From an uncultured Alphaproteobacteria bacterium (lineage in GTDB: Bacteria; Pseudomonadota; Alphaproteobacteria; RF32; CAG-239), in the NCBI GenBank assembly GCA_944390315.1, contig CALXPO010000027.1:1-64000 (forward strand): a stretch of DNA of 64,000 bases, given 5' to 3'. This document shows positions 1 through 64,000 of the stretch, one piece after another (position 1 is the stretch's first letter; every line of letters begins with the position of its first letter). A program made the translations under genes and the position numbers. The notes under the pieces were generated by a model, which did no database searches, was not told the origin of the DNA, and saw nothing but the letters and a program-made list of their open reading frames with translations.

Positions 1-125
1 GCGCCGCCTTCTTCTGCCAATACTTTCGTGATGGCTGCAGTCAAGGTCGTCTTACCATGGTCTACGTGGCCGATGGTACCAATGTTGCAGTGCGGCTTAC
101 TTCTTTCAAATTTCTCTTTTGCCAT
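1..125 (-). CDS. tuf: Elongation factor Tu, N-terminal 41 residues (runs off the window)
   Basis: EF-Tu delivers aminoacyl-tRNA to the ribosome as a GTP complex. Only the N-terminus is present. It begins with [20 protein letters not shown] and includes the P-loop GHVDHGKTT, the classic EF-Tu G1 motif. The start ATG is at 125-123. It lies directly downstream of tRNA-Tyr and tRNA-Gly on the same strand, the usual tRNA-tuf arrangement of many bacteria, so it is probably co-transcribed with them from the promoter near 435-462. The rest of the gene lies outside the window. Confidence 0.97.
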
Positions 126-176
126 TTATTGTTCTTCCTATTTGTGTTGTTAAAACCAAAATCTTGATCAAAAACT

Positions 177-250
177 TGGAGCGGGTGAGGGGAATCGAAC
201 CCCCGTCATAAGCTTGGAAGGCTTCTGCTCTACCATTGAGCTACACCCGC
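177..250 (-). tRNA. tRNA-Gly (anticodon TCC)
   Basis: Read on the minus strand it has a perfect 7-bp acceptor stem (GCGGGTG with CACCCGC), a TTCGA T-loop and an encoded CCA at 179-177. The anticodon loop is CTTCCAA, giving TCC. The first anticodon-stem pair is a G-A mismatch; the other four pair. It lies between tRNA-Tyr and tuf. Confidence 0.96.
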
Positions 251-288
251 GCAAAAAATGTTTTGCATCAAGCCCGTCGAATTAAAAA

Positions 289-374
289 TGGTGGAGGGGG
301 AAAGATTCGAACTTTCGTAGACGTAAGTCGACGGATTTACAGTCCGTTGCATTTGACCGCTCTGCCACCCCTCC
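289..374 (-). tRNA. tRNA-Tyr (anticodon GTA)
   Basis: An 86-nt class II tRNA with a long variable arm on the minus strand. The acceptor stem is GGAGGGG/CCCCTCC, the anticodon loop CTGTAAA gives GTA, and CCA is encoded at 291-289. It is the first gene of the tRNA-Tyr, tRNA-Gly, tuf transcription unit. Confidence 0.96.
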
Positions 375-434
375 ATAAAAATTCCGACTGAGGGAAAAGG
401 AACTGATTTCCTTTTTGCAAATTTCATTCAAGCA

Positions 435-462
435 AATAATAGCATTTTGCTCAACTTGTCAA
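435..462 (-). promoter_or_regulatory. Probable promoter of the tRNA-Tyr/tRNA-Gly/tuf operon
   Basis: On the minus strand a perfect -35 box TTGACA (462-457) is followed by TATTAT (441-436) after a short 15-bp spacer. It lies about 60 bp before the 5' end of tRNA-Tyr. The spacer is slightly short, so the exact -10 is uncertain. Confidence 0.55.
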
Positions 463-470
463 CATCTTTT

Positions 471-2177
471 TTATTTTTGTTGTTGAATTTTTATTTTTGC
501 TGCCTGTAGTGCCTCCGGTGTGCCGATGTGGAAAAATTCGGCTTGATTGATAACAAATCCTAATTTTCCTTTTTCTTGTGCTGTGTCAAATAAATCTCTT
601 AAAGAAAATTTTTCTCTGCTTTCTTTGGCAAAAATACTGCGGTTAACAATTGATATTCCTGCATACACATATGGATAGCCCGTGGTCTTGTCTTTGTTGC
701 GTTCAATTTTTCCGTTTATCCCTATTTTATAATCTCCGACCCCTCTATCGCCGCAGATGTCTTTAATGTCTTGCAACAACAGTAGTATATCGTATTTGTT
801 TTTATCCCACGCATCCATCATGCGCCATAGTGCCGGTTTGTATCCTCTGTCGATGAAAAAAACATCACTGTTGAATACAAAAAAACACTCGTCTCTGAGT
901 AAGGGTAAGGCATGTTTTATACCGCCGCCTGTTTCAAGTGCCTCATCTTCTTCCGAAAAAATTAAATCAAAATCTTGTTGTTTTTGTTCTAAATGCTGTC
1001 TAAGCATTTCTTTTTTATAGCACAGATTAATAACGGCTGCTTTTATGCCGATTTCTCTTAAACGATCAAAATTGTAGTCGATTAAAGCCTGACCGCCGAC
1101 TTTTATCAGAGGTTTGGGGCAATTATCGGTTAGATCTTTCATTCGAGAACCTCGACCGGCCGCCAAAATCATAGCTTGGGTGAAAGGTTTTCTTTGCGGC
1201 AGACCTCTTGATGGCTTTGGAAGGTAATGATTTAACCATTTTTTCATCGACGCCAGTTTCGGATATTCAATAACTTGTTCCAGCATTTTCCATACTTGGG
1301 GAATATATTCCAAATAACGCTTTTTGCCGTTAACCATGGATAATGTCGTAAAGCGTCCCAGAACACGTAAATGTCTGAACATGGATAAAAAAGAATAAGA
1401 ATCTTCAAAAGATTCCCTATCGACATTATTTAAACTTTTGAAAAATTCTTCTTTAACTTCTTTTATAACTTCATTTGAAGCGAATCGTCGATCGGCCGCA
1501 AGCAAGCTCACAATATCGTAAGTTAAAGGTCCCCACATCGCATCTTGAAAATCGATAATTGCACATTCTTGCGCCGCAGGCGGGAGCATAATATTGTCTA
1601 TATGATAATCCCATAAAACCAAACGATTGGGGACACGATAGGCCATGGGAACCAATTTTTCGGCAATTTCAAAAAACTCTTTTGCCGCCTGAGAGCTAAG
1701 CGGTTGTCCGGTTGTCATCGGAAAATACCAATCGGTAAATAAGCGCAAATCTTCTAATATTTTGTGGCGTGAAAATTCTTTTACACATTGCGGGCGTTCA
1801 CTTATGGCGGCTATTTTAGCAAGGGCTTGCCCGGACATTTTATATAATTTTGCTTCGTTTTGTGAAGTCAACAACTTGCCGATGGTATCATCTCCCAAAT
1901 CTTCAATCAGTAAAAACCCGTTTTCAAAGTCGGTTGCCAAGACCTCAGGTACCCACACATGGTGAGCGCGCAAAAATTTTGACAATTCCACAAATTCGTG
2001 TGTGTGGCAGCGGCAGCCCTCATCGTCCATAAGCACAAAACTTTTGTCAGCATTTTTTATCCGATAATATTTTCGTGAAGAAGCATCGGTTGTTAATCCT
2101 GAAATTTGAAACGAATCCGCTCGGAGATTCCGTTTGATGAATTCTTCCATTTTTGCTTGACGACTGAGATTTTCCAT
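471..2177 (-). CDS. Fused anomeric MurNAc/GlcNAc kinase and MurNAc-1-phosphate uridylyltransferase (AmgK-MurU type)
   Basis: The N-terminal half is an aminoglycoside-phosphotransferase-fold kinase: catalytic loop WDYHIDN near residues 189-195 and metal-binding IDF near 208. The C-terminal 230 residues are a nucleotidyltransferase with LAAGRGSRM near 338 and PKPLI near 354. In Pseudomonas putida these two activities are the separate proteins AmgK and MurU, which turn recycled MurNAc into UDP-MurNAc and bypass de novo synthesis. I chose the start at 2177 because AGGAG precedes it at good spacing; an ATG 30 bases upstream (2207) lacks a clear ribosome site. LdcA and an Mpl-like ligase 7 kb away fit a wall-recycling role. 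The substrate is inferred from the family; a general sugar kinase-nucleotidyltransferase remains possible. Confidence 0.82.
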   Translation of the reverse strand: MENLSRQAKMEEFIKRNLRADSFQISGLTTDASSRKYYRIKNADKSFVLMDDEGCRCHTHEFVELSKFLRAHHVWVPEVLATDFENGFLLIEDLGDDTIGKLLTSQNEAKLYKMSGQALAKIAAISERPQCVKEFSRHKILEDLRLFTDWYFPMTTGQPLSSQAAKEFFEIAEKLVPMAYRVPNRLVLWDYHIDNIMLPPAAQECAIIDFQDAMWGPLTYDIVSLLAADRRFASNEVIKEVKEEFFKSLNNVDRESFEDSYSFLSMFRHLRVLGRFTTLSMVNGKKRYLEYIPQVWKMLEQVIEYPKLASMKKWLNHYLPKPSRGLPQRKPFTQAMILAAGRGSRMKDLTDNCPKPLIKVGGQALIDYNFDRLREIGIKAAVINLCYKKEMLRQHLEQKQQDFDLIFSEEDEALETGGGIKHALPLLRDECFFVFNSDVFFIDRGYKPALWRMMDAWDKNKYDILLLLQDIKDICGDRGVGDYKIGINGKIERNKDKTTGYPYVYAGISIVNRSIFAKESREKFSLRDLFDTAQEKGKLGFVINQAEFFHIGTPEALQAAKIKIQQQK

Positions 2178-2269
2178 TGACCGAAACTCCTGAGATGTTA
2201 TTATCATTTTCTGATTAGTTAAAATTTATGCTTTAAGCCTTAAAATATGATTAAAACCAAGGAGGGATG

Positions 2270-2908
2270 ATGAAACGTAAATATGTCGTCTTTGACTGGG
2301 ACGGAACATTAGCCGATACTTATCCGGTGATTTCTGCTGCTTATGATTATACCTTTGACAAAATGGGCTTGCTCAGAATCCCTTATGACGAAGTTAAAAG
2401 AATTACCAGCACTCTGCAAAACAAAGATACGCTTGGCTATATTTTCAAAGAGCGTAAAAATGAAGCCGCCTCTTATTTTTATGAATATATCGAAAAATGC
2501 CATACCGAACGTTTGACACCGATGCAGTCGGCCGAAAAATTGCTCGAATCGTGCCGTAAAGCCGGTTTGAAATGTTATTTGCTTACCAATAAAAAAACAA
2601 AATTTATAAAAGAAGAACTTCAAAAACTCGGTTTTGCAAAATATTTTGATAAGGTTGTGGCCGCCGGTGAATATACCGAAGACAAGCCCCATCCGATTGC
2701 CTGTCATGCCGTTTTTGATAACTGTCTGCCCAAAGCCGGTGAAATTGCCGTTATCGGCGACGGTGAAGCCGATGTTAAAACGGCGGCAACTTATGACAAG
2801 GCTATTTGCATCCTTTATGATCCCAAGCATAAATATCACGGAGCAGAGCCGGATTTTAAAATTGATAATTTGCTTGAAGCAATAAATATTTTGGAAAGTG
2901 AAAAATAA
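2270..2908 (+). CDS. HAD-superfamily phosphatase, phosphoglycolate phosphatase-like
   Basis: About 212 residues with all HAD motifs: FDWDGT near residue 8 (nucleophile Asp and acid/base Asp), TNK near 108 (motif II), a Lys around 146 and the metal-binding IGDGEAD near 170. The insertion between motifs I and II is a helical cap, as in Gph/PGPase-type enzymes (C1 cap). Two ATGs are adjacent at 2267 and 2270; the strong AAGGAGG at 2259-2265 sits too close to the first, favouring the second. The stop overlaps the rlmB start by one base (TAATG), so the two are translationally coupled. The exact substrate cannot be read from sequence. Confidence 0.85.
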   Translation: MKRKYVVFDWDGTLADTYPVISAAYDYTFDKMGLLRIPYDEVKRITSTLQNKDTLGYIFKERKNEAASYFYEYIEKCHTERLTPMQSAEKLLESCRKAGLKCYLLTNKKTKFIKEELQKLGFAKYFDKVVAAGEYTEDKPHPIACHAVFDNCLPKAGEIAVIGDGEADVKTAATYDKAICILYDPKHKYHGAEPDFKIDNLLEAINILESEK

Positions 2909-3630
2909 TGCAAAACAAAAATCAAGTTCTTATTTACGGAAAACACGCCGTCAGTGCGGCTTTGAACAATCCACGGCGAAAAATAGGCAAACTCTACTGT
3001 CTGAAAGAAAATTTAGATGAATGGCAGGAAAAAATCGCAGATAACAAAATTGCCGTTGTTGATAAAAAAGAACTTGAAAAAATGTTGCCTCGCGAAGCCG
3101 TTCATCAAGGTGTGGTTGCGGTTGCCGAGATGTTGCCGAATATTTCTTTGGAAGATTTGTGCGACAAAGCAAGAGAGCAAAATTCTTGTCATATTCTCAT
3201 GCTGGATCAGGTGACCGATCCGCAAAACATCGGCGCTATTATTCGTTCTTGTGCCGCTTTTGGCTCGTTGGCTTTGGTTGTTCAAGACAAAAATTCTCCG
3301 CAAGAAAGCGGAGCCATGCTTAAAGCAGCTGCCGGTACGTTCGAACTGGTTCCTGTCTGTCGGGTTACCAATTTGTCCCGTGCCGTGGAAAAACTCAAAA
3401 AAGAAGGTTTTTGGGTGGTTGGTATGGATGGTTATGCCAAAAGTGATGTGTCGGCTTTGCCGAAAGATTCAAAATTAGCGGTTATTATGGGAAGCGAAGG
3501 TACGGGAATGCGTCGTTTGGTCGAAGAGTCTTGCGATATTACCGTTCGCTTGCCGATAAATCCTCAAGTGGAAAGTTTGAATGTTTCTACCGCGGCGGCA
3601 ATCGTTTTGTATGAACTCAATCGAAAATAG
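2908..3630 (+). CDS. rlmB: 23S rRNA (guanosine-2'-O-)-methyltransferase RlmB-type (SpoU/TrmH family)
   Basis: A 240-residue SPOUT methyltransferase. The N-terminal substrate-binding domain begins with IYGKHAVSAAL, typical of RlmB/TrmH group 3. The three SpoU motifs are present: DPQNIGAIIRS (motif 1), VIMGSEGTGMRRL (motif 2) and LNVSTAAAIVLYE (motif 3) near the C-terminus, forming the SAM-binding knot. RlmB methylates G2251 in the peptidyl-transferase P-loop of 23S rRNA in E. coli. It overlaps the HAD gene upstream and is eight bases from the ABC ATPase gene. Confidence 0.9.
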   Translation: MQNKNQVLIYGKHAVSAALNNPRRKIGKLYCLKENLDEWQEKIADNKIAVVDKKELEKMLPREAVHQGVVAVAEMLPNISLEDLCDKAREQNSCHILMLDQVTDPQNIGAIIRSCAAFGSLALVVQDKNSPQESGAMLKAAAGTFELVPVCRVTNLSRAVEKLKKEGFWVVGMDGYAKSDVSALPKDSKLAVIMGSEGTGMRRLVEESCDITVRLPINPQVESLNVSTAAAIVLYELNRK

Positions 3631-3638
3631 GAGGAAAA

Positions 3639-4361
3639 ATGTCGGCAAATCTCAAAATCAGCGGTTTGATAAAAGATTATGATACCATTCGCGCGGCTGA
3701 TAATATTTCTTTTGAGGCATTCAAAGGTCAAGTTATCGCTCTTTTGGGACCAAATGGTGCCGGAAAGTCAACTTTGATGAATATGATTGCCGGTTATTTG
3801 GCGCCGACGGAAGGGGAAATTTTTGTAATGGGGCAAAATATAAAAGATTATCCGCTTGAAGCTAAAAAAAATATCGGGTTTTTGCCCGAAGGTTCTCCGC
3901 TTTATCCCGATTTGACCGTACGTGAATTTTTAAAATATATGGCAGGATTGCGACTGCTTGATAATGCAGCCGTTGAAAAAGCCATTAATGTTGCCAAAAT
4001 AGAAAATGTTGCCGAACAAAAAATAGAAACCTTATCTAAGGGATATCAAAGACGCGTTGGTTTTGCTCAAAGTATTCTTTCCAATCCGCCGATTTTGCTT
4101 TTGGATGAACCGACTGACGGACTTGATCCCAATCAAAAAAGGCATATCAGAGCATTAATTGAGCAAATGGGCAAAGAAAAGACCATTCTTATTTCAACTC
4201 ACTTACTGGACGAGGCTGAAAACATATGCAATCGCATTATCCTGATTAATAAAGGTAAAATTATTGCCGACGGCAAAACGGAAAATATCGTAAAATTAGC
4301 TCATGCCAAAAGTTTAGAGGATGCGTTTTGCCAAATGACAACAACAGAAGAAGAGGCTTAA
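3639..4361 (+). CDS. ABC transporter ATP-binding protein (GldA/NosF-like)
   Basis: A 240-residue ABC ATPase with Walker A GPNGAGKST near 37-45, a Q-loop, signature LSKGYQRRVG, Walker B ILLLDEPTDGLDP and the switch His in STHLLDEAE. The sequence type matches ATPases that pair with ABC-2 permeases of the GldF kind. It is preceded by GGAGG and its stop abuts the start of the huge permease gene, so the two form one exporter. The cargo is unknown. Confidence 0.93.
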   Translation: MSANLKISGLIKDYDTIRAADNISFEAFKGQVIALLGPNGAGKSTLMNMIAGYLAPTEGEIFVMGQNIKDYPLEAKKNIGFLPEGSPLYPDLTVREFLKYMAGLRLLDNAAVEKAINVAKIENVAEQKIETLSKGYQRRVGFAQSILSNPPILLLDEPTDGLDPNQKRHIRALIEQMGKEKTILISTHLLDEAENICNRIILINKGKIIADGKTENIVKLAHAKSLEDAFCQMTTTEEEA

Positions 4362-7300
4362 ATGAAAAAATTGTGGGTAGTTACTAAAAACGAGCTGTTA
4401 CGTTATTTTATTTCTCCGTTGGCTTATGTCTATCTTGTCGCTTTTTTGTTATTGAATGGGTCCTTTGCCATCTATTTCGGTGGTTTTATCGGACGCGGAA
4501 TTGCTTCTTTGGATGCTATGTTTGCTTTTCAACCCTGGTTATATTTGTTGTTTATTCCGGGTATTTCAATGCGATTATGGTCTGAGGAATTTCGCAGTAA
4601 AACGGTTGTTCAGCTTTTAACCATGCCGGTTTCCATTTCGACTTTGGTTTGGGGCAAGTTTTTGGCTTCTTGGATTTTTGCTGCAGTCGCACTGGTACTG
4701 ACTTTTCCTTTCTGGCTGACGGTCAATTATCTCGGAACTCCGGATAATACCGTTATTGCCGTCGGCTATCTCGGAAGTTGGGTCTTGGCAGGTTGTATGT
4801 TGGCTATTTCGCAAACAATGTCCGCATTAACTAAAAATCAGGTAATAGCTCTGGTTTTGGCTGTTATTGCAAATTTTTTGTTCTTTTTAAGCGGCGTCGA
4901 ATATGTTCTCGGATTTTTCCGCTTATTTGCTCCGGCTGCCGTCGTTGATATGGTTGCTTCTTTCAGTTTTTTAATCCATTTTGCAACAATTACCGGCGGT
5001 TTGTTGGAATTGCGTGACGTTGTTTTCTTCGTTTCGGTTATCTTATTGTTTAACATTACGACGATTTTGGTGGTTAGCTTTAGAACTTCGGGAACTTCTA
5101 AATGGCTAAAATCAACTCAGGCCGGTTATTATATTCTATTTTTTATTTTGTTGTTGATGGCTTTTGGCGGAATTAATTTGTTGGCAAATCAGTTTTTGCG
5201 CACAACACAGTATGATTTTACGACCGAAAAAATACATACATTGACGCAATCTTCACGGAAAGTTCTTAAAAATTTGCCGGAACCGGTTATTGCAAAACTT
5301 TATTATTCTCCTCTTCTGGGACAAAGAAATCCTAATATCAGATTAATGTATGACAGAGTTCGGTTGTTGTTGGAACAATTTGCGCAAGTTGCTCCCGATA
5401 AGTTTAGTTATAAAATTTATAATCCGCGTCCGCTTGATGATATTGAGGATCAAGCCATTGTTGCAGGATTGCAGCCTTTACCGATTGTTGACCTCAATCA
5501 AAACGGCTTCTTTGGTTTAGTTTTGACCGACAGTGCCGACAATAAACAAATTATTCCCTTCTTTGTTTTGGAAAGATATGCGTATCTTGAGCAAGATTTG
5601 ATGGAAAAAATCTATCAGCTTTATCATAAGAAGAAAACCTTAGGTCTAATCAGCAGCTTACCTGTATATGAAACAGCTTTTGCAGGAGGTTACGTTTCTC
5701 CAAAATGGAATATCCTCAACGAGATTGAGAAGTTTTATGAAATTAAGATTATAACTAATGCTGATGATTTGACAAAAGTTGACTTGTTGATGATGATTCA
5801 TCCGCAAAATTTGAATGATGAAATGGTTGATGCTGTTGAAAATTATTCGAGATTGGGTGGAAAAACTTTGTTATTGCTTGATACTGCGGCTGAAGCAACC
5901 CGTATTTTTTCTCCGGATAATATCGAATTTTATCCGTCGAATTTGAATGGTCTGGATAAATTTTTCGGATTTCGTTTTTATAACGAACTTGTGGTGGCCG
6001 ATTTGGATAATTCGATTACGGTTGATGCAACCAAAAATTATTCCACAAATCCGATTTTTACTCAGGATGTTGTTCAGTTTGTGGCTCCGGCAACAAGCAT
6101 GAATCCTGATTTTCCTATAACACAAAATTTGCAGGGAATTTTGTTCGCTTCTGTTTCGGCAATTGTTCCGGACGGTAGTAATCACAGCTCATTTCTTCCG
6201 TTGATTAAAGGCGGAGATCAATCGGGCGTATTAAGCTCAGGTGTGGTCTATGATGGCAAAAATCCGACCGAATTGCTTAATCTGTTTAAGCCGGATGGAA
6301 AATTAAAATTTTTGGCGGCATTGCTAACGGCTAATCATACAAAAAATCCTTATGAAGTTATTGTGGTTGCCGATACCGATTTTATTTATGATTCTTTTTG
6401 GAGCACAAATCAGTCAATAATGAATACGAATTATTTTGTGCCTTTGTATGATAATGCTAATTTTGTGCTTAATTCCCTTGATTATTTGTCCGGAGATATG
6501 ACTTTGGTCGAGTTGCGGGGAAGAATTCAAAAAATCAGAAAGTTTGAAGATATTGAAGAGCTTAGAAAAGAAAATTTGCGAAATTTCAGAGTAAGAGAAA
6601 ATGAACTTTTTCAAAAAATAGAATATACCAAACGTTCTTTACAAGAAATTTTTGCAAAAAAGGCATTTGAGGAAAGAGAAAATTTCAATTCAGACGAATT
6701 GGCCTTAATTGCCGGTACCAGACAAAAACTTGATGATTTACGAATTGAACTGGCAAAAATCAGAATTGATATGCATCAAAATATTGAAAAAATTAATTTA
6801 ATCATAAAATTTGTAAATATTTATGCCGTTCCGTTATTGATTTTGCTGATTTTGGCAATTGTCGGCGGCAGAAAGTTGCTGACACATCGTATCGGCGGTT
6901 ATAAAATTATTTTTAACCGCGAATTTAAGTGGGCGGCGGTCATTGCTTTGCTACTGTTTGTCGGCGGTGGTCTGTCTTTCTACCTGTCTGCTCAAAAGGG
7001 GATTGAAGAATATGAAAATAAACCCGTTCTGGCTGAACTTGTTCATCAGTTGAACGAAATCCAAAAAATAACTTTAACCTCTGCCTCGGGAGTACTCAAT
7101 TTCTATAAGCAAGACGGTGTGTGGAAGTTGGAAAATGAACCTTGTTTGCCGGTTTATCAAGAGCGCGTTGAAAGTTTTCTGACGGCTTTGAGCGATATGG
7201 TTTATTATGAAAAAAAATCTGATAAAGCCGAATATCTGTCCAAATTTGGTTTGGAACCGAGCGCTGCAAAAGATTCAACCAGCGTCGAAGTTAAGTTGTT

Positions 7301-7820
7301 CGGTCCGAATAATAAAATACTGACTGATTTGGTCATCGGTAAATATGATATTGATATCGGACGCGGCGGGCGGGCGGCTTATATGCGTTTTGCCGATAAA
7401 TTTCAAGTATGGATGGTTAAAGCCGATTTAATCGATATGTCGGTCAAAGCTCAAGACTGGACTTACAGTAGTTTGTGGAATCTGCGTTTCGGCCGATTGA
7501 GCGGATTTAATAAAAATACTAATCTTAACAGAACCATGGAATTGGTAAAATACATGCTCAATACTTCCCTTAAGAATCCGATTAAACAAAAACCGGAATC
7601 CGAAAAAGTTTTAGCACTTGATTTGGCTGTTGAAGGAAATCAAAAAATCGGAATTGACTTTTGGCAAGATAAGGAGCATACCTACGTCAATTATGTCTTT
7701 GATAAAAAAACAATGTCAAAACATACGGAATTTTTTGCCAAGGCGGCTGAAAAATGTTATTACGAAATTGATAATAATGATTTTGAGAAGATAAAAAATG
7801 TCACAAACACAATCCAATAA
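4362..7820 (+). CDS. Three-domain ABC-2 exporter protein: GldF-like permease, GldG-like domain and DUF4340 domain
   Basis: This 1152-residue protein joins three parts usually encoded separately. Residues 1-240 form an ABC-2 permease with six membrane spans (GldF-like). A further span near 255-275 leads into a large extracytoplasmic GldG-like region (motif TTEKIHTLTQSS near 290), which ends in coiled coil and a membrane span near 825-842. Another span near 862-880 precedes a C-terminal DUF4340-like domain (GVWKLENEP, FGLEPSA). It directly follows its ATPase gene. GldFG homologues are required for gliding in Bacteroidetes, but wider homologues have no settled role. The last 23 bases overlap the CDF gene. 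Confidence 0.85.
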   Translation: MKKLWVVTKNELLRYFISPLAYVYLVAFLLLNGSFAIYFGGFIGRGIASLDAMFAFQPWLYLLFIPGISMRLWSEEFRSKTVVQLLTMPVSISTLVWGKFLASWIFAAVALVLTFPFWLTVNYLGTPDNTVIAVGYLGSWVLAGCMLAISQTMSALTKNQVIALVLAVIANFLFFLSGVEYVLGFFRLFAPAAVVDMVASFSFLIHFATITGGLLELRDVVFFVSVILLFNITTILVVSFRTSGTSKWLKSTQAGYYILFFILLLMAFGGINLLANQFLRTTQYDFTTEKIHTLTQSSRKVLKNLPEPVIAKLYYSPLLGQRNPNIRLMYDRVRLLLEQFAQVAPDKFSYKIYNPRPLDDIEDQAIVAGLQPLPIVDLNQNGFFGLVLTDSADNKQIIPFFVLERYAYLEQDLMEKIYQLYHKKKTLGLISSLPVYETAFAGGYVSPKWNILNEIEKFYEIKIITNADDLTKVDLLMMIHPQNLNDEMVDAVENYSRLGGKTLLLLDTAAEATRIFSPDNIEFYPSNLNGLDKFFGFRFYNELVVADLDNSITVDATKNYSTNPIFTQDVVQFVAPATSMNPDFPITQNLQGILFASVSAIVPDGSNHSSFLPLIKGGDQSGVLSSGVVYDGKNPTELLNLFKPDGKLKFLAALLTANHTKNPYEVIVVADTDFIYDSFWSTNQSIMNTNYFVPLYDNANFVLNSLDYLSGDMTLVELRGRIQKIRKFEDIEELRKENLRNFRVRENELFQKIEYTKRSLQEIFAKKAFEERENFNSDELALIAGTRQKLDDLRIELAKIRIDMHQNIEKINLIIKFVNIYAVPLLILLILAIVGGRKLLTHRIGGYKIIFNREFKWAAVIALLLFVGGGLSFYLSAQKGIEEYENKPVLAELVHQLNEIQKITLTSASGVLNFYKQDGVWKLENEPCLPVYQERVESFLTALSDMVYYEKKSDKAEYLSKFGLEPSAAKDSTSVEVKLFGPNNKILTDLVIGKYDIDIGRGGRAAYMRFADKFQVWMVKADLIDMSVKAQDWTYSSLWNLRFGRLSGFNKNTNLNRTMELVKYMLNTSLKNPIKQKPESEKVLALDLAVEGNQKIGIDFWQDKEHTYVNYVFDKKTMSKHTEFFAKAAEKCYYEIDNNDFEKIKNVTNTIQ

Positions 7821-8727
7821 ACAAAAAAATAATCGATTAAAAAAAATAGCCGTTACTGCCAGTGTTAGTGTTTCGGCATCCTTAGCCTTAATTAAACTGC
7901 TGGCATCCCTTTATACGGGGTCTCTTGCCGTGCTGTCGTCTTTGGTTGATAGTTTGTCAGATATTTTTTCTTCATTAATTACTTTTATTGCCGTCAAATT
8001 TTCTTCTCTGCCGGCAAGTGAACAACATCGTTACGGTTACGGAAAAGCCGAGGCTTTGAGTGCGTTGATTCAATCGGCTTTTATTGCCGGTTCCGGTGTC
8101 TTTGTTGTATATGAGGGTATCAGCCGTTTTATTTCTCCTCGTCCGGTTGATGGTGCCGGTGTCGGTATGGCGGTTATGATTGTTTGCACCTTGATTACGC
8201 TTGGATTGATTGCTTTCCAAAAATACGTAGTCAAAAAGACGGCTTCTTTGGCCGTTTCTGCCGATAGCGCTCACTATATGGTTGATATTGTGACAAACCT
8301 GTCAATCGTGGTTGGTCTCGCTGTTGTCAAAATTTTTGAAATTTATTGGTTTGATACTTTGGCGGCTTTATTTGTGTCTTCGTATCTGTTGATTAATGCT
8401 TATAAAATTGCTTGTGAAGCGATTGCGTTGCTGATGGATAAAGAATTGCCCGATGATGTTCGAAAAGAAATTGAGCGCGTGGTCACCGAATGCGATTTTT
8501 GCCGCGGTATACATGATTTGCGCACCCGTGATTTGGGGGAAATGTATATGTTTGAACTTCATCTGGAATTGGATGGTGATTTATCTTTGGCAAAAGCTCA
8601 CGATTTAACGGATGAAGTAGAAGAAAAATTAAAAAAACATTTTCCTAATGCACAGGTGATTATTCATCAGGATCCGGCAGGATTAAAAGAAAACAGACTG
8701 GATAATCACCTGGTTAAAAAAGCCTAA
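7798..8727 (+). CDS. Cation diffusion facilitator (FieF-like) metal efflux protein
   Basis: A 309-residue CDF transporter with six predicted membrane spans. The two metal-site motifs are visible: DSLSDIFSS in span 2 (near residue 45) and HYMVDIVTN in span 5 (near 160), giving the D-D/H-D tetrahedral site typical of Zn/Fe-transporting FieF-like members. The C-terminal 85 residues form the cytoplasmic metal-sensing domain with several His and Asp. It probably exports divalent metal by proton exchange. The start overlaps the end of the upstream exporter gene by 23 bases, indicating coupling. Confidence 0.9.
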   Translation: MSQTQSNKQKNNRLKKIAVTASVSVSASLALIKLLASLYTGSLAVLSSLVDSLSDIFSSLITFIAVKFSSLPASEQHRYGYGKAEALSALIQSAFIAGSGVFVVYEGISRFISPRPVDGAGVGMAVMIVCTLITLGLIAFQKYVVKKTASLAVSADSAHYMVDIVTNLSIVVGLAVVKIFEIYWFDTLAALFVSSYLLINAYKIACEAIALLMDKELPDDVRKEIERVVTECDFCRGIHDLRTRDLGEMYMFELHLELDGDLSLAKAHDLTDEVEEKLKKHFPNAQVIIHQDPAGLKENRLDNHLVKKA

Positions 8728-8880
8728 AACAAACGCTTTTTATAAATTTATCTAAAAAATAAATAAGGATGGAATTTAAGGTGGTTCTGTCCTTATATTG
8801 TTTTTGCTGAAGATATTTGTATCTATAAGAGAAATGTTGATATATGAGTGAATTTTGGTGAAACAGATAAATAAATAATC

Positions 8881-8886
8881 TATAAT
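8881..8886 (+). promoter_or_regulatory. -10 box close to the start codon; possible leaderless transcript
   Basis: A perfect TATAAT ends only seven bases before the ATG at 8894, so initiation at the usual distance would start the mRNA at or next to the start codon. No AGGAG-like site precedes this ATG, which agrees with leaderless translation. The -35 region is poorly defined. Confidence 0.4.
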
Positions 8887-8893
8887 CGATTTT

Positions 8894-9568
8894 ATGAGTA
8901 CGATTTTGGATAAATTTATCAATTTGCTTAAGTGGCCTGTGGCGCTTTGGGCATTGTGGTCGATTCCGGCTTTTTTTCAATCTCTTGAGTATTTTAATTT
9001 TAAAAATCTAAAGTTTATTGCTTTACTCGGTGGTTTTTTTATGTTCTTTGTTGCCAGAACATCTATGGATAGTTCGGTTAAGACCTCTATGCAGATTATT
9101 GCTCATGAATTGGCACATAGTTTTTTTGCCGTACTCACTTTTCATAAAATTAAAAATATTCGTATTGCGGAAGATGATAGCGGCGGTTCAATGAGTTTTG
9201 AAGGTGAAGGAAATTGGCTGATTATTATTGCGCCTTATTTTTTCCCGTTGTTTTGCTTTTTCTTTATGATTGGCGTTGGAATATACATGAAGTTTGCACC
9301 GCTTAATTGGATTGTCAGCGCCGTTTTTGGATATTTTATCGGTTATCATGTTGATACGGTGGCGTCGCAGATACACGAAAAACAAACCGATTTACCGAAA
9401 GTTTCTTATTTGTTTTGTGCGATGTTTCTGCCGGGAGCCAATTTTTGGGCCATCGGCAGTATGCTTGCTTTTAACAGTCAGGGGTGGCAAAGTTTTTTCG
9501 TTTATCAGGAATTGATAAATCGTTTGAATCTGAACAATTTTAATTTGCTGATTAATATGATTTTTTAG
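8894..9568 (+). CDS. Membrane protein with HExxH motif, peptidase M50-like
   Basis: A 224-residue integral membrane protein with five or six hydrophobic segments. The motif HELAH near residue 73 (IIAHELAHSFFA) has the HExxH pattern of membrane-embedded zinc proteases, and a partly conserved region GGSMSFEGEGNW follows about 25 residues later, as in M50B-like proteins. A conserved downstream Asp (YHVDT near 156) could be the third ligand. No substrate can be assigned. It converges on ldcA with a four-base overlap. A second protein of similar plan lies at 13394. Confidence 0.6.
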   Translation: MSTILDKFINLLKWPVALWALWSIPAFFQSLEYFNFKNLKFIALLGGFFMFFVARTSMDSSVKTSMQIIAHELAHSFFAVLTFHKIKNIRIAEDDSGGSMSFEGEGNWLIIIAPYFFPLFCFFFMIGVGIYMKFAPLNWIVSAVFGYFIGYHVDTVASQIHEKQTDLPKVSYLFCAMFLPGANFWAIGSMLAFNSQGWQSFFVYQELINRLNLNNFNLLINMIF

Positions 9569-10461
9569 AGTTTAAGTTTTAATCGGCAATTGTCGGCGTC
9601 TAAAACAACACTTGCTCCGAGAGGAACGCTTTTGCGTGCGCGGACGTGTCCGAACGGAAAGTTTTTAATAATCGGAATTTGATGCTTGCGGGCAAAATCA
9701 TCGAGGATTTGGTTGGTATCTTTATCGTCAGGATGATTAAGATAAATGTCATTAAATTGTCCGAAAATAATCCCTCTGACGCCGCTAAATGTAGGATGTT
9801 GGCTTAATTGGGTTAACATTCTTTCAATTCGGTAGCTTTTTTCATCAACGTCCTCAAGCAGCAAAATCGAATCTTTTAGGTTCGGAAAATAAGGCGTTCC
9901 CGCTAGAAGTTCGAAAACACACAAATTTGTACCGATGAGTCTGCCTTGCGCGGTTCCGCCGTTGACGCAAACGCCTCCGGAAACTTCTTGAAAATGACCG
10001 TTCATCAGCTCCAAAAAACTATCGGCGGTGTAGGGATGAATACGTGAATTGTTCTTAAAATCATATTTAAGTAAAATACCGGCATAATTGATGTTGCCGG
10101 TTTTGGTAAAAACGGCGGTTTGTAAGGCGGTGGTATCACTAAAGCCGATTATCGGTTTCGGATTTTGGGCAATGACGTCATATCTGAGCAAAGGCAAGAC
10201 TTCTTGCGCACCGTAACCGCCGCAAACGGCGATTATTGCCTTAATTTCGGGGTCGGCAAAAAAACGCATGATGTCTTCGGCCCGTTGCTCGGGAGTGCCG
10301 GCCAAGTGATTGTTTTTTTCAAAAATATATTGCCCTAGGACAATCCGATACCCCGAGCTTTCAAGCCAACGTAAACCTTCTCGAATATCTTCGGGAGAAT
10401 CAAGTGCGCAGGAGGGTGCAACAATGCCGACTTTTGAGCCGGAGGGTATCGGATTTAGCAT
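9565..10461 (-). CDS. ldcA: LD-carboxypeptidase (muropeptide recycling), S66 family
   Basis: A 298-residue serine peptidase of the S66 (LdcA/MccF) family. The nucleophile motif is GFSDTTAL near 114-121, preceded by the conserved ICVCGGYGA-like region (AVCGGYGAQEVLP) near 80. The later motif LLLEDVDEKSYRIERML carries the Glu and the family-typical region. LdcA removes the terminal D-Ala from cytoplasmic tetrapeptides, producing the tripeptide used by Mpl. The mpl-like gene ends three bases upstream of this start, so the two form an operon, supporting that function. No signal peptide, as expected for a cytoplasmic enzyme. Confidence 0.87.
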   Translation of the reverse strand: MLNPIPSGSKVGIVAPSCALDSPEDIREGLRWLESSGYRIVLGQYIFEKNNHLAGTPEQRAEDIMRFFADPEIKAIIAVCGGYGAQEVLPLLRYDVIAQNPKPIIGFSDTTALQTAVFTKTGNINYAGILLKYDFKNNSRIHPYTADSFLELMNGHFQEVSGGVCVNGGTAQGRLIGTNLCVFELLAGTPYFPNLKDSILLLEDVDEKSYRIERMLTQLSQHPTFSGVRGIIFGQFNDIYLNHPDDKDTNQILDDFARKHQIPIIKNFPFGHVRARKSVPLGASVVLDADNCRLKLKL

Positions 10462-10464
10462 GTC

Positions 10465-11829
10465 TTAAAGCTCCCTCAGTAATTGACGACTGAAGTCGGG
10501 CAGAGAGTTATCTCTTGCGCCCATGATAACAACACAATCACCGTCTTTGGCGTTTTCAAGAATAAATTTGTGAACATTTTCTCTTGTGTCGAGGAAGTGA
10601 GCATTTTGATGTCCGTTTTTGATAACCCCTTTGATGATATTTTCGGCGGTAATACCTTTGTCGACGTTTTTATCAAGCATATAAACTTCCGGCATAATAA
10701 AAATATCATCCTTATCCAGAACTTTGGCAACTTCGGCAGCAACTTCATCTCCGGTATTGAAAGCCGAGAAAGGGCTGTGTGATTGATACATAACCAGTAA
10801 GCGGCGCGGATATTCTTTTAAGGCACCGAGAGAAGATGCAATTTTGCTCGGATTGTGAGCAAAGTCATCAATCAAAGTAATACCGCGGTGGGTAGTGCCG
10901 ACAATTTCCAAACGACGTTTAATTCCCGAAAATCCTTCCAAAACTTTGGCGGCATTAATCGGGTTAATACCGATTTGAGTACAAACGGCAATAGCGGCCA
11001 AAGCATTGCTGACGTTAAAGGCTCCGAACATATTCAGACGGAAAGTTTGTCCGCCGAAGTCGTACTGAATACCATTATGCAGATATTTAATATTTTCGGC
11101 AAAAAAGTCGGCATGCGGATTTTTGACCGAGAAAGTTACTTTGTTGTCGTGTTTGATATTGTTAGATAATTCGCAATCGGCATTTACAACAACGGCGCCT
11201 TTGGTGTTGTCAGCAAAAGTCTGAAAATATTTAACCAGATTTTCCATTGAGGTGTGGTCGTGAGAAATGTTGTTAATCAGAGCTACCGTCGGATGATATT
11301 TACAAATAGAGCCATCGCTTTCATCCGCTTCAATTACGCAATATTCGCCTTCGTTATAAATAAAGTTTGGCAGACCTTTTAATAATTCGTAATTGCGCAG
11401 CATACCGCCGTCAATCAAGCAAGGTTTTTTACCGAGCATATCCAAAATATAACCAATCATTGCCGTTGTCGTGGTTTTGCCGGAGGTTCCGCCGACGGCG
11501 ATACCGCAGGGATATTGAGCAAAAATTTCTGCCAACAGGTCCGAACGTTTTTTGATGGGTATATTCAGTGCCTTGGCTGCTTTTATATCTGGGTTATTTT
11601 CATCTAAGGCTGCTGATACATAAACAGTTTCCATATCTTTGGTGATGCCGCTTCCGTCTTGCGGAATAAGTTTTATTCCCATATCCAGCAAGGCTTGTTT
11701 GTTTTTAGCATCACGTCCGCTGTCAAAGCTGCGGTCGCTGCCGTATACTTCATAACCTTTAAGGCTCATAATTTGAGCAAGCGGACTCATGCCGTTGCCC
11801 GAGATTCCACAAAAACAAATCTTAGTCAT
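10465..11829 (-). CDS. Mur ligase, probably UDP-MurNAc:tripeptide ligase (Mpl-like; MurC-related)
   Basis: A 454-residue Mur ligase. The N-terminal Rossmann domain starts with KICFCGISGNGMSPLAQ, the ATP site is GGTSGKTTT near 115, and the central (HDHTS) and C-terminal (DDFAHNPSKIASSL) motifs are present. MurC adds L-Ala to UDP-MurNAc; Mpl adds a recycled tripeptide. The coupled LD-carboxypeptidase gene makes Mpl the better guess, and the sequence is divergent from textbook MurC. No other Mur synthesis genes (murG, ddl, ftsQ) surround it, unlike a typical dcw-cluster murC. Family certain, exact substrate inferred. Confidence 0.75.
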   Translation of the reverse strand: MTKICFCGISGNGMSPLAQIMSLKGYEVYGSDRSFDSGRDAKNKQALLDMGIKLIPQDGSGITKDMETVYVSAALDENNPDIKAAKALNIPIKKRSDLLAEIFAQYPCGIAVGGTSGKTTTTAMIGYILDMLGKKPCLIDGGMLRNYELLKGLPNFIYNEGEYCVIEADESDGSICKYHPTVALINNISHDHTSMENLVKYFQTFADNTKGAVVVNADCELSNNIKHDNKVTFSVKNPHADFFAENIKYLHNGIQYDFGGQTFRLNMFGAFNVSNALAAIAVCTQIGINPINAAKVLEGFSGIKRRLEIVGTTHRGITLIDDFAHNPSKIASSLGALKEYPRRLLVMYQSHSPFSAFNTGDEVAAEVAKVLDKDDIFIMPEVYMLDKNVDKGITAENIIKGVIKNGHQNAHFLDTRENVHKFILENAKDGDCVVIMGARDNSLPDFSRQLLREL

Positions 11830-11853
11830 AATCTTTTTTCCTTATTCATTAAT

Positions 11854-12711
11854 TTATAGCGCGTCGAGCATTTGAGCTTCGCGTTCACGTAAAATTTGCA
11901 GATTCGTATAGTCGACGACAATGTAACTTCTCCCGTCGCCGTCAACATTAACGGCTAAAGCCGCACCGACATCTTTACTTTCAAAAGTTGCATATAAAGT
12001 TGCATCTCCGCTTTGAAGTTGGGATAGGAAATTTGCGTTTCCGATAGGTTGCGGAATTTTTTCAATTTCAACTTTTTCTACGCCGTATTGATCTTTTACC
12101 GTTTTTTCGATAGTCAGAATTTTTGGGGTAAAAAATTCTTGAGCGGTGCCGTATTTACGAGCTAACAGTTTATAATATTTACGGTAAAGAAACATGACTT
12201 TGCTGGCGCTGGCATCATCTTCAAGCAAATTGCCGTATGCGGTTTCGCGCCACAATGAATTGTTTTCGCCAAAGCTGATAATAATTTGGCGAAAATCCGA
12301 AATGGGTTTGGGCAGTTTGGTAACGATAAAATCATTAACGGTGTCTTTTCTTTCAACTTTTTCCATATCAACGCCCAAGGCTTTTGTTTGATTGTATGTT
12401 GCTCCCCAAGATAAACCGAACGGTGCTTCACCGTATTTTGTGGTGGTGTCTATCGGTTTGGTTATAACGGTCGGGGCGCTTTTGGCGCGGGAGGAGCGAA
12501 ATTGTAAAGGTTCGCCTTCTATTTTTATGATTTTGGGTTTTTGGTTTAAGAGACTGCTGGCTTTTTCTTTGGCGGATTCCGAGCTTTCTTCCATTTTAAT
12601 GTCGTCGGAAATCAAAACATCTTCATAAAAGTTGCCGTTTTCAAGTTTTCCTGCAAGTGCCGTATCGGCTAAAGTCAGTACCAGTACGCTCATTATAAAA
12701 AACTGTTTCAT
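11854..12711 (-). CDS. Secreted protein of unknown function
   Basis: A 285-residue protein with a clear signal peptide (MKQFFIMSVLVLTLADTALA, cleavage after Ala20). The mature N-terminal third is charged and low complexity (SSESAKEKASS), the rest looks globular with a conserved-looking core APFGLSWGATYNQ near 95 and a Tyr/Lys-rich helix near 180. No domain recognised. It lies 24 bases upstream of mpl on the same strand, so it may be the first gene of the mpl-ldcA transcript; whether that reflects a wall-related role is a guess. The opposite-strand TetR gene diverges from it. Confidence 0.7.
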   Translation of the reverse strand: MKQFFIMSVLVLTLADTALAGKLENGNFYEDVLISDDIKMEESSESAKEKASSLLNQKPKIIKIEGEPLQFRSSRAKSAPTVITKPIDTTTKYGEAPFGLSWGATYNQTKALGVDMEKVERKDTVNDFIVTKLPKPISDFRQIIISFGENNSLWRETAYGNLLEDDASASKVMFLYRKYYKLLARKYGTAQEFFTPKILTIEKTVKDQYGVEKVEIEKIPQPIGNANFLSQLQSGDATLYATFESKDVGAALAVNVDGDGRSYIVVDYTNLQILREREAQMLDAL

Positions 12712-12808
12712 TGAAATATTCCTCTCTGACCTAAAGAAAAAAATTGAACACCGTTCAAATTTAAGATATTATAATCGCATATTACAAATAATTTGTTAAG
12801 AAAAATAT

Positions 12809-13387
12809 ATGATGCAAAATTCAAAAGACAATATTCGCCAAAAATTGTTGGCCACGGGGCGGCATTTGGTGGTGGAAAAAGGTGCCCCTTTTTTGACGGC
12901 GCGCAAACTTTCCGAGGCTTCGGGGTGTTCGGTCGGAACAATTTATAATCAATTTTCTTCAATGGACGATTTTATTGCGGAGCAAAATGAACAAACTTTG
13001 TCCGAGTTGTTTGCGTATCTCAGTCAATTGGCCGGTTCTAAAAGAGGATATCACAACATCATTCTTTATGCCGATTGTTTTCATCAATTTGTCGCTGCCA
13101 ATCGAAATTTGTGGTTTTTGTTTTATAATTTTCACTTAAATTTGAAAGATTATCGACTCAAAATTTCTTATCGTCGGCAATTGGTCCGCTTGGGACAATT
13201 GGTTACGCCCGATTTGGCGGCAATGTTTCCGCGAATAGATATTAAAAGGCTTAAAACTTCACAAAAAGTTTTGGAAATGAGTCTGATTGCTTTGAGCGCA
13301 CTTTCGGCAGATATTAAAAACAATCGGAACGGTGCGTTACTGCTTAACACCTATTTGGCCGGAATGATGATGCTTAACAAGGAGTAA
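12809..13387 (+). CDS. TetR-family transcriptional regulator
   Basis: A 192-residue protein with an N-terminal TetR-type helix-turn-helix: ARKLSEASGCSVGTIYNQF near residues 31-50, preceded by a basic helix and followed by the usual FI-x-EQN stretch. The C-terminal ligand-binding domain is helical and not recognisable as to effector. It is followed after six bases by the small HExxH membrane protein gene, which it may regulate, and it diverges from the secreted-protein gene at 12711, with only 97 bases between them that could hold its operator. Confidence 0.85.
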   Translation: MMQNSKDNIRQKLLATGRHLVVEKGAPFLTARKLSEASGCSVGTIYNQFSSMDDFIAEQNEQTLSELFAYLSQLAGSKRGYHNIILYADCFHQFVAANRNLWFLFYNFHLNLKDYRLKISYRRQLVRLGQLVTPDLAAMFPRIDIKRLKTSQKVLEMSLIALSALSADIKNNRNGALLLNTYLAGMMMLNKE

Positions 13388-13393
13388 AAATCG

Positions 13394-13951
13394 ATGCAGT
13401 TTTTACAGTTGATGTATCAAAAATGGATTTATTTTTCTAATGATCCTGAAGTTTTGACAACTTTCTTCAACAATCGTTTTTTGCTGATTTTACTGGTCAT
13501 CGTTTTGATGAGGCTTAAATACACTACTTACAGCAGTATGTGGGCAAGCGCGCTGGTTAATATTCCGGGGACAATTTTGCATGAGATGATGCATTATATC
13601 GTCGGTCTGATTTTAAATGCTCGTCCCTGCAATTTTACCATTTTCCCGCGCAAATCTCCCGATGGTTATTATGTTATGGGCAGCGTCGGTTTCAGAAACG
13701 TGACTTTTTATAACGCCATTCCTTCCGCAATGGCTCCGCTGTTGCTGCTGGTTATCGGTTTTTATATCAACCGTTATTATTTGCCGGTCATGCGTCCGAC
13801 AATGCTCAACTATGTGCTTTATGTTTTGTTACAAACCATCATAATAGAAAATGCTATGCCTTCGGGCGCCGACTTTAAGGTGGCCGGAATGCATCTTAAA
13901 GGTATTTTGCTTTACGGCGCCTTGATAATCGGATTCTTGATTTTGGCTTAA
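13394..13951 (+). CDS. Small membrane protein with HExxH motif (M50-like)
   Basis: A 185-residue membrane protein with about four spans. The motif LHEMMHYIVG near residue 63 has the HExxH pattern. A region GSVGFRNVTFYNAIPSAMAPLLL follows (positions 95-118), resembling the substrate-side loop and Pro-rich segment of M50-type membrane proteases. A later Asp in PSGADFKV near 157 could complete the metal site, as Asp does in M50 enzymes. Function unknown. It is coupled to the TetR gene upstream and converges on pntB. Confidence 0.6.
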   Translation: MQFLQLMYQKWIYFSNDPEVLTTFFNNRFLLILLVIVLMRLKYTTYSSMWASALVNIPGTILHEMMHYIVGLILNARPCNFTIFPRKSPDGYYVMGSVGFRNVTFYNAIPSAMAPLLLLVIGFYINRYYLPVMRPTMLNYVLYVLLQTIIIENAMPSGADFKVAGMHLKGILLYGALIIGFLILA

Positions 13952-13954
13952 AAA

Positions 13955-15301
13955 CTATTTTTCCAACTCTTTAACAATGGCTTCGGTTACGGCTTTGGCA
14001 TCACCGTAAAGCATGGTTGTGTTGGGTTGGAAAAATAACGGATTTTCGACGCCGGCATAGCCCGAACCGAGCGACCTTTTTACAAAAAAGACATTTTTGG
14101 CGGCACCGACATCTAAAACAGGCATTCCGTAAATCGGCGAAGACGGGTCGCTTTTGGCAAGCGGATTGGTTATGTCGTTGGCACCGATAACATAAGCTAC
14201 GTCCGCGGTAGCAAATTCGCGATTAATGTCTTCCATTTCAAAAATCTCGTCATAAGGAACATTGGCTTCTGCCAAAAGAACATTCATATGACCGGGCATG
14301 CGACCGGCAACCGGATGAATGGCAAAACGAACGTCAACGTGATATTTCTTTCTTAAAATATCTGCCATTTCTTTTACGGCGTGTTGCGCTCTTGCCGCCG
14401 CCATGCCGAAACCGGGAACAATGATGATTTTTTCGGCATTTTCCATAATGAATGCCGCATCTGTCGGTGAGCCGGATTTGGCAACGGCATCGCTGAAGTC
14501 GGAAGAATTGCCTTCGCTTTTGCTGTTTTGTCCGAGCATAACCTGTTTGAGAGAAGAATTCATCGCTTTGGTCATAACATAAGCCAAAATGGCGCCGCCG
14601 GCACCGACAATCGTTCCGGTAATAATCAACAAAGTTTGATTAAGCATAAAGCCGACACCGACACCGGCCCAACCGGAATAAGCATTGAGTACGGAAATGA
14701 CAATCGGCATGTCGGCACCGCCGATGGGCAAAACCAACAGAACTCCTAGGAGTAAAGCCAGTATTGTCATCATCCAAAACAATTCCGTTTGTCCGCTGAC
14801 AAGATAGGCAACAAACAGAACTAAGGTAACGGCACTAAAAACTAAATTGAGAGCGTGTTGAAATTTGAATTTTAAGCCTTTGCCCGATAATATTCCCTGC
14901 AATTTTGCAAAAGCAACCATTGAACCGGAAAAGGCCAAAGCACCGATAACCGCACCGACGGAAGTAGCCAACGGATGTAAACCGCCTGATAAAATTTCTC
15001 CTCCCGCCAAAAAGACGGCCGCACCGCCGCCCAATCCGTTAAAAGCGGCAATCATTTGCGGCAAGGCAGTGATTTTTACTTTTTGTCCGCTGATAACTCC
15101 GATAATTCCGCCTAAAGCCAAAGCAAAGATAATCGGCAACAATCGTTCTGCGGGAACGGCAAATAATGCGGTGGCAATAGCCAAGCTCATTCCGATGATG
15201 CCCAAGTAGTTGCCAAGGCGGGCGCTTTTTGGGGAACTCAGACCGCGAATCGAGAGAATAAATAAAACGGCTGCCGCCAAATATAAAAAACCGCTCATCA
15301 T
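13955..15301 (-). CDS. pntB: NAD(P) transhydrogenase subunit beta
   Basis: A 448-residue subunit of the proton-translocating transhydrogenase, which reduces NADP+ with NADH at the expense of the proton gradient. The N-terminal 260 residues contain about nine membrane spans. The C-terminal domain III binds NADP(H), with IIIVPGFGMAAARAQHAV near 290, GRMPGHMNVLLAEA near 333 and ADVAYVIGANDITNP near 372, all signature stretches. The start overlaps the stop of the middle subunit gene (ATGA). Length is normal. Confidence 0.97.
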   Translation of the reverse strand: MMSGFLYLAAAVLFILSIRGLSSPKSARLGNYLGIIGMSLAIATALFAVPAERLLPIIFALALGGIIGVISGQKVKITALPQMIAAFNGLGGGAAVFLAGGEILSGGLHPLATSVGAVIGALAFSGSMVAFAKLQGILSGKGLKFKFQHALNLVFSAVTLVLFVAYLVSGQTELFWMMTILALLLGVLLVLPIGGADMPIVISVLNAYSGWAGVGVGFMLNQTLLIITGTIVGAGGAILAYVMTKAMNSSLKQVMLGQNSKSEGNSSDFSDAVAKSGSPTDAAFIMENAEKIIIVPGFGMAAARAQHAVKEMADILRKKYHVDVRFAIHPVAGRMPGHMNVLLAEANVPYDEIFEMEDINREFATADVAYVIGANDITNPLAKSDPSSPIYGMPVLDVGAAKNVFFVKRSLGSGYAGVENPLFFQPNTTMLYGDAKAVTEAIVKELEK

Positions 15302-15576
15302 TTTTTCTCCTTAGTTTTAAACATCGCCAACATTCTTGCCGAAACCGCGAATCCGCCGAAAATGTTAATTGCGGCCAAAACGACGGCAATCAAAGCGCAA
15401 ACTTCAACCGCTTTACTTTCGGCAAAACCGGCGGCGCTGATTGCTCCTAAAATAATTACGCCGGAAATGGCATTGGAAACACTCATTAACGGCGAATATA
15501 GAGCCGGAGTTACGCCCCAAACCACGAAATAGCCGATAAAGGCAGAGAGTACAAAAATAATCATTAAGTCGAGCAT
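15298..15576 (-). CDS. pntAB: NAD(P) transhydrogenase, small membrane subunit (PntAB)
   Basis: A 92-residue protein with three membrane spans, equal to the C-terminal membrane part of E. coli PntA. Recognisable stretches are FVLSAFIGYFVVWGVTPALYSPLMS and the internal NAISGVIILGA. In alphaproteobacteria PntA is usually split into a soluble NAD-binding and this small membrane subunit, and that is the case here. Two bases separate it from pntAA and four overlap pntB. Confidence 0.96.
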   Translation of the reverse strand: MLDLMIIFVLSAFIGYFVVWGVTPALYSPLMSVSNAISGVIILGAISAAGFAESKAVEVCALIAVVLAAINIFGGFAVSARMLAMFKTKEKK

Positions 15577-15578
15577 TG

Positions 15579-16595
15579 TTATCTCCTTTTTCCTTGGTAA
15601 TAAATACAGGTTTTCGCAATAATCTCGTCGCCGAAATCGGGTTGCGGTTGAATTTTATAATCCGGTGAAAGCAAACGGAAATAGTTGCTGATGTTGTTGG
15701 CAAATAAGTTGCTGGCAGTGTAGGGTATGAGAGCTGCCGTTTGCGGATTAAAAATAATCTCGGTACCGTTTGCGGTCGTAAAATTCGGTTTATGCTGCGG
15801 ATTTTCAATATTTCCCGACAAGTCGAATACAATTGCGTCTTTTTTAAGGTTATCCAGTTGTTCTTTTTTGACCAAAACGGGAGCTTTGGGTGCTGAGCCG
15901 GCGGCGGTGATGATGATGTCCGCTTCTTTAAGTTGTTCATTTATTTGCGAATTTTCAATAAATCTGGCGCCAAGCGACAAGGCTTGTTCTTTGGTTTCGG
16001 CTCTGACGTCGGTTGCGCTGACGTTGGCTCCGAGTCTTTTGGCGGTTGCAATCGCCTGTAAACCGGCAACGCCGATACCGATAATCAGAACTTTTATCGG
16101 CAAAACCGAACCGGCGGCGGTTGTCATCATCGGTGCGGCACGATTAAGGCGGTTAACGGCGTCGAGTGCCGCTTTGTAGCCGGCAAGATTATCTTGAGAA
16201 GATAAGATATCCATATTTTGTGCGCGCGAAATGCGAGGCATTTTTTCCAGAGCATATAAACTTAAGGCTTTTTTTTCGATTATCTTTTCGTCGAGACCGG
16301 TTGCGTTTCTGAAATCGGCAACAATTGAGGTGTTTTCGGAGATTGAATTCCATTCTTCTGCCGTCGGTGCATTGATTTTGAATAAAAAATCAGCTTTTTC
16401 AAGGCAGTCTGCCGCTGTTTTCAATACTTCGGCACCGGCTTGAACATAGCTTTGGTCGTCATAACCTGATTTTAGACCGGCATCTTTTTCTATTCTTATC
16501 CTAAGCCCGAGTTCCGACAGCTTTTTAACGGCAGGCGGGGTGAGGGCAACACGCCGTTCTTCCGGTGTTGTCTCTTTTGTGACTGCAATAATCAT
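15579..16595 (-). CDS. pntAA: NAD(P) transhydrogenase subunit alpha part 1 (NAD-binding)
   Basis: A 338-residue soluble NAD(H)-binding domain of transhydrogenase, related to alanine dehydrogenase. It opens with the family-typical KETTPEERRVALTPPAVKKL. The Rossmann core has IKVLIIGIGVAGLQAIATAKRLGA near 168 followed by ATDVRAETKEQ; the loop IITAAGSAPKAPVLV near 231 is the canonical PntA NAD loop. First gene of the pntAA-pntAB-pntB operon on the minus strand. It is somewhat shorter than typical (about 370), mainly in the C-terminal linker region. Confidence 0.95.
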   Translation of the reverse strand: MIIAVTKETTPEERRVALTPPAVKKLSELGLRIRIEKDAGLKSGYDDQSYVQAGAEVLKTAADCLEKADFLFKINAPTAEEWNSISENTSIVADFRNATGLDEKIIEKKALSLYALEKMPRISRAQNMDILSSQDNLAGYKAALDAVNRLNRAAPMMTTAAGSVLPIKVLIIGIGVAGLQAIATAKRLGANVSATDVRAETKEQALSLGARFIENSQINEQLKEADIIITAAGSAPKAPVLVKKEQLDNLKKDAIVFDLSGNIENPQHKPNFTTANGTEIIFNPQTAALIPYTASNLFANNISNYFRLLSPDYKIQPQPDFGDEIIAKTCIYYQGKRR

Positions 16596-16686
16596 CTGTT
16601 CTCCGTTTAATTTCTTGGTTGTAAAAAATTTGTTTATGTATAAATATAGCCGCGAAAGAGTAGATTTAAAACAGGAAAAAACAAAA

Positions 16687-17211
16687 ATGTCAATTTTGTG
16701 GAATTTATTTGCGACTTTTTTTAAAATCGGGATGTTTACCTTTGGCGGCGGTTACGCCATGATTCCCTTATTGCAGGCTGAGTTGGTCGGTAAAAAGAAA
16801 TGGACGACCGATGAAGAAATTATGGATTATTATTCCATCGGTCAATGTACACCGGGGATTATTGCCGTCAATGTGGCAACTTTTATCGGTTATAAAATAA
16901 AAGGAATCGTCGGTGCCGTTACCGCAACCGTCGGAATTGTGGCACCGTCGGTCATCATTATTATTGCTTTGGCCAATATCATCAATATCTATATGGAAAA
17001 TCAGTATGTCGCACATGCTTTTGCCGGTATCAGAATCGTCGTTATCGCTTTGATTGTCGATGTTATTATCGGAATGTGGAAAAAAGCCGTCGGCAGCGTT
17101 TTGCAAGGTTGTATTTTTGTTGTTTCTCTTTTGGGATTGATATGGCTCGGTGTTTCGCCGGTGGCGGTCGTTTTGACCGCGGCGGTTATCGGATTGGCGG
17201 TCAGGAGATAA
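16687..17211 (+). CDS. Chromate transporter family protein, half 1
   Basis: A 174-residue ChrA-half protein with five to six membrane spans. It has the family motifs FFKIGMFTFGGGYAMIPLLQ at the N-terminus and SIGQCTPGIIAVNVATFIGY near 58. The reading frame extends upstream into pntAA, but the ATG at 16687 begins the conserved region, so I take that as the start. Its partner follows four bases later. Short-chain ChrA proteins work as pairs. Chromate export is the family name; in an organism like this the real anion is unknown. Confidence 0.88.
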   Translation: MSILWNLFATFFKIGMFTFGGGYAMIPLLQAELVGKKKWTTDEEIMDYYSIGQCTPGIIAVNVATFIGYKIKGIVGAVTATVGIVAPSVIIIIALANIINIYMENQYVAHAFAGIRIVVIALIVDVIIGMWKKAVGSVLQGCIFVVSLLGLIWLGVSPVAVVLTAAVIGLAVRR

Positions 17212-17214
17212 GCG

Positions 17215-17733
17215 ATGATATACGGACTTTTGTTTTTTGAATTTTTCAAAATAGGCTTATTTGCTTTGGGTGGCGGTTTGGTAACGGTGCCGTTTTTATT
17301 TGATTTAACAACGCGCTATTCTTGGTTTACCTCCGAACAGTTGGTGAATATGATTGCAGTTGCCGAATCTTCTCCCGGACCGATTGGAGTTAATATGGCA
17401 ACTTATGCCGGTTTTAAGGTCGCAGGTATATCGGGCGCACTGACGGCAACAACCGGTTTGGTTTTTCCGTCGGTGGTAATTATCATTATTATAGCCGCGT
17501 TGCTTGATAAATTTAAACAGACGACTTTTTTCCAAAATCTGATGTTTACCATTCGTCCGGCGGTGATTGCTTTAATACTCAATGCCGGAGTTGAACTTGG
17601 AAAATTAGCCTTGAACGGAATTGAGGCTATTGCTTTTTGCGCAATATTTTGGGGCGCAATTCATTTCTTTAAATTGCACCCCATCTTATATATGATTCTC
17701 GGCGGAATTTTAGGTATCGCCTTAAAATTATAA
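17215..17733 (+). CDS. Chromate transporter family protein, half 2
   Basis: A 172-residue ChrA-half with the same layout as the preceding gene: FFKIGLFALGGGLVTVPFLF at the N-terminus and AVAESSPGPIGVNMATYAGF near 46, then four hydrophobic segments. The two halves diverged from a common ancestor and insert as a heterodimer in characterised short-chain ChrA systems. The stop converges on gapR with a six-base overlap. Confidence 0.88.
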   Translation: MIYGLLFFEFFKIGLFALGGGLVTVPFLFDLTTRYSWFTSEQLVNMIAVAESSPGPIGVNMATYAGFKVAGISGALTATTGLVFPSVVIIIIIAALLDKFKQTTFFQNLMFTIRPAVIALILNAGVELGKLALNGIEAIAFCAIFWGAIHFFKLHPILYMILGGILGIALKL

Positions 17734-17970
17734 ATCCAAGGCTTTGCGATAAGTATCAAGTAAAAATTCTTGTTCGTCACGGTCGGCGGCGTTCATCTTG
17801 CGCAATTTTAAAATTGTACGCATGATTTTAACGTCAAAACCCGCCGATTTTGCTTCGGCAAAGACATCTCTGATGTCGCCCGAAAGAGCTTTCTTTTCTT
17901 CTTCCAAGCGCTCAATACGCTCAATTAAAGAGCGCAGTCTGTCGGCAGCAATGCCTCCAACTTCTGTCAT
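17728..17970 (-). CDS. gapR: GapR-family nucleoid protein (DUF2312)
   Basis: An 80-residue all-helical protein. The opening GGIAADRLRSLIERIERLEEE is the hallmark of DUF2312/GapR, and the C-terminal part (MRTILKLRKMNAADRDEQEF) matches as well. Caulobacter GapR binds overtwisted DNA ahead of replication and transcription and is nearly confined to Alphaproteobacteria, so this gene is a good lineage marker. The ATG at 17970 has GAGGAG eight bases upstream; a TTG-initiated extension to 17988 would overlap that site and is unlikely. Confidence 0.95.
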   Translation of the reverse strand: MTEVGGIAADRLRSLIERIERLEEEKKALSGDIRDVFAEAKSAGFDVKIMRTILKLRKMNAADRDEQEFLLDTYRKALDL

Positions 17971-18131
17971 TTTTTTCTCCTCAAACAAATTTTTTGGTTG
18001 TAAGCGAGATTAGCAAAAGCTATATCTTTTGACAAGAAAATAAATTTGTGAGAGCAAAAAAATATTGTAGAAGTTTAAATTTTATTGCCTATAATGCCGC
18101 TATAATAAGAATGTGATAGAAAGGATTAAAA

Positions 18132-19556
18132 ATGCCAAAAAATACATATACACGTATTCTTGCTACAATCGGTCCGTCTTCTGCCGATGAAAAAACCATC
18201 GGTGCGTTGCTTGATGCCGGTGCCGATGCTTTTCGTTTCAATTTCAGTCACGGAACTCACGAAGAACATAAACAAAGATATGATATTGTCCGCCGGTTGT
18301 CTGAACAAAAAGGTTTGTTTACCACAATCATTGCCGACTTGCAGGGACCAAAATTAAGAGTGGGTGAATTCGCCAAAGGTAAAATCTTATTGAAAGAAGG
18401 TCAGACTTTCGTTTTGGATATGAAAAATGAACTTGGCGACGAAACCAGAGTTACTTTGCCGCATAAGGAAATTTTTGCCGCAATTAAAGCCGGTGACGAA
18501 TTGTTGCTCAACGACGGTAATATTGTCTTGGAAGTACAATCTTGTACGGCAGATACCGCCGTTACCAAAGTGAAAGTCGGCGGCGAACTTTCAAGTCACA
18601 AAGGAGTCAATTTACCAAATATCAAATTACCGATTTCCGCTATTACCGAAAAAGATCGTCAAGATTTGGAGTTTGCTTTGGATATGGGGGTAGATTGGAT
18701 TAGTTTGTCGTTCGTCCAGTCTGCCGATGATGTCAGAGCTGCGCGCAAACTTATCGGGGACAGAGCTTTAATTATCTCCAAACTCGAAAAACCAAGCGCT
18801 ATTGTTGAACTGGAAGATATTATCAAACTTTCTGACGGAATTATGGTTGCCCGCGGTGATTTGGGTGTTGAATGCCCGTTACAGACCGTTCCGGTGTTAC
18901 AAAAGAAAATTATTCATGCCTGCCGCAAATTTGCTCGTCCGGTAATTGTCGCAACCCAAATGCTTGAGTCCATGATTGAAAAACCGACTCCGACCCGTGC
19001 CGAAGTTTCCGATGTGGCAACGGCGGTTTATGACGGTGCCGATGTGGTTATGCTTTCTGCTGAAACGGCTGCCGGAAAATATCCGGTTGAAGCGGTTAAA
19101 ATGATGAATAAGACCATTACTCAGGTAGAATCGGATCCGTTGTTTTTCCAGTATATGAAAAATTTACAACCTATTTCTTGTTGTATGGATGAAGCTGATT
19201 CTATTACTTATGCGGCGACCGAAGTATCAAAAGTTTTGAAAAATATTAAGGCTGTGGTTACTTATACCAGTTCGGGACGTACAACTTTCTTAATCTCTCG
19301 CGAACGTCCGAATATTCCGATTATTGCGGTAACGCCGAATATCAAAGTTGCACGTCAGCTCGGGTTGGTTTGGGGAGCCAAACGTTTTATAAATGAAGCT
19401 ACTTTTAACAGCATTGATCATTTTGAAGATGTGGCTAAGGCTGTAGCTCTTGAGAGCGGTGCTGCCAATCACGGCGATCATATTATCATTACCGGAGGTT
19501 TCCCCCTCGGTGTTAAAGGCCGTACCAATATGTTACATACGGTTTATATTGATTAA
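18132..19556 (+). CDS. pyk: Pyruvate kinase
   Basis: A 474-residue pyruvate kinase, the last ATP-forming step of glycolysis. Signature stretches include RILATIGPSS at the N-terminus, the active-site IISKLEKPSAIVELEDI near 218 with the catalytic Lys, MVARGDLGVE near 240 and the TQMLESMIEKPTPTRAEVSD segment near 278. The C-terminal allosteric domain is complete. AAAGGA precedes the start. Two TATAAT-like hexamers at 18090 and 18101 are candidate -10 boxes. A perfect intrinsic terminator follows. Confidence 0.98.
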   Translation: MPKNTYTRILATIGPSSADEKTIGALLDAGADAFRFNFSHGTHEEHKQRYDIVRRLSEQKGLFTTIIADLQGPKLRVGEFAKGKILLKEGQTFVLDMKNELGDETRVTLPHKEIFAAIKAGDELLLNDGNIVLEVQSCTADTAVTKVKVGGELSSHKGVNLPNIKLPISAITEKDRQDLEFALDMGVDWISLSFVQSADDVRAARKLIGDRALIISKLEKPSAIVELEDIIKLSDGIMVARGDLGVECPLQTVPVLQKKIIHACRKFARPVIVATQMLESMIEKPTPTRAEVSDVATAVYDGADVVMLSAETAAGKYPVEAVKMMNKTITQVESDPLFFQYMKNLQPISCCMDEADSITYAATEVSKVLKNIKAVVTYTSSGRTTFLISRERPNIPIIAVTPNIKVARQLGLVWGAKRFINEATFNSIDHFEDVAKAVALESGAANHGDHIIITGGFPLGVKGRTNMLHTVYID

Positions 19557-19567
19557 ACGGATTATGT

Positions 19568-19593
19568 AAAAGGGTGTCTTTGGACACCCTTTT
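19568..19593 (+). terminator. Intrinsic terminator of pyk
   Basis: An 11-bp perfect stem (AAAAGGGTGTC with GACACCCTTTT) and a four-base loop, 11 bases after the pyk stop. Confidence 0.9.
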
Positions 19594-19740
19594 GCTGAAT
19601 ATGAAAAGTTTTGTATTAGTTAAATCTGAATTTTAAATCATTAAGGCTTAAGATTTGATTGCAATCAAAGGACGCGCCGTTGTTATGGTACTTGATTGTT
19701 TTAATCTTTTCTTTAGTACATTTGTGTTTTTTTATGTAAT
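19594..19740. other. Intergenic stretch with no recognised gene
   Basis: About 150 AT-rich bases between the terminators of the convergent pyk and rpmB genes. No reading frame of useful length with a ribosome site, and no obvious structured RNA. Confidence 0.5.
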
Positions 19741-19750
19741 AAATCAAAAA

Positions 19751-19776
19751 AAAATACCTCCTCACGGAGGTATTTT
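19751..19776 (-). terminator. Intrinsic terminator of rpmB
   Basis: Perfect 11-bp stem AAAATACCTCC/GGAGGTATTTT with a TCAC loop, followed on the minus strand by a run of T. Lies 25 bases after the rpmB stop. Confidence 0.9.
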
Positions 19777-19800
19777 AATATCTATTTATTTATCTGCAAA

Positions 19801-20160
19801 TTATTGAGCAGCTTGAGCGGCTTTTTTAGCAATGCGAGCCGGAGTAGCTTTTCTGGCAGCAGCAGCCGGTTTTGCAGCCGGACCTTTTTTCTTTGCAACT
19901 GCTTTTTTAATTTTTAAGGCTTCATCACTAAGCTTGTTGCTCGAGGTAGATTCCAAATAAGAATCCAAACCGCCGTTGTGTTCAATAGAACGCAAAGTTT
20001 TAGAGCAAATTTTCAATTTGAAAACTTTGTTCAGAGCTTCGCTGAACAGAGAAACAACTTGCAGATTCGGCATAAAACGACGACGATTGTGGTTGTTAGC
20101 ATGGCTAACATTGTTACCGCTCATAACGCCGGTGCCGGTAATATCACATTTTTTAACCAT
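19801..20160 (-). CDS. rpmB: 50S ribosomal protein L28 with Ala/Lys-rich C-terminal tail
   Basis: A 119-residue L28. The N-terminal MVKKCDITGTGVMSGNNVSH and the region NNHNRRRFMPNLQ are diagnostic. L28 usually has 75-100 residues; here a tail of about 40 residues rich in Ala, Lys and Pro follows the conserved core, of the kind some alphaproteobacteria carry on ribosomal proteins. The start at 20160 is set by homology; an in-frame upstream Met at 20214 would add 18 residues not found in L28. Confidence 0.95.
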   Translation of the reverse strand: MVKKCDITGTGVMSGNNVSHANNHNRRRFMPNLQVVSLFSEALNKVFKLKICSKTLRSIEHNGGLDSYLESTSSNKLSDEALKIKKAVAKKKGPAAKPAAAARKATPARIAKKAAQAAQ

Positions 20161-20248
20161 AATTTTATTCCTCAAAAACAAACTCGTTGCTTGTAAATAA
20201 CCAGAGTTGAGCAAAAAGTCAAGAATTATTTGATAAAATAAAAAAAAT

Positions 20249-20276
20249 TGTGGCGTTTAGGGCAATTTTGTATTAT
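20249..20276 (+). promoter_or_regulatory. Probable promoter of tRNA-Arg
   Basis: TTGTGG and TATTAT with a 16-bp spacer, ending 21 bases before the tRNA 5' end. Confidence 0.45.
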
Positions 20277-20297
20277 TAGTGTAGCAAATTTGATATT

Positions 20298-20374
20298 GTA
20301 CCCGTAGCTCAGCTGGATAGAGTGTTGGCCTCCGACGCCAAAGGTCATGGGTTCGAATCCCTTCGGGTACGCCA
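20298..20374 (+). tRNA. tRNA-Arg (anticodon CCG)
   Basis: A 77-nt tRNA with perfect acceptor stem GTACCCG/CGGGTAC, D-loop AGCTGGATAGAG, T-loop TTCGAAT and encoded CCA. The anticodon loop CTCCGAC gives CCG. Its last 15 bases and everything downstream to 20459 are repeated at 20566-20664. Confidence 0.96.
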
Positions 20375-20664
20375 GTCTATGAAGCCGCCTCTTTTTTTTA
20401 TGAAGGGGCGTTTTTTTGTTTCCCCTCAGGTCTTCGAACCGAGGTTCGTTCTTTGGCATCTAGACTTGCCGCGGTCGCTTTAAGAAGCTTCCTTGCGCGT
20501 CAAGATGTTCCAAAGAGCTTGCAGACAAAAACAACCGGAGCGACGGTTGTTTTTGCTTAGCGCTTCCTTCGGGTACGCCAGTTTGTGAAACTGCCTCTTT
20601 TTTTATGAAGGGGCGTTTTTTTGTTTCCCCCCAGGTCTTCGAACCGAGGTTCGTTCTTTGGCAT
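20360..20664 (+). repeat. tRNA-Arg-trailing element: duplicated tRNA 3' end and terminator around a conserved core
   Basis: Copy A (20360-20459) starts with the last 15 bases of the tRNA (CCTTCGGGTACGCCA), then a terminator hairpin and a tail ending GGCAT. Copy B (20566-20664) repeats it with only a few changes. Between them lies a 106-base core (20460-20565; match to the tRNA-Ser element begins at GGCATCTAG, 20455). The core contains AAAAACAACCG/CGGTTGTTTTT, an 11-bp hairpin, at 20527-20554. The core recurs after tRNA-Ser at 46848-46960, but the flanking copies there derive from tRNA-Ser. This looks like a small dispersed element associated with tRNA 3' ends; no coding capacity is apparent. 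Confidence 0.85.
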
Positions 20665-20722
20665 TGAATTTTTTTTCGTTTATTATATAAATAAAACTCA
20701 TTTTGTTTTCTTATGTCTATTG

Positions 20723-20751
20723 TTGACAAAATGACAAAAATAATATATATA
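20723..20751 (+). promoter_or_regulatory. Probable promoter of the glycosyltransferase gene
   Basis: TTGACA at 20723-20728 with an AT-rich TATATA/TATAAT region starting 17 to 21 bases later, about 35-60 bases upstream of the start codon. Confidence 0.6.
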
Positions 20752-20784
20752 TAATATATAATTAACAGAAAATAGAGGAAAATT

Positions 20785-21807
20785 ATGTCAAAAGGGTTTG
20801 TGCAAATTAGAGCCTATAATGCTGAACAACATATCGGCAGAGCTATTGATTCTGTCTTAATGCAGGATTATCCTGAGGTGGAAATCGTGGTTTTGGATGA
20901 CGGTTCTACCGATAAAACAAAAGAAATTGTTCAAGCATACGATAATCCTAACATTCATTATCTCTATCAAGAAAACAAAGGACCGGCAGGTGCTTTTAGA
21001 GCAATTGTTGCCGAAACTTTAGCAAAAGCCAAAGATGATGATTACATTTTTTCTTTGGATAGTGATGACTTTTTTACTAAAAAAGATGCTTTGTCCGGAA
21101 CAATTAACCGAATGAAAAATTATGATGCTAATATTTGTATCATAGGGATGGAATTTTTAGGAGATAAAAATTTTATTCTCCAACCCGGTGCAGGTGCAAA
21201 ACATAAAGAAGTTGTCGACAAACTGTCTGCTAAAAATCGTGCCGTCAATATTGAATCGGCTCCTTTTATCATTAATGCCGATACAACGTTGTGGAGTAAG
21301 GTTTATCGTAAAGATATTTTGCAAAAATATGTTGATATGCTTCCGGACTTTGCTCCCGATTTGAAAGTTTGCGAAGATTTTCCTGCAACTGTTACCTTAT
21401 TGATGAAAGATGCCAAAGTTATAGCTAATCCGGAAATATTCTACGGCTTTTATAAAAGAAGTGATAGTATCACGTCTAAGCCGACAGTGGCTAATTTTGA
21501 AAGAGACAGAGTACAGTTTACAAAAATTACTCAACAAATTGTTCGTGATAATCCCGACGCTTTTTCTTCTTTCGCTCCTATTTATATTAATAAATTCGTT
21601 AAAGCAAAATATGATATTATATCCGGTATCGTTGATGCTAAAATAAAAAGCGGTGATTTGCCGTCAGACTATAGTGTGGAACAATTTCAAAATACCTTTA
21701 AAAAAGAAATTGATTGTCGTTTCTTTACAGATGACGCAACTCAACAAAATAAAAAACATATACAAAATGCAAACTTGAAAACCTTAAAGGAAGACAAACA
21801 ATACTGA
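20785..21807 (+). CDS. Family 2 glycosyltransferase
   Basis: A 340-residue GT-A fold glycosyltransferase. It starts directly with the domain (FVQIRAYNAEQHIGRAIDSV), shows VVLDDGSTDKT near 37-47 and the DxD-type SLDSDD near 92, and the acceptor-side ED pair (VCEDFPATVTLLM) near 195. GT2 enzymes add sugars from nucleotide donors to polysaccharides or lipids. It stands alone between the tRNA-Arg element and a terminator, without other polysaccharide genes, so its product cannot be inferred. AGAGGA precedes the start. Confidence 0.85.
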   Translation: MSKGFVQIRAYNAEQHIGRAIDSVLMQDYPEVEIVVLDDGSTDKTKEIVQAYDNPNIHYLYQENKGPAGAFRAIVAETLAKAKDDDYIFSLDSDDFFTKKDALSGTINRMKNYDANICIIGMEFLGDKNFILQPGAGAKHKEVVDKLSAKNRAVNIESAPFIINADTTLWSKVYRKDILQKYVDMLPDFAPDLKVCEDFPATVTLLMKDAKVIANPEIFYGFYKRSDSITSKPTVANFERDRVQFTKITQQIVRDNPDAFSSFAPIYINKFVKAKYDIISGIVDAKIKSGDLPSDYSVEQFQNTFKKEIDCRFFTDDATQQNKKHIQNANLKTLKEDKQY

Positions 21808-21880
21808 GCCGCTCATTTTAAACAATGGTTGCTCTATTTGATTGTGTTTAGTCCGTTTCAATTATGTATTCGTGTTTTCT

Positions 21881-21909
21881 AAAAAATCTCCGTTTAAGGA
21901 GATTTTTTT
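21881..21909. terminator. Bidirectional terminator between glycosyltransferase and tandem-HTH regulator
   Basis: AAAAAATCTCC/GGAGATTTTTT hairpin with A- and T-runs on both sides, serving the convergent genes. Confidence 0.85.
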
Positions 21910-22552
21910 AGAAATCATTTTTGTCTTTTAGGGCATCATAGCGTTTATGAATGCATTCAATGCATGTTTTATGCACACCCTTGGTAATGTTATAAATAAC
22001 AAATCGACCTTGCTTGCAAGCGGTGACAAAGCCATCTTCGCGCAGGCGCTTTAGATATTGAGAAACTTTGATTTGTTCACTATCTACGCCGGATACGATT
22101 TCACTAACGTTGGCGGCTCCGTGCAAGGTCAAAAATTCTAAAATGCGCATTTTATCGTAATTGGCAAAAAGTTTTATGCGGTTGGCTGTCATTATGGTAT
22201 AGTCAGATGGCAACATTGCTTTATATCCGTTTTGCAAATAGCGAAAATCATCAGTCATATAACCATATAATTTGCGTAAACAGGAAAATATACTGGCAGG
22301 ATATTCTTCACATATGTCGTAATATATGAATATACCGCGACGTTTGGTCTTGACTAAGTTGGCGTCGCGCATTTTGCGCAGGCTTTGCGAAACCATGACT
22401 TGTTCCTCATTTAAGGCTTTGGTTATTGCAGAAACAGAGGAGCTGCCGTTAACGTCTAAATATTCTAGTATCTTTAATCTCAGCGGGTGGGCAATGTAAG
22501 AAATTCCTTTAACCGCTTTTTTCATGATTTCTGTTGGTAATTGTTGTTGCAT
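21908..22552 (-). CDS. Regulator with two tandem ArsR-type winged-helix domains
   Basis: A 214-residue protein made of two similar winged-helix halves. Half 1 (about 15-75): HPLRLKILEYL, then EEQVMVSQSLRKMRDANLVKT and a wing RRGIFIYYDI. Half 2 (about 125-190): ANYDKMRILEFL, then SEQIKVSQYLKRLREDGFVTA and KQGRFVIYNI. Single ArsR/SmtB repressors act as dimers, so this looks like a covalent dimer. A C-terminal CIECIH pair of Cys could bind metal or sense redox. It heads toward the CxxC lipoprotein and membrane-protein genes transcribed on the same strand upstream of it, which it may regulate. Confidence 0.8.
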   Translation of the reverse strand: MQQQLPTEIMKKAVKGISYIAHPLRLKILEYLDVNGSSSVSAITKALNEEQVMVSQSLRKMRDANLVKTKRRGIFIYYDICEEYPASIFSCLRKLYGYMTDDFRYLQNGYKAMLPSDYTIMTANRIKLFANYDKMRILEFLTLHGAANVSEIVSGVDSEQIKVSQYLKRLREDGFVTACKQGRFVIYNITKGVHKTCIECIHKRYDALKDKNDF

Positions 22553-22617
22553 ATATGTCTCTTTTGTCTTTTTGATATATTTTTATATATAACAGAGCTT
22601 AAAATCTTTGCAAACAG

Positions 22618-22648
22618 AAAAAATCCTCGTTTAAAACGAGGATTCTTT
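22618..22648 (-). terminator. Intrinsic terminator after the CxxC lipoprotein gene
   Basis: AATCCTCG/CGAGGATT stem with flanking A- and T-runs, just downstream of the stop at 22649 on the minus strand. Confidence 0.85.
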
Positions 22649-23020
22649 TTACTTGAGGTAAGGCTTGATATATTCATCAAATTGTTTAGGACTGTCTGCC
22701 GACCAACCCATCATATATTTGCTTCCTATGGCAAACAGCGGCGTACCGACATTGTTGCCAAGATTATATTTTTTAGCACATTCGATTAAGAGTTTATAAC
22801 CACCGGCATTATGGATATTAACCATTGTTATTGGTAAATTCGGATATTTCTGGTTTATATAGTCCATGGCTTCATGGCAATAAGGGCATTCATTATAATA
22901 GAAAAAATAAACTTTGTCGTCGGATAGAGATGTTTTGACGGCTTGATTATTCGATGTTTGATTGTCACATCCGCATAGAACAGCAATGAGTACAAACAGA
23001 GAAAAGAATATTTTTTTCAT
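22649..23020 (-). CDS. Thioredoxin-fold lipoprotein with CPYC motif
   Basis: A 123-residue protein with a lipoprotein signal (hydrophobic stretch ending LCGC, Cys18 likely lipidated). The mature domain has YYNECPYCHEAMDYI near 41-55, a glutaredoxin/thioredoxin CxxC active site with CPYC as in glutaredoxins, and the cis-Pro region GTPLFAIGSKYMMGW near 93-107. It is therefore an exported, membrane-tethered thiol oxidoreductase candidate. Start supported by GAGGAG at eight bases. It is the last gene of a three-gene minus-strand operon with a CxxC membrane protein. Confidence 0.82.
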   Translation of the reverse strand: MKKIFFSLFVLIAVLCGCDNQTSNNQAVKTSLSDDKVYFFYYNECPYCHEAMDYINQKYPNLPITMVNIHNAGGYKLLIECAKKYNLGNNVGTPLFAIGSKYMMGWSADSPKQFDEYIKPYLK

Positions 23021-23032
23021 TATAAACTCTCC

Positions 23033-23626
23033 TCATTCAATACAACAATCGACGGCTTTACGGACAAAGGCTTTCATTTTGGCAAGAGTGCCTTGAGGTT
23101 GTTCAACTTTTTCTTCGTCTTCAGAGGTGTTGGATGTCGAGTTTTCTTGGGCATTCAATTCCTTTGTGATTTTCTTGACGTCTTCATAACTGTCCTCAAT
23201 CCATTTGACGTCTTCCATGTTTAAAAGTTTCATATTTAAACCCCAAAACAGGCAATATAGTTCATATGATTGGTCAAACAGTTTATAGGCTTCTTTTTTG
23301 TGTCCCAAACTTTGTTGTTTGGTTCCGACTTCCATTAAGCGCATGGATGCTGAAAGCAAGTGTTTGGAAATGCACCAAACTTCGCCTTCATATTCGGGAA
23401 TAACTTTTTGCATCAATTGTTTGCGGGTTTCGCGGATTTGTTCAATTAAATCATAATATGACGTTTTTCCTGTTTTGGCTCCAGAAAACATCAGATGTTC
23501 TTCTATTGAAATTAAATTCATGATACCGATTGTTAAATCTTGATCCGAAGACAAATCTTTCGGATTGACTTTTTTAGAAGAATCGATTTTTTCAACATAT
23601 TCTTTTACATTTTCTATTTTTTTCAT
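23033..23626 (-). CDS. Helical cytoplasmic protein of unknown function
   Basis: A 197-residue, mostly alpha-helical protein without signal peptide or membrane span. It contains stretches such as NLISIEEHLMFSGAKTG near 37 and RETRKQLMQKVIPEYEGE near 66, suggesting a four-helix-type bundle, followed by an acidic/Ser-rich linker (STSNTSEDEEKVEQ) and a basic tail ending in CC. Similar UPF-type helical proteins exist but I do not recognise it with certainty. It sits between the two CxxC-protein genes, 13 bases from one and 17 from the other. Confidence 0.7.
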   Translation of the reverse strand: MKKIENVKEYVEKIDSSKKVNPKDLSSDQDLTIGIMNLISIEEHLMFSGAKTGKTSYYDLIEQIRETRKQLMQKVIPEYEGEVWCISKHLLSASMRLMEVGTKQQSLGHKKEAYKLFDQSYELYCLFWGLNMKLLNMEDVKWIEDSYEDVKKITKELNAQENSTSNTSEDEEKVEQPQGTLAKMKAFVRKAVDCCIE

Positions 23627-23642
23627 GTTAAATCTCCCAAAG

Positions 23643-24149
23643 CTATTGAAACGGATAATAATTGATAATGCTGCTTATCGCAAATAAAAAGATAAGCGGC
23701 AGCACAACTTTTTCAAAAGGGAAGTGCGCGTGTCCATTGTTCTTTTGTTTCATCCATTGATAAAATTTTTGAGAATAGATATATATCAGAGCGCCGATAA
23801 CGGCTGACAATAAAAACGGATCAATATATAAAAATAGGAAAACCTGGGGATTGTAGTTGAGTTGTCCCATATAGGCAAAGCCTATCATAGCGACACTCAG
23901 TGTGATCAATAACAAATTTCTTCCTCTAAAATGCCAATTTTTTTTATCAAACCATAAAATCGTCCAATAGCCGATAATGGCAAGCAGGGCTCCGGACCAT
24001 AAGCCGACGACATTATCGCTAATGCCGAGTTTTCTTGCAATTTCGAGAGAAGCTCCGATAGCTACGGTACAGACAACGCAAGCCGGATTAGCAAAAGCGT
24101 TAAGGGGAAATAGCAACAAACCGAGTATTGCTGTAAAATTCTTCACCAT
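23643..24149 (-). CDS. Membrane protein with N-terminal PACVVC motif
   Basis: A 168-residue protein. A signal-like segment (about 1-20) is followed immediately by NPACVVCTVAIGASLEIARKL, with Cys24 and Cys27 forming a CxxC at the membrane face. Four further hydrophobic segments lie at about 47-65, 78-95, 103-122 and 145-163. I do not know a biochemical function. The pairing with a CxxC lipoprotein in the same operon suggests a disulfide relay or redox-linked membrane partner, by inference only. ATG at 24149 has AAAGGAG six bases upstream. Confidence 0.7.
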   Translation of the reverse strand: MVKNFTAILGLLLFPLNAFANPACVVCTVAIGASLEIARKLGISDNVVGLWSGALLAIIGYWTILWFDKKNWHFRGRNLLLITLSVAMIGFAYMGQLNYNPQVFLFLYIDPFLLSAVIGALIYIYSQKFYQWMKQKNNGHAHFPFEKVVLPLIFLFAISSIINYYPFQ

Positions 24150-24163
24150 ATTCTCCTTTTAAT

Positions 24164-24210
24164 ATATATTGAATATAATATATATGATATATACTACATA
24201 TTAATATTGT
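24164..24210 (-). promoter_or_regulatory. AT-rich promoter/operator region of the CxxC operon
   Basis: A dense run of TATATA/ATATAT hexamers with imperfect dyads (TATATATTGAATATAATATATA) just upstream of the operon. Similar TATAT-rich dyads lie upstream of the tandem ArsR-type regulator (22570-22590), so a shared operator is possible but unproven. Confidence 0.35.
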
Positions 24211-24286
24211 CAAGTAAAAAAAGATTGAAAATCCTTCTCAAGCATATAACTATGTTCATAAATACTTTTTTTGAAAGGAAAAAAAG

Positions 24287-24913
24287 ATGCTGAAATATAC
24301 TTTATATATAATCTTATTGATTGCCGTTATCGCCGGTCTCACCGGCCTTTGGCATTTGTACCGTGTCTCCGTTCGTAATGAAAAGGAAATGGCCGAATTT
24401 GCCGGACCTGCAGAAAAATTAAATGTAAACTTGGGTAAGACTTTGGTTGTTTATTACTCGTTATTCGGTCATACCAAAGATATTGCCGAAAGTATCAAAA
24501 CAAAACTAAAGGCTGATGTTTATGTTATTCAAACTAAAGAAAAGTTAAATACGACTCCTTGGTTTTATATGACTCTTCGTTCTCAACTCAAAAAGGGAAT
24601 ATATCCTGAAATTAATACGGATTTTCCAGATTTTTCAAAATATGATACTATTTTTGTCGGTGCTCCGGTGTGGTGGTATACCATGGCGACTCCGATGTAT
24701 TCTTTTTTGAAGCAAGTTGATTTTGGCGGAAAGACGGTTGTTCCTTTTTCAACTCAGGGGAGCAATTTTGGTACTTTTTATGATGATTTTGCTCAAAATG
24801 CGCAGAATGCACAAATTGCAGAAGGGCAAGCGTTTAATAATTTGCCGGCAAAATATAATCTGAATGTCGAAAATAAAATTGTGCGTTGGCTTAATCGGTT
24901 AGGTCAAAAATAG
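24287..24913 (+). CDS. Membrane-anchored flavodoxin-like protein
   Basis: A 208-residue protein with one N-terminal membrane segment (about 4-24) and a flavodoxin-fold domain. The FMN phosphate loop is VVYYSLFGHTKDIAE near 50-64, followed by FVGAPVWWYTMATPMYSFL near 123 and a third FMN loop PFSTQGSNFG near 152. This layout matches flavodoxin_4-type proteins, which act as small quinone or flavin reductases. The anchor would place it at the inner membrane. AAAGGA precedes the start. It diverges from the CxxC operon. Confidence 0.82.
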   Translation: MLKYTLYIILLIAVIAGLTGLWHLYRVSVRNEKEMAEFAGPAEKLNVNLGKTLVVYYSLFGHTKDIAESIKTKLKADVYVIQTKEKLNTTPWFYMTLRSQLKKGIYPEINTDFPDFSKYDTIFVGAPVWWYTMATPMYSFLKQVDFGGKTVVPFSTQGSNFGTFYDDFAQNAQNAQIAEGQAFNNLPAKYNLNVENKIVRWLNRLGQK

Positions 24914-24926
24914 ATTGTATAAAAGT

Positions 24927-24970
24927 AAAGAGCTGATTATCCGATAAGGAAAAATCAGCTCTTTCTTTTT
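24927..24970 (+). terminator. Intrinsic terminator of the flavodoxin-like gene
   Basis: Perfect 12-bp stem AAAGAGCTGATT/AATCAGCTCTTT with a 14-base loop and a T-run; may also serve the convergent phosphatase gene. Confidence 0.85.
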
Positions 24971-25565
24971 AAGCAATATAGCTAAATTGACCGGTATCCG
25001 TGTCGTAATTTATCTGCCAAACGGTACAATTGCCAAAAGGAATATCTTTGGGAAAATCTAAACCGCAAGACAGGGCACTGAGAACGCCGCCATGAGTAGC
25101 AATACCAATGTTATTTTCAGGTGAACGGACCAAAGTTTTGAGAACGTTGATTGTGCGGTCAAAAATTTGGTGCTTACTTTCACTGTTATCTCCCGGAAAA
25201 GCTAAATCCCAGGTTTGGTACGTCGGAGATAAAAATTTATTGACCATTTCTGAAAAACGATGATTTAACTCACTTTTTTTCATACCTTCGGCTTCTCCGA
25301 AGTTTCCTTCGCGCAAATCCGCAATAATTTTGATTTGCGGAGAAGAAATATTAACTTGCGAAACATATTGGGCTGTTTGTTTGGCGCGAGTAAGCGGTGA
25401 ACTGTATATGACATCAAGCGGAATGTCTTTAAGCTTTTGAGCCAATTGTGCAGCTTGTAACTGTCCGGTTGAATTTAATTCTAAATCATATAGGCATCCT
25501 TGCCATATGTCGTTTTTGTTAGCATCGGTTTGTCCGTGCCTAAAGATATATAATTTCTTTTCCAT
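24969..25565 (-). CDS. Histidine phosphatase family protein (phosphoglycerate mutase-like)
   Basis: A 198-residue histidine phosphatase. Catalytic motif LYIFRHGQTDANK near 5-17, YSSPLTRAKQTAQ near 55-67 and the second catalytic His in GIATHGGVLSALSC near 153. The Glu in LREGNFGEAEG (near 84) is the acid. This set is typical of cobalamin-phosphatase/GpmB-like members; the substrate is not obvious. Single gene convergent to the flavodoxin-like gene. Confidence 0.88.
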   Translation of the reverse strand: MEKKLYIFRHGQTDANKNDIWQGCLYDLELNSTGQLQAAQLAQKLKDIPLDVIYSSPLTRAKQTAQYVSQVNISSPQIKIIADLREGNFGEAEGMKKSELNHRFSEMVNKFLSPTYQTWDLAFPGDNSESKHQIFDRTINVLKTLVRSPENNIGIATHGGVLSALSCGLDFPKDIPFGNCTVWQINYDTDTGQFSYIA

Positions 25566-25680
25566 AAAATAATAGTTTTAATAATTTTATTATGAACTCT
25601 TTTTAGTTTTTTTTGCAATTTAAGTCAACTTATTTTTTGTCTATAAAAAATAATAATCAGATAAAAATCCATAATCATGT

Positions 25681-25709
25681 TTGACAAAATTTTTGACATA
25701 TAGTATAAA
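25681..25709 (+). promoter_or_regulatory. Strong consensus promoter
   Basis: TTGACA (25681-25686), 17-bp spacer, TATAAA (25704-25709); drives the HAD-like gene at 25731, which has no good ribosome site. Confidence 0.75.
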
Positions 25710-25730
25710 TAAACTCCAATTTTAATTTTT

Positions 25731-26414
25731 ATGCGTATGGGAAATAAATTATTTATCCTTGGATGGGACAACGGTCTTATTCAAGATGTGGTGAGAACAA
25801 AAATTCACACCTCTTATATTGAAATGCTTCGTGCAACCAGCCCTATTCTGGCAGCCAAGTGGACAATCAAAGATACCTACCGAATGCAAGGTATGTCGCC
25901 AACAAAAATATGGTATGACTTTGCTCTGGTTTTGGGCGAAGATAAAGTCGCAAAGGCCAAGGAAGTCTTTTACAAAACTTATGAAAACACTCCCGGACCT
26001 GAACTGGTGGCAAATGCTTATTCTTTCTTGCAAAAACTTCATGACTGCGGATATTACAGCGTTGTTGTCTCTAATAAATCACAGAGACTGCTTGGTCAGG
26101 AAATGGCGGATCTGAAAGTGAGAGATTTGGTTTCTTATTTTGTCGGCTCTTCAGATGAATATTCTCAGCAAAGGTATGCCAAACAGACAAAATTCGATGC
26201 CAGGTATGAGCTGCTTTCTCAGGTATTGTCTTTAATGCCAAATATTGAAGACGCTGTTGTGGTTGCTCACAAAGGATATGCCGAGCCGGCTTATGTTTTG
26301 GGTGTTCCTCGCTTTGAAGAAGCATCTTCACAAGTTTTTGACTGGCTTAGCGGCGAGTTGCAGAAACAAGAGGAGTCTTTTTCTTCCGGATGGGACAGGG
26401 AAGATTTTCTCTAA
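25731..26414 (+). CDS. HAD-like protein with degenerate catalytic motifs
   Basis: A 227-residue protein with the helical-cap HAD architecture. The usual DxD nucleophile motif is replaced by LGWDNGLI near 9-16, so the nucleophile Asp is Gly. Motif II survives as VVVSNKSQ near 108, but the metal-binding GDxxxD is AHKGYAEPAY near 184. It is probably a catalytically dead or repurposed member. The reading frame is intact and has a strong promoter, so it is unlikely to be a decaying pseudogene. Start at 25731 or the Met at 25737. Confidence 0.65.
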   Translation: MRMGNKLFILGWDNGLIQDVVRTKIHTSYIEMLRATSPILAAKWTIKDTYRMQGMSPTKIWYDFALVLGEDKVAKAKEVFYKTYENTPGPELVANAYSFLQKLHDCGYYSVVVSNKSQRLLGQEMADLKVRDLVSYFVGSSDEYSQQRYAKQTKFDARYELLSQVLSLMPNIEDAVVVAHKGYAEPAYVLGVPRFEEASSQVFDWLSGELQKQEESFSSGWDREDFL

Positions 26415-26438
26415 TTGAAAATAGATGTCATTTTTCAG

Positions 26439-26462
26439 CCCGGCAATAATGCCGGGTTTTTT
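26439..26462 (+). terminator. Intrinsic terminator of the HAD-like gene
   Basis: GC-rich CCCGGC/GCCGGG stem with AATAAT loop and T-run. Confidence 0.9.
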
Positions 26463-26748
26463 GTATATAAATATACAGATATTCCGATACCATAGATTTT
26501 TTATGAATTACCGTATGTGCAACTTGAAATTTATTTGGAATGAAATTGCGATAACTTTGCTCTGCGCCGAAAAAACTATAAATTGATAAAAGATAAGCAA
26601 TCTCTCGTTTATCGAAAATACCATGTTTCGTACTAAATAAATTCGGCAAGTGTTTATATCTTAATGCGTCGTCGGATAAATTAAATTTTAGATCAGAAAA
26701 TTTTTATGATAGCTTAACTTCTTTTGTTTTTGGATTTAAAATAATAAT
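26463..26748. other. AT-rich intergenic stretch with no gene recognised
   Basis: About 285 bases between two terminators. The only frame of size, minus strand 26649-26428, runs through the terminator hairpin, has no ribosome site and resembles nothing, so I do not call it. Confidence 0.5.
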
Positions 26749-26774
26749 AGCTCCGGAGCTAATTTTCCGGAGCT
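26749..26774 (-). terminator. Probable intrinsic terminator of the 128-residue unknown gene
   Basis: AGCTCCGG/CCGGAGCT stem with a 10-base loop, 25 bases after the stop on the minus strand; the T-run is interrupted by A. Confidence 0.6.
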
Positions 26775-26798
26775 TTACGATTTTATAAGGAGAACTTT

Positions 26799-27185
26799 TT
26801 AGTAGGTAAGAGCACTCTTCTTTTGTGCTAACATTTCCGTAACTTTATTGTTTGCGATTTGCTTTTCGGCGTTTTCAACCATTTTTTGAGCAATATCAGC
26901 GTCAATGTTTGATAATTCGGCTTCAGAAAGGCGGTTTCCGCTCATTAATTCTTTATTTGCATTTTTCATAATCTGAGAGCCGTTTTTTGAAAATTCTGCT
27001 TTTCCGCTATGGCAGGGCAAACCTTGTGTTTGTGCCTTGGCCGCATAAAAAGATAATTCCGGATTGACTCGTGTCGTACCAGCTGCAGAGATATATTTTG
27101 CACCGCCGTTTTTGAGAAAGTCATGAGCGATTCCACTATTTTTAAAAACATTATTTGCAGTGTTACGATCCATTAATTTTTCCAT
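26799..27185 (-). CDS. Small soluble protein of unknown function
   Basis: A 128-residue protein with no signal or membrane span. The N-terminal part (RNTANNVFKNSGIAHDFLKNGG) and a central SFYAAKAQTQGLPCHSGKAEF look globular, and the last 55 residues are helical and charged (MVENAEKQIANNKVTEML). Not recognised. AAGGAG lies nine bases upstream of the ATG at 27185, and a terminator-like hairpin follows, so it is a single-gene transcript and likely expressed. Confidence 0.65.
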   Translation of the reverse strand: MEKLMDRNTANNVFKNSGIAHDFLKNGGAKYISAAGTTRVNPELSFYAAKAQTQGLPCHSGKAEFSKNGSQIMKNANKELMSGNRLSEAELSNIDADIAQKMVENAEKQIANNKVTEMLAQKKSALTY

Positions 27186-27364
27186 TTTGGTATTCTCCTT
27201 ATATAATAATGTGTTTCCTTTTCTTTTTGTCTATTATCTCAATAATTAATTATTTTGTCAATAAAAAAATGATGACAAAATAAAAACAGGTTGGATTTTA
27301 TTGAATTATTACAATATAATGCCAACCATAGAAATTTATACAAAATAAATAAGAGTTTGACAAG

Positions 27365-28948
27365 ATGTCTTTATTTAAATCTATCGCAACTTTCGGAGGT
27401 TGGACGCTGATTAGCCGAATTACAGGCTTTTTCAGAGATATGGTTTTGGCAAATTATTTGGGAGCGGGTGTGGTTTCCGATGCCTTTTTTGTCGCTTTTA
27501 AACTGCCGAATTTATTTAGAAGTCTGTTTGCCGAAGGGGCTTTCACCAGTGCTTTTGTACCGATTTTTTCTCAGAAATTGGTTGGAGAAAGCAAAGCCTC
27601 GGCCATAAAATTTGCAATTGCCGCCATCTCGGTTTTGGTCTTTGTTTTGGGCTTTTTTGTTTTGTTGATGGAACTGTTGATGCCTTATATCGTCGTCGTT
27701 TTGGCTCCCGGTTTTGTCAATGATGCCGGCAAAATCGAATTGGCCTCTTTTTTGTCCAGAATCGTTTTCCCGTTTTTGCTTTTGGTCTCAGTTGTTTCTT
27801 TTCAGTCGGGAATCTTGAACTCTTTCGGTAAATTTGCCGTGCCTGCCGCTGCTCCGGTTATTCTTAACTTGATGATGATTGCCGCGGTATGGTTGTTTAT
27901 GCCCTTTATCAATTCACCCGTCTATCGAATTGCTCTCGGCGTGACCGTTGCCGGTGTGCTCGAAGTCTGGTGGCTTGATTATTTTTTGAAAAAAGAAGGC
28001 GTAAAAATAAGTTTGCAATATAATATCTTTGCTCTTCTAAAGAGCGATGATATTAAAATTTTGTTCAAACGTATCGCTCCGGGTGTTCTCGGTGCCGGCG
28101 TTTATCAAATTAATATGATGGTGGATACAATAATCGTATCTATGGTCGGAACCGGAGCAATCTCTTGGTTGTATTATGCCAATCGTTTGCAGCAACTGCC
28201 GCTCGGTGTGGTCGGTGCGGCCATCGGTGTTGCTCTTTTACCGATTTTATCCCGCCAGCTTAAAGCAAACGAAATTGATGAAGCCAACAAAACTCAAGAC
28301 AAAGCGATTGAATATGGTGCTTTACTCTCCATTCCTGCCGCCGTCGCCATTATTGTTTTGGCCGATCCGATTATTAATATTTTGTTCCAAAGGGGAAAAT
28401 TCGGCGCGTTTGAAACCGATATGACGGCTCAGGCCGTTATTGCCTATGCCGTAAGTCTACCGGTTTATGTTCTGGTCAAAGCTATGACGCCTAATTTCTT
28501 TGCCCGTGGAGATACGCGTACGCCGGTAAAATACAGTATCGTGGTGCTTATTGCCAATCTGCTGTTTTCTCTGGCTTTGATGAAACCTTTCGGACATGTC
28601 GGAATCGCTTTGGCGACTTCGCTTGCCGCTTTCGTTTCTTTTTATCAGTATGTGCGGGGGCTTAAAAAACGCGGTTACTGGACATTTTCATCCAAATTGA
28701 TTTTTTATATCGCCAAAGTTTTGGTCTGTTCTGTTGTTATGGGGGCTTTTTTGTGGGGAGGATGCTTGTGGGCCGATGCTTGTTTCGGCGGATGGATTAA
28801 TTGGCGTTTATGGCTGAAACTCATTTATTTCGGAAGTTTGTGCTTTTTTGCTGTTGTAACTTTTTGCATAATGACTAAAATAACAGGTGTGGTCGATGTA
28901 TGGGCTCTGATAAAGGGATTAATAAAACGAAAGGAAAAACATGCTTAA
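27365..28948 (+). CDS. murJ: Lipid II flippase MurJ
   Basis: A 527-residue protein with about 14 membrane spans. It opens with the MurJ/MviN pattern (TLISRITGFFRDMVLANYLG, near 14-33) including the central-cavity Arg residues, followed by AFFVAFKLPNLFRSLFAEGAFTSAFVP-type sequence near 41-67. The PNFFARGDTRTPVK motif near 376 is also diagnostic. MurJ flips lipid II to the periplasm for wall synthesis. It starts a run of coupled genes: DUF2333 begins eight bases inside its end. Confidence 0.97.
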   Translation: MSLFKSIATFGGWTLISRITGFFRDMVLANYLGAGVVSDAFFVAFKLPNLFRSLFAEGAFTSAFVPIFSQKLVGESKASAIKFAIAAISVLVFVLGFFVLLMELLMPYIVVVLAPGFVNDAGKIELASFLSRIVFPFLLLVSVVSFQSGILNSFGKFAVPAAAPVILNLMMIAAVWLFMPFINSPVYRIALGVTVAGVLEVWWLDYFLKKEGVKISLQYNIFALLKSDDIKILFKRIAPGVLGAGVYQINMMVDTIIVSMVGTGAISWLYYANRLQQLPLGVVGAAIGVALLPILSRQLKANEIDEANKTQDKAIEYGALLSIPAAVAIIVLADPIINILFQRGKFGAFETDMTAQAVIAYAVSLPVYVLVKAMTPNFFARGDTRTPVKYSIVVLIANLLFSLALMKPFGHVGIALATSLAAFVSFYQYVRGLKKRGYWTFSSKLIFYIAKVLVCSVVMGAFLWGGCLWADACFGGWINWRLWLKLIYFGSLCFFAVVTFCIMTKITGVVDVWALIKGLIKRKEKHA

Positions 28949-29939
28949 AACTACGCTGAAAAATTTGTGGCAGTATTTTAAGAAAAGTGTGCAGATGCTT
29001 TGGAAAGGTGTTTCGCATGCGGCTGTTTCTTGGCCGAAAGCCTTTGCCGCTGTGGTGGTCTTGCTTGTACTTTCTTATTATCCTTTGGGCGGGTATTTAA
29101 GTGAAAATATTGATAAAACACCTGATTATAATTTGACCAGAGAATCCGAGCAGCAGTCGTTGACGGTTGAAACAATGGCTTTTTTAATCAATCGTGAAGT
29201 TAACGAAAATTTGTGGACGGCTAATCTGCCGATGTTCTTCCCTTCTTATTTCTTGGATAATATGCCGAACTACCAAAAGGGAATCGTCAGTTCGCTTGCC
29301 GTTGTTGCTTCGGTTATTGCCAGACAAACGCAATGCACAGATGAGGCTAAAGAAAAAATTGCAATTGTCGATGCCGCCAAATTACTCAAATATCCGGGGG
29401 ATATTTGGCTTTTTGCTCCCGATAATAAATTAAAAATTGCTCCTTCGTCGGCAACGCAGTATCGCAAGGCGCGAAAAATGCTTAAGGACTATAATCGCCT
29501 GCTGCCCGAAAGCGAATGTTTGTGGAATCGTGATGCTATTGATTTGAAAGAGTTGGTCGCTGCCGTAAGAAAAGATTTGTCAAGAACGGTGGAACAGTTG
29601 GAAAATCAGGTGAGTGAGCATAGTTCCGATTTAAACGATGCCCAAGCCGATGATTTGTTTTATTTTTGTCAGGGCAAAATGTATGCCTATATGCAGTTGC
29701 TCAAATCTGCGGGAACAGACTTTAAACAGGTCTTGATTGACAGTCATCAGTATGAAAACTGGACCAGAATTATCAGTGCGCTCGAAAACGGCGTGGCCGT
29801 ATCTCCGGTGGTTGTGCGCAATGCCGAACTGGATGATGCTTTTGCTTCTAATCATTTGATTGTTTTAGGATATTATATGATGCGAGCAGTTAACCTGCTT
29901 GGGGAAATTGAAGACTTAAATAAAGGAGTATCTTTGTAA
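28941..29939 (+). CDS. DUF2333 inner-membrane protein
   Basis: A 332-residue protein with one membrane span near 32-48 after a short cytoplasmic basic N-terminus; the rest is a helical periplasmic domain. The stretch MAFLINREVNENLWTANLP near 79 and FFPSYFLDNMPNYQKG near 99 match the DUF2333 family, found across proteobacteria and of unknown function. Overlaps murJ by eight bases and the Nfu gene by one (TAATG). Confidence 0.8.
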   Translation: MLKTTLKNLWQYFKKSVQMLWKGVSHAAVSWPKAFAAVVVLLVLSYYPLGGYLSENIDKTPDYNLTRESEQQSLTVETMAFLINREVNENLWTANLPMFFPSYFLDNMPNYQKGIVSSLAVVASVIARQTQCTDEAKEKIAIVDAAKLLKYPGDIWLFAPDNKLKIAPSSATQYRKARKMLKDYNRLLPESECLWNRDAIDLKELVAAVRKDLSRTVEQLENQVSEHSSDLNDAQADDLFYFCQGKMYAYMQLLKSAGTDFKQVLIDSHQYENWTRIISALENGVAVSPVVVRNAELDDAFASNHLIVLGYYMMRAVNLLGEIEDLNKGVSL

Positions 29940-30472
29940 TGCGGATAGAAACGCAATTGGCTGCAGATAATAATATCATGCACTTTTTTCCGGAATCGGG
30001 TTTTCCGATAAAAGGAAGTATGGAATTTTCGGATGCAAAATCTTTGCGTCGTTCGCCTTTGGCCGAAAATATTTTTGATTTGGGCGGAATTACGGCTCTT
30101 GTCATTACACCGGATTGCTTATCGGTTACGAAAGATGCTCAAGAAAATTGGGAAGATTTAAAGCCGCAGATTTTGGCAGAAATTATGGATTTTTTGGTTA
30201 AAGGCGAACCTTTGGTTCATGATTCTTCCGTTTCAGAAGATGATGTTGTTCGCAATATCGTTGGTTTGCTTAATGCCAGAATTCGTCCGGCCATTCAAAA
30301 AGACGGCGGAGATATTGCTTTTCGCAAATTTGAAAACGGAATCGTCTATGTCGAATTGCAAGGAAAATGCGTCGGCTGCCCTTATTCGCAAAGAACACTC
30401 AAAGACGGTGTCGAACGTTTGCTTAAAACTTATATTAAAGAAGTTATCGCTGTTGAAAAATATGAGAACTAG
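29939..30472 (+). CDS. Nfu-type iron-sulfur scaffold protein
   Basis: A 177-residue protein with the two-domain Nfu layout: an N-terminal Nfu_N domain (LAAD..IMHFFPESGFPIKGSMEF near 6-30, SPLAENIFDLGGI near 40) and a C-terminal NifU domain with IRPAIQKDGGDIAFRKFENG near 116 and the cluster-binding CVGCP near 144. It carries Fe-S clusters to target enzymes. The neighbouring genes (murJ, bax-like) are wall-related, so its place here probably reflects packing rather than function. Confidence 0.93.
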   Translation: MRIETQLAADNNIMHFFPESGFPIKGSMEFSDAKSLRRSPLAENIFDLGGITALVITPDCLSVTKDAQENWEDLKPQILAEIMDFLVKGEPLVHDSSVSEDDVVRNIVGLLNARIRPAIQKDGGDIAFRKFENGIVYVELQGKCVGCPYSQRTLKDGVERLLKTYIKEVIAVEKYEN

Positions 30473-31405
30473 ATGAAAAATTTTGGGTTGATATTATCTA
30501 TATTGATAACAATCTTGGCAACACCTGTTTTAAGTGATGAAAAATCGCCGAGACTGGTTATGGAATTGACTTCGGAAGGACTGGTCGTGGATAATATCAA
30601 TACCGCCGTTTTGCAAAAAATGTTTGCCGACTATGGTTATAACGACTATGTCTATATGAAAGACTGGAAATATCCCCCTGTTTTTTTGCAAAAATTCCCG
30701 AGTGACTTTAATCAACTCAAAGATAAAAATTTAAGAAATCGTCTTTTTATTCAAATTTTGGCACCTTTGGCCATGCTGGTGAATGAACGGATTGCTCTGG
30801 AAAGATATCAATTGTTGTTGCTTGAAGAACGCTATCAAAAAAATAAAACCTTTACTGACGAGGATAAAAAACAACTTGAGATCTGGGCTAAAAAATATGA
30901 TGTTTTTACCAGAATGAAAGGAGAAGAATACTATAAAATTCTCTTATCAGAATTGCTTGATAAAATTGACGGCGTACCCCCTTCTATTCTGATTGCCGCC
31001 GCTGCTGCCGAAAGCAATTGGGGAACCGCAAGAGAAGTTGAATTGGGTAATTCTCTTTATAAATGGAAGGTTTGGTATACCGATGAAGGTATTAAACCTT
31101 TGGAAGAAGATGATGATAGTTATCGAATTAAAGTTTATCCTTCGTTGCTTGCGGCAATGGAAGAATATGCCTTAAAATTTAATTCTGATGTCAATTTTAA
31201 AAATTTCAGAGTGTTGCGCAATCATCGACGCAATCACAGTAAAACACTTAGAGGAACAACCATGGTCTACAATATGGTTGTCGGTTCTCCGCTTGAAAAT
31301 TATGCCGGATTGTTGAGTTATATCATAACTTTTTATAGCTTGGGAAATTTGGATGAAGCTGAACTTGGTCGTGTAGATATGTTATTTGATAAGAAAGAAA
31401 ATTAG
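30473..31405 (+). CDS. Secreted glucosaminidase-domain protein (Bax-like)
   Basis: A 310-residue protein with signal peptide (about 1-21, ending VLS). The C-terminal half is a glucosaminidase/FlgJ-like domain: PPSILIAAAAAESNWGTARE near 167-186 contains the catalytic Glu, followed by GNSLYKWKVW and a helical region with LRNHRRNHS near 245. This matches E. coli Bax and related proteins that are presumed muramidase/glucosaminidases cutting peptidoglycan. Adjacent to the nfu gene without gap. Fits the murJ operon wall theme. Confidence 0.85.
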   Translation: MKNFGLILSILITILATPVLSDEKSPRLVMELTSEGLVVDNINTAVLQKMFADYGYNDYVYMKDWKYPPVFLQKFPSDFNQLKDKNLRNRLFIQILAPLAMLVNERIALERYQLLLLEERYQKNKTFTDEDKKQLEIWAKKYDVFTRMKGEEYYKILLSELLDKIDGVPPSILIAAAAAESNWGTAREVELGNSLYKWKVWYTDEGIKPLEEDDDSYRIKVYPSLLAAMEEYALKFNSDVNFKNFRVLRNHRRNHSKTLRGTTMVYNMVVGSPLENYAGLLSYIITFYSLGNLDEAELGRVDMLFDKKEN

Positions 31406-32110
31406 ATGTTAAAAGTTACGCCTATTTTATGCCGTGCCGGACAAATGGATAATTATGCTTATCTGTTGCAAGATATGCAAACGGGTATTTCTGCTGTTTT
31501 GGACCCCTCGGAAGTTGCTCCGGTTGTCGCGGAATGTGAAAAACAACAAATCAAACCACAATTTATCTTTAATACGCATCATCATTTTGATCATGTGGAA
31601 GGGAATTTGGCTCTTAAGCAGAAATACGGGGCAAAGGTTGTTGTCGGCGCCGCCGATTTTTACAGAATAAACGGGGCGGATATAGCCGTGGAAGACGGCG
31701 ATATTTTCAAACTCGGCAATTCGGAAGCCCAAATTATTCGTGCCGACGGTCATACCATCGGTCATATTTTATGGTATTTTGCAAAAGACAAATTACTTTT
31801 TACCGGTGATGTGTTGTTTAATTTGTCAATCGGCGGTTTGTTTGAGGGAACTCCCGAACAAATGTGGACGAGTTTATGTAAGATTAAAAAATTGCCCGAT
31901 GATGTTTTGTTCTACCCCGGTCACGAATATACTTTATATGGTTTGGGACATCTTTACGGTCCTGCTGCCGAAGTTTATGCGGCAAAGGCTCATGAGCGTC
32001 TTCAAAAAGGTTTGCCGGTAGCACCGATAACTCTCGGAGAAGAAAAAGTTGTTAATCCTTATTTGGCGTGTCGTGATTTAAATGAGTTTTATCAGTTGAT
32101 GGGGTCTTAA
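31406..32110 (+). CDS. Metallo-beta-lactamase-fold hydrolase, hydroxyacylglutathione hydrolase (glyoxalase II)-like
   Basis: A 234-residue MBL-fold enzyme with the glyoxalase II pattern: NTHHHFDHVEGN near 52-63 (THxHxDH), GHTIGHILWY near 114, TGDVLFNLSIGGLFEG near 134 and YPGHEYTLYGL near 168. The C-terminal residues NPYLACRD correspond to the helical domain that ends in NPFLR in GloB. It probably hydrolyses S-D-lactoylglutathione, completing methylglyoxal detoxification, though a glyoxalase I was not seen in the window. Starts right after the Bax-like stop. Confidence 0.88.
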   Translation: MLKVTPILCRAGQMDNYAYLLQDMQTGISAVLDPSEVAPVVAECEKQQIKPQFIFNTHHHFDHVEGNLALKQKYGAKVVVGAADFYRINGADIAVEDGDIFKLGNSEAQIIRADGHTIGHILWYFAKDKLLFTGDVLFNLSIGGLFEGTPEQMWTSLCKIKKLPDDVLFYPGHEYTLYGLGHLYGPAAEVYAAKAHERLQKGLPVAPITLGEEKVVNPYLACRDLNEFYQLMGS

Positions 32111-32176
32111 TCTTTTTTTAGCTTTTAGCCTTTACACTTTGGCTTTAGATAACGTTTTGATTGGCGGTAAAATTTT

Positions 32177-32851
32177 ATGATTTATGTGTTTTGCGGATTT
32201 CTTATCGGCTTTCTTATTCCCTATATGTCGCGGCGTTTGGCAAAAAGTATGCCGTCGGCTCCGACTTATGCTTTGTATAATTTGATAAAACCTGTAAAAA
32301 CTTCGGTTAAAGCAAAATTGAGCCAAAAATTCAGACGCTTAAAACAAAAATATTTACTCCGTTCGTTTTTGTTTGGATTGGTTTCGGCCGGATTGAGCGG
32401 AGCCGTGTTTTTCAAATTTGGGCATCAGGGAATATGGTGGTATTTGGCTTTTGTTTGGAGCTTGTTATTATTGGCGGAAGTCGATTTTAAAACTTTTATT
32501 TTGCCCGATATCGTAACCATTCCGCTTTTGTTGGCGGGTTTTGCTTTTGCCGCTTTTTCAACATGCGGAATTTCACCACAGGAAAGTGCTTTGGCTGCTT
32601 TGGTTGGATATTTGCTTCCATTGGTTGCGTCGTTGTTGATGATGTGGCGCAGTACGGAGGCTTTTGGTTTTGGAGATATTAAATTGTTGGCTACTCTCGG
32701 AGCGTGGATGGGGGCCGAAAATGTTATCTACGTTATCTTGGTATCTTGTGTCGTGTTTGCGGTTGAGTCAATTATTCGTCGGCAAAGAGCCGGAGCCTTT
32801 GGACCGGCCTTGGCTATTGCGGCGGTAATTATTTTGTTGTTTAAATACTAA
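32177..32851 (+). CDS. Prepilin peptidase-like A24 aspartic protease (short form)
   Basis: A 224-residue membrane protein with seven or so spans. Both catalytic Asp motifs of the A24 family are present: LAEVDFKTFILPD near 98-110 and FGFGDIKLLATLGAWMG near 163-179. Classical PilD has a cytoplasmic methyltransferase domain with four Cys; here the N-terminal 60 residues keep the hydrophobic start and a basic stretch but no Cys, so this looks like a peptidase-only version. It would cut type IV pilin or Tad-type leader peptides; no pilin gene is in the window. Confidence 0.85.
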   Translation: MIYVFCGFLIGFLIPYMSRRLAKSMPSAPTYALYNLIKPVKTSVKAKLSQKFRRLKQKYLLRSFLFGLVSAGLSGAVFFKFGHQGIWWYLAFVWSLLLLAEVDFKTFILPDIVTIPLLLAGFAFAAFSTCGISPQESALAALVGYLLPLVASLLMMWRSTEAFGFGDIKLLATLGAWMGAENVIYVILVSCVVFAVESIIRRQRAGAFGPALAIAAVIILLFKY

Positions 32852-32869
32852 TCTATCGGGAGAGAGACT

Positions 32870-33583
32870 ATGGTAAAAAATATTGCAGATGAGCGCGATA
32901 AAGCCAGAAGGGTGGTTGAAGACAGAAACTTTGATTATCTTATTATGTTCTTAATCTGTATGGACTCTGTCGTACTGGGATTGTTAACGGTTGGTTTCAG
33001 AGATGTTAATTTTAACACGGTGTTGTTTCTTTTAGACCGATTGTGCATGGCCATTTTTATTGTTGAAATGCTGATAAAAATGTATGCTTACGGTCCAAAG
33101 TTTTTTAAGTCGGGTTGGAATATTTTTGATTTGACGGTTATTACCGTATCTTCACTGCCGGTGGCCAGTTATTTGATTGTCTTAAGAACATTTCGCCTTT
33201 TCCGCTTGCTGCGTTATGTCAATACCTTTAAGCCGATGAAAAACATTATCAATATCTTGTTGATGATATTGCCGAATTTTGCGGCTATGGCGGTGGTTTT
33301 GGCGGTATTTATGTATGTTTTCGGAATTTTATCGGTTAGTTTGTTCGGAGATGTCTTTGTCGAATTTTCGGATTTGCCCTCAGCGCTGTTGGCTTTGGTG
33401 CAAACATTGAGTCTGGATGGTTGGATAAGCGGAATTGCTCGTCCGGTTATGGCCGTATTCCCATATGCTTGGATATTTTTCTTATCCTTTGTTATGGTTT
33501 CGTTCCTGACGTTTGTCAGTTTCCTGCTTAGCGTCATTTCCGTTATGGTCCATAAAGAATTCAAAATAACGTCAAATCTTTAA
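32870..33583 (+). CDS. Voltage-gated-type ion channel subunit (Ion_trans family)
   Basis: A 237-residue six-span ion channel of the bacterial Nav/Cav type. S4 is visible as LRTFRLFRLLRYVNTFK near 105-121, with Arg every third position. The pore helix and filter read ALVQTLSLDGWISGI near 175-189 between S5 and S6, compared with TLESW in NaChBac; the Asp in place of Glu is unusual. The S6 segment and a short cytoplasmic tail complete it. Homotetramer likely. Ribosome site GAGAGAG precedes the ATG. Confidence 0.85.
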   Translation: MVKNIADERDKARRVVEDRNFDYLIMFLICMDSVVLGLLTVGFRDVNFNTVLFLLDRLCMAIFIVEMLIKMYAYGPKFFKSGWNIFDLTVITVSSLPVASYLIVLRTFRLFRLLRYVNTFKPMKNIINILLMILPNFAAMAVVLAVFMYVFGILSVSLFGDVFVEFSDLPSALLALVQTLSLDGWISGIARPVMAVFPYAWIFFLSFVMVSFLTFVSFLLSVISVMVHKEFKITSNL

Positions 33584-33600
33584 TCTAACGAAAGAGCTGA

Positions 33601-33632
33601 AAATACCGAAACTGAAGTTTTCGGTATTTTTT
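33601..33632 (+). terminator. Intrinsic terminator of the ion channel gene
   Basis: ATACCGAAA.../TTTTCGGTAT stem followed by seven T. Confidence 0.9.
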
Positions 33633-33655
33633 TATAAAAAATTTTCGGCTCTTGC

Positions 33656-33684
33656 TTGACATTGAAAAATCTAATTCCTACTTA
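33656..33684 (+). promoter_or_regulatory. Probable groESL promoter
   Basis: TTGACA (33656-33661), 17-bp spacer, weak -10 TACTTA (33679-33684). The preceding C gives CTTGAC, compatible with a heat-shock-type -35, but no CIRCE inverted repeat (TTAGCACTC/GAGTGCTAA) is present. Confidence 0.5.
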
Positions 33685-33721
33685 AAGAATAGAAATTTTG
33701 AATATAAAGGAGTTAAAGGCT

Positions 33722-35673
<1,952 letters not shown>

Positions 35674-35695
35674 TCGGAAATGAGTTCTGAAAGAG

Positions 35696-35731
35696 AGAGG
35701 AAGATTTTTTTGTAAATCTTCCTCTTTTTTT
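35696..35731 (+). terminator. Intrinsic terminator of groESL
   Basis: Perfect 12-bp stem AGAGGAAGATTT/AAATCTTCCTCT, six-base loop and T-run. Confidence 0.93.
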
Positions 35732-35815
35732 AGATAAACAATCAATAATTTTTGTAAAAAATTTATTCTAAAGAAATTTACCAAAGAGAAAAAATGTAAA
35801 AATTTAAAAAAATGC

Positions 35816-35843
35816 TTGCAAATTTTTTTGCTTATGGTATTAA
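35816..35843 (+). promoter_or_regulatory. Probable promoter of tRNA-Gly(GCC)
   Basis: GCTTGCAA-type -35 (TTGCAA 35816-35821) and TATTAA -10 (35838-35843), 16-bp spacer. The same pair, GCTTGCAA and TATTAA, precedes tRNA-Ser. Confidence 0.55.
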
Positions 35844-35861
35844 GTAACTCGTTCCGATGAT

Positions 35862-35936
35862 GCGGGCGTAGCTCAGGGGTAGAGCGCAACCTTGCCAAGG
35901 TTGATGTCGAGGGTTCGAATCCCTTCACCCGCTCCA
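35862..35936 (+). tRNA. tRNA-Gly (anticodon GCC) with a C-A pair in the acceptor stem
   Basis: A 75-nt tRNA with anticodon loop CTTGCCA giving GCC, T-loop TTCGAAT and encoded CCA. The acceptor stem GCGGGCG/CACCCGC pairs except the sixth position, C opposite A. The 3' strand is identical to that of tRNA-Gly(TCC) at 177-250, whose 5' strand has T at that place. Confidence 0.93.
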
Positions 35937-35941
35937 ATTCC

Positions 35942-35977
35942 AAAAAGGTTTCAGATAAGTTCTGAAACCTTTTTTTG
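35942..35977 (+). terminator. Intrinsic terminator of tRNA-Gly(GCC)
   Basis: Nine-bp stem GGTTTCAGA/TCTGAAACC flanked by A- and T-runs, 11 bases after the first stem base from the tRNA end. Confidence 0.92.
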
Positions 35978-35999
35978 TTATAAGATTTTTTGTTCTCAT

Positions 36000-36070
36000 G
36001 CGGGTGAAGGGATTACATCCCTGTCTTGGCGGCTAACCTCTGCCGTCGTCAAAAGACTCGGCAGTCGGTA
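36000..36070 (+). repeat. Structured fragment containing an inverted copy of the tRNA-Gly 3' end
   Basis: GCGGGTGAAGGGATT (36000-36014) is the exact reverse complement of the tRNA-Gly 3' part at 35918-35932. It is followed by a nested hairpin, CTGCCG and CGGCAG around GTC-AAAA-GAC (36040-36064). It lies after the tRNA terminator, and is probably a member or remnant of tRNA-end-derived elements. No coding capacity. Confidence 0.55.
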
Positions 36071-36124
36071 AATTTTTGTTTTCAACTTTTTTTATAAATA
36101 GATTTGTTAAAAGAGTTTTTATCG

Positions 36125-36152
36125 TTGACTATCAATATTTTGCGCTTATGAT
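36125..36152 (+). promoter_or_regulatory. Probable promoter of the Ycf35/radical SAM/Ycf46 operon
   Basis: TTGACT (36125-36130), 16-bp spacer, TATGAT (36147-36152), about 43 bases before the start chosen for the first gene. No second promoter is evident inside the tightly spaced operon. Confidence 0.6.
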
Positions 36153-36194
36153 AACCTTTAATCTCCAATTATGATTTATGGCGGAATACTTATA

Positions 36195-36806
36195 ATGTCT
36201 CATTGCACCAAATTTGATTTTCAATATACCAACCGCAAGATTATTTTTAATACTTTTGAAGCTTTGGGATTGAAATGTGAGCATTCCGTTGTTGCCAGTT
36301 TTTCTTCCATATGGGAGAAAAAACTCGGAATCAATGCAACCGACCAAACTCCCGCGATAATTGCCGAAAGTAATGGTTTTAATTATTTTATGCTCAACTG
36401 CGGCAGCCATTACGAATTGTTTATTGAAAAGCATAATATGACGACAGATGAGGCTCAAATCAGCAAAAAAATGGCTGATGAGTTTCAAAAAGTTTATCTT
36501 GAAGAAACCGTTAAAGAAGCAGTAAAACAATTAACGGCTTCGGGGCAACCTGCCGTTTGGGAAAAGGATAAAAGTGGGTATGTTATTAAGTTTGGAACGC
36601 TTTACGATAAAACGATTTCTTTGAAAATGAACGGTAAAAAAACGGTGGAAGAAAAAGTGGTCGGTGTTAAAGGTTCATCTTGTGTTTCTTTGACCGAAGC
36701 CATAGAAAATATGCTTTCTTCCGCCGAAGTGGAACTGAACAGCGAATGGACCAAAGAATATTATCAGGAAGAAACGGATAATCTTGAAATTTATGAATTG
36801 AGTTAG
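36195..36806 (+). CDS. Fusion of DUF1257 (Ycf35-like) and DUF2997 domains
   Basis: About 203 residues. The N-terminal 125 residues match the DUF1257/Ycf35 pattern: an MSH start, a helix leading to ALGLKCE, a strand-rich AIIAESNGFNYFMLNCGSHYEL and a helix KMADEFQKVYLEETVKEAV before WEKDKSGYVIKFG. The last 60 residues (GVKGSSCVSLTEAIENML and EWTKEYYQEE) match DUF2997, normally a separate small protein. Both families accompany Ycf46-type AAA+ ATPases in cyanobacteria and other bacteria; function unknown. I start it at 36195 because Ycf35 proteins begin MSH; an ATG at 36171 is also in frame. First gene of the operon. Confidence 0.75.
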   Translation: MSHCTKFDFQYTNRKIIFNTFEALGLKCEHSVVASFSSIWEKKLGINATDQTPAIIAESNGFNYFMLNCGSHYELFIEKHNMTTDEAQISKKMADEFQKVYLEETVKEAVKQLTASGQPAVWEKDKSGYVIKFGTLYDKTISLKMNGKKTVEEKVVGVKGSSCVSLTEAIENMLSSAEVELNSEWTKEYYQEETDNLEIYELS

Positions 36807-36814
36807 GGGAAAAA

Positions 36815-37960
36815 ATGGAGAAAATTTATAAGGAATATTGGTTTTCTTATATGAAGAAATGCGTACTGATTACCATTCCGATTTTTATCTTTTTGATGAT
36901 TGGCTTTCAGTTTTTTGATTATGATTTTTCGACCGCACTTTGCTTTATGGGAATAATTTTTATAGTTACTTTTATGGGTTGTGTCGGAGCTTATTTTAAG
37001 GTTAACGAAATAAAATTCTTTAAAAACAGTATTTCTGCCGACGGCGAAACAGTTAAATATTCTCAATTTCAGGAAGTTTATGTCGAATCGGAACGAAAAT
37101 TACGTTTGCGGACGTCAAGCGAAAGAGATGTCTTGGAAATTTTGTTACCTAAATCATTTTTTAAAGAAGATATCGTTGCTCTCTTAAAAGAGTTTGAAGC
37201 TCACGGTAAAAAAGTTGTTTTTAACAAATACCTGTTTAATATTTTTGATATGAATGCCGATTTAGCCTCAATGCCGAAACACAAACTTTTTTGGTCGAAT
37301 CTGTTGGTGGTTGTTTTTTTGTGTTTTCCTTTTCTCGGTATCCATACGGATATAAAAGAAAATCAATATACGAGTTTTTATGATGACGGTACGCTTAAAG
37401 AAAAAGCTCCGCTCCGTAACGGCGTTCGTCAGGGTGTGGCCGTTGAATATTATCAGAACGGCAAGATTATGAGCGAAGTCGAATATAAGCAAGGGAATCC
37501 TGACGGAATCGTCAAACTTTATAATGAACAAGGGCAATTGATTTTTGACGGTTATATAAATGAAAACGGCCGTAGCGGAACTCATTTACTTTATGATGAA
37601 AATGGAAAAATTCAGATGGAATCCGAAGAAAAAAATAATGTCATTACCGGTGCGTTCCGTTATTACAAACCTGACGGAAAAATAGAAACCGATATTTCAA
37701 AAAATCCCGATAATGATAAATTCACCGTTAAATCCTACCGTGATAACGGAGTGTTATGGAACTATTTTGAAGTTAAAGACGGTATTCGCGACGGTAAATT
37801 TGTTTGGTATTGGGAAAACGGAAAGGTTCATATTGACGGAACAATTAAAGAAAATCACGTAATCGGCATCGAGTATGACGAAAACGGAAATAAAATCGGT
37901 GAAGTTTCGATGGATGTAGAACCGATGGAGGGATTAAAGAATGTTTTTGGCAAAAAATGA
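36815..37960 (+). CDS. Membrane-anchored protein with MORN-like (YwqK-type) repeats
   Basis: A 381-residue protein with membrane spans near 15-32, 38-58 and 160-178, followed by a C-terminal region of about 190 residues made of MORN-variant repeats of about 22 residues, each containing a Y/W-x-x-N/D-G-K core (EYYQNGKIM, KLYNEQGQL, LLYDENGKI, RYYKPDGKI, WYWENGKVH, EYDENGNKI). Such repeats form extended beta hairpin rods and may bind proteins or lipid. They also occur in proteins loosely labelled YwqK antitoxins; no toxin gene is adjacent. Eight bases after the first gene, and overlapping the next by 20 bases. Confidence 0.78.
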   Translation: MEKIYKEYWFSYMKKCVLITIPIFIFLMIGFQFFDYDFSTALCFMGIIFIVTFMGCVGAYFKVNEIKFFKNSISADGETVKYSQFQEVYVESERKLRLRTSSERDVLEILLPKSFFKEDIVALLKEFEAHGKKVVFNKYLFNIFDMNADLASMPKHKLFWSNLLVVVFLCFPFLGIHTDIKENQYTSFYDDGTLKEKAPLRNGVRQGVAVEYYQNGKIMSEVEYKQGNPDGIVKLYNEQGQLIFDGYINENGRSGTHLLYDENGKIQMESEEKNNVITGAFRYYKPDGKIETDISKNPDNDKFTVKSYRDNGVLWNYFEVKDGIRDGKFVWYWENGKVHIDGTIKENHVIGIEYDENGNKIGEVSMDVEPMEGLKNVFGKK

Positions 37961-38636
37961 TGAATTGGAAGTTCGTTCCAAACATATATCAAACAATCAT
38001 ATTTGGCAGTTGTTGGGATGGTCCATTTTTGTGGTTTTGTTGTTTTTTGCTTGGAATGGCGAAAAAGAAACTTGGGAGAGAATAAAGATTGTTGCTTTTA
38101 TTTTTATGGGGTGTCTTTTCCTTTTGGCTCTGATTTTTAATTTTAATTATAATACTTCCCGTTTTATTCTGCGCAACAATAAGGAAATATATTGCCAATT
38201 TCCGACTAAACTCGATGATGACAGGGGAAAAACCTATGAAACCAATATAGATTGTATATCTATGGCGGTATTTGCCGACAGTCGGGATTTGATTTTTTAT
38301 AATCGTGAACAAGAGCAGGATTATGTCTTTGATTTAAGTTTTTTCAGCCGTGATGACATACAATATATTGTTAATATCTTAAGCCAAAAAATTAAGGTTA
38401 AAATTGAAGATAAATTGGCACAAGAAGAGCATTTGAAATTGCCGACGACGGATGTTTTTGAAGAAAGCCAAAATGAAATGCCGGTTGAAAAACCCATTCA
38501 GCCCCGCCGACGCAGAGTGGCAGGCGCTCAGGTGCAGAAAGAATCGGTCAATATGGTTGAAGAAAACGTCCCTTCGGCTGTCGCAGAGCCTAAAAAGACA
38601 CGGTCTTCGAAAAAAGGCAGAAAGCTGGAATTATGA
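37941..38636 (+). CDS. Two-span membrane protein with basic C-terminal tail
   Basis: A 231-residue protein with two hydrophobic segments (about 18-37 and 45-65), a soluble domain of about 100 residues that contains VFADSRDLIFYNREQEQDYVFDLSFFSRDD, and a C-terminal tail rich in Arg and Lys (PRRRRVAG; KKTRSSKKGRK) separated by acidic and Pro stretches. Not recognised. The tail could contact nucleic acid or acidic protein. It overlaps the MORN gene at its start and the radical SAM gene at its end (ATGA), so it is firmly part of the operon. Confidence 0.72.
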   Translation: MFLAKNDELEVRSKHISNNHIWQLLGWSIFVVLLFFAWNGEKETWERIKIVAFIFMGCLFLLALIFNFNYNTSRFILRNNKEIYCQFPTKLDDDRGKTYETNIDCISMAVFADSRDLIFYNREQEQDYVFDLSFFSRDDIQYIVNILSQKIKVKIEDKLAQEEHLKLPTTDVFEESQNEMPVEKPIQPRRRRVAGAQVQKESVNMVEENVPSAVAEPKKTRSSKKGRKLEL

Positions 38637-39163
38637 CGGTTGAAAACATCAATATTCATCAGTTGTTGCCAAATTCGGAAGTCAACGGTCCGGGGAAAAG
38701 ATTTGTCGTTTGGCTGCAAGGTTGTCCGCTCAATTGTCCGGGGTGTTTTAATCCACTGACACACGGCAGTCAGGGAATATTGATGAAGATTTCAGATTTG
38801 GCAAAGCAGATAAATCAAACCAAAGATATTCGCGGGTTAACGCTGAGCGGCGGGGAACCTTTGTTTCAACTTGATGCGATTAAACAATTAATTCGGCTGA
38901 CAGATAAACGTCTGGATATTTTATTGTTTTCGGGGTATTCTTGGAACGAAGTGGTCAATGATGAGGCTAAAAAACAAGTTCTGCAAATGGTGGATGCGGC
39001 TCTTTTGGGACGGTATAATCAAAAGTTGTCACATCCGTTCAGAGGCAAAAAATTGGTTTTGCACGGCGGAAGAATTAAACCCGAGGAACTTAAACCGTGG
39101 TTGTCGACGGAAATTGTTTTGAGCGACGGTAAAGTTCAAATAACCGGTCTGTATAAAAAATAA
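38633..39163 (+). CDS. NrdG-like radical SAM protein (single 4Fe-4S cluster)
   Basis: A 176-residue radical SAM protein with the cluster motif GCPLNCPGCFNP near residues 31-42 (CxxxCxxC), LTLSGGEPLFQ near 65 (the GGE SAM-binding motif) and a short half-barrel, the size and layout of ribonucleotide reductase activase NrdG. No nrdD is adjacent. The link with Ycf46/DUF1257/DUF2997 genes points to a different protein substrate. Start ATG overlaps the upstream stop. No auxiliary Fe-S or SPASM domain visible. Confidence 0.88.
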   Translation: MTVENINIHQLLPNSEVNGPGKRFVVWLQGCPLNCPGCFNPLTHGSQGILMKISDLAKQINQTKDIRGLTLSGGEPLFQLDAIKQLIRLTDKRLDILLFSGYSWNEVVNDEAKKQVLQMVDAALLGRYNQKLSHPFRGKKLVLHGGRIKPEELKPWLSTEIVLSDGKVQITGLYKK

Positions 39164-39174
39164 GGTGAGGCAAA

Positions 39175-40773
39175 ATGACATTTAGAGAAGATTTACAAAA
39201 TTATCTAAAAGCAAGATATCCGTTGATTTTAATAAAATCAACCGAAGAGGACAGGTTATCGGCGGATTTGCAATCAATTGCGCAAACACTTAAGCATGAT
39301 TTGATTACTTGGAGTATTGCTTCGGGATTGAAATCGGACAATGCACAATTTGATCAAACGACGGTTGAGTTTAAAAAAGCGGTTGATACTTGCGAAAATA
39401 TTGCCAGATCGGGTAAGCCGTCGATTTTTGTTTTTTACGATTTATTGCCGATTTTATCGGCTCCGCAGGCGGGAATGGTTTATCAGCGTCGGTTGAAAGA
39501 ATTTGCGCTCAATATCCGTACCAACGGTTATCGTTGCAATTGTATCATTGTTTCTCCGAGAGCCGATATTGAGGGCAGTTTGGCTGCCGAGTTGACGGTT
39601 TTGGATTATCCTTTACCCAACCGTGCGGAAGTGCGCTCACAGGTCGAAAAATTTATTAATCAATACAAAGATGCCGCAAATGTTAAAATCGATACTTCCG
39701 ATAAAACCGTTTCGGCTTTGACCAATGCCGCTTTGGGATTGTCTTATGCCGAAATTGAAAATTGTTTGGCAAGGGCTTTGGTTGAAGATCATGCACTGAA
39801 CGAAAGTGATGTCAAAAACATTGTTAATGAGAAAAAGCAAATTATCCGTAAGAGCGGAATTTTGGAATATATAGATAATAAGCTGTCTTTGGAAGATGTC
39901 GGCGGTTTGAGTGTTTTGAAAAGATGGCTTGGTTTACGCGGGGCAACTTTTTCGCAAGAGGCTAAGAATTTTGGTTTGAACCCGCCCAAAGGGGTGTTGT
40001 TGGTCGGTATTCCCGGTTGCGGTAAATCTTTGACGGCAAAATGTGTTGCCAGTGCGTGGAATATGCCGTTACTCAAGCTTGATATGGGAAAAATTTTCGG
40101 TAAATATGTCGGAGATTCTGAGGCAAACATTCGTCAGGCGTTGAAAACGGCAGAAGCAATTGCACCTTGTGTTTTGTGGATTGATGAAATTGAAAAAGGT
40201 TTGTCCGGCGGCGGAAACGATTCCGGCACAAGCTCGAGAGTGTTCGGGCATATTTTGACTTGGATGCAAGATAAGACTTCGCCGGTGTTTACCTTTGCCA
40301 CGGCTAACAATATTTCGCACTTGCCGCCGGAATTGTTACGCAAAGGGCGTTTTGACGAAATCTTTTTTGTAGATTTGCCAGACTTTGAAGAACGTAAAAA
40401 GATTTTGGAAATTCATATTGCCAAAATAGGGCGAAAAGCAGAAGATTTTGATTTGGATACTTTGGCAAAACTTTCGGGTGAGGAATGTTTGGGGGATAAT
40501 ATTCGTCTTGCCGGTGCCGAACTCGAATCGTGGGTTAAAGACTCGTTGCTGGAAGCCTTTGCTCGCAGATTAAACGGTGACAAGACCGCGGATTTGTCAA
40601 TGACAGACTTTGAAACCGTTATCAAAAGAATGGTACCGATGGCCAAGATGCGTTCGGATGACTTTAAGGAATTGCGTGATTGGGCTAACGAAAACGCTGT
40701 CAGCGCGTCTTTTGCAAAACATTCGGATAAGACGGTTGGTGCCCTCGGTGGCAGAACGATAGATTTGTTTTAA
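39175..40773 (+). CDS. AAA+ ATPase of the Ycf46 type
   Basis: A 532-residue protein. Residues 1-220 form a Ycf46-like N-terminal region (LKARYPLILIKSTEEDRL at the start), followed by the AAA+ module: Walker A GIPGCGKSLTAKC near 281, Walker B VLWIDEIEKG near 338, sensor 1 FATANN near 378 and the Arg finger region LLRKGRFDEIFFVDLPDFEE near 391. The lid and a long C-terminal helical segment complete it. Ycf46 has no established biochemical role, although the module resembles classical hexameric unfoldases. Preceded by AAGGTGAGG and followed by the Cys-repeat gene after 12 bases. Confidence 0.9.
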   Translation: MTFREDLQNYLKARYPLILIKSTEEDRLSADLQSIAQTLKHDLITWSIASGLKSDNAQFDQTTVEFKKAVDTCENIARSGKPSIFVFYDLLPILSAPQAGMVYQRRLKEFALNIRTNGYRCNCIIVSPRADIEGSLAAELTVLDYPLPNRAEVRSQVEKFINQYKDAANVKIDTSDKTVSALTNAALGLSYAEIENCLARALVEDHALNESDVKNIVNEKKQIIRKSGILEYIDNKLSLEDVGGLSVLKRWLGLRGATFSQEAKNFGLNPPKGVLLVGIPGCGKSLTAKCVASAWNMPLLKLDMGKIFGKYVGDSEANIRQALKTAEAIAPCVLWIDEIEKGLSGGGNDSGTSSRVFGHILTWMQDKTSPVFTFATANNISHLPPELLRKGRFDEIFFVDLPDFEERKKILEIHIAKIGRKAEDFDLDTLAKLSGEECLGDNIRLAGAELESWVKDSLLEAFARRLNGDKTADLSMTDFETVIKRMVPMAKMRSDDFKELRDWANENAVSASFAKHSDKTVGALGGRTIDLF

Positions 40774-40785
40774 GGAGAAGCAGAA

Positions 40786-41040
40786 ATGAAAAAAGCGGTA
40801 TTTACTTTTTTGTTTTTGATATTGGCCGTTTCTTCGGTCCGAGCCGATTGTTGGAGTATCAGAGATTATGACAGCCAGCGGATGTGTCTGGCCAAAACCA
40901 AGAATGACACCGGTTATTGTTGGCAAATAAGAGATAATGATCAGCAAAAATATTGTCTGGCAACAATTAAAAAAGATCGTTCTTATTGTTGGCAGATTAA
41001 AAGCAACGACTTAAAACAAATGTGTTTGTCCGAACTTTAG
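40786..41040 (+). CDS. Secreted Cys/Trp triple-repeat peptide
   Basis: An 84-residue protein with signal peptide (residues 1-20, ending VRA). The mature 64 residues are three repeats with period 23: CWSIRDYDSQRMCLA, CWQIRDNDQQKYCLA and CWQIKSNDLKQMCLS, each with two Cys 12 residues apart; a Tyr or Gly-Tyr closes the linkers. Six Cys suggest three disulfides, or thioether or other modification. AAGGAG lies nine bases upstream of the ATG, 12 bases after the AAA+ stop, so it belongs to the operon. A large hairpin follows. It could be a substrate of the radical SAM protein, by inference only. Confidence 0.8.
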   Translation: MKKAVFTFLFLILAVSSVRADCWSIRDYDSQRMCLAKTKNDTGYCWQIRDNDQQKYCLATIKKDRSYCWQIKSNDLKQMCLSEL

Positions 41041-41052
41041 CTTTTGTTTAAA

Positions 41053-41098
41053 AATAAGAAACTCTTGCAACCTTTTTAGGGGTCGCAAGAGTTCTTAT
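41053..41098. terminator. Intrinsic terminator after the Cys-repeat gene
   Basis: Long near-perfect hairpin: AATAAGAA-ACTCTTGC with GCAAGAGTTCTTATT and T-run; ends the operon and may serve the convergent gene. Confidence 0.88.
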
Positions 41099-41113
41099 TT
41101 GGAATTTCAGAGA

Positions 41114-41863
41114 TTAATCTTCCAATGCTTTAGGCGGCTGGAAAGTGGCTTTTGCCATATCTGTCGGCTGAGCCGAGTTGCCTTCATAGAAGACAGTCTT
41201 ACAGCCGCGGACAAAGCGTACCACCTTGTAGCTGGCGAGGCGTCCGTCGTTACCCCACCACACGGTGTAATTACATCCATAACAGTCGTTAGGGTTTGTA
41301 ATGTTAATCATCGGTGTGGTCAGGAACTCCAGTCCTCCCCACAGAACACCGAACACGTTAATGTCTGAGTAAGCCCACTCCGAAACCACACCGGCTTTCG
41401 GTTTGTAGAGCTCGTAGTCAAATTCATGACGTACGAATTCGTAACGCGCCTCCAGCTCCTCTGCAGAAATGGAGTAGAACTCGTTTTTTACCGTGTTCTG
41501 GATGGCTACAAAGCCTTCCTTCAGCTCAACACGGTGCTCTTCAAAACCGTCGATAACGGTCTTGAGAATTTCCCCCGGTTTGATGTTTGGCCATACACGT
41601 ACGTTTTCCTGTTTCTGGGCATAGAAAACACCGTGTTTCTTGGCCATTTCCTTTCCGTGTTGGTAGAAATCGACGAAACGGTATTCGACACCGATTTCGT
41701 TTATTAGTACCTGCGGGAAAGAAACCTCCTGACCGTCAACAACCGCTACCGGTTTGTTGTTGATAACGGTGATGTAGTTACCTTTGAAGTTTTCTACATC
41801 TTTTGCGGCGATCTTTGTGAATACTGTGTTGTCTACTGTTCTGAAAATCTTGTTAAATTCCAT
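41114..41863 (-). CDS. Unknown protein with foreign base composition (possible horizontal transfer)
   Basis: A 249-residue protein with no signal or membrane span. Stretches such as GNYITVINNKPVAVVDGQEVSF (near 29) and GVFYAQKQENVRVWPNIKPGEIL (near 79) look like a beta-rich scaffold, and residues CYGCNYTVWWGND near 199 hold a CxxC. The third codon positions are visibly richer in C and G (AAC, CCG, GGT, TTC) than in neighbouring genes, which favour A and T. There is no AGGAG-type site before the ATG; the leader is A/T-rich. I do not recognise the family; a phage or Bacteroidetes-like origin is a guess. Confidence 0.7.
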   Translation of the reverse strand: MEFNKIFRTVDNTVFTKIAAKDVENFKGNYITVINNKPVAVVDGQEVSFPQVLINEIGVEYRFVDFYQHGKEMAKKHGVFYAQKQENVRVWPNIKPGEILKTVIDGFEEHRVELKEGFVAIQNTVKNEFYSISAEELEARYEFVRHEFDYELYKPKAGVVSEWAYSDINVFGVLWGGLEFLTTPMINITNPNDCYGCNYTVWWGNDGRLASYKVVRFVRGCKTVFYEGNSAQPTDMAKATFQPPKALED

Positions 41864-42072
41864 AGTTTATAAAAATTTTAGGCGTTAATCCCATAATGTC
41901 ATATTTGCCTAAGATACGACGGGATATATATAAAAATTAAATAAAATACTTTTTTGTAGATTTTAGTATAACATAATTAAAAAATATTTCAATGTTTTGT
42001 CTAATTTCTATCTCTTGAAAATTTGCTCCTTAGATATAAATATTTTAAAAAACTATGCTGATTGGGGGAAAA

Positions 42073-42513
42073 ATGTTGCTTGCTCAAAAATGGTTCACCC
42101 TTGACGAAAAACTGCGCTTTGTTATTGCCGGAACGGTTAATATGGGATTGCGCTATTTAATCTTTGTTGCTTTGGGACTGATTTTTTCGGTCGGTCACTA
42201 TCAGCTGATTTTGCTTTCTACTTGGTTGCTGTCTTCCGGAGTTGCTTTTGCTTCGTATAAATATTTGGTATTCAGAACCGAAGGCAATCATCTTAAAGAA
42301 TTTGCCAAATCTGTTTTGATTTGGGTGATAAGCTATATTATCAATGCTTTTTTGTTGGCTTTGTTTATCGGTGATTTTTTGTGGAATACTTATGCGGCAC
42401 AAGCGGTTGCAGTGGCAATCATCGTGGTTGTCAACTATCTGCTGTTTAAGTATTTTGCATTTCATCATCGTCCAAAATCGCTTTTGGAGCAAATTTATAA
42501 TCTTTGGGACTGA
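42073..42513 (+). CDS. GtrA-family membrane protein
   Basis: A 146-residue protein with four membrane spans in the GtrA-like arrangement: LRFVIAGTVNMGLRYLIFVAL near 11-31, SSGVAFASYKYLVF near 57, then two more spans with the C-terminal NYLLFKYFAFHHR. GtrA proteins take part in translocating lipid-linked sugars for polysaccharide or O-antigen modification. The ATG at 42073 has GGGGG just before it; an ATG at 42055 is the alternative. Upstream is a 190-base AT-rich gap without other genes. Confidence 0.8.
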   Translation: MLLAQKWFTLDEKLRFVIAGTVNMGLRYLIFVALGLIFSVGHYQLILLSTWLLSSGVAFASYKYLVFRTEGNHLKEFAKSVLIWVISYIINAFLLALFIGDFLWNTYAAQAVAVAIIVVVNYLLFKYFAFHHRPKSLLEQIYNLWD

Positions 42514-42516
42514 GAC

Positions 42517-43488
42517 TTATTTGGCTCGGACATACCAAGTGCCGCGCGCAGACCCTTTGCGAATAAGCCAACCGTCGGTGACCAATGCCGCCAAATGCTT
42601 TTTAACGGTATTGATGTTGGCTTGTGTTTTGTCGGTGGCTTCGCGTAAGGTAATGCGTTCTTTTTGTTCGCTTAAGCGTAAAATCTGGACCGAGAGTTCC
42701 GGTAATTCGGAATAGTCGTCTGATTGTCCGCTGTCTTGATCTTGCAGGCGTTTTTGCAGACGCTGAACGGTTCGTAAAAAGAATAAAATCCATTCACCAT
42801 AGTCAGGGTGTTTTTCAACTAAAGAATTTTGGGTTTGACGCAGACAACGATAATATTCTTCTTTGTTATCTTCTATGGCCGCTTCAAGGGAGGTGTATTG
42901 CAGATAATCGTAGCCCGATTTGAGTAACATCAGCATGGCTACGGCGCGTGCCAAACGACTGTTGCCGTCTTGAAACGGGTGGATAATCAAAAATTGAACC
43001 ATAAATAATGCTGTGACAATCAACAGATGACAACTGCGATTTTCCGTGCACATATGCTCCCATTCAAAAAGTTTGCGCATCAGTTGCGGGGTGTCAAACG
43101 GGCTGGCTGTTTCAAAAAAGATATCTATCGGACGACCGTCAATTGTTTTGGAATAAACCGGATTAAGGCGTTTTTTGTATTCTCCTTTTTCGTGCTCCTC
43201 AATAAGCGAATCGGCAAAAAGTAATTTATGCAGCTTTTTGATGGTATTTTCAGAAAAGTTTATTTGTTCATAATGATTAAAAATTTGTTCCAACACTTGA
43301 TAGTAATTGTGTCTTTCAATTTTATTGTTGATGCTTGCAACACTTTCGTTAAGAGCTTTTTCTTTTAATCTGTTGCCGATTGCAGAACCAATACCGCCTT
43401 TGCCTTGCCAATATCCTTTGTATTCATCTATAGCAGCAACGGCAGATAATATCGGTTGAGAAATAGCAATATCTTCCATTCTTATCAT
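42517..43488 (-). CDS. Fic-domain protein (AMPylator-type)
   Basis: A 323-residue Fic protein. The active-site motif IHPFQDGNSRLARA near residues 174-187 fits HPFxDGNxRxxR, with the catalytic His and nucleotide-binding residues intact. The N-terminal helices and a KGGIGSAIGN-type segment near 34-43 precede the Fic fold. The C-terminal 65 residues form a winged helix (RITLREATDKTQANINTVKKHL), which is common in Fic proteins that act on or with DNA regulators. AGGAG precedes the ATG. A nearby antitoxin gene is not evident. It may modify a host or self protein by AMP transfer. Confidence 0.88.
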   Translation of the reverse strand: MIRMEDIAISQPILSAVAAIDEYKGYWQGKGGIGSAIGNRLKEKALNESVASINNKIERHNYYQVLEQIFNHYEQINFSENTIKKLHKLLFADSLIEEHEKGEYKKRLNPVYSKTIDGRPIDIFFETASPFDTPQLMRKLFEWEHMCTENRSCHLLIVTALFMVQFLIIHPFQDGNSRLARAVAMLMLLKSGYDYLQYTSLEAAIEDNKEEYYRCLRQTQNSLVEKHPDYGEWILFFLRTVQRLQKRLQDQDSGQSDDYSELPELSVQILRLSEQKERITLREATDKTQANINTVKKHLAALVTDGWLIRKGSARGTWYVRAK

Positions 43489-43628
43489 GTCGATCTCCTA
43501 TAATATTTTATATCATTTTATTCCTTTTTGTTTAATCTGCAAGAAGATTGATATTACGATTTATTTTAGACTTTTTTAAGGTATTTGTGCTCTACTTATG
43601 ACTTGTTGAATTACTGATGAGGTGAAAT

Positions 43629-44204
43629 ATGAAAAAATTTTTGCTTTTGATTTGTGGTTTGTGCATGTGCAGTTTTAATGCCGAAGCCTTTTTGTTAAAT
43701 CCTTATGTCGGTGCTGATTATGGGTATTCATCCCTCAATTTTGGTAAAAAGTATGATGAATTTTATGCCGACAGTTTTGATTCTTATGGAGCCGTTGTCG
43801 GACTTAAAGTCTTGAGTATGGTTTCGGTTGAGGGATTTTATATGCAGTCCGATACTGAAGACAGTCAAACTTGGGGAAGTGATAAAGTGGCGACTAAATT
43901 GAAACTTGAATCTTATGGCGTAGATTTGGTCGGAGATATTCTTAATCTTGGAATTGTCGAAGTTTTGTCTTCTGTCGGTTATGGCTATTATAATGCAGAT
44001 GTTACTAACACAGTTTCAACATCGGTCGGAACGGCACGCAATAAATTTGATGAAGACGGCAATGGTGTGCGTTTTGGTTTGGGATTACAAGTAAATCCGA
44101 CTTCATCCATAGGTATCCGAGGTATGTTTAGATATACTATTACGGATATGGATGCCGTCAAAAATATGAAAGAATTCACTCTGGGAATCAGATACTATTT
44201 TTAA
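43629..44204 (+). CDS. Outer-membrane beta-barrel protein
   Basis: A 191-residue protein with signal peptide (1-20, ending AEA) and a small beta-barrel: alternating strands such as VVGLKVLSMVSVEGFYMQSD, NGVRFGLGLQVN and the C-terminal EFTLGIRYYF ending in Phe, the outer-membrane insertion signal. Eight strands are likely, as in OmpA/OmpX-like porin-family proteins. Function unknown. Terminator follows. Confidence 0.85.
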   Translation: MKKFLLLICGLCMCSFNAEAFLLNPYVGADYGYSSLNFGKKYDEFYADSFDSYGAVVGLKVLSMVSVEGFYMQSDTEDSQTWGSDKVATKLKLESYGVDLVGDILNLGIVEVLSSVGYGYYNADVTNTVSTSVGTARNKFDEDGNGVRFGLGLQVNPTSSIGIRGMFRYTITDMDAVKNMKEFTLGIRYYF

Positions 44205-44220
44205 GTGTGATAAAAATGTA

Positions 44221-44254
44221 AAAAAATCCCCAATTTAATTTGGGGATTTTTTTT
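44221..44254 (+). terminator. Intrinsic terminator of the outer-membrane protein gene
   Basis: AAAAAATCCCCAA/TTTGGGGATTTTTT hairpin, 17 bases after the stop. Confidence 0.92.
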
Positions 44255-44387
44255 GACAATTCAATGATTCAATTAAAAAATTTTTTTTATTTAGTGCATT
44301 ATTTCTAATTATAGGTTACAAATTAAATCTGTACTTTTTTATTTTTATCGACTACTATTCAACCTTAAGTTGATTGTGAGAGGTGTT

Positions 44388-45269
44388 ATGATTACAAAAA
44401 AGTCGTTGCAGAATTTAAATGGACTTTTAATGCTTTCCGCTATTGCAAAATATCATAGTAAACGAAAAGTTGCTGAGGTAACTAACAGTTCAATTGATAC
44501 CGTAAACAAATATATTTCAAATTTGGAACAAATGCTTGGTGTGCAATTGGTGGTAAACAATGCCCGAGGAACTCACCTGACTGACAGAGCTTTGGAAATT
44601 GTTGAACAAGTGGAAAACGTACAAGAATTATTAGATAAAATTTATGACCAACATCATTTTGATAATAAATACGAAGGGGAAGTTTGTGTTTGCTTGCCGC
44701 TGATGCTCAGCACAGCCTTGTTTCCTTCGGGAGTAACCGGTTTTTGCGAAGAACATCCGGATATCAAGGTTATATCTTTGGCTACGCTGGAAGCTCTGGA
44801 TTATAATGATATGGGAATTGACTTCGGCATTGTCTCTTGTGAGCCGAGACCATCAAAAGAGTTTGCTTTGCTTTATGAAAAAAGTATTGATTGCTGTTTT
44901 TTTGCTTCGAAAAATTATTTGGATAAATACGGTTATCCGAACAATTTAGATGACTTGCTGCAAAATCACAAAATTGTGGAAGTCTTGCAAAATAAAAATT
45001 ATTTTCCCAAATGGCGCGGTTTTATTGCCGAAGCAAAAAATGTTAGTTTTTCCTCTAATTCGGCTTATGCCGTAATCGAAGCCATGCGTCATGGTTTGGG
45101 AGTGGGGTTGATGCCGAAACAATTTAAAGATAAAGAACTTGTTCGCTTAGACAACTTAGAAAACGATTTTCAAATGAAACTTTGTTTAATTGTCAATAAG
45201 CGAACAAGAGATATTCCTCGGGTCAAAATCGTAACCGACTATTATAAAGCGGCTTTAGATAGAATATGA
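44388..45269 (+). CDS. LysR-family transcriptional regulator
   Basis: A 293-residue LysR regulator. The N-terminal HTH contains AKYHSKRKVAEVTNSSIDTVNKYISNLEQML-like sequence (about 18-48) and the typical dimer helix (LTDRALEIVEQVENVQELLD). The C-terminal substrate-binding domain has VISLATLEAL, FGIVSCEPRP and the closing MRHGLGVGLMPKQF. The target is unknown. The start at 44388 has GAGAGG upstream; the frame extends to 44370 without it. It converges on hydF with a 28-base overlap. Confidence 0.85.
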   Translation: MITKKSLQNLNGLLMLSAIAKYHSKRKVAEVTNSSIDTVNKYISNLEQMLGVQLVVNNARGTHLTDRALEIVEQVENVQELLDKIYDQHHFDNKYEGEVCVCLPLMLSTALFPSGVTGFCEEHPDIKVISLATLEALDYNDMGIDFGIVSCEPRPSKEFALLYEKSIDCCFFASKNYLDKYGYPNNLDDLLQNHKIVEVLQNKNYFPKWRGFIAEAKNVSFSSNSAYAVIEAMRHGLGVGLMPKQFKDKELVRLDNLENDFQMKLCLIVNKRTRDIPRVKIVTDYYKAALDRI

Positions 45270-46471
45270 TCTTCCAGCGGTCGGCAGACACGTTCCAAAA
45301 GACCTTGTGTCTTGGAAATCGTTAAACCGTAATTTGTTATTGCAACGCCTCGTCTTTCACATTCTTTAAGACGCCGAACCATTTCGGCGCGTCCGAGCAT
45401 GCAAGCGCCACAATGAATGACCAAATCATATTGCTCCAAGTTGTCCGGAAAATCACAACCTGAGTAAAAGTCAAATTGAAGATAACAATGACAGTATTTT
45501 TGCAACCAGTTTGGAATTTTTACCGTCCCGATATCGTCGGGTTCGACATGGTGCGAGCAGGCCTCGGCAATCAATACTTTGCTGCCTTCTTTTAATTCAT
45601 CTATTTTTTTTGAGCCGCGCAACAATATCTCGAAATCTCCTTTATAACGGGCAAAAAGAGTTGAAAATGTTGTAAAGGGAATCTCCTCGGGAACAAGAGG
45701 TGCAACTTTCATAACGACTTGCGAATCGGTTATGACAAGTGCTGCAGGTTGCTTCATGTTAGCAAGAGTTGCCGCCAAATCACTTTCTTTGCAGACGGAA
45801 GCAACGGCATTTGCGTCTAATATTTCTCTTAGGGTTTGCACCTGCGGCAAAATCAGCCTTCCTTTAGGGGCAGATAAATCAATAGGTACTACCAAAACGA
45901 CGTTATCTCCGGCTTTTATTAAATCTCCAACCAAAAGGGGTTCTTGTTTTAGCTCTGTCGGGGCAATATCAACAATGAGTTTTTTTAACTGGTTTATTTT
46001 TGTTTTGTTCGTTGCGGAAACAGCAATATAATGAAATTTGTGAGTTTCGCAATATTCGATATCTTGAGCCGAAATTGCGTTTATATCTGTTTTGTTAAAA
46101 GCGATAACAAACGGAATTTTTTGTTGGCGTATCTCGTCAATTATCGCTTTTTCTTCAGAGCCTATTCCCTTTTCAGAAATAACGACAATCGCAATATCGG
46201 TTTTAAATAAAATTTTTTTGGTTGCTCTGATACGCAACTCACCCAGACTTCCTTCATCATCAAGACCTGCCGTGTCATAAAAAGTAACCGGTCCCAAAGG
46301 TAAGAGCTCATAGGCTTTGGCAACGGCATCGGTGGTTGTTCCCGCTTGTTCCGAAACAATAGAAACTTCTTGTCCGACCAAGGCGTTAACTAAAGAAGAT
46401 TTACCGGCGTTTCTACGACCGATAAGGGTAATATTAGCTCGAAGCGCACGTGGCGCCGCGTTTGGATTCAT
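45242..46471 (-). CDS. hydF: [FeFe]-hydrogenase maturation GTPase HydF
   Basis: A 409-residue protein. N-terminal TrmE/Era-like GTPase: GRRNAGKSSLVNAL near 18-31, DTAGLDDEGSLGE near 65, NKTD near 126. The C-terminal domain has the HydF cluster ligands EACSHHVEPDDIGTVKIP near 300 and HCGACMLGRAEMVRRL near 352, matching CxHx(n)HCxxC. HydF is the scaffold on which HydE and HydG assemble the 2Fe subcluster of [FeFe]-hydrogenase, so hydE, hydG and hydA should exist elsewhere. AAGGAG precedes the start. Its convergent LysR neighbour overlaps its end. Confidence 0.93.
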   Translation of the reverse strand: MNPNAAPRALRANITLIGRRNAGKSSLVNALVGQEVSIVSEQAGTTTDAVAKAYELLPLGPVTFYDTAGLDDEGSLGELRIRATKKILFKTDIAIVVISEKGIGSEEKAIIDEIRQQKIPFVIAFNKTDINAISAQDIEYCETHKFHYIAVSATNKTKINQLKKLIVDIAPTELKQEPLLVGDLIKAGDNVVLVVPIDLSAPKGRLILPQVQTLREILDANAVASVCKESDLAATLANMKQPAALVITDSQVVMKVAPLVPEEIPFTTFSTLFARYKGDFEILLRGSKKIDELKEGSKVLIAEACSHHVEPDDIGTVKIPNWLQKYCHCYLQFDFYSGCDFPDNLEQYDLVIHCGACMLGRAEMVRRLKECERRGVAITNYGLTISKTQGLLERVCRPLEDHILSKAAL

Positions 46472-46594
46472 CTATTTTTCTCCTTATGTTTTTTATCAAT
46501 TCTTTTTTTAAAGAAATAGCAAAAATGAAAAAGTCAGGCAATTATTTATTTTGTGTTTTTTATTGCGTCTTAATTCAAAAAGACAAAAAAAGGC

Positions 46595-46623
46595 TTGCAA
46601 AAAATTGTATTTGCTTTTATTAA
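46595..46623 (+). promoter_or_regulatory. Probable promoter of tRNA-Ser
   Basis: GCTTGCAA-type -35 (TTGCAA 46595-46600) and TATTAA (46618-46623), 17-bp spacer; same elements as before tRNA-Gly(GCC). Confidence 0.55.
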
Positions 46624-46645
46624 AAGACTAATTTTGTTTTTTGAA

Positions 46646-46737
46646 GGATGAGTGGCAGAGAGGCTGAATGCGCGCGATTCGAAATCGTGTATACGGGGTG
46701 ACTCGTATCGGGGGTTCAAATCCCTCCTCATCCGCCA
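46646..46737 (+). tRNA. tRNA-Ser (anticodon CGA)
   Basis: A 92-nt class II tRNA with acceptor stem GGATGAG/CTCATCC, long variable arm and encoded CCA. The anticodon loop TTCGAAA gives CGA. Its last 14 bases recur 237 bases downstream. Confidence 0.95.
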
Positions 46738-47047
46738 GTTTATTTAAGGAAAGTCTCGACGCAACAAGTCGAGGCTTTTTGTTTTAACGGATGAGCCGCT
46801 TCAAGCATCGCTGTCAGCTTGCTTTCAACGGACGGGATTACGGCTTGGGCATCTAGGCTTGCTGCGGTCGCTTAAAAAAAGCTTTCCTTGCTCGCCAAGA
46901 TGTTCCCAAGAGCTTGCAGACAAAAACAACCGGAGCAACGGTTGTTTTTACTTAGCGCTTCTCCTCATCCGCCAGTTTATTTAAGGAAAGTCCCGACGCA
47001 ACAAGTCGAGGCTTTTTGTTTTAGCGGATGAGCCGTTTCAAGCATCG
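46724..47047 (+). repeat. tRNA-Ser-trailing element: duplicated tRNA 3' end around the shared core
   Basis: Copy A (46724-46810) holds the last 14 bases of tRNA-Ser (CTCCTCATCCGCCA), a terminator hairpin GTCTCGAC/GTCGAGGC, an inverted CGGATGAG and a tail to AGCATCG. Copy B (46961-47047) repeats it with a few changes; its terminator stem has lost one pair. Between them, 37 unique bases precede the core 46848-46960, which matches the tRNA-Arg core at 20455-20565 over its length with scattered differences. The hairpin AAAAACAACCG/CGGTTGTTTTT recurs at 46922-46949. The locus-specific flanks and shared centre fit a site-specific small element at tRNA 3' ends. Confidence 0.85.
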
Positions 47048-47134
47048 TTTTTGATTTTTGCAAGTTGTCATTGCTGCGTCAAATTTTGTCGTAGAGGTAT
47101 TGTACTGTCAGAGTAACAAAAAGGATGGAATAAT

Positions 47135-48031
47135 ATGTTTTTATATCGGATAGGCATCGGCAAAGATAAAGATTTAAGTAATTTTGAAAAATTAAAAGAA
47201 ATTACAATAAATGTTTCCATAAAAAATCTTGATGCTGAGCGTTTGCGGCAAGAACTTGAAAATGTTAAAAAATACGGTACGGCAACAGCTTTTTTGAAAT
47301 TGATTGAACTGAAAAATCAACAAACTGTGGCAATTCCGTCGTTTTGCGGAGCATTGCCATATTCTTATCTTGCTTATGTTTTGGGCATTTCTGCCGTCAA
47401 TCCCTCAAAATATGATTTGTATTCTTGTTTTTCGGCCCACTATCCCGAATTATTTTATGTTTTGGCTGAAGATAAAACCATTCTCAATGTAAAAGTGGAA
47501 CAAATTGAAGATCTTTCGTCTTTTGATTATTCAAAACGCGTTATTTTAATGTGGAAAATGCTTAACAATTCAGAAGAACTTTCTTTTGAGAATTTTGAAA
47601 AAGTTTTAGGCTTGAACGATAAAAAATCCAAACATATTTTCACAAATAAAATAGATAATCTGTCCGAGACGAATATTGAAAATTTATGTTGTCTGATTGC
47701 CGAGATGAAAATATCACGATGGGTTAAAGATATTTTGCGACAGGTTGTTTTTGATATCCCCGATAGATTCCGTAATATCTTTTTTCCAACCGATGGTAAG
47801 CTTTTATATAAAGAGCAGCTTTTTGAAATTTGCCAAACATTGCTTGGATACGATTATGAACGTTTTCGCAAAGTATCGCTTGCTTTAGAATGTGAAAATT
47901 CTTTTACAAGGCCTATGTTATCAGGCGAAGATGAAATTTTTTTGGAAGAAGTGACCGCTAAATCACGATATTTGGAACAGAAAGGCGGTGTTTTACATCA
48001 GGCCTTGCTTTTGAAAAAAATATTGAAATAG
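47135..48031 (+). CDS. Miniature, degenerate DnaE (C-family DNA polymerase) homologue
   Basis: A 298-residue protein. Residues 35-96 follow DnaE around its palm glycine loop: RLRQELENVKKYGTATAFL, then IPSFCGALPYSYLAYVLGIS and VNPSKYDLYSCF, as in bacterial DnaE ([22 protein letters not shown]). Residues 219-250 match a second conserved block of DnaE (TDGKLLYKEQLFEICQTLLG). The Asp motif that follows the first block in real polymerases is missing and there is no PHP or beta-binding domain; total length is a quarter of DnaE. It may be a non-catalytic derivative. Intact, with AAAAGGA upstream. Downstream of the tRNA-Ser element. Confidence 0.7.
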   Translation: MFLYRIGIGKDKDLSNFEKLKEITINVSIKNLDAERLRQELENVKKYGTATAFLKLIELKNQQTVAIPSFCGALPYSYLAYVLGISAVNPSKYDLYSCFSAHYPELFYVLAEDKTILNVKVEQIEDLSSFDYSKRVILMWKMLNNSEELSFENFEKVLGLNDKKSKHIFTNKIDNLSETNIENLCCLIAEMKISRWVKDILRQVVFDIPDRFRNIFFPTDGKLLYKEQLFEICQTLLGYDYERFRKVSLALECENSFTRPMLSGEDEIFLEEVTAKSRYLEQKGGVLHQALLLKKILK

Positions 48032-48050
48032 CAAAATGAAAGGGTACAAA

Positions 48051-48542
48051 ATGAGTGAAGAAATAAAACTGAATTTGGATAAGTTGTTTCGTTATGTTAT
48101 CAGTTGTGAAATGAATGATGAAGCCGCCAAATATTATGCGCCGTTATTAACAAATAAAGATAAACAGGAATTGATTGATAATGTTATGGGTATTCGTTTA
48201 TCGGGTAGGAATACTTGGAGTGAAAGTGCTAAAGCCCAAATGGCTCCTTATCTGCTGAGGTTTGCACCGGTTTTGTATCGGGGAAATTCTTATATTAAGC
48301 CTGTTAACGATTTGGAAATGTTAGACGCGGAAGAAAGCTACTCTTTGCTGAGCAATTGGAATTTTTTTATCAACAGCGCTTTTTTCCTATACGAAAAAGA
48401 AGATGTCAGAGCCTTAGTTATGGTTGAGGAATCGGCAGGTGTTCCGACGCCGAAAATTATTGATCCCGACAACCGTTTGACAATGGCACAAATGAATAAG
48501 ATTTTGGCAGAGATGCACCTGCTTATAGCTGAACAAAGCTGA
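48051..48542 (+). CDS. Small protein of unknown function downstream of the DnaE-like gene
   Basis: A 163-residue acidic, helical protein without signal or membrane span. A central segment SGRNTWSESAKAQMAPYLLRFAPVLYRGNSY (its first 20 positions near 55-74) looks conserved-type; not recognised. It starts 19 bases after the DnaE-like stop (or 4 bases from a less likely ATG at 48036), so the two are co-transcribed and may act together. Followed by inverted repeats and a terminator. Confidence 0.65.
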   Translation: MSEEIKLNLDKLFRYVISCEMNDEAAKYYAPLLTNKDKQELIDNVMGIRLSGRNTWSESAKAQMAPYLLRFAPVLYRGNSYIKPVNDLEMLDAEESYSLLSNWNFFINSAFFLYEKEDVRALVMVEESAGVPTPKIIDPDNRLTMAQMNKILAEMHLLIAEQS

Positions 48543-48550
48543 AAACAAAA

Positions 48551-48608
48551 TATAGCATCTGCCGAAATTTAATTTCATTTTACAAACTCCCAAAGGGCAG
48601 ATGTTATA
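48551..48608. repeat. Inverted repeat with 13-base arms
   Basis: TATAGCATCTGCC (48551-48563) and GGCAGATGTTATA (48596-48608) pair with one G-T, separated by 32 bases. It sits between the stop codon and the terminator. Could be a structured 3' end or a very short mobile-element remnant. Confidence 0.55.
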
Positions 48609-48610
48609 GC

Positions 48611-48648
48611 GAAGAAGCCTCTATACAAAATCGAGGCTTCTTTTTTTT
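48611..48648. terminator. Bidirectional terminator
   Basis: GAAGCCTC/GAGGCTTC stem with T-run, between convergent genes. Confidence 0.88.
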
Positions 48649-49270
48649 AAAGTTTTTCCGATGGCTTTACATTTATTGTTAAAAGCCTGAAATCTTCTGT
48701 GTAATCAGACCAATGACATTCATAGGCGTTGGTTGAGACAACCTTTTTATATTTGTCTTTGGGAGAGGAAAAAGTTTTTTCTCCGGCTGAGATACTACAG
48801 TCAAGGTAAAAATCTTTATCAATGGTTTTTCCGCTTCCCTTATTCCAATATGCTTTGTCGTTTGTTAAGAAAAGACAATAATTATTCATTTTTTTGCTTG
48901 TCGGATTTTTTATATTTTCCAGTCTTTCTATGTCTTGCACGAACATAAGTCTTCCCAAATCTTGAGCACCTTGTTTTTTTAAGGTCAACTCAATTCCGTA
49001 TCGAGAAATTTGTTGTGATTTGGTTTTATATTTTAATTCTATAAATGAAACTTCATTTGGCGTATCAACAAAAATATCAATATATTTTATACGGTTTTCT
49101 TCATTTGAGCGGTAGGGGTATTCTAAAATGATTTTTGTTTTTTCGCCAAAAATTTCTTTTAATTTCCAGGCTAAACTGAATTGAAAATCGGCTTCGAGCG
49201 TAAAATTGATTTTTTCTTCTTTCATCTGTCTGATTGCTTCGTTTATTGCCGCTGAGACGGTCTCTGTCAT
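48647..49270 (-). CDS. PD-(D/E)XK nuclease-like protein
   Basis: A 207-residue protein with a restriction-nuclease-fold core: IKYIDIFVDTPNEVSFIELKYKTKS near 63-87 carries the Asp...Glu-x-Lys catalytic pattern (D66, E80, K82), with the supporting N-terminal helix EADFQFSLAWKLKE near 25. The rest (ELTLKKQGAQDLGRLMFVQDIERL) suits the family layout. Could be a nuclease domain from a defence or restriction-like system, or a catalytic standalone. AAGGAG precedes the ATG. No partner methylase is present. Confidence 0.72.
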   Translation of the reverse strand: MTETVSAAINEAIRQMKEEKINFTLEADFQFSLAWKLKEIFGEKTKIILEYPYRSNEENRIKYIDIFVDTPNEVSFIELKYKTKSQQISRYGIELTLKKQGAQDLGRLMFVQDIERLENIKNPTSKKMNNYCLFLTNDKAYWNKGSGKTIDKDFYLDCSISAGEKTFSSPKDKYKKVVSTNAYECHWSDYTEDFRLLTINVKPSEKL

Positions 49271-49337
49271 AGTATTTTCTCCTTATGTTAATTTATAATA
49301 TGCTTTTTATCATTGAGACCTGTCAATATTTGGCATG

Positions 49338-49679
49338 TTAATTCCAATCCTTAAAAACAAAAAAGACGGCGAGCAAAATCAGCAGAAAGCCGACGATATA
49401 ATTCCACTTGAGTTCTTCTCTTAAATAAAAGACTGAAAAAATGCAAAAAACAACGATGGTTATAGCTTCTTGCATAATTTTAAGCTGAGGCGTGTCAAAG
49501 TAGGTATGCCCGATACGGTTGGCGGGAACTTGGAAACAATACTCAAAAAAAGCAATTCCCCAACTGGCAATAATAACAATCCAAAGCGGAGCAGATTTGA
49601 ATTTTAAGTGACCGTACCAAGCAAAGGTCATAAAAATGTTAGAGATGAGAAGTAACAGCATCGGGTATAATTGTTTCAT
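49338..49679 (-). CDS. DUF486-family small membrane protein
   Basis: A 113-residue protein with four membrane spans; MTFAWYGHLKF near 17 and SWGIAFFEYCFQVPANRIGH near 39 are the DUF486 signature. A drug/metabolite-type fold is likely; no substrate known. GAGGAG precedes the start. Confidence 0.9.
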   Translation of the reverse strand: MKQLYPMLLLLISNIFMTFAWYGHLKFKSAPLWIVIIASWGIAFFEYCFQVPANRIGHTYFDTPQLKIMQEAITIVVFCIFSVFYLREELKWNYIVGFLLILLAVFFVFKDWN

Positions 49680-49862
49680 TTTTTTCTCCTCAATTTGTTT
49701 ATAACATCTTGTATCCGCGTAAATATAAAAAAATGTTAAATAAAATGAACTTATATAAAAAAATATCGTTTTTACTAATGTGTTTAATTAAATATTAAAG
49801 GTAAAATCAATAAACTATAAAACAAAAATTTATCAAATTTAATTTTGAGTGTAGAGTAAAAA

Positions 49863-51044
49863 ATGAAGTTGTTTAAAAGTAAAAAAGGTTTGTGGCTTAT
49901 TCTTATTATCATCTTTTTATGCGGATGTTCATATTTTTCATTTTTTTCCAAGAAAGATGATGTATCCTATATCACTCAACAAGTCCGAAGACAAAATGTC
50001 GAAAAAGTGGTTAATGCCACCGGTGAAGTCAAAGCTCAAGATTTGGTAACCGTCGGTGCTCAGGTGTCCGGTAAAATCGAGCAATTGTATGTCAATATCG
50101 GACAAGAGGTGAAAAAAGGTGAACTGATTGCCGAGATTGATTCAACAACGCAACAAAATGACGTGGATATTGCTAAAGCAAAATTGTCAAGTTATCAGGC
50201 TCAACTCAAAGCGGCAAAAACCTCTCTGAGTATTGCCGAAAAGCAATATAAGCGTATGCAGGAGTTGAAAAAGAAAAATGCCGCTTCTGACGAAGATTTG
50301 GAAAATGCACAGGATGTGTATGAAACGGCTCAGTCTAAAGTGGCTGAAATAGAAGCGTCCTTAAAAGAAACCGAAATCACGCTCAGTACCGCCGAAACCA
50401 ATTTAGGATATACCAAAATTACCGCTCCGCTCGACGGTACGATTGTTTCCGTGCCGGTTAAAGTCGGGCAAACCATTAACGCGGCAATGGATACGCCGAC
50501 AATCGTTCAAATTGCCGATTTGGATAAAATGGAGATTTGGATTGAAATTTCCGAAGGCGATATCGGTAATATCAAACCGGGAGTTAAAGTAACTTATACG
50601 GTACTTGCTGATATGAATAAGGTTTATGAAACAACGTTGGCTTCAATCGATCCGGCTTTGACTCTTTTAACCGATGATCAATATACCGAAACCGTTGATT
50701 CCAGCGAGGCTATTTATTTTTACGGACGTTTGCGGGTTCCAAATACCGACGGCAAACTTCGAATCGGAATGACAACGCAAAATGCCATTTATGTTGAAAG
50801 TGCCGAAGATGTTTTGACTGTGCCGACCATTGCCGTGCAGGGAACGGTTGACGGAAAATATGTTGAAGTTTTAACTGCCAACGGTGTTGAAAAGCGTCAA
50901 ATCGTAACCGGTGTGTCCGACGATATTAATATTGAGGTTAAAAAAGGATTGAATGAAGGTGATGAGGTGATTGTTGCCAAGATGTCATCTTCCGAAATTT
51001 CCGATAAGGCGGCTAATGCCAGAGGTGCAAGGAGATTTCGATGA
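49863..51044 (+). CDS. macA: MacA-type periplasmic adaptor of an efflux system
   Basis: A 393-residue membrane-fusion protein with one N-terminal membrane anchor (about 9-28; the Cys21 in LCGCS could be a lipid site). The lipoyl half-motifs (VTVGAQVSGKIEQLYVNIGQ near 66 and YTKITAPLDGTIVSVPV near 182) flank a coiled-coil hairpin of about 80 residues. It links MacB to the outer-membrane TolC-type protein downstream. Overlaps macB (ATGA). Confidence 0.92.
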   Translation: MKLFKSKKGLWLILIIIFLCGCSYFSFFSKKDDVSYITQQVRRQNVEKVVNATGEVKAQDLVTVGAQVSGKIEQLYVNIGQEVKKGELIAEIDSTTQQNDVDIAKAKLSSYQAQLKAAKTSLSIAEKQYKRMQELKKKNAASDEDLENAQDVYETAQSKVAEIEASLKETEITLSTAETNLGYTKITAPLDGTIVSVPVKVGQTINAAMDTPTIVQIADLDKMEIWIEISEGDIGNIKPGVKVTYTVLADMNKVYETTLASIDPALTLLTDDQYTETVDSSEAIYFYGRLRVPNTDGKLRIGMTTQNAIYVESAEDVLTVPTIAVQGTVDGKYVEVLTANGVEKRQIVTGVSDDINIEVKKGLNEGDEVIVAKMSSSEISDKAANARGARRFR

Positions 51045-52981
51045 ACATAATCGAATTAAAGAAAATCAATAAATATTTCGGACAAGGCAGTAATCGAGTC
51101 CATGTCCTGAAAAATATTGATTTACAAATTGAAAAAGGTGATTTCGTCGCCATTATCGGTCAGTCGGGTTCCGGTAAATCAACTATGATGAATATTATTG
51201 GCTGCCTTGATGTGCCGACAACCGGCTCTTACAAAATCAACGGAGTCGAAGTCGGAAAAATGAATAAAGACCAGTTGGCAGAGCTGCGTTGCAAAACCTT
51301 TGGCTTTATTTTTCAACGTTACAATCTGCTCAACAGCCTAAAAGCCGACGAAAATGCGGCGTTACCGGCCGTTTATTTGGGGTTAAATGCCGAAGCCAGA
51401 GATAAGCGTGCGGTTGAATTGCTTAAAAAATTGGAGCTCGGAAACAAACTCGGAAATAAACCGAATGAGCTTTCGGGCGGACAGCAACAACGTGTCAGTA
51501 TTGCCAGAGCCCTGATGAACGGCGGTGAGATTATCTTGGCAGATGAACCGACCGGTGCGCTTGATTCCAAGAGCGGTGAAATGGTTATGAGTATTATCAA
51601 GGATTTGCATAAACAAGGACATACCATCATTTTGGTTACTCATGACAGCAAAATTGCCGCTCAGGCCAGTCGTATCATTGAGATTAAAGACGGTGAAATC
51701 GTTTCCGATGAGCGCAAGGTCAATGAATTTTTTGAGTCGACCAATACGGTCGAAAATATCAGTCGCAGTAAGTTTGATGCTTTCAAATACAGTTTTATCG
51801 AATCGATGAAAATGTCCTTACACGCGATTATGTCCAACAAGATGCGTTCGCTTTTGACAATGCTCGGAATTATTATCGGTATTGCTTCGGTGGTATCGGT
51901 GGTTGCCTTAGGTAATGCTTCGCAAGCCAAAATTATGGCGCAAATCAATTCAATGGGTACAAATACGATTGATATTATGCCGGGAACAGGTTTCGGTGAT
52001 ATGCGTTCGGGACGTGTCAAAACTTTGAAAGTGCGGGATTCCGAATTTTTAGCAAAACAAGGTTTTATTGATAACTCCACCCCCAGTGTATCCGCCAGCG
52101 GAACTTTGGTTTATCGTAACTATTCTTTGACGGCACAGCTTAAAGGTGTCGGTGATACTTTTTTTGACGTTAAAGGTAAAAAATTTGCCCAAGGTCGCGG
52201 CTTTACCAAAGAAGAAGTCAACCAAATGGCCTCGGTGGTGGTGATTGATGACAATACCTTAAGAGAAATGTTTGAAAATGAACCTAATCCTCTCGGCAAG
52301 GTAATTATCTTTAACAAAAAACCGCTGACAATTATCGGCGTTACCGAAAAAGATTCCAGTCCGGGACCGTCGTCCGAAAGTATGAATATTTTTGTGCCTT
52401 ATACAACCGCAATGTATCGTATCAACGGCAGCAGTGATATAAACTTGATTACGGTCAAGGTTTCGGATAAAGTTAATTCGCAAGTTGCCGAACAAAGTAT
52501 TGAAAAGATTTTGACGGCTCTGCACGGTAAAAAAGACTTTTTTATGATTAATACCGACAGTATTAAACAAACGGTCGAAAGTGCGACTAATACCATGAAA
52601 TTTTTGATTGCCAGTATTGCGGTTATTTCGCTTATCGTCGGCGGTATCGGTGTGATGAATATCATGCTGGTATCGGTAACGGAGCGGACACGTGAAATCG
52701 GTATCAGAATGGCTATCGGTGCCAAACAAGCCGATATTTTGCAACAATTCTTAATTGAGGCGATATTGATTTGTTTGGTCGGCGGTTTCTTGGGGGTATC
52801 GCTGTCGATGCTTATCGGTTTTATCTTTAACAGTTTGTCGGAAGATGTGGGTATGATTTTCTCAACTCTTTCAATTGTCTTGGCGTTGGTATGTTCTACC
52901 GCTATCGGTATCATCTTTGGCTATATGCCGGCTAAAAACGCCTCTAATCTTAACCCTATTGATGCTTTGGCGAGTGAATAA
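51041..52981 (+). CDS. macB: MacB-type ABC exporter (ATPase fused to FtsX-like permease)
   Basis: A 646-residue protein. The N-terminal ABC domain has GQSGSGKSTMMNIIG near 40, signature LSGGQQQRVSIARAL near 144 and Walker B EIILADEPTGALD near 165. One span near 272, a periplasmic MacB_PCD domain, and three C-terminal spans with GGIGVMNIMLVSVTERTREI near 530 (FtsX type) follow. MacB exports macrolides, toxins or siderophore-like compounds with MacA and TolC, by mechanotransmission. Gene order macA-macB-tolC is complete here. Confidence 0.95.
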   Translation: MNIIELKKINKYFGQGSNRVHVLKNIDLQIEKGDFVAIIGQSGSGKSTMMNIIGCLDVPTTGSYKINGVEVGKMNKDQLAELRCKTFGFIFQRYNLLNSLKADENAALPAVYLGLNAEARDKRAVELLKKLELGNKLGNKPNELSGGQQQRVSIARALMNGGEIILADEPTGALDSKSGEMVMSIIKDLHKQGHTIILVTHDSKIAAQASRIIEIKDGEIVSDERKVNEFFESTNTVENISRSKFDAFKYSFIESMKMSLHAIMSNKMRSLLTMLGIIIGIASVVSVVALGNASQAKIMAQINSMGTNTIDIMPGTGFGDMRSGRVKTLKVRDSEFLAKQGFIDNSTPSVSASGTLVYRNYSLTAQLKGVGDTFFDVKGKKFAQGRGFTKEEVNQMASVVVIDDNTLREMFENEPNPLGKVIIFNKKPLTIIGVTEKDSSPGPSSESMNIFVPYTTAMYRINGSSDINLITVKVSDKVNSQVAEQSIEKILTALHGKKDFFMINTDSIKQTVESATNTMKFLIASIAVISLIVGGIGVMNIMLVSVTERTREIGIRMAIGAKQADILQQFLIEAILICLVGGFLGVSLSMLIGFIFNSLSEDVGMIFSTLSIVLALVCSTAIGIIFGYMPAKNASNLNPIDALASE

Positions 52982-52982
52982 T

Positions 52983-54359
52983 ATGAAAAAATATCGAACG
53001 GTAAAATTACTTTTGGGTGTCAGTTTGGTTTTGCTCGGCGGATGTGTTTCCGTTCAACCCGAACCGCTCAGTTTGCAGGAAGAATTGAGTTATTCCGAGA
53101 GTCTGCAATTCGTTTATCAAAAAGATGATAAATGGTGGCAAGGCTATAATGACGAAAACTTAAATAAATTGGTTGAAACAGCTCTTGCTAATAATCCCGA
53201 TTACCTTAAGGCTGCTATTAACATTAATAAAGAGTTATATAACCTGAGCTTGGCAACGAGCGATTTGTTCCCGACCGTCTACGCCGGATTGGATGCTTCT
53301 TCCCAGCGTAAAATTTATACCGGTGACGATTTCGGAGATAATTTTTCGGGAGATTTGGGCTTAAACTATGAAGTCGATTTGTACGGTAAAATCAGAAACT
53401 TGCGTACGGCTCAGGAATTTGAATATCAGGCAACGGTTATGGATAAAGAAACGGCTCGTCTGTCGCTTATCAACAGCGTGGTCGATTTGTATTTCAATTT
53501 GACCTATTTGCAGAATTCAATTGATGTGACTAAAGAAAATATTAAGGCTTATCAAGAGATTCAAAAAATTGCCGAACAAAAATATCAGGCGGGCAAAACC
53601 GATAATGTCGATATGCTGCAGTCAAAACAAAGTGTTCTTTCCGAACAAAATACATTACTTAATCTCGAAACTCAGTATAAAGAACAATTGGCCAGTTTGA
53701 AAAATATTTTAAATATCAGTGATGAAAAAGAAGAACTTGCTTTTGCCGATATCCTAAAACAAAAAACAGTCGCGCCGGATTTGGATGTTCCCGTTGCGAT
53801 GCTTGCCAACCGTCCCGATTTGCTCGCTTCGCAATATCGCTTGGAAAAAGCGTTTGAGAATCTCAAAGCCGAAAACAAAAATTGGTATCCGAACATTACC
53901 GTTAACGGAGCTTTGAATTCTTCTTCGGATAAAGCAAGAACAACTTTTGATTTTTCGTATATTGTCGGCAGTGTATCGGTCGATTTGCCGTTTTTGGATT
54001 GGAATCGAGTTAAAAACAATATCAAAATATCCGAAGCCGATTATCAAATCAGCGTGATTGATTTTAAGGATACGCTGAACCAAGCCTTAAATGAAATTTC
54101 TTATTATTATTACGCTTATCTGAAATCTAACGATATTTATAAAAATATTGAAGAGAATTATCAAAACTCGGTAAAAATATCGGCTTATTATCGTAACCGC
54201 TACGAATACGGAAAAGAAGAAATTAAAGATTGGTTGACAGCTATTTATACCGAAAATTCTTTGCGTAAGAGTCTGATTGAGCAAAAATATCAAATTATCA
54301 AGTATGAAAATTATATCTATAAGGCCATGGGCGGCAGATATAAAAAAGTTTCCGCTTAA
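52983..54359 (+). CDS. TolC-type outer-membrane efflux lipoprotein
   Basis: A 458-residue OEP-family lipoprotein. Lipobox LLGGC near 20, then EELSYSESLQFVYQKDDKWWQG-type N-terminus and two OEP repeats of coiled coil with DLGLNYEVDLYGKIRNLRTA near 115 and SVDLPFLDWNRVKNNIKISE near 330, typical of NodT/CusC proteins. The start at 52983 gives the signal peptide; the frame opens earlier inside macB. It is one base after macB and completes the efflux trio. Confidence 0.93.
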   Translation: MKKYRTVKLLLGVSLVLLGGCVSVQPEPLSLQEELSYSESLQFVYQKDDKWWQGYNDENLNKLVETALANNPDYLKAAININKELYNLSLATSDLFPTVYAGLDASSQRKIYTGDDFGDNFSGDLGLNYEVDLYGKIRNLRTAQEFEYQATVMDKETARLSLINSVVDLYFNLTYLQNSIDVTKENIKAYQEIQKIAEQKYQAGKTDNVDMLQSKQSVLSEQNTLLNLETQYKEQLASLKNILNISDEKEELAFADILKQKTVAPDLDVPVAMLANRPDLLASQYRLEKAFENLKAENKNWYPNITVNGALNSSSDKARTTFDFSYIVGSVSVDLPFLDWNRVKNNIKISEADYQISVIDFKDTLNQALNEISYYYYAYLKSNDIYKNIEENYQNSVKISAYYRNRYEYGKEEIKDWLTAIYTENSLRKSLIEQKYQIIKYENYIYKAMGGRYKKVSA

Positions 54360-54371
54360 TAAAAAAACAGC

Positions 54372-54402
54372 TTGACTTAGAGCCAACTCTAAGAAGTAAA
54401 CT
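54372..54402 (+). promoter_or_regulatory. MerR-type promoter/operator before dxs-like gene
   Basis: TTGACT (54372-54377) and TAAACT (54397-54402) are separated by 19 bp rather than 17, and the spacer holds the perfect dyad CTTAGAG-CCAA-CTCTAAG (54376-54393). A long spacer with a central dyad is the established hallmark of promoters activated by MerR-family regulators. The regulator gene is not in the window. Confidence 0.8.
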
Positions 54403-54439
54403 GCCGAAAGTTTGATATTTTGCAAATCAGGAGATAAAA

Positions 54440-56188
54440 ATGACTTATTTGGATAAAGTAAATTCACCTGCCGATGTTAAAAAATTGTCAATGGCAGAAT
54501 TGGAGGCTTTGGCCGAAGAAATCAGAGCCGCAATCCTCAATCGCGACAGTAAAATCGGTGGTCACGTTGGTCCGAATCTGGGTATTGTCGAAGCAACAAT
54601 TGCTTTGCATTATGTTTTTGACTCACCCAAAGATAAATTTGTTTTTGATGTGTCGCATCAATGCTATCCACATAAAATTTTGACCGGCAGAAAAGACGGA
54701 TTTTTGACTGATGAGGGGATGAAAAAAATTTCCGGCTATACTTGTCCGAGCGAAAGTGAACATGATAATTTTGTCGTCGGTCATACCTCAACTTCGGTTA
54801 GTTTGGCTTCGGGTTTGGCAAAAGCCAGAGATGTGAAAGGCGAAAGCCACAATGTTATTGCTCTTATCGGCGACGGTTCTTTATCGGGCGGTGAAGCCTA
54901 TGAAGGTTTGAACAACGCTGCGGTTTTGGGCAGTAATATTATTGTGATTGTCAATGATAATGAAATGTCAATTGCCGAAAATCACGGCGGTATATACAAC
55001 AATTTGCGTTTGCTTCGCCAAACCCGCGGACAAGCCGAATGCAATATGTTTAAGGCTTTGGGCTTTGAATATGATTATCTGGAAGACGGAAACTCCATTG
55101 AAAAACTAATAGAGTTGTTTAAAAAACATAAAGATGCCAATCATCCCGTGCTTTTGCACATTCATACCTTAAAAGGCAAGGGTTATGAGTTTGCCGTAGA
55201 AAATAAAGAGAGATGGCACTGGAATTTGCCGTTTGATATCAAAAGCGGTGAGTTAACGGTTGATATCAGCGGTGAAAATTATAACGATATTACCTATAAC
55301 TACCTTAAAAATAAAATTGCTCAAGATAAAACAGTTGTTGTGGTTAATGCCGGAACTCCGGGAGCTTTCGGTTTAACGCCTGATCGTCGTGCGGTTTTGG
55401 GCAGCCATTTTGTCGATGTCGGTATTGCCGAAGAGCAAGCCGTTGCCATGTCTTCGGCTTTGGCCAAAGGCGGCTGCAAACCGGTTTATTTGGTTTATAG
55501 TTCTTTTGCTCAGAGAACTTATGACCAATTGTCACAAGACTTGGCTCTGAATAACAATTCGGCCGTTATTATTGTCGGTGCCGGCGGAATTTCGGCAGCC
55601 GATGCCACGCACTTGGGTTGTTTCGATATGGCGATGATGAGCAATATTCCCAATATTGTTTACTTGGCGCCGACGACCAAAGAAGAATATTTGGCCATGC
55701 TCGATTGGGCGGTTGGACAAAATGAGCATCCAGTCATTGTTCGTATACCGTCTGCGGTAGAAAAAGCCGATTTTGCGGTGGAAAAAGACTTTTCGCAAAT
55801 TAACCGTTATCAAACCGTCAAACAAGGTGAAAAAGTTGCCGTTTTGGCTTTGGGCAGTTTTTACGGCTTGGGTAAAAAAGTTGAAAAATTGCTGCAACAA
55901 AAAGGTATTGAGCCGACGTTGATAAATCCGCGCTTTGTTTCCGGAATTGATGAAAAATGTCTCGAATCGCTGAAAGATAAACATCAATTGGTTGTTACTT
56001 TGGAAGACGGTGTTTTAGACGGCGGTTTCGGTGAAAAAATTGCCCGTTATTACGGCGTAAGCCAAATGAAGGTACTTTGCTTCGGCTCCAAAAAAGAGTT
56101 TACCGACAGAGTGCCGCTCAAGGAGCTTTATGAGCGCTATCATTTGACGCCGGAATTGATTGTTGAAGACATTATGAAGGCTTTGTAA
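54440..56188 (+). CDS. 1-Deoxy-D-xylulose-5-phosphate synthase-like transketolase (Dxs family, short form)
   Basis: A 582-residue thiamine-diphosphate enzyme. N-terminal GGHVGPNLGIVEATIALHYVF near 33, TPP motif GDGSLSGGEAYEGLNNA near 148 with NDNEMSI near 178, the transketolase middle domain with DVGIAEEQAVAMSSALAKGG near 328 and a C-terminal domain. Classical Dxs has about 620-640 residues and a conserved GFPKRSES loop; here the loop is SGYTCPSESEH. This resembles the second Dxs-like class present in many gut bacteria, so it may be the isoprenoid enzyme or a paralogue. AGGAG upstream. A MerR promoter precedes it. Confidence 0.82.
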   Translation: MTYLDKVNSPADVKKLSMAELEALAEEIRAAILNRDSKIGGHVGPNLGIVEATIALHYVFDSPKDKFVFDVSHQCYPHKILTGRKDGFLTDEGMKKISGYTCPSESEHDNFVVGHTSTSVSLASGLAKARDVKGESHNVIALIGDGSLSGGEAYEGLNNAAVLGSNIIVIVNDNEMSIAENHGGIYNNLRLLRQTRGQAECNMFKALGFEYDYLEDGNSIEKLIELFKKHKDANHPVLLHIHTLKGKGYEFAVENKERWHWNLPFDIKSGELTVDISGENYNDITYNYLKNKIAQDKTVVVVNAGTPGAFGLTPDRRAVLGSHFVDVGIAEEQAVAMSSALAKGGCKPVYLVYSSFAQRTYDQLSQDLALNNNSAVIIVGAGGISAADATHLGCFDMAMMSNIPNIVYLAPTTKEEYLAMLDWAVGQNEHPVIVRIPSAVEKADFAVEKDFSQINRYQTVKQGEKVAVLALGSFYGLGKKVEKLLQQKGIEPTLINPRFVSGIDEKCLESLKDKHQLVVTLEDGVLDGGFGEKIARYYGVSQMKVLCFGSKKEFTDRVPLKELYERYHLTPELIVEDIMKAL

Positions 56189-56198
56189 ACTTGGTGAT

Positions 56199-56233
56199 AA
56201 AAGCGGTTTTTCTTTCGGAAAAGCCGCTTTTTG
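56199..56233 (+). terminator. Intrinsic terminator of the dxs-like gene
   Basis: AAAAGCGG-TTTT with AAAA-GCCGCTTTTT stem, followed by T-run. Confidence 0.85.
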
Positions 56234-56316
56234 TAATATTTTATAATTTTTGTTGATTTGCAATTATTAAACCCGTCTTTCATACTAAATCTTGTTTAAT
56301 AACAAGGAGAAAAAGA

Positions 56317-56880
56317 ATGAAACACGGAAAAAATTTTATTCTTGGCGATTACGTGATTATCAAGAAACCTGAATTGGTTGAAGTGGGAGATAATGTTCGT
56401 ATTGCCGATTTTTGCCGTATTTCTTCGGCGTGTAAAATCGGTGATGACTGCGAAATTGCTCCCGGAACTTATATTGCCGGCGGTGATGGAAAATATATGT
56501 TTGAGATGGGTAGCTATTCAAGTTTAGCTGCAGGAGTAAAAATCTGGCTCTCAAGCAATGATTATGTCAATGAGTTGGTGACGCACTCTGTTCCTTGTGT
56601 TAAAGAAATTCAAGGCAACGTACGTTTGGGAAAATATACCGGTGTCGGTACCAATTCGGTGATTATGCCAGGTAATGATATTCCCGAAGGGGTGGCTATC
56701 GGTGCTTTGAGCTTTGTCCCTTCGGGCTATAAGTTTGAACCGTGGACGGTTTATGCCGGTCAGCCTATTCGCCCGATAAAAAAACGCAATCGTGCCAATA
56801 TTATGCGTACGCTGATGAAAATAGGCGCTTTACAAGAATGTGAGCCAGTAGAATCGGATGAACGCTTATGTGCGGAATAA
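56317..56880 (+). CDS. Left-handed beta-helix (hexapeptide) acetyltransferase-like protein
   Basis: A 187-residue protein. From residue 8 it contains imperfect hexapeptide repeats (VEVGDNVRIADFCRISSACKIGDD-type, first part near 17-36), and GKYTGVGTNSVIMPGNDIPEGVAIGAL near 105 forms the last coils with the catalytic-region pattern, as in galactoside or colanic-acid acetyltransferases. AAGGAG precedes the ATG. It is a single gene after the dxs-like gene terminator. The sugar acceptor is unknown. Confidence 0.82.
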   Translation: MKHGKNFILGDYVIIKKPELVEVGDNVRIADFCRISSACKIGDDCEIAPGTYIAGGDGKYMFEMGSYSSLAAGVKIWLSSNDYVNELVTHSVPCVKEIQGNVRLGKYTGVGTNSVIMPGNDIPEGVAIGALSFVPSGYKFEPWTVYAGQPIRPIKKRNRANIMRTLMKIGALQECEPVESDERLCAE

Positions 56881-56884
56881 AAAA

Positions 56885-58255
56885 TCACTCGTCTGTTTTG
56901 AACTCGCCAAGCAATTGGCGAGTTTTTGCTATGAGATTGTGAACTTGAACAGAAGCGTTTTCTTTTTTTGCATTTTCGAAAATATAAAGGGCATCATGAA
57001 AACATGAGAGAGCTTCTTCCAAGGCTTCGGGGTTATTGGATAATTTTCCTTCAAGATAATATATTTCGGCAATTTTTTGTTGGATTTGAGCCCAAAATAG
57101 GGGTTGTCGTTTTTCGGTAATTATTTTTTGTTCGTTCTTATATGCGTTAACGGCAATTCGGCATATTTCGACACTTTGAGTAATGCGTGCCAAATTATGC
57201 AGCAAGTAACCTAAATTACCTTCTATGTGTCCCCAAAATTCAGGAAATTGGGCTTGGGAAAATATTTTTTCGCATTCTCTCAGCTGAGAAACCGAATCTC
57301 GTAAGGCTTGCAAATCTTCTGTTTGCTTCCAATAATTATAATAAAGACCTGAAAGTTTGTAACAAATATGCCCGTAGTCGTATGGGTAACTGTATTTGCC
57401 AAAATATTTTTGCGCCATTTGATAATTATATATTGCTGACCGAAAGTAAAATGACAGATGCTTACTCATATAAACTGAAGCACAATCATTGAGTTGCCCT
57501 AAGTGAAGATATATAGATCCCAAATGGGTCGGTTCTAAAATCTGTTTTTGGTATTTGAGTGCTGTTTCAAACAGATTACTGATGGTTTTGAAGTCGGTTT
57601 CATTGCCGTTGGCGGCGGCAACACTCATATAAATGAGACCGAGTTGATTCATTATATAGGGCATATGTTCCAAACCGAGAGATTTGGCAGAATCTATTTG
57701 TGAAAGTCTATGAATTATTTTTTTGAGTAAAAATTTTTTATATATACGAGCTTCATTATTATTACAGTTCACGGCAGCGATAATTGTGCCTACTAATAAA
57801 TCTATCAAAGCCGGCGACAAGCCTTTGTCTTTGTTTAGGTCGGAGGCGGGAACGTACATACAATCAAGGAGTCCGACAAAAGAATCTTCTGTATCTTGAT
57901 ATTGATCGGCGGTTTGAAAATTTAACCTAATATATTCATCTTGTCTGTATCCCCATATTAAGACATCGGCTTTTGTTTGTTGAAGTATATTTTGTCCGTG
58001 TTCTATCAAGTCAAAAAAATTACGACTTTCAAAATTGAGGAAAGATAAATCAAAATCAGGCGTCATACAGGATATATCCAAACCTTGTTGTCCGCTTAGG
58101 ACAGAAGTCAGATTTTGTGCTCCGCTTGAGCTGGAGTTGTCATGAAAATCAATGACAATAATTTTGAACTTTATTTCTGCGGCAGGAGAAATTGAAGCAA
58201 CTTTCGGAGTTGCTTTTGAAGGAGAAAAAAAATGCCGAAGAAATTGCTTAATCAT
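56885..58255 (-). CDS. TPR-type helical repeat protein
   Basis: A 456-residue protein. The first 130 residues form a non-repeat domain with IVIDFHDNSSSSGAQNLTS near 33 and KADVLIWGYRQDEYIRLNFQ near 95; the rest (about 180-450) is a run of helical repeats of about 38-50 residues, such as YDYGHICYKLSGLYYNYWKQT and FWGHIEGNLGYLLHNLARIT, characteristic of TPR superfamily scaffolds. Its start overlaps the membrane-protein gene stop (ATGA), so the two are coupled. Partner and function unknown. Confidence 0.72.
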   Translation of the reverse strand: MIKQFLRHFFSPSKATPKVASISPAAEIKFKIIVIDFHDNSSSSGAQNLTSVLSGQQGLDISCMTPDFDLSFLNFESRNFFDLIEHGQNILQQTKADVLIWGYRQDEYIRLNFQTADQYQDTEDSFVGLLDCMYVPASDLNKDKGLSPALIDLLVGTIIAAVNCNNNEARIYKKFLLKKIIHRLSQIDSAKSLGLEHMPYIMNQLGLIYMSVAAANGNETDFKTISNLFETALKYQKQILEPTHLGSIYLHLGQLNDCASVYMSKHLSFYFRSAIYNYQMAQKYFGKYSYPYDYGHICYKLSGLYYNYWKQTEDLQALRDSVSQLRECEKIFSQAQFPEFWGHIEGNLGYLLHNLARITQSVEICRIAVNAYKNEQKIITEKRQPLFWAQIQQKIAEIYYLEGKLSNNPEALEEALSCFHDALYIFENAKKENASVQVHNLIAKTRQLLGEFKTDE

Positions 58256-59349
58256 CAGAGATTATCATCCTTTTTTATATAGCTTTTGAATTCATCCATG
58301 CGATCTTGAAGTTCTTCCAGCACTTTGGTATTGATGTCTTTGAGGCTTTGTTTCGCAACAATAACATTGCGAAATCTGTAAATTAACCATATTGCAATTA
58401 AAGTTGAAATAAACAAAAGCGACCAAGGGGTCGGTGAATAAATTTGAAAACAACCAAATAATAACATTAAAATTTGGATTTTTACGGTAACAGATGCAGC
58501 TTGAGCCGGATTTAATCCGTTTGCTATGGACTGATTAACAGAACAGTTGTTATAAATGTTATCGAATCGGGGTAAAAAGGTTAATTTGAGCAAAAGAGCC
58601 CAGATAAAATCAACCAAGAAGTACATTGAAAAGATGACGCAACAAGATATTGCTCCTTCAGAGCTGACGGAAAATATTAAGGAAAATAAAATAAATCCAA
58701 AAGCGGTGGCATCGGAAGAAGAAATCTTTATGCGGGTCGGATACCATGAAAATACGGCAAGTGCGGCAAAAGCTGCGGCATAAATCCAACCATAAACGCC
58801 AAGCAGGAGAGGGGCGGCGTGTAAAACCGACAGAATTCCGATACCCAGAGTTATTGTTATTGATTGTGAGGCTAAAAGTCCGTTGCCGCTGTTGGCATAT
58901 CTGTAAAATGCGGCAAAGGCCAACCAGCTGAATCCAAGGATTATTTTATTAAGCAGGGGCGATATACCGTTGATAACCGTAAAACCGTTATTCGGCATAA
59001 CGATTAATGCAATTAAAATGCAAATGGGCAAAATAAGCCATTCTTTTTTGTTGAGAAAATTAAGATGTTCGCAAGAAGCAATAAGCAGCGCTCCGCCAAA
59101 AGTAATCGGAAGCTGCCAGATATTATAGTTGCTGACAAAACTATCTGATTGATAAAATAAAAAATAGGCAGCAAGGGAAAGAGGAAACAGGGATAGGCTT
59201 GTGATAAATGCCGGAGAATCTGTTAAGGCGGATTGATTAAATGTTCCTTTTTTTGAAATGCGTGCGTAACATACGGCAGGAATGATAAAACTTAAAAAGG
59301 ATAAGCCCAAGATGATAAAAAAGCTCATATTCATAGCGGTATTCCTCAC
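58255..59349 (-). CDS. Polytopic membrane protein of unknown function
   Basis: A 364-residue protein with about ten to eleven hydrophobic segments, starting with FFIILGLSFLSFIIPAVCYA near 10 and a C-terminal cytoplasmic tail (LEELQDRMDEFKSYIKKDDN) that looks like a coiled coil. No known transporter motifs. It is coupled to the TPR gene (ATGA overlap). Start at 59349 or the Met three residues later. Possibly a membrane partner of the TPR protein. Confidence 0.68.
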   Translation of the reverse strand: MRNTAMNMSFFIILGLSFLSFIIPAVCYARISKKGTFNQSALTDSPAFITSLSLFPLSLAAYFLFYQSDSFVSNYNIWQLPITFGGALLIASCEHLNFLNKKEWLILPICILIALIVMPNNGFTVINGISPLLNKIILGFSWLAFAAFYRYANSGNGLLASQSITITLGIGILSVLHAAPLLLGVYGWIYAAAFAALAVFSWYPTRIKISSSDATAFGFILFSLIFSVSSEGAISCCVIFSMYFLVDFIWALLLKLTFLPRFDNIYNNCSVNQSIANGLNPAQAASVTVKIQILMLLFGCFQIYSPTPWSLLFISTLIAIWLIYRFRNVIVAKQSLKDINTKVLEELQDRMDEFKSYIKKDDNL

Positions 59350-59400
59350 AAGGTTATTTAACAGTTATAATATGGATATCTTATTTCTTCAATACTTATA

Positions 59401-60675
59401 TCAGTTGTTCTTTTTTAAGCGGGCAACAAAAAAGCCATCAATACCGCCGAGCATATCGGGCAGGCAGCGTATAAAACCTTCTTGGGAAATTAATTGATTA
59501 AAATTTTCGGGCATAGAAGATGAAATATCTTCAGCTTTTATCGGATCAATTGAAAAATTTGGGTGCGAATCGAGAAATTTTTTGATTTGCTTTTCACCTT
59601 CGTCTTTGGTCATTGAGCAAACGGAATAAATTAATATTCCGTTTTCGGCGACGGCATTGACGGCGGCATCAAGCAGTTTTTTTTGCAAATCGGCGTTTTG
59701 GCGAATGTCGGATATTGTGCGGGTATGGACAATTTCGGGGTGGCGTCTGAGTGTGCCGTCGGCAGAACAGGGCGCATCAAGCAAGACAATATCAAATTGC
59801 GGAGCATGGGGCAGCCACTCGAGAGCATCGGCGGCAATAATCTGATTAGCGGACAGATGAAGTCGCTCTAAATTTTGTTCTAATAACTTGAGGCGTTCGG
59901 CGGAAATATCGAGAGCGGTAACTTCTGCTCCTTTATTTATCAGTTGAGCCGTTTTGCCGCCGGGAGCGGCACAGACATCCAAAACTTTTTTGCCACCGAT
60001 ATTTTTTAGCGTTGCAACCGGTAAAGATGACGAAAAATCTTGTACCCACCAGCAGCCTTCATTAAAACCTTCCAACTCATTGACGGTACCGCTTTGATAT
60101 AGGCGAATTGTCGAATTTCCAAGTTTTTTCCCGCCGAGTTTTAATGCCCATTCGTCGGGATTTTGTTTAACGGTAATGTCTAAAGCCGGCTCGATAACCG
60201 CGGCTCGCTCAATTGAGTTAATGCGTTTTTTATCGTAATCTTTGCGCAAAATTTCAACAAAAGCCGCCGGAAAAAACGGAAAAGGCGCGCGCTTGGCTAT
60301 TTCGTCTTTGTCGCGGCAGATTTTGTGCAAAATAGCATTGACAAAGCCACCGGCAAATTTATTGGCTTTCTTTTTGGCTAAATTAACATAGCTGTTAACC
60401 GTGGCGTAGTCGGGCGTGCGAAAATATAAAATTTCAACCGCGCCCATAATGATGGTCATATGAACGGCATCGGGTTTGGCGGGGATTTTCTTGGCAGCAT
60501 ATTCGCGAATGACGTTTTTGATGAATTCCTGACGCCTTAAAGCCATCAGGACCAGACGTTTTACAAAAGCGGCATCTTGACTGTTTAATTCGGAAAATTC
60601 GGCAAAGCTGTCGCCGGAAAAGACCGAATCAAGTGATTTTTTATAAATATCAAAGGCAATGTCGCGAATATCCAA
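59401..60675 (-). CDS. rsmB: 16S rRNA m5C methyltransferase RsmB
   Basis: A 424-residue protein. The N-terminal 125 residues are a NusB-like domain (LNSQDAAFVKRLVLMALRRQ near 28). The C-terminal methyltransferase has the SAM motif VLDVCAAPGGKTAQLI near 225, LLDAPCSADGTLRRHPEI near 290 with a catalytic Cys, and YSVCSMTKDEGE near 343 with the second Cys. RsmB methylates C967 in 16S rRNA. Length matches the family. Confidence 0.94.
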   Translation of the reverse strand: MDIRDIAFDIYKKSLDSVFSGDSFAEFSELNSQDAAFVKRLVLMALRRQEFIKNVIREYAAKKIPAKPDAVHMTIIMGAVEILYFRTPDYATVNSYVNLAKKKANKFAGGFVNAILHKICRDKDEIAKRAPFPFFPAAFVEILRKDYDKKRINSIERAAVIEPALDITVKQNPDEWALKLGGKKLGNSTIRLYQSGTVNELEGFNEGCWWVQDFSSSLPVATLKNIGGKKVLDVCAAPGGKTAQLINKGAEVTALDISAERLKLLEQNLERLHLSANQIIAADALEWLPHAPQFDIVLLDAPCSADGTLRRHPEIVHTRTISDIRQNADLQKKLLDAAVNAVAENGILIYSVCSMTKDEGEKQIKKFLDSHPNFSIDPIKAEDISSSMPENFNQLISQEGFIRCLPDMLGGIDGFFVARLKKNN

Positions 60676-60849
60676 GGTTCTGTCCCCCTAAATTTGTCAA
60701 AATATTTTTGTTGTTTGCCAGTGTACGCAATCAACAACTGAAATACAAGTGCGAAAATGTTTTAACCCTATTGTATTTTTGACAAATATATTATAGCCTA
60801 TAACAAAAATTTGTTGGATTTAGTAAAATAAAACTCATGGAGAAGAATT

Positions 60850-63333
60850 TTGATAGATGACCGCAGTGCCCGTCATAACGGCAAGTCTTTTGCCGATTGG
60901 CAAAAAGATTGGGAATTGGAAGAAAGATACAATTTTCATACAATTGAAAGCAAATGGCAAAAAATTTGGGATGACGAAAAAGTCTATAAAGTAGAAATAG
61001 ATAAAAACAAAGAAAAATATTATGTCTTGGTCGAATTCCCTTATCCGTCCGGTGCCGGTTTGCATGTTGGGCATCCGCGCTCATACACGGCTATGGATGT
61101 TATTGCCCGCAAAAAAAGAATGCAGGGATATAATGTCCTTTATCCTATGGGCTTTGATGCTTTTGGTTTACCGGCTGAAAATTACGCGATTAAAACCGGC
61201 GTTCATCCGGCGGTTTCAACCAAAGCTAATATTAAAAATTTTATTCGTCAGCTCAAGTCCATCGGGTTTAGTTTTGATTGGGACAGATGTGTTACCACTT
61301 GTGATCCCGAATACTATAAATGGACGCAGTGGATGTTTATCAAATTTTTTGAAAAAGGTTTGGCTTATAAAGATAAAATGGCCATTAACTGGTGTCCGTC
61401 CTGCAAAGTTGGTTTGGCTAATGAGGAAGTGATTAACGGCCATTGTGAACGTTGCGGCGCCGAAGTCGTTCGCAGAGATAAAGAACAATGGATGATTGCC
61501 ATTACCAAATATGCCGATAGACTGATTGACGATTTGAAAGATCTGGATTTTATCGACCGCGTTAAGGCTCAGCAAATTAACTGGATCGGTCGTTCCGAAG
61601 GTGCCGAGCTCGATTTTGCTTTGACCGACAAAGACGGTAAAGAATTGGACGGCAAAAAATTGACCGTATTTACAACCCGTCCGGATACGGCTTTCGGCGT
61701 AACTTATATGGTTATGGCGCCAGAACATAAATATGTTTCCGAGTTAAACGATATGTTCGAAAATAAAGCCGAAATTGCCGCTTATGTCGAAGCGACCGCT
61801 AAAAAATCAGAATTGCAAAGAACTGCGAATGACAGCAAAACCGGTGTTGAACTCAAAGGTATTAAGGCTAAAAATCCATATAACGGTGCATTGATTCCGG
61901 TCTTTATCTCCGATTATGTTTTGACCGGATACGGTACCGGTGCCATTATGGCCGTTCCTGCTCACGACCAACGCGATTATGATTTTGCCAAAGCCTTTAA
62001 TTTGCCGATTATTCAAGTTTTGGAAGGCGGAGATATTTCTGAAAAGGCTTGGGAAGAAGACGGAGCTCATATCAATTCCGATTTCTTAAACGGTATGAAC
62101 AAAGAAGACGGTATGCGCGCAGCCATAGATTATGCGGTAAAGCATAATTTTGGCAAATCAAAAGTTAATTTCAAACTGCGTGACTGGGTGTTCTCCCGCC
62201 AGCGTTATTGGGGTGAACCTATTCCTATGGTTTATTGTGAACACTGCGGTTGGCAACCCATTCCCGAATCCGAGTTGCCGTTGACTTTGCCCGAAGTATC
62301 GGATTATTTGCCCAATGATGAAGGCGAATCGCCTTTGTCTAAAGCAACCGATTGGGTCAATACCACCTGTCCGAAATGCGGCGGCAAAGCCAGACGGGAA
62401 ACCGACGTCATGCCGAACTGGGCCGGTTCTTCTTGGTATTTTCTGCGTTACTGCGATCCGCACAATGACAAAGAATTTGCTTCCAAAGAAGCTCTTGACT
62501 ATTGGATGAACGTCAACTGGTATAACGGCGGTATGGAACATACTACCTTGCACTTACTCTATTCTCGTTTTTGGTACAAATTCCTTTATGATCTGGGCTT
62601 GGTGCCGACGAAAGAACCATACAAAAAGAGAACTTCTCACGGTATGATTTTGGCCTCAAACGGTGAAAAAATGTCAAAATCACGCGGCAACGTTATTAAT
62701 CCCGATGATATTGTCAATTCTTACGGTGCCGATGCTTTCCGTATGTATGAAATGTTTATCGGTCCGTTTGACCAGGTTGCCATGTGGTCTGATGAAAGTT
62801 TGATGGGTGTTTATCGTTTTGTAAATAAAATTTACGGCTTGATGAAGAAAGTCGCAGATGTTAAAGCCTCTGAAGCTGATTTGCGTGCTATGCACAAATG
62901 CATTTTGGAAGTCAGCGAAAGAATCGACCAAATGCGCTTTAATACCGCAGTTTCTTCATTAATGACTTTTGTAAACTATATGGCGGGACTGGAGAAAATT
63001 CCGGCAGAACTGTATCTGACTCTGTTAAAATTAACCGCCCCCTTTGCGCCGCACTTGGCCGAAGAAATGTGGGCTCGCATGGGACAAGATACTTTGATTG
63101 TTACCGAAAGCTGGCCGGTGGGAGATGCTAAGTTGGCCGAAGAAAATTCCGTTACCATTGCCGTACAAATTTGCGGCAAAATGCGCGGAACAATCGAAAT
63201 GCCCAAAGATGCGCCCCAAACCGATGTCGAGGCTGCCGCTTTGGCTTTGGAAAATGTGGCCAGACAACTTGAAGGAAAACAAATCAAAAAGATTATTGTT
63301 GTTCCCAATCGAATTGTGAACATTGTCGCTTAA
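60850..63333 (+). CDS. leuS: Leucyl-tRNA synthetase
   Basis: An 827-residue LeuRS. Class I motif GLHVGHPRSYTAMDV near 76 (HIGH), CP1 editing domain with TVFTTRPDTAFGVTYMV near 275 and the KMSKSRGNVINPDDIV motif near 615 are all present, plus the anticodon-binding region and C-terminal domain. There is no ATG near the conserved start ERYNFHTIESKWQ; TTG at 60850, with GGAG eight bases before it, gives about 28 extra residues, while a TTG near 60916 would match the family start. First gene of the leuS-lptE-holA unit. Confidence 0.95.
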   Translation: MIDDRSARHNGKSFADWQKDWELEERYNFHTIESKWQKIWDDEKVYKVEIDKNKEKYYVLVEFPYPSGAGLHVGHPRSYTAMDVIARKKRMQGYNVLYPMGFDAFGLPAENYAIKTGVHPAVSTKANIKNFIRQLKSIGFSFDWDRCVTTCDPEYYKWTQWMFIKFFEKGLAYKDKMAINWCPSCKVGLANEEVINGHCERCGAEVVRRDKEQWMIAITKYADRLIDDLKDLDFIDRVKAQQINWIGRSEGAELDFALTDKDGKELDGKKLTVFTTRPDTAFGVTYMVMAPEHKYVSELNDMFENKAEIAAYVEATAKKSELQRTANDSKTGVELKGIKAKNPYNGALIPVFISDYVLTGYGTGAIMAVPAHDQRDYDFAKAFNLPIIQVLEGGDISEKAWEEDGAHINSDFLNGMNKEDGMRAAIDYAVKHNFGKSKVNFKLRDWVFSRQRYWGEPIPMVYCEHCGWQPIPESELPLTLPEVSDYLPNDEGESPLSKATDWVNTTCPKCGGKARRETDVMPNWAGSSWYFLRYCDPHNDKEFASKEALDYWMNVNWYNGGMEHTTLHLLYSRFWYKFLYDLGLVPTKEPYKKRTSHGMILASNGEKMSKSRGNVINPDDIVNSYGADAFRMYEMFIGPFDQVAMWSDESLMGVYRFVNKIYGLMKKVADVKASEADLRAMHKCILEVSERIDQMRFNTAVSSLMTFVNYMAGLEKIPAELYLTLLKLTAPFAPHLAEEMWARMGQDTLIVTESWPVGDAKLAEENSVTIAVQICGKMRGTIEMPKDAPQTDVEAAALALENVARQLEGKQIKKIIVVPNRIVNIVA

Positions 63334-63347
63334 TAAACAATAACTAT

Positions 63348-63371
63348 CGGGGAAAGAATTTTCTTTCCCCG
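63348..63371 (+). terminator. Perfect hairpin between leuS and lptE
   Basis: CGGGGAAAGAA/TTCTTTCCCCG, 11 bp with a two-base gap. No T-run follows, so it is an attenuator-like or processing hairpin rather than a full terminator. Confidence 0.6.
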
Positions 63372-63395
63372 AAATTTGCTTGAAAGGATTGAGTC

Positions 63396-63947
63396 TTGTT
63401 GCGAAAACTGTTTTTGTTCGGAATATTGTTGACGGTGTGCGGTTGTGGTTTTGAGCCGCTTTATGTTGAAAAAAAACACGATAATATGTGGTATTACGGC
63501 GGTGCTTTTGATACGTCCATCAGTCAAGAAATGTCGCAAATCAGCGTAGAGCCTATTGCTGACCGTTTCGGGCAAGTTATGCGCAATAATCTTTTGGATT
63601 TGTTAACACCAAAAGGAACACCCAAAAGTCCAAAATATCGTTTATTTGCAAGTTTGGCAAGCAAGACGGTTTCTGATCAGGCCTTGCGTTCGGATATTAC
63701 CGCAACTCGCAAAATGGTAAAATATAGAGTGAGCTATTATATGACGGAAGGTGATAAGCGTTTATTTACCGGCGATAGTGTGGCTTATGTCAGCTATGAT
63801 ATTTTGGCTAACCCCTATTCAACAACTATGGCTCAGAAAAAAGGTGATGAAAATGCTGCCAAAATTATTGCCAACGATATCGCCTTAAGAATCGGAGCTT
63901 ATTTCCACAGTACGCTGACTAAACGAGGAAATCCGGATGAATATTAA
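63396..63947 (+). CDS. lptE: LPS-assembly lipoprotein LptE
   Basis: A 183-residue lipoprotein with lipobox VCGC near 17 followed by GFEPLYVEK, the typical alphaproteobacterial LptE start. LptE plugs the LptD barrel that inserts LPS in the outer membrane. The start is a TTG (63396 or 63399) with AAAGGA upstream; no ATG is available. The reading frame ends inside holA (11-base overlap). Gene order leuS-lptE-holA supports the call. Confidence 0.85.
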   Translation: MLRKLFLFGILLTVCGCGFEPLYVEKKHDNMWYYGGAFDTSISQEMSQISVEPIADRFGQVMRNNLLDLLTPKGTPKSPKYRLFASLASKTVSDQALRSDITATRKMVKYRVSYYMTEGDKRLFTGDSVAYVSYDILANPYSTTMAQKKGDENAAKIIANDIALRIGAYFHSTLTKRGNPDEY

Positions 63948-64000
63948 ACCGCTGCAAGTAGATGCATATATTAGAAAACCAGATAATCAAATCAAAGCCT
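63937..64000 (+). CDS. holA: DNA polymerase III delta subunit, N-terminal fragment (runs off the window)
   Basis: Only 21 residues are visible (MNIKPLQVDAYIRKPDNQIK onward), matching the start of HolA (helix then R/KPD). HolA opens the beta clamp in the clamp-loader complex. It overlaps lptE by 11 bases, the usual arrangement in alphaproteobacteria. Confidence 0.8.
   Translation, partial: MNIKPLQVDAYIRKPDNQIKA

Follow-up and report, generated by a model that had tools for sequence, protein, structure and literature searches.

Background

We know of no function for Ycf35, Ycf46 and DUF2997, families that are kept in cyanobacteria and in the plastids of red algae. In the Synechocystis-type cluster g, duf2997 and ycf35 lie next to the ferredoxin gene fed7 (PMC4284462). 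The locus described here holds the same protein families as these cyanobacterial and plastid clusters; however, cluster g lists a ferredoxin and not a radical SAM gene, and in our locus a probable DUF1257 is fused to DUF2997.

A second comparison is offered by the VMAP ternary conflict systems, which are NTPase-centred and in which FxSxx-type radical SAM genes lie beside proteins with conserved C-terminal peptides (PMC7159879). In both cases radical SAM genes adjoin proteins with C-terminal motifs (there FxSxx-COOH, RxD type). On the other hand, the VMAP systems have vWA/MoxR cores, a metallopeptidase and, for FxSxx, a SPASM-type radical SAM enzyme, whereas here we see a Ycf46 AAA+ ATPase and a minimal radical SAM enzyme that lacks SPASM; there is no peptidase, and the motif is also found on the AAA+ protein itself. 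Neither a vWA-MoxR-VMAP core nor a zincin metallopeptidase was found among the operon genes.

The third system is p97/Cdc48, which resembles our AAA+ ATPase in its fold and in a short disordered C-terminal tail. The tail of p97 is bound by PUB/PUL cofactors. Unlike p97, our locus has no ubiquitin system, other proteins of the system bear this tail as well, and the partner module is DUF1257/DUF2997 with a radical SAM enzyme.

The operon and its surroundings

The window is a stretch of 64,000 nucleotides from an uncultured alphaproteobacterium. At positions 36195-41040 it contains six open reading frames on the same strand, which form a single operon: three gaps measure 8, 11 and 12 bp, and two overlaps 20 and 4 bp. 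The features are:

35862-35936, plus strand: tRNA-Gly(gcc), with the operon directly behind it
36125-36152, plus strand: promoter-like site TTGACT-16-TATGAT (10/12 match; weak evidence)
36195-36806, plus strand: gene 1, probable DUF1257 (Ycf35-like) fused to DUF2997 (Pfam and profile-profile comparison)
36815-37960, plus strand: gene 2, PH-like membrane protein with two transmembrane segments and C-terminal MORN_2 repeats (Pfam, 4.8e-18)
37941-38636, plus strand: gene 3, PH-like membrane protein with two transmembrane segments (no Pfam match)
38619-38633, plus strand: C-terminal tag R-K-L-E-L of gene 3, whose stop codon overlaps the start of the radical SAM gene (ATGA)
38633-39163, plus strand: gene 4, small single-cluster radical SAM enzyme (Pfam Fer4_12, CPLNCPGC)
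39175-40773, plus strand: gene 5, Ycf46-type AAA+ ATPase (Pfam AAA, 1.2e-32)
40747-40770, plus strand: C-terminal tag G-G-R-T-I-D-L-F of gene 5 (...LGGRTIDLF; the R is invariant in 31 homologues)
40786-41040, plus strand: gene 6, secreted-looking peptide of 84 residues with three Cys/Trp repeats (C-W-x-I...C-L)
41059-41094, no strand assigned: terminator hairpin with a 14-pair stem (scan match, T tail on the minus strand)

The tight packing, the shared promoter-like element, the terminator and the MORN-repeat membrane protein had all been proposed in the initial annotation and are borne out by these features, the promoter with the reservation that such sites overall show only a modest excess (23 as compared to 13.2 in shuffles). 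The hairpin sits between the operon and a convergent gene (41114-41863, minus strand). In the congener G004, this tRNA-Gly has the GtrA-Fic synteny 0.7 kb behind it. The slot behind the tRNA-Gly is variable, and the operon occupies it. The gene cluster is mobile-looking; we were not able to find convincing attachment-site repeats flanking the insert.

Domain content of the operon

The fusion in gene 1, also claimed before, probably holds, with one half recognised by Pfam and the other by profile-profile match only. DUF2997 (PF11211) is found at 36645-36764 with an E-value of 6.9e-8, above the Pfam cut-off, and in the alignment its signature GVKGSSC fits GxKGxxC. The N-terminal half has no direct Pfam match to DUF1257 (PF06868); compared with an alignment of true DUF1257 proteins, the lead member of which matches PF06868 at 1.6e-22, it gives a probability of 95.6 (E = 1.2e-8). 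The AlphaFold model of gene 1 has a pLDDT of 85.6 and no match with E < 0.001 among the folds in the PDB. A survey of 398 Pseudomonadota seeded with DUF2997 returned only two carriers, the second of which belongs to a subtype with NPF[IL] tails.

The homology between the two membrane proteins is weak (hhalign probability 48.8). Gene 2 carries no C-terminal tag; its type also occurs upstream of the radical SAM and AAA+ genes at three other loci (L016, L018 and L011), and the version at L011 is tagged and has an SH3 domain. Gene 3 has a disordered-looking tail (RRRRVAG...) and ends in KKGRKLEL-COOH.

Small single-cluster radical SAM enzymes are typically protein activases. Gene 4 matches Fer4_12 (2e-25) and Radical_SAM (PF04055, 9.8e-8), has exactly three cysteines, arranged as CxxxCxxC, and falls within the radical SAM superfamily. 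Its best named relative is NrdG, with which it shares the fold, the cysteine motif and the size. Could it be the activase of an anaerobic ribonucleotide reductase that happens to be parked in this operon? Against the NrdG model TIGR02491 it scores 90.1 bits, below the cut-off of 126.1, and it travels with DUF1257, DUF2997 and Ycf46. As the initial annotation had noted, there is no nrdD partner in the operon. The same annotation had expected its proposal to suffer if the gene paired with an nrdD elsewhere; the genome does have an nrdD (C21:8351), but this gene is directly followed by an activase of its own (C21:10262-10966), and therefore gene 4 is not the NrdG of this genome. An activase role for ribonucleotide reductase is hardly credible.

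Nor is gene 4 a RiPP or SPASM maturase: there are three cysteines in the enzyme, no precursor peptide is conserved across the loci, and the Cys peptide is unlinked. The latter point concerns gene 6, which had been suggested as a natural candidate for the substrate of the enzyme. The two do adjoin in the window and in G061, where the peptide gene again lies 12 bp behind the AAA+ gene, but these are the only two of the five family loci in which a gene of this type follows the AAA+ gene. The peptide stands alone, with the operon absent, in two congeners (G001 and G006), it is found on 115 plasmid records of Pseudomonas and Stutzerimonas without a related radical SAM gene, whereas the corresponding search with the radical SAM protein gave only two plasmids, both from Paenibacillus, and most radical SAM operons lack it. 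Because of its occurrence alone in relatives and on these plasmids, the peptide is not a general substrate of the enzyme, and we consider it very improbable that gene 4 modifies it here. More probably, the peptide is a secreted passenger that such operons may or may not carry.

Gene 5, which we take to be Ycf46 (the library matches included no Ycf46 model), has intact Walker A and B motifs and a long N-terminal domain, and full-length homologues match at loci across phyla. With Foldseek, its model aligns with both rings of p97/Cdc48 over about 560 columns (E = 5e-24), and from this similarity of fold a p97-like, segregase-like action may be presumed. In the AlphaFold model the C-terminal tail is free and disordered (pLDDT about 30). 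Docking of the tail in cis was considered and set aside, the tail being disordered in the model.

That the radical SAM, DUF1257, DUF2997 and Ycf46 components co-occur in other bacteria was part of the initial annotation, and indeed they are found together in many phyla. A search of viral contigs with the radical SAM protein gave none, and its matches in phages were ordinary NrdG-like genes. Membrane proteins repeatedly accompany the four components: a MORN-type protein is present in four of the five family loci, and tagged membrane proteins are present in most tagged loci. Thus, of the added genes whose absence from related operons would have spoken against a system, the Cys gene is absent in most, while the membrane genes recur.

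A C-terminal tag shared by the ATPase and its neighbours

The AAA+ protein and sequence-unrelated neighbours have in common a C-terminal tag of the form [G/E]-R-x-[ILV]-[DE]-[FL]-COOH, which the initial annotation had missed. It is preceded by an unconserved, disordered linker and is found on PH-like, MORN-SH3, ankyrin, TPR, GYF/helix-hairpin-helix and Mrr-nuclease proteins. These belong to at least seven sequence-unrelated groups, with 38 of the 51 tagged partners joining one BLAST-linked cluster, most of them with a helix-hairpin-helix domain.

Tagged proteins make up 43 of the 261 same-strand neighbours of tagged AAA+ genes, compared with 0 of 180 beside untagged ones. A Fisher test of near against the rest gives 8.5e-12. 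Reordering the residue classes gives a mean of 1.2 matches instead of 43, and internally the pattern occurs 31 times in 63,324 positions. Although the pattern did not demand it, 43 of the 51 partners have G or E at position -6. We see the tag in Pseudomonadota, Bacillota, Bacteroidota, Melainabacteria, Actinomycetota and Fusobacteriota and in the archaeon Methanosphaera (a MAG); in the one cyanobacterial plasmid locus examined (L122) we found no tagged proteins. The tag is confirmed by two plasmid operons that were not part of the defining set, with GGRQIDF on the AAA+ protein and SRRLDL on the partner in one (L118) and GGRTFEF and GRRLEF in the other (L120). The shared tag is well supported; the mechanism is what we infer from it.

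The presence of the AAA+ tail follows DUF2997 (35/38 tagged, 15/42 untagged loci, p = 1.3e-7) and DUF1257 (32/38 and 15/42, p = 1.2e-5) best, and the radical SAM gene next (29/38 and 13/42, p = 5.7e-5; counted by tblastn, with the genes of the GC-rich loci L049 and L040 included), where all three statistics are phylogenetically correlated, the tag showing 7 changes on the AAA+ tree compared with 23.6 for shuffled labels.

These associations bear on the possibility that the radical SAM enzyme has the tag as its substrate, i.e. that the tails of the AAA+ protein and its partners are cross-linked, epimerised or cleaved at the C-terminus and the proteins thereby switched on, as in radical-SAM-coupled peptide systems. 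Where a strict GGR-type tail has enough flanking sequence, nearly every operon has the enzyme; most apparent exceptions lie at contig ends (L027, L035), and L049 has the gene. The typical activase role of such enzymes would fit, and in G045 the enzyme and the AAA+ tail were lost together. However, R-x-h-E-h tails occur with DUF1257 and/or DUF2997 and without the enzyme in Omnitrophota (L034, L052), Verrucomicrobia (L086) and Acidobacteria (L090), the locus L084 has the tail GGRIVDY with none of the partners found, and the enzyme is also seen beside quite different AAA+ tails (the NPF[IL] subtype). Furthermore, 22 of the 51 partners have Glu instead of Gly before the Arg, and this speaks against a glycyl-radical site. 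Overall, we regard this explanation as unlikely. G045 and the Omnitrophota tails also count against the docking reading given below. G045 has kept a tagged MORN protein, with DUF1257-DUF2997 also not found; this would be explained either by decay of the locus or by a tag that functions independently of DUF1257-DUF2997 and the radical SAM enzyme.

Short hydrophobic C-terminal tails are commonly degrons, and the tag, which is likewise disordered, might be a processing or degradation signal by which a housekeeping or AAA+-linked protease removes tagged proteins, surplus AAA+ protein included. Yet no protease gene recurs in the operons, and conservation extends to the Arg and the acidic residue as much as to the hydrophobic positions, which sets the tag apart from ssrA-type degrons. 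The tails also sit on operon-specific proteins only, with gene 3 as the one clear case in this genome besides the AAA+ protein. There the degenerate pattern gives 12 matches compared with 10 in the control, and one other plausible long frame ends in RRFDL. A degradation signal is improbable.

As to the role of the whole module, it might serve in defence against phages or plasmids, with sensors and effectors that can be exchanged, which would be compatible with a docking function of the tag. Its distribution is patchy (the radical SAM gene is present in 4 of 152 family genomes), it sits in a variable slot behind the tRNA-Gly, it occurs on conjugative plasmids, a Mrr-type nuclease is among the tagged proteins, and some flanking genes are defence genes. 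The last observation loses weight since defence genes flank tagged and untagged Ycf46 loci alike, and a scan of the operon with PADLOC-DB 2023 matched no specific system, only a general AAA (IetA-like) and, weakly, viperin. We would call a defence role conceivable but rather unlikely.

Discussion

The reading that we prefer, tentatively and with a probability of roughly 0.4, is a Ycf46-centred, membrane-linked protein-remodelling system in which the tag docks the segregase and its partners on the DUF1257/DUF2997 module. The tag would be a docking peptide read by this module, so that membrane-anchored sensor or effector proteins (here gene 3) and the segregase would assemble on one platform. 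The radical SAM enzyme may modify the platform or the tag and thereby license the machine, perhaps only where oxygen is low and conditions are reducing. What the system senses or attacks would depend on the MORN, ankyrin, TPR, GYF, helix-hairpin-helix and nuclease modules, and new effectors could plug in by gaining the tail. The initial annotation had arrived at a membrane-linked modification or remodelling system; its recurring genes and membrane partners have stood, and the Cys peptide as substrate has not.

By title and abstract, the open-access literature contains no paper on DUF1257, DUF2997 or Ycf46 that describes such a system, subscription journals lying outside this scope. It is in our opinion an even bet that we see here an undescribed cross-phylum system, with an address tag on a p97-like AAA+ ATPase and on unrelated membrane sensors and effectors, read by DUF1257/DUF2997 and controlled by the radical SAM enzyme.

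That the tag pattern recurs in distant bacteria and also in one archaeon points to a protein-handling machine not described so far. The shared tag turns Ycf35, Ycf46 and DUF2997 into a testable one, as it names candidate partners (all tagged proteins) and a candidate reader (DUF1257/DUF2997). If true, prokaryotes would have a p97-like system in which a common address label brings in exchangeable membrane proteins.

The operon and its products

The operon (36195-41040) comprises six genes on one strand, with gaps of 8-12 bp and overlaps of 20 and 4 bp; a sequence scan found a single site resembling a promoter and, as terminator, a strong hairpin. Its products are a DUF1257-DUF2997 fusion, a MORN membrane protein, a PH-like membrane protein, a radical SAM protein, a Ycf46-type AAA+ ATPase and a Cys peptide. 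Pfam and NCBIfam recognise DUF2997, MORN_2, a Fer4_12 radical SAM protein and an AAA ATPase, and only profile-profile comparison recovered the DUF1257 half of gene 1 (probability 95.6, E 1.2e-8). The initial annotation of the operon therefore holds. Gene 1 has a confident AlphaFold model, for which we found no convincing match in the PDB. In the ATPase model the last 30 residues are disordered (pLDDT about 30) and the rest aligns with p97 in Foldseek over about 560 columns (E 5e-24); because the global TM is only about 0.4, the predicted domain placement is unsure.

The radical SAM protein scores under the NCBIfam cut-off for NrdG. It had been said to lack an NrdD partner, and a check of the genome located nrdD (contig C21, position 8351), but with a separate activase directly 3' (10262-10966); we therefore rejected the operon protein as NrdG. 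The proposal of the Cys peptide as a candidate substrate does not hold in general. The peptide gene directly follows the ATPase gene in the window and in G061, a relative, but stands alone, without the operon, in relatives G001 and G006; it is found on 115 plasmid records, nearly all from Pseudomonas, whereas the matching search with the radical SAM protein returned Paenibacillus only. The Cys peptide is an optional passenger of the operon. The family it belongs to consists of small proteins that look secreted and carry three C-[WY]-x-I-x-D-x-D...C-L-A repeats; this family is operon-independent and common on Pseudomonas plasmids.

Members of the Cys-repeat family
window 40786-41040: gene 6 of the operon
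L007:1453-1737: member at another locus
L008:1492-1749: member at another locus
L018:2344-2598: member at another locus

A shared C-terminal tag

Proteins of the operon in this bacterial family share a C-terminus: KKGRKLEL in gene 3, TKRRLEL in a MORN-SH3 protein (G045), KGRKLEL in a G148 protein, GRRLEL, TRRIEL, RRKLEL and others on ankyrin, PH-like and further proteins of G130, and LGGR[TKR]IDL on the ATPase. The pattern R-x-[ILV]-[DE]-[FL]-COOH recurs among 80 Ycf46 loci surveyed from named genomes, on the ATPase (GGRTIDF) and on neighbours (GRIIDF, ERNLDL, GRRLDL etc.).

With mechanical ORF calls and many loci on MAG contigs, 43/261 same-strand neighbours of tagged ATPases carry the tag versus 0/180 near untagged ones; other ORFs of tagged loci gave 4/261. 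Reordering the residue classes gave 1.2 matches on average, and inside proteins the pattern occurs 31 times in 63,324 positions. G or E precedes the Arg in 43/51 cases, a preference that the pattern did not impose. Two plasmid operons that had no part in shaping the pattern (L118, L120) carry the tag on both ATPase and partner. In P. polymyxa M1, two proteins encoded 3' of the radical SAM gene bear a variant (RVIHF, RVIRL). By BLAST the tagged partners form one large cluster (38), mostly with a helix-hairpin-helix domain, and at least seven other groups; HHH_3 is present in 30/47, besides TPR, ankyrin, GYF_2 and a Mrr_cat nuclease. Within the helix-hairpin-helix cluster the tag is common partly by descent.

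One G130 operon (L020:240-3094 and 3770-8169) encodes seven tagged proteins, several with ankyrin repeats; in most of them a further motif, R-[RK]-R-x-[VI], precedes the tag, and gene 3 has it too (RRRRVAG). G045 has a reduced version in a ribosomal-protein/secY region (L011:5922-8668), with a tagged SH3-MORN protein and an ATPase that has lost its tail; neither radical SAM nor DUF1257-DUF2997 was detected in that genome.

What the tag goes with

Across the 80 loci, phylogeny ignored, DUF2997 accompanies 35/38 tagged and 15/42 untagged ATPases (p 1.3e-7), DUF1257 32/38 and 15/42 (p 1.2e-5), and radical SAM 29/38 and 13/42 (p 5.7e-5); on the ATPase tree the tag requires 7 changes. The main rival to the proposed docking role of the tag is that the radical SAM enzyme modifies it directly. 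Tails of the same type (ERKLEF/L) occur in Omnitrophota with DUF1257/DUF2997 and without radical SAM, and KRVFEV/KRIFEV tails in Verrucomicrobia and Acidobacteria at loci bearing DUF1257 or DUF2997, likewise without it. A second Ycf46 subtype, ending near ...QExxNPF[IL] (L070, L073, L078, L079, L097, L147), is accompanied by DUF2997 and a radical SAM gene, and usually by large proteins (about 500-1100 aa) without assigned function; no tagged neighbours were seen at these loci.

Distribution and mobility

Within the family, the radical SAM protein is present in 4/152 genomes and the ATPase in only 2/57 relatives. The operon lies 3' of tRNA-Gly(gcc), a variable slot, since in the congener G004 the GtrA-Fic-... 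synteny lies 0.7 kb behind this tRNA (6.1 kb in the window) and in G011 different genes occupy the place. Outside the family, the ATPase tree places a Bacteroidales MAG and Pseudomonas crudilactis nearest and Brevibacillus next, all of them with DUF1257 and DUF2997 fused; this suggests horizontal spread. Plasmid-borne copies occur in Arthrobacter, Rhodococcus and Paenibacillus. This mobility, and the nuclease among the partners, make a defence role plausible.

Further genes
L139:1115-2317 (G011, beside the same tRNA-Gly, in the same slot): MORN-like repeat region fused to an ADP-ribosylglycohydrolase-looking domain
window 42517-43488 (-): Fic-family-looking protein adjoining a GtrA-like gene, with synteny shared by G004
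window 32870-33583 (+): voltage-gated-like ion channel with a single domain (PF00520, 4e-35), immediately 5' of groES/groEL

Possible role of the tag

A duf2997-ycf35-fed7 cluster has been reported in Synechocystis (PMC4284462). The nearest concept is that of the VMAP systems (PMC7159879), which also have radical-SAM-linked C-terminal peptides but differ in core, enzyme type and an ATPase without the tag. Judging by titles and abstracts, none of the open-access papers listed for DUF1257, DUF2997 and Ycf46 seems to deal with such a system. Databases have shown these genes together for a long time; the novelty, as we see it, lies in the common tag and in the system that follows from it. In the mechanism that we infer, the DUF1257/DUF2997 module would read the tag as a docking peptide, and the radical SAM enzyme would serve as modifier or licence. 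Docking would connect a p97-like segregase with membrane proteins that can be exchanged.
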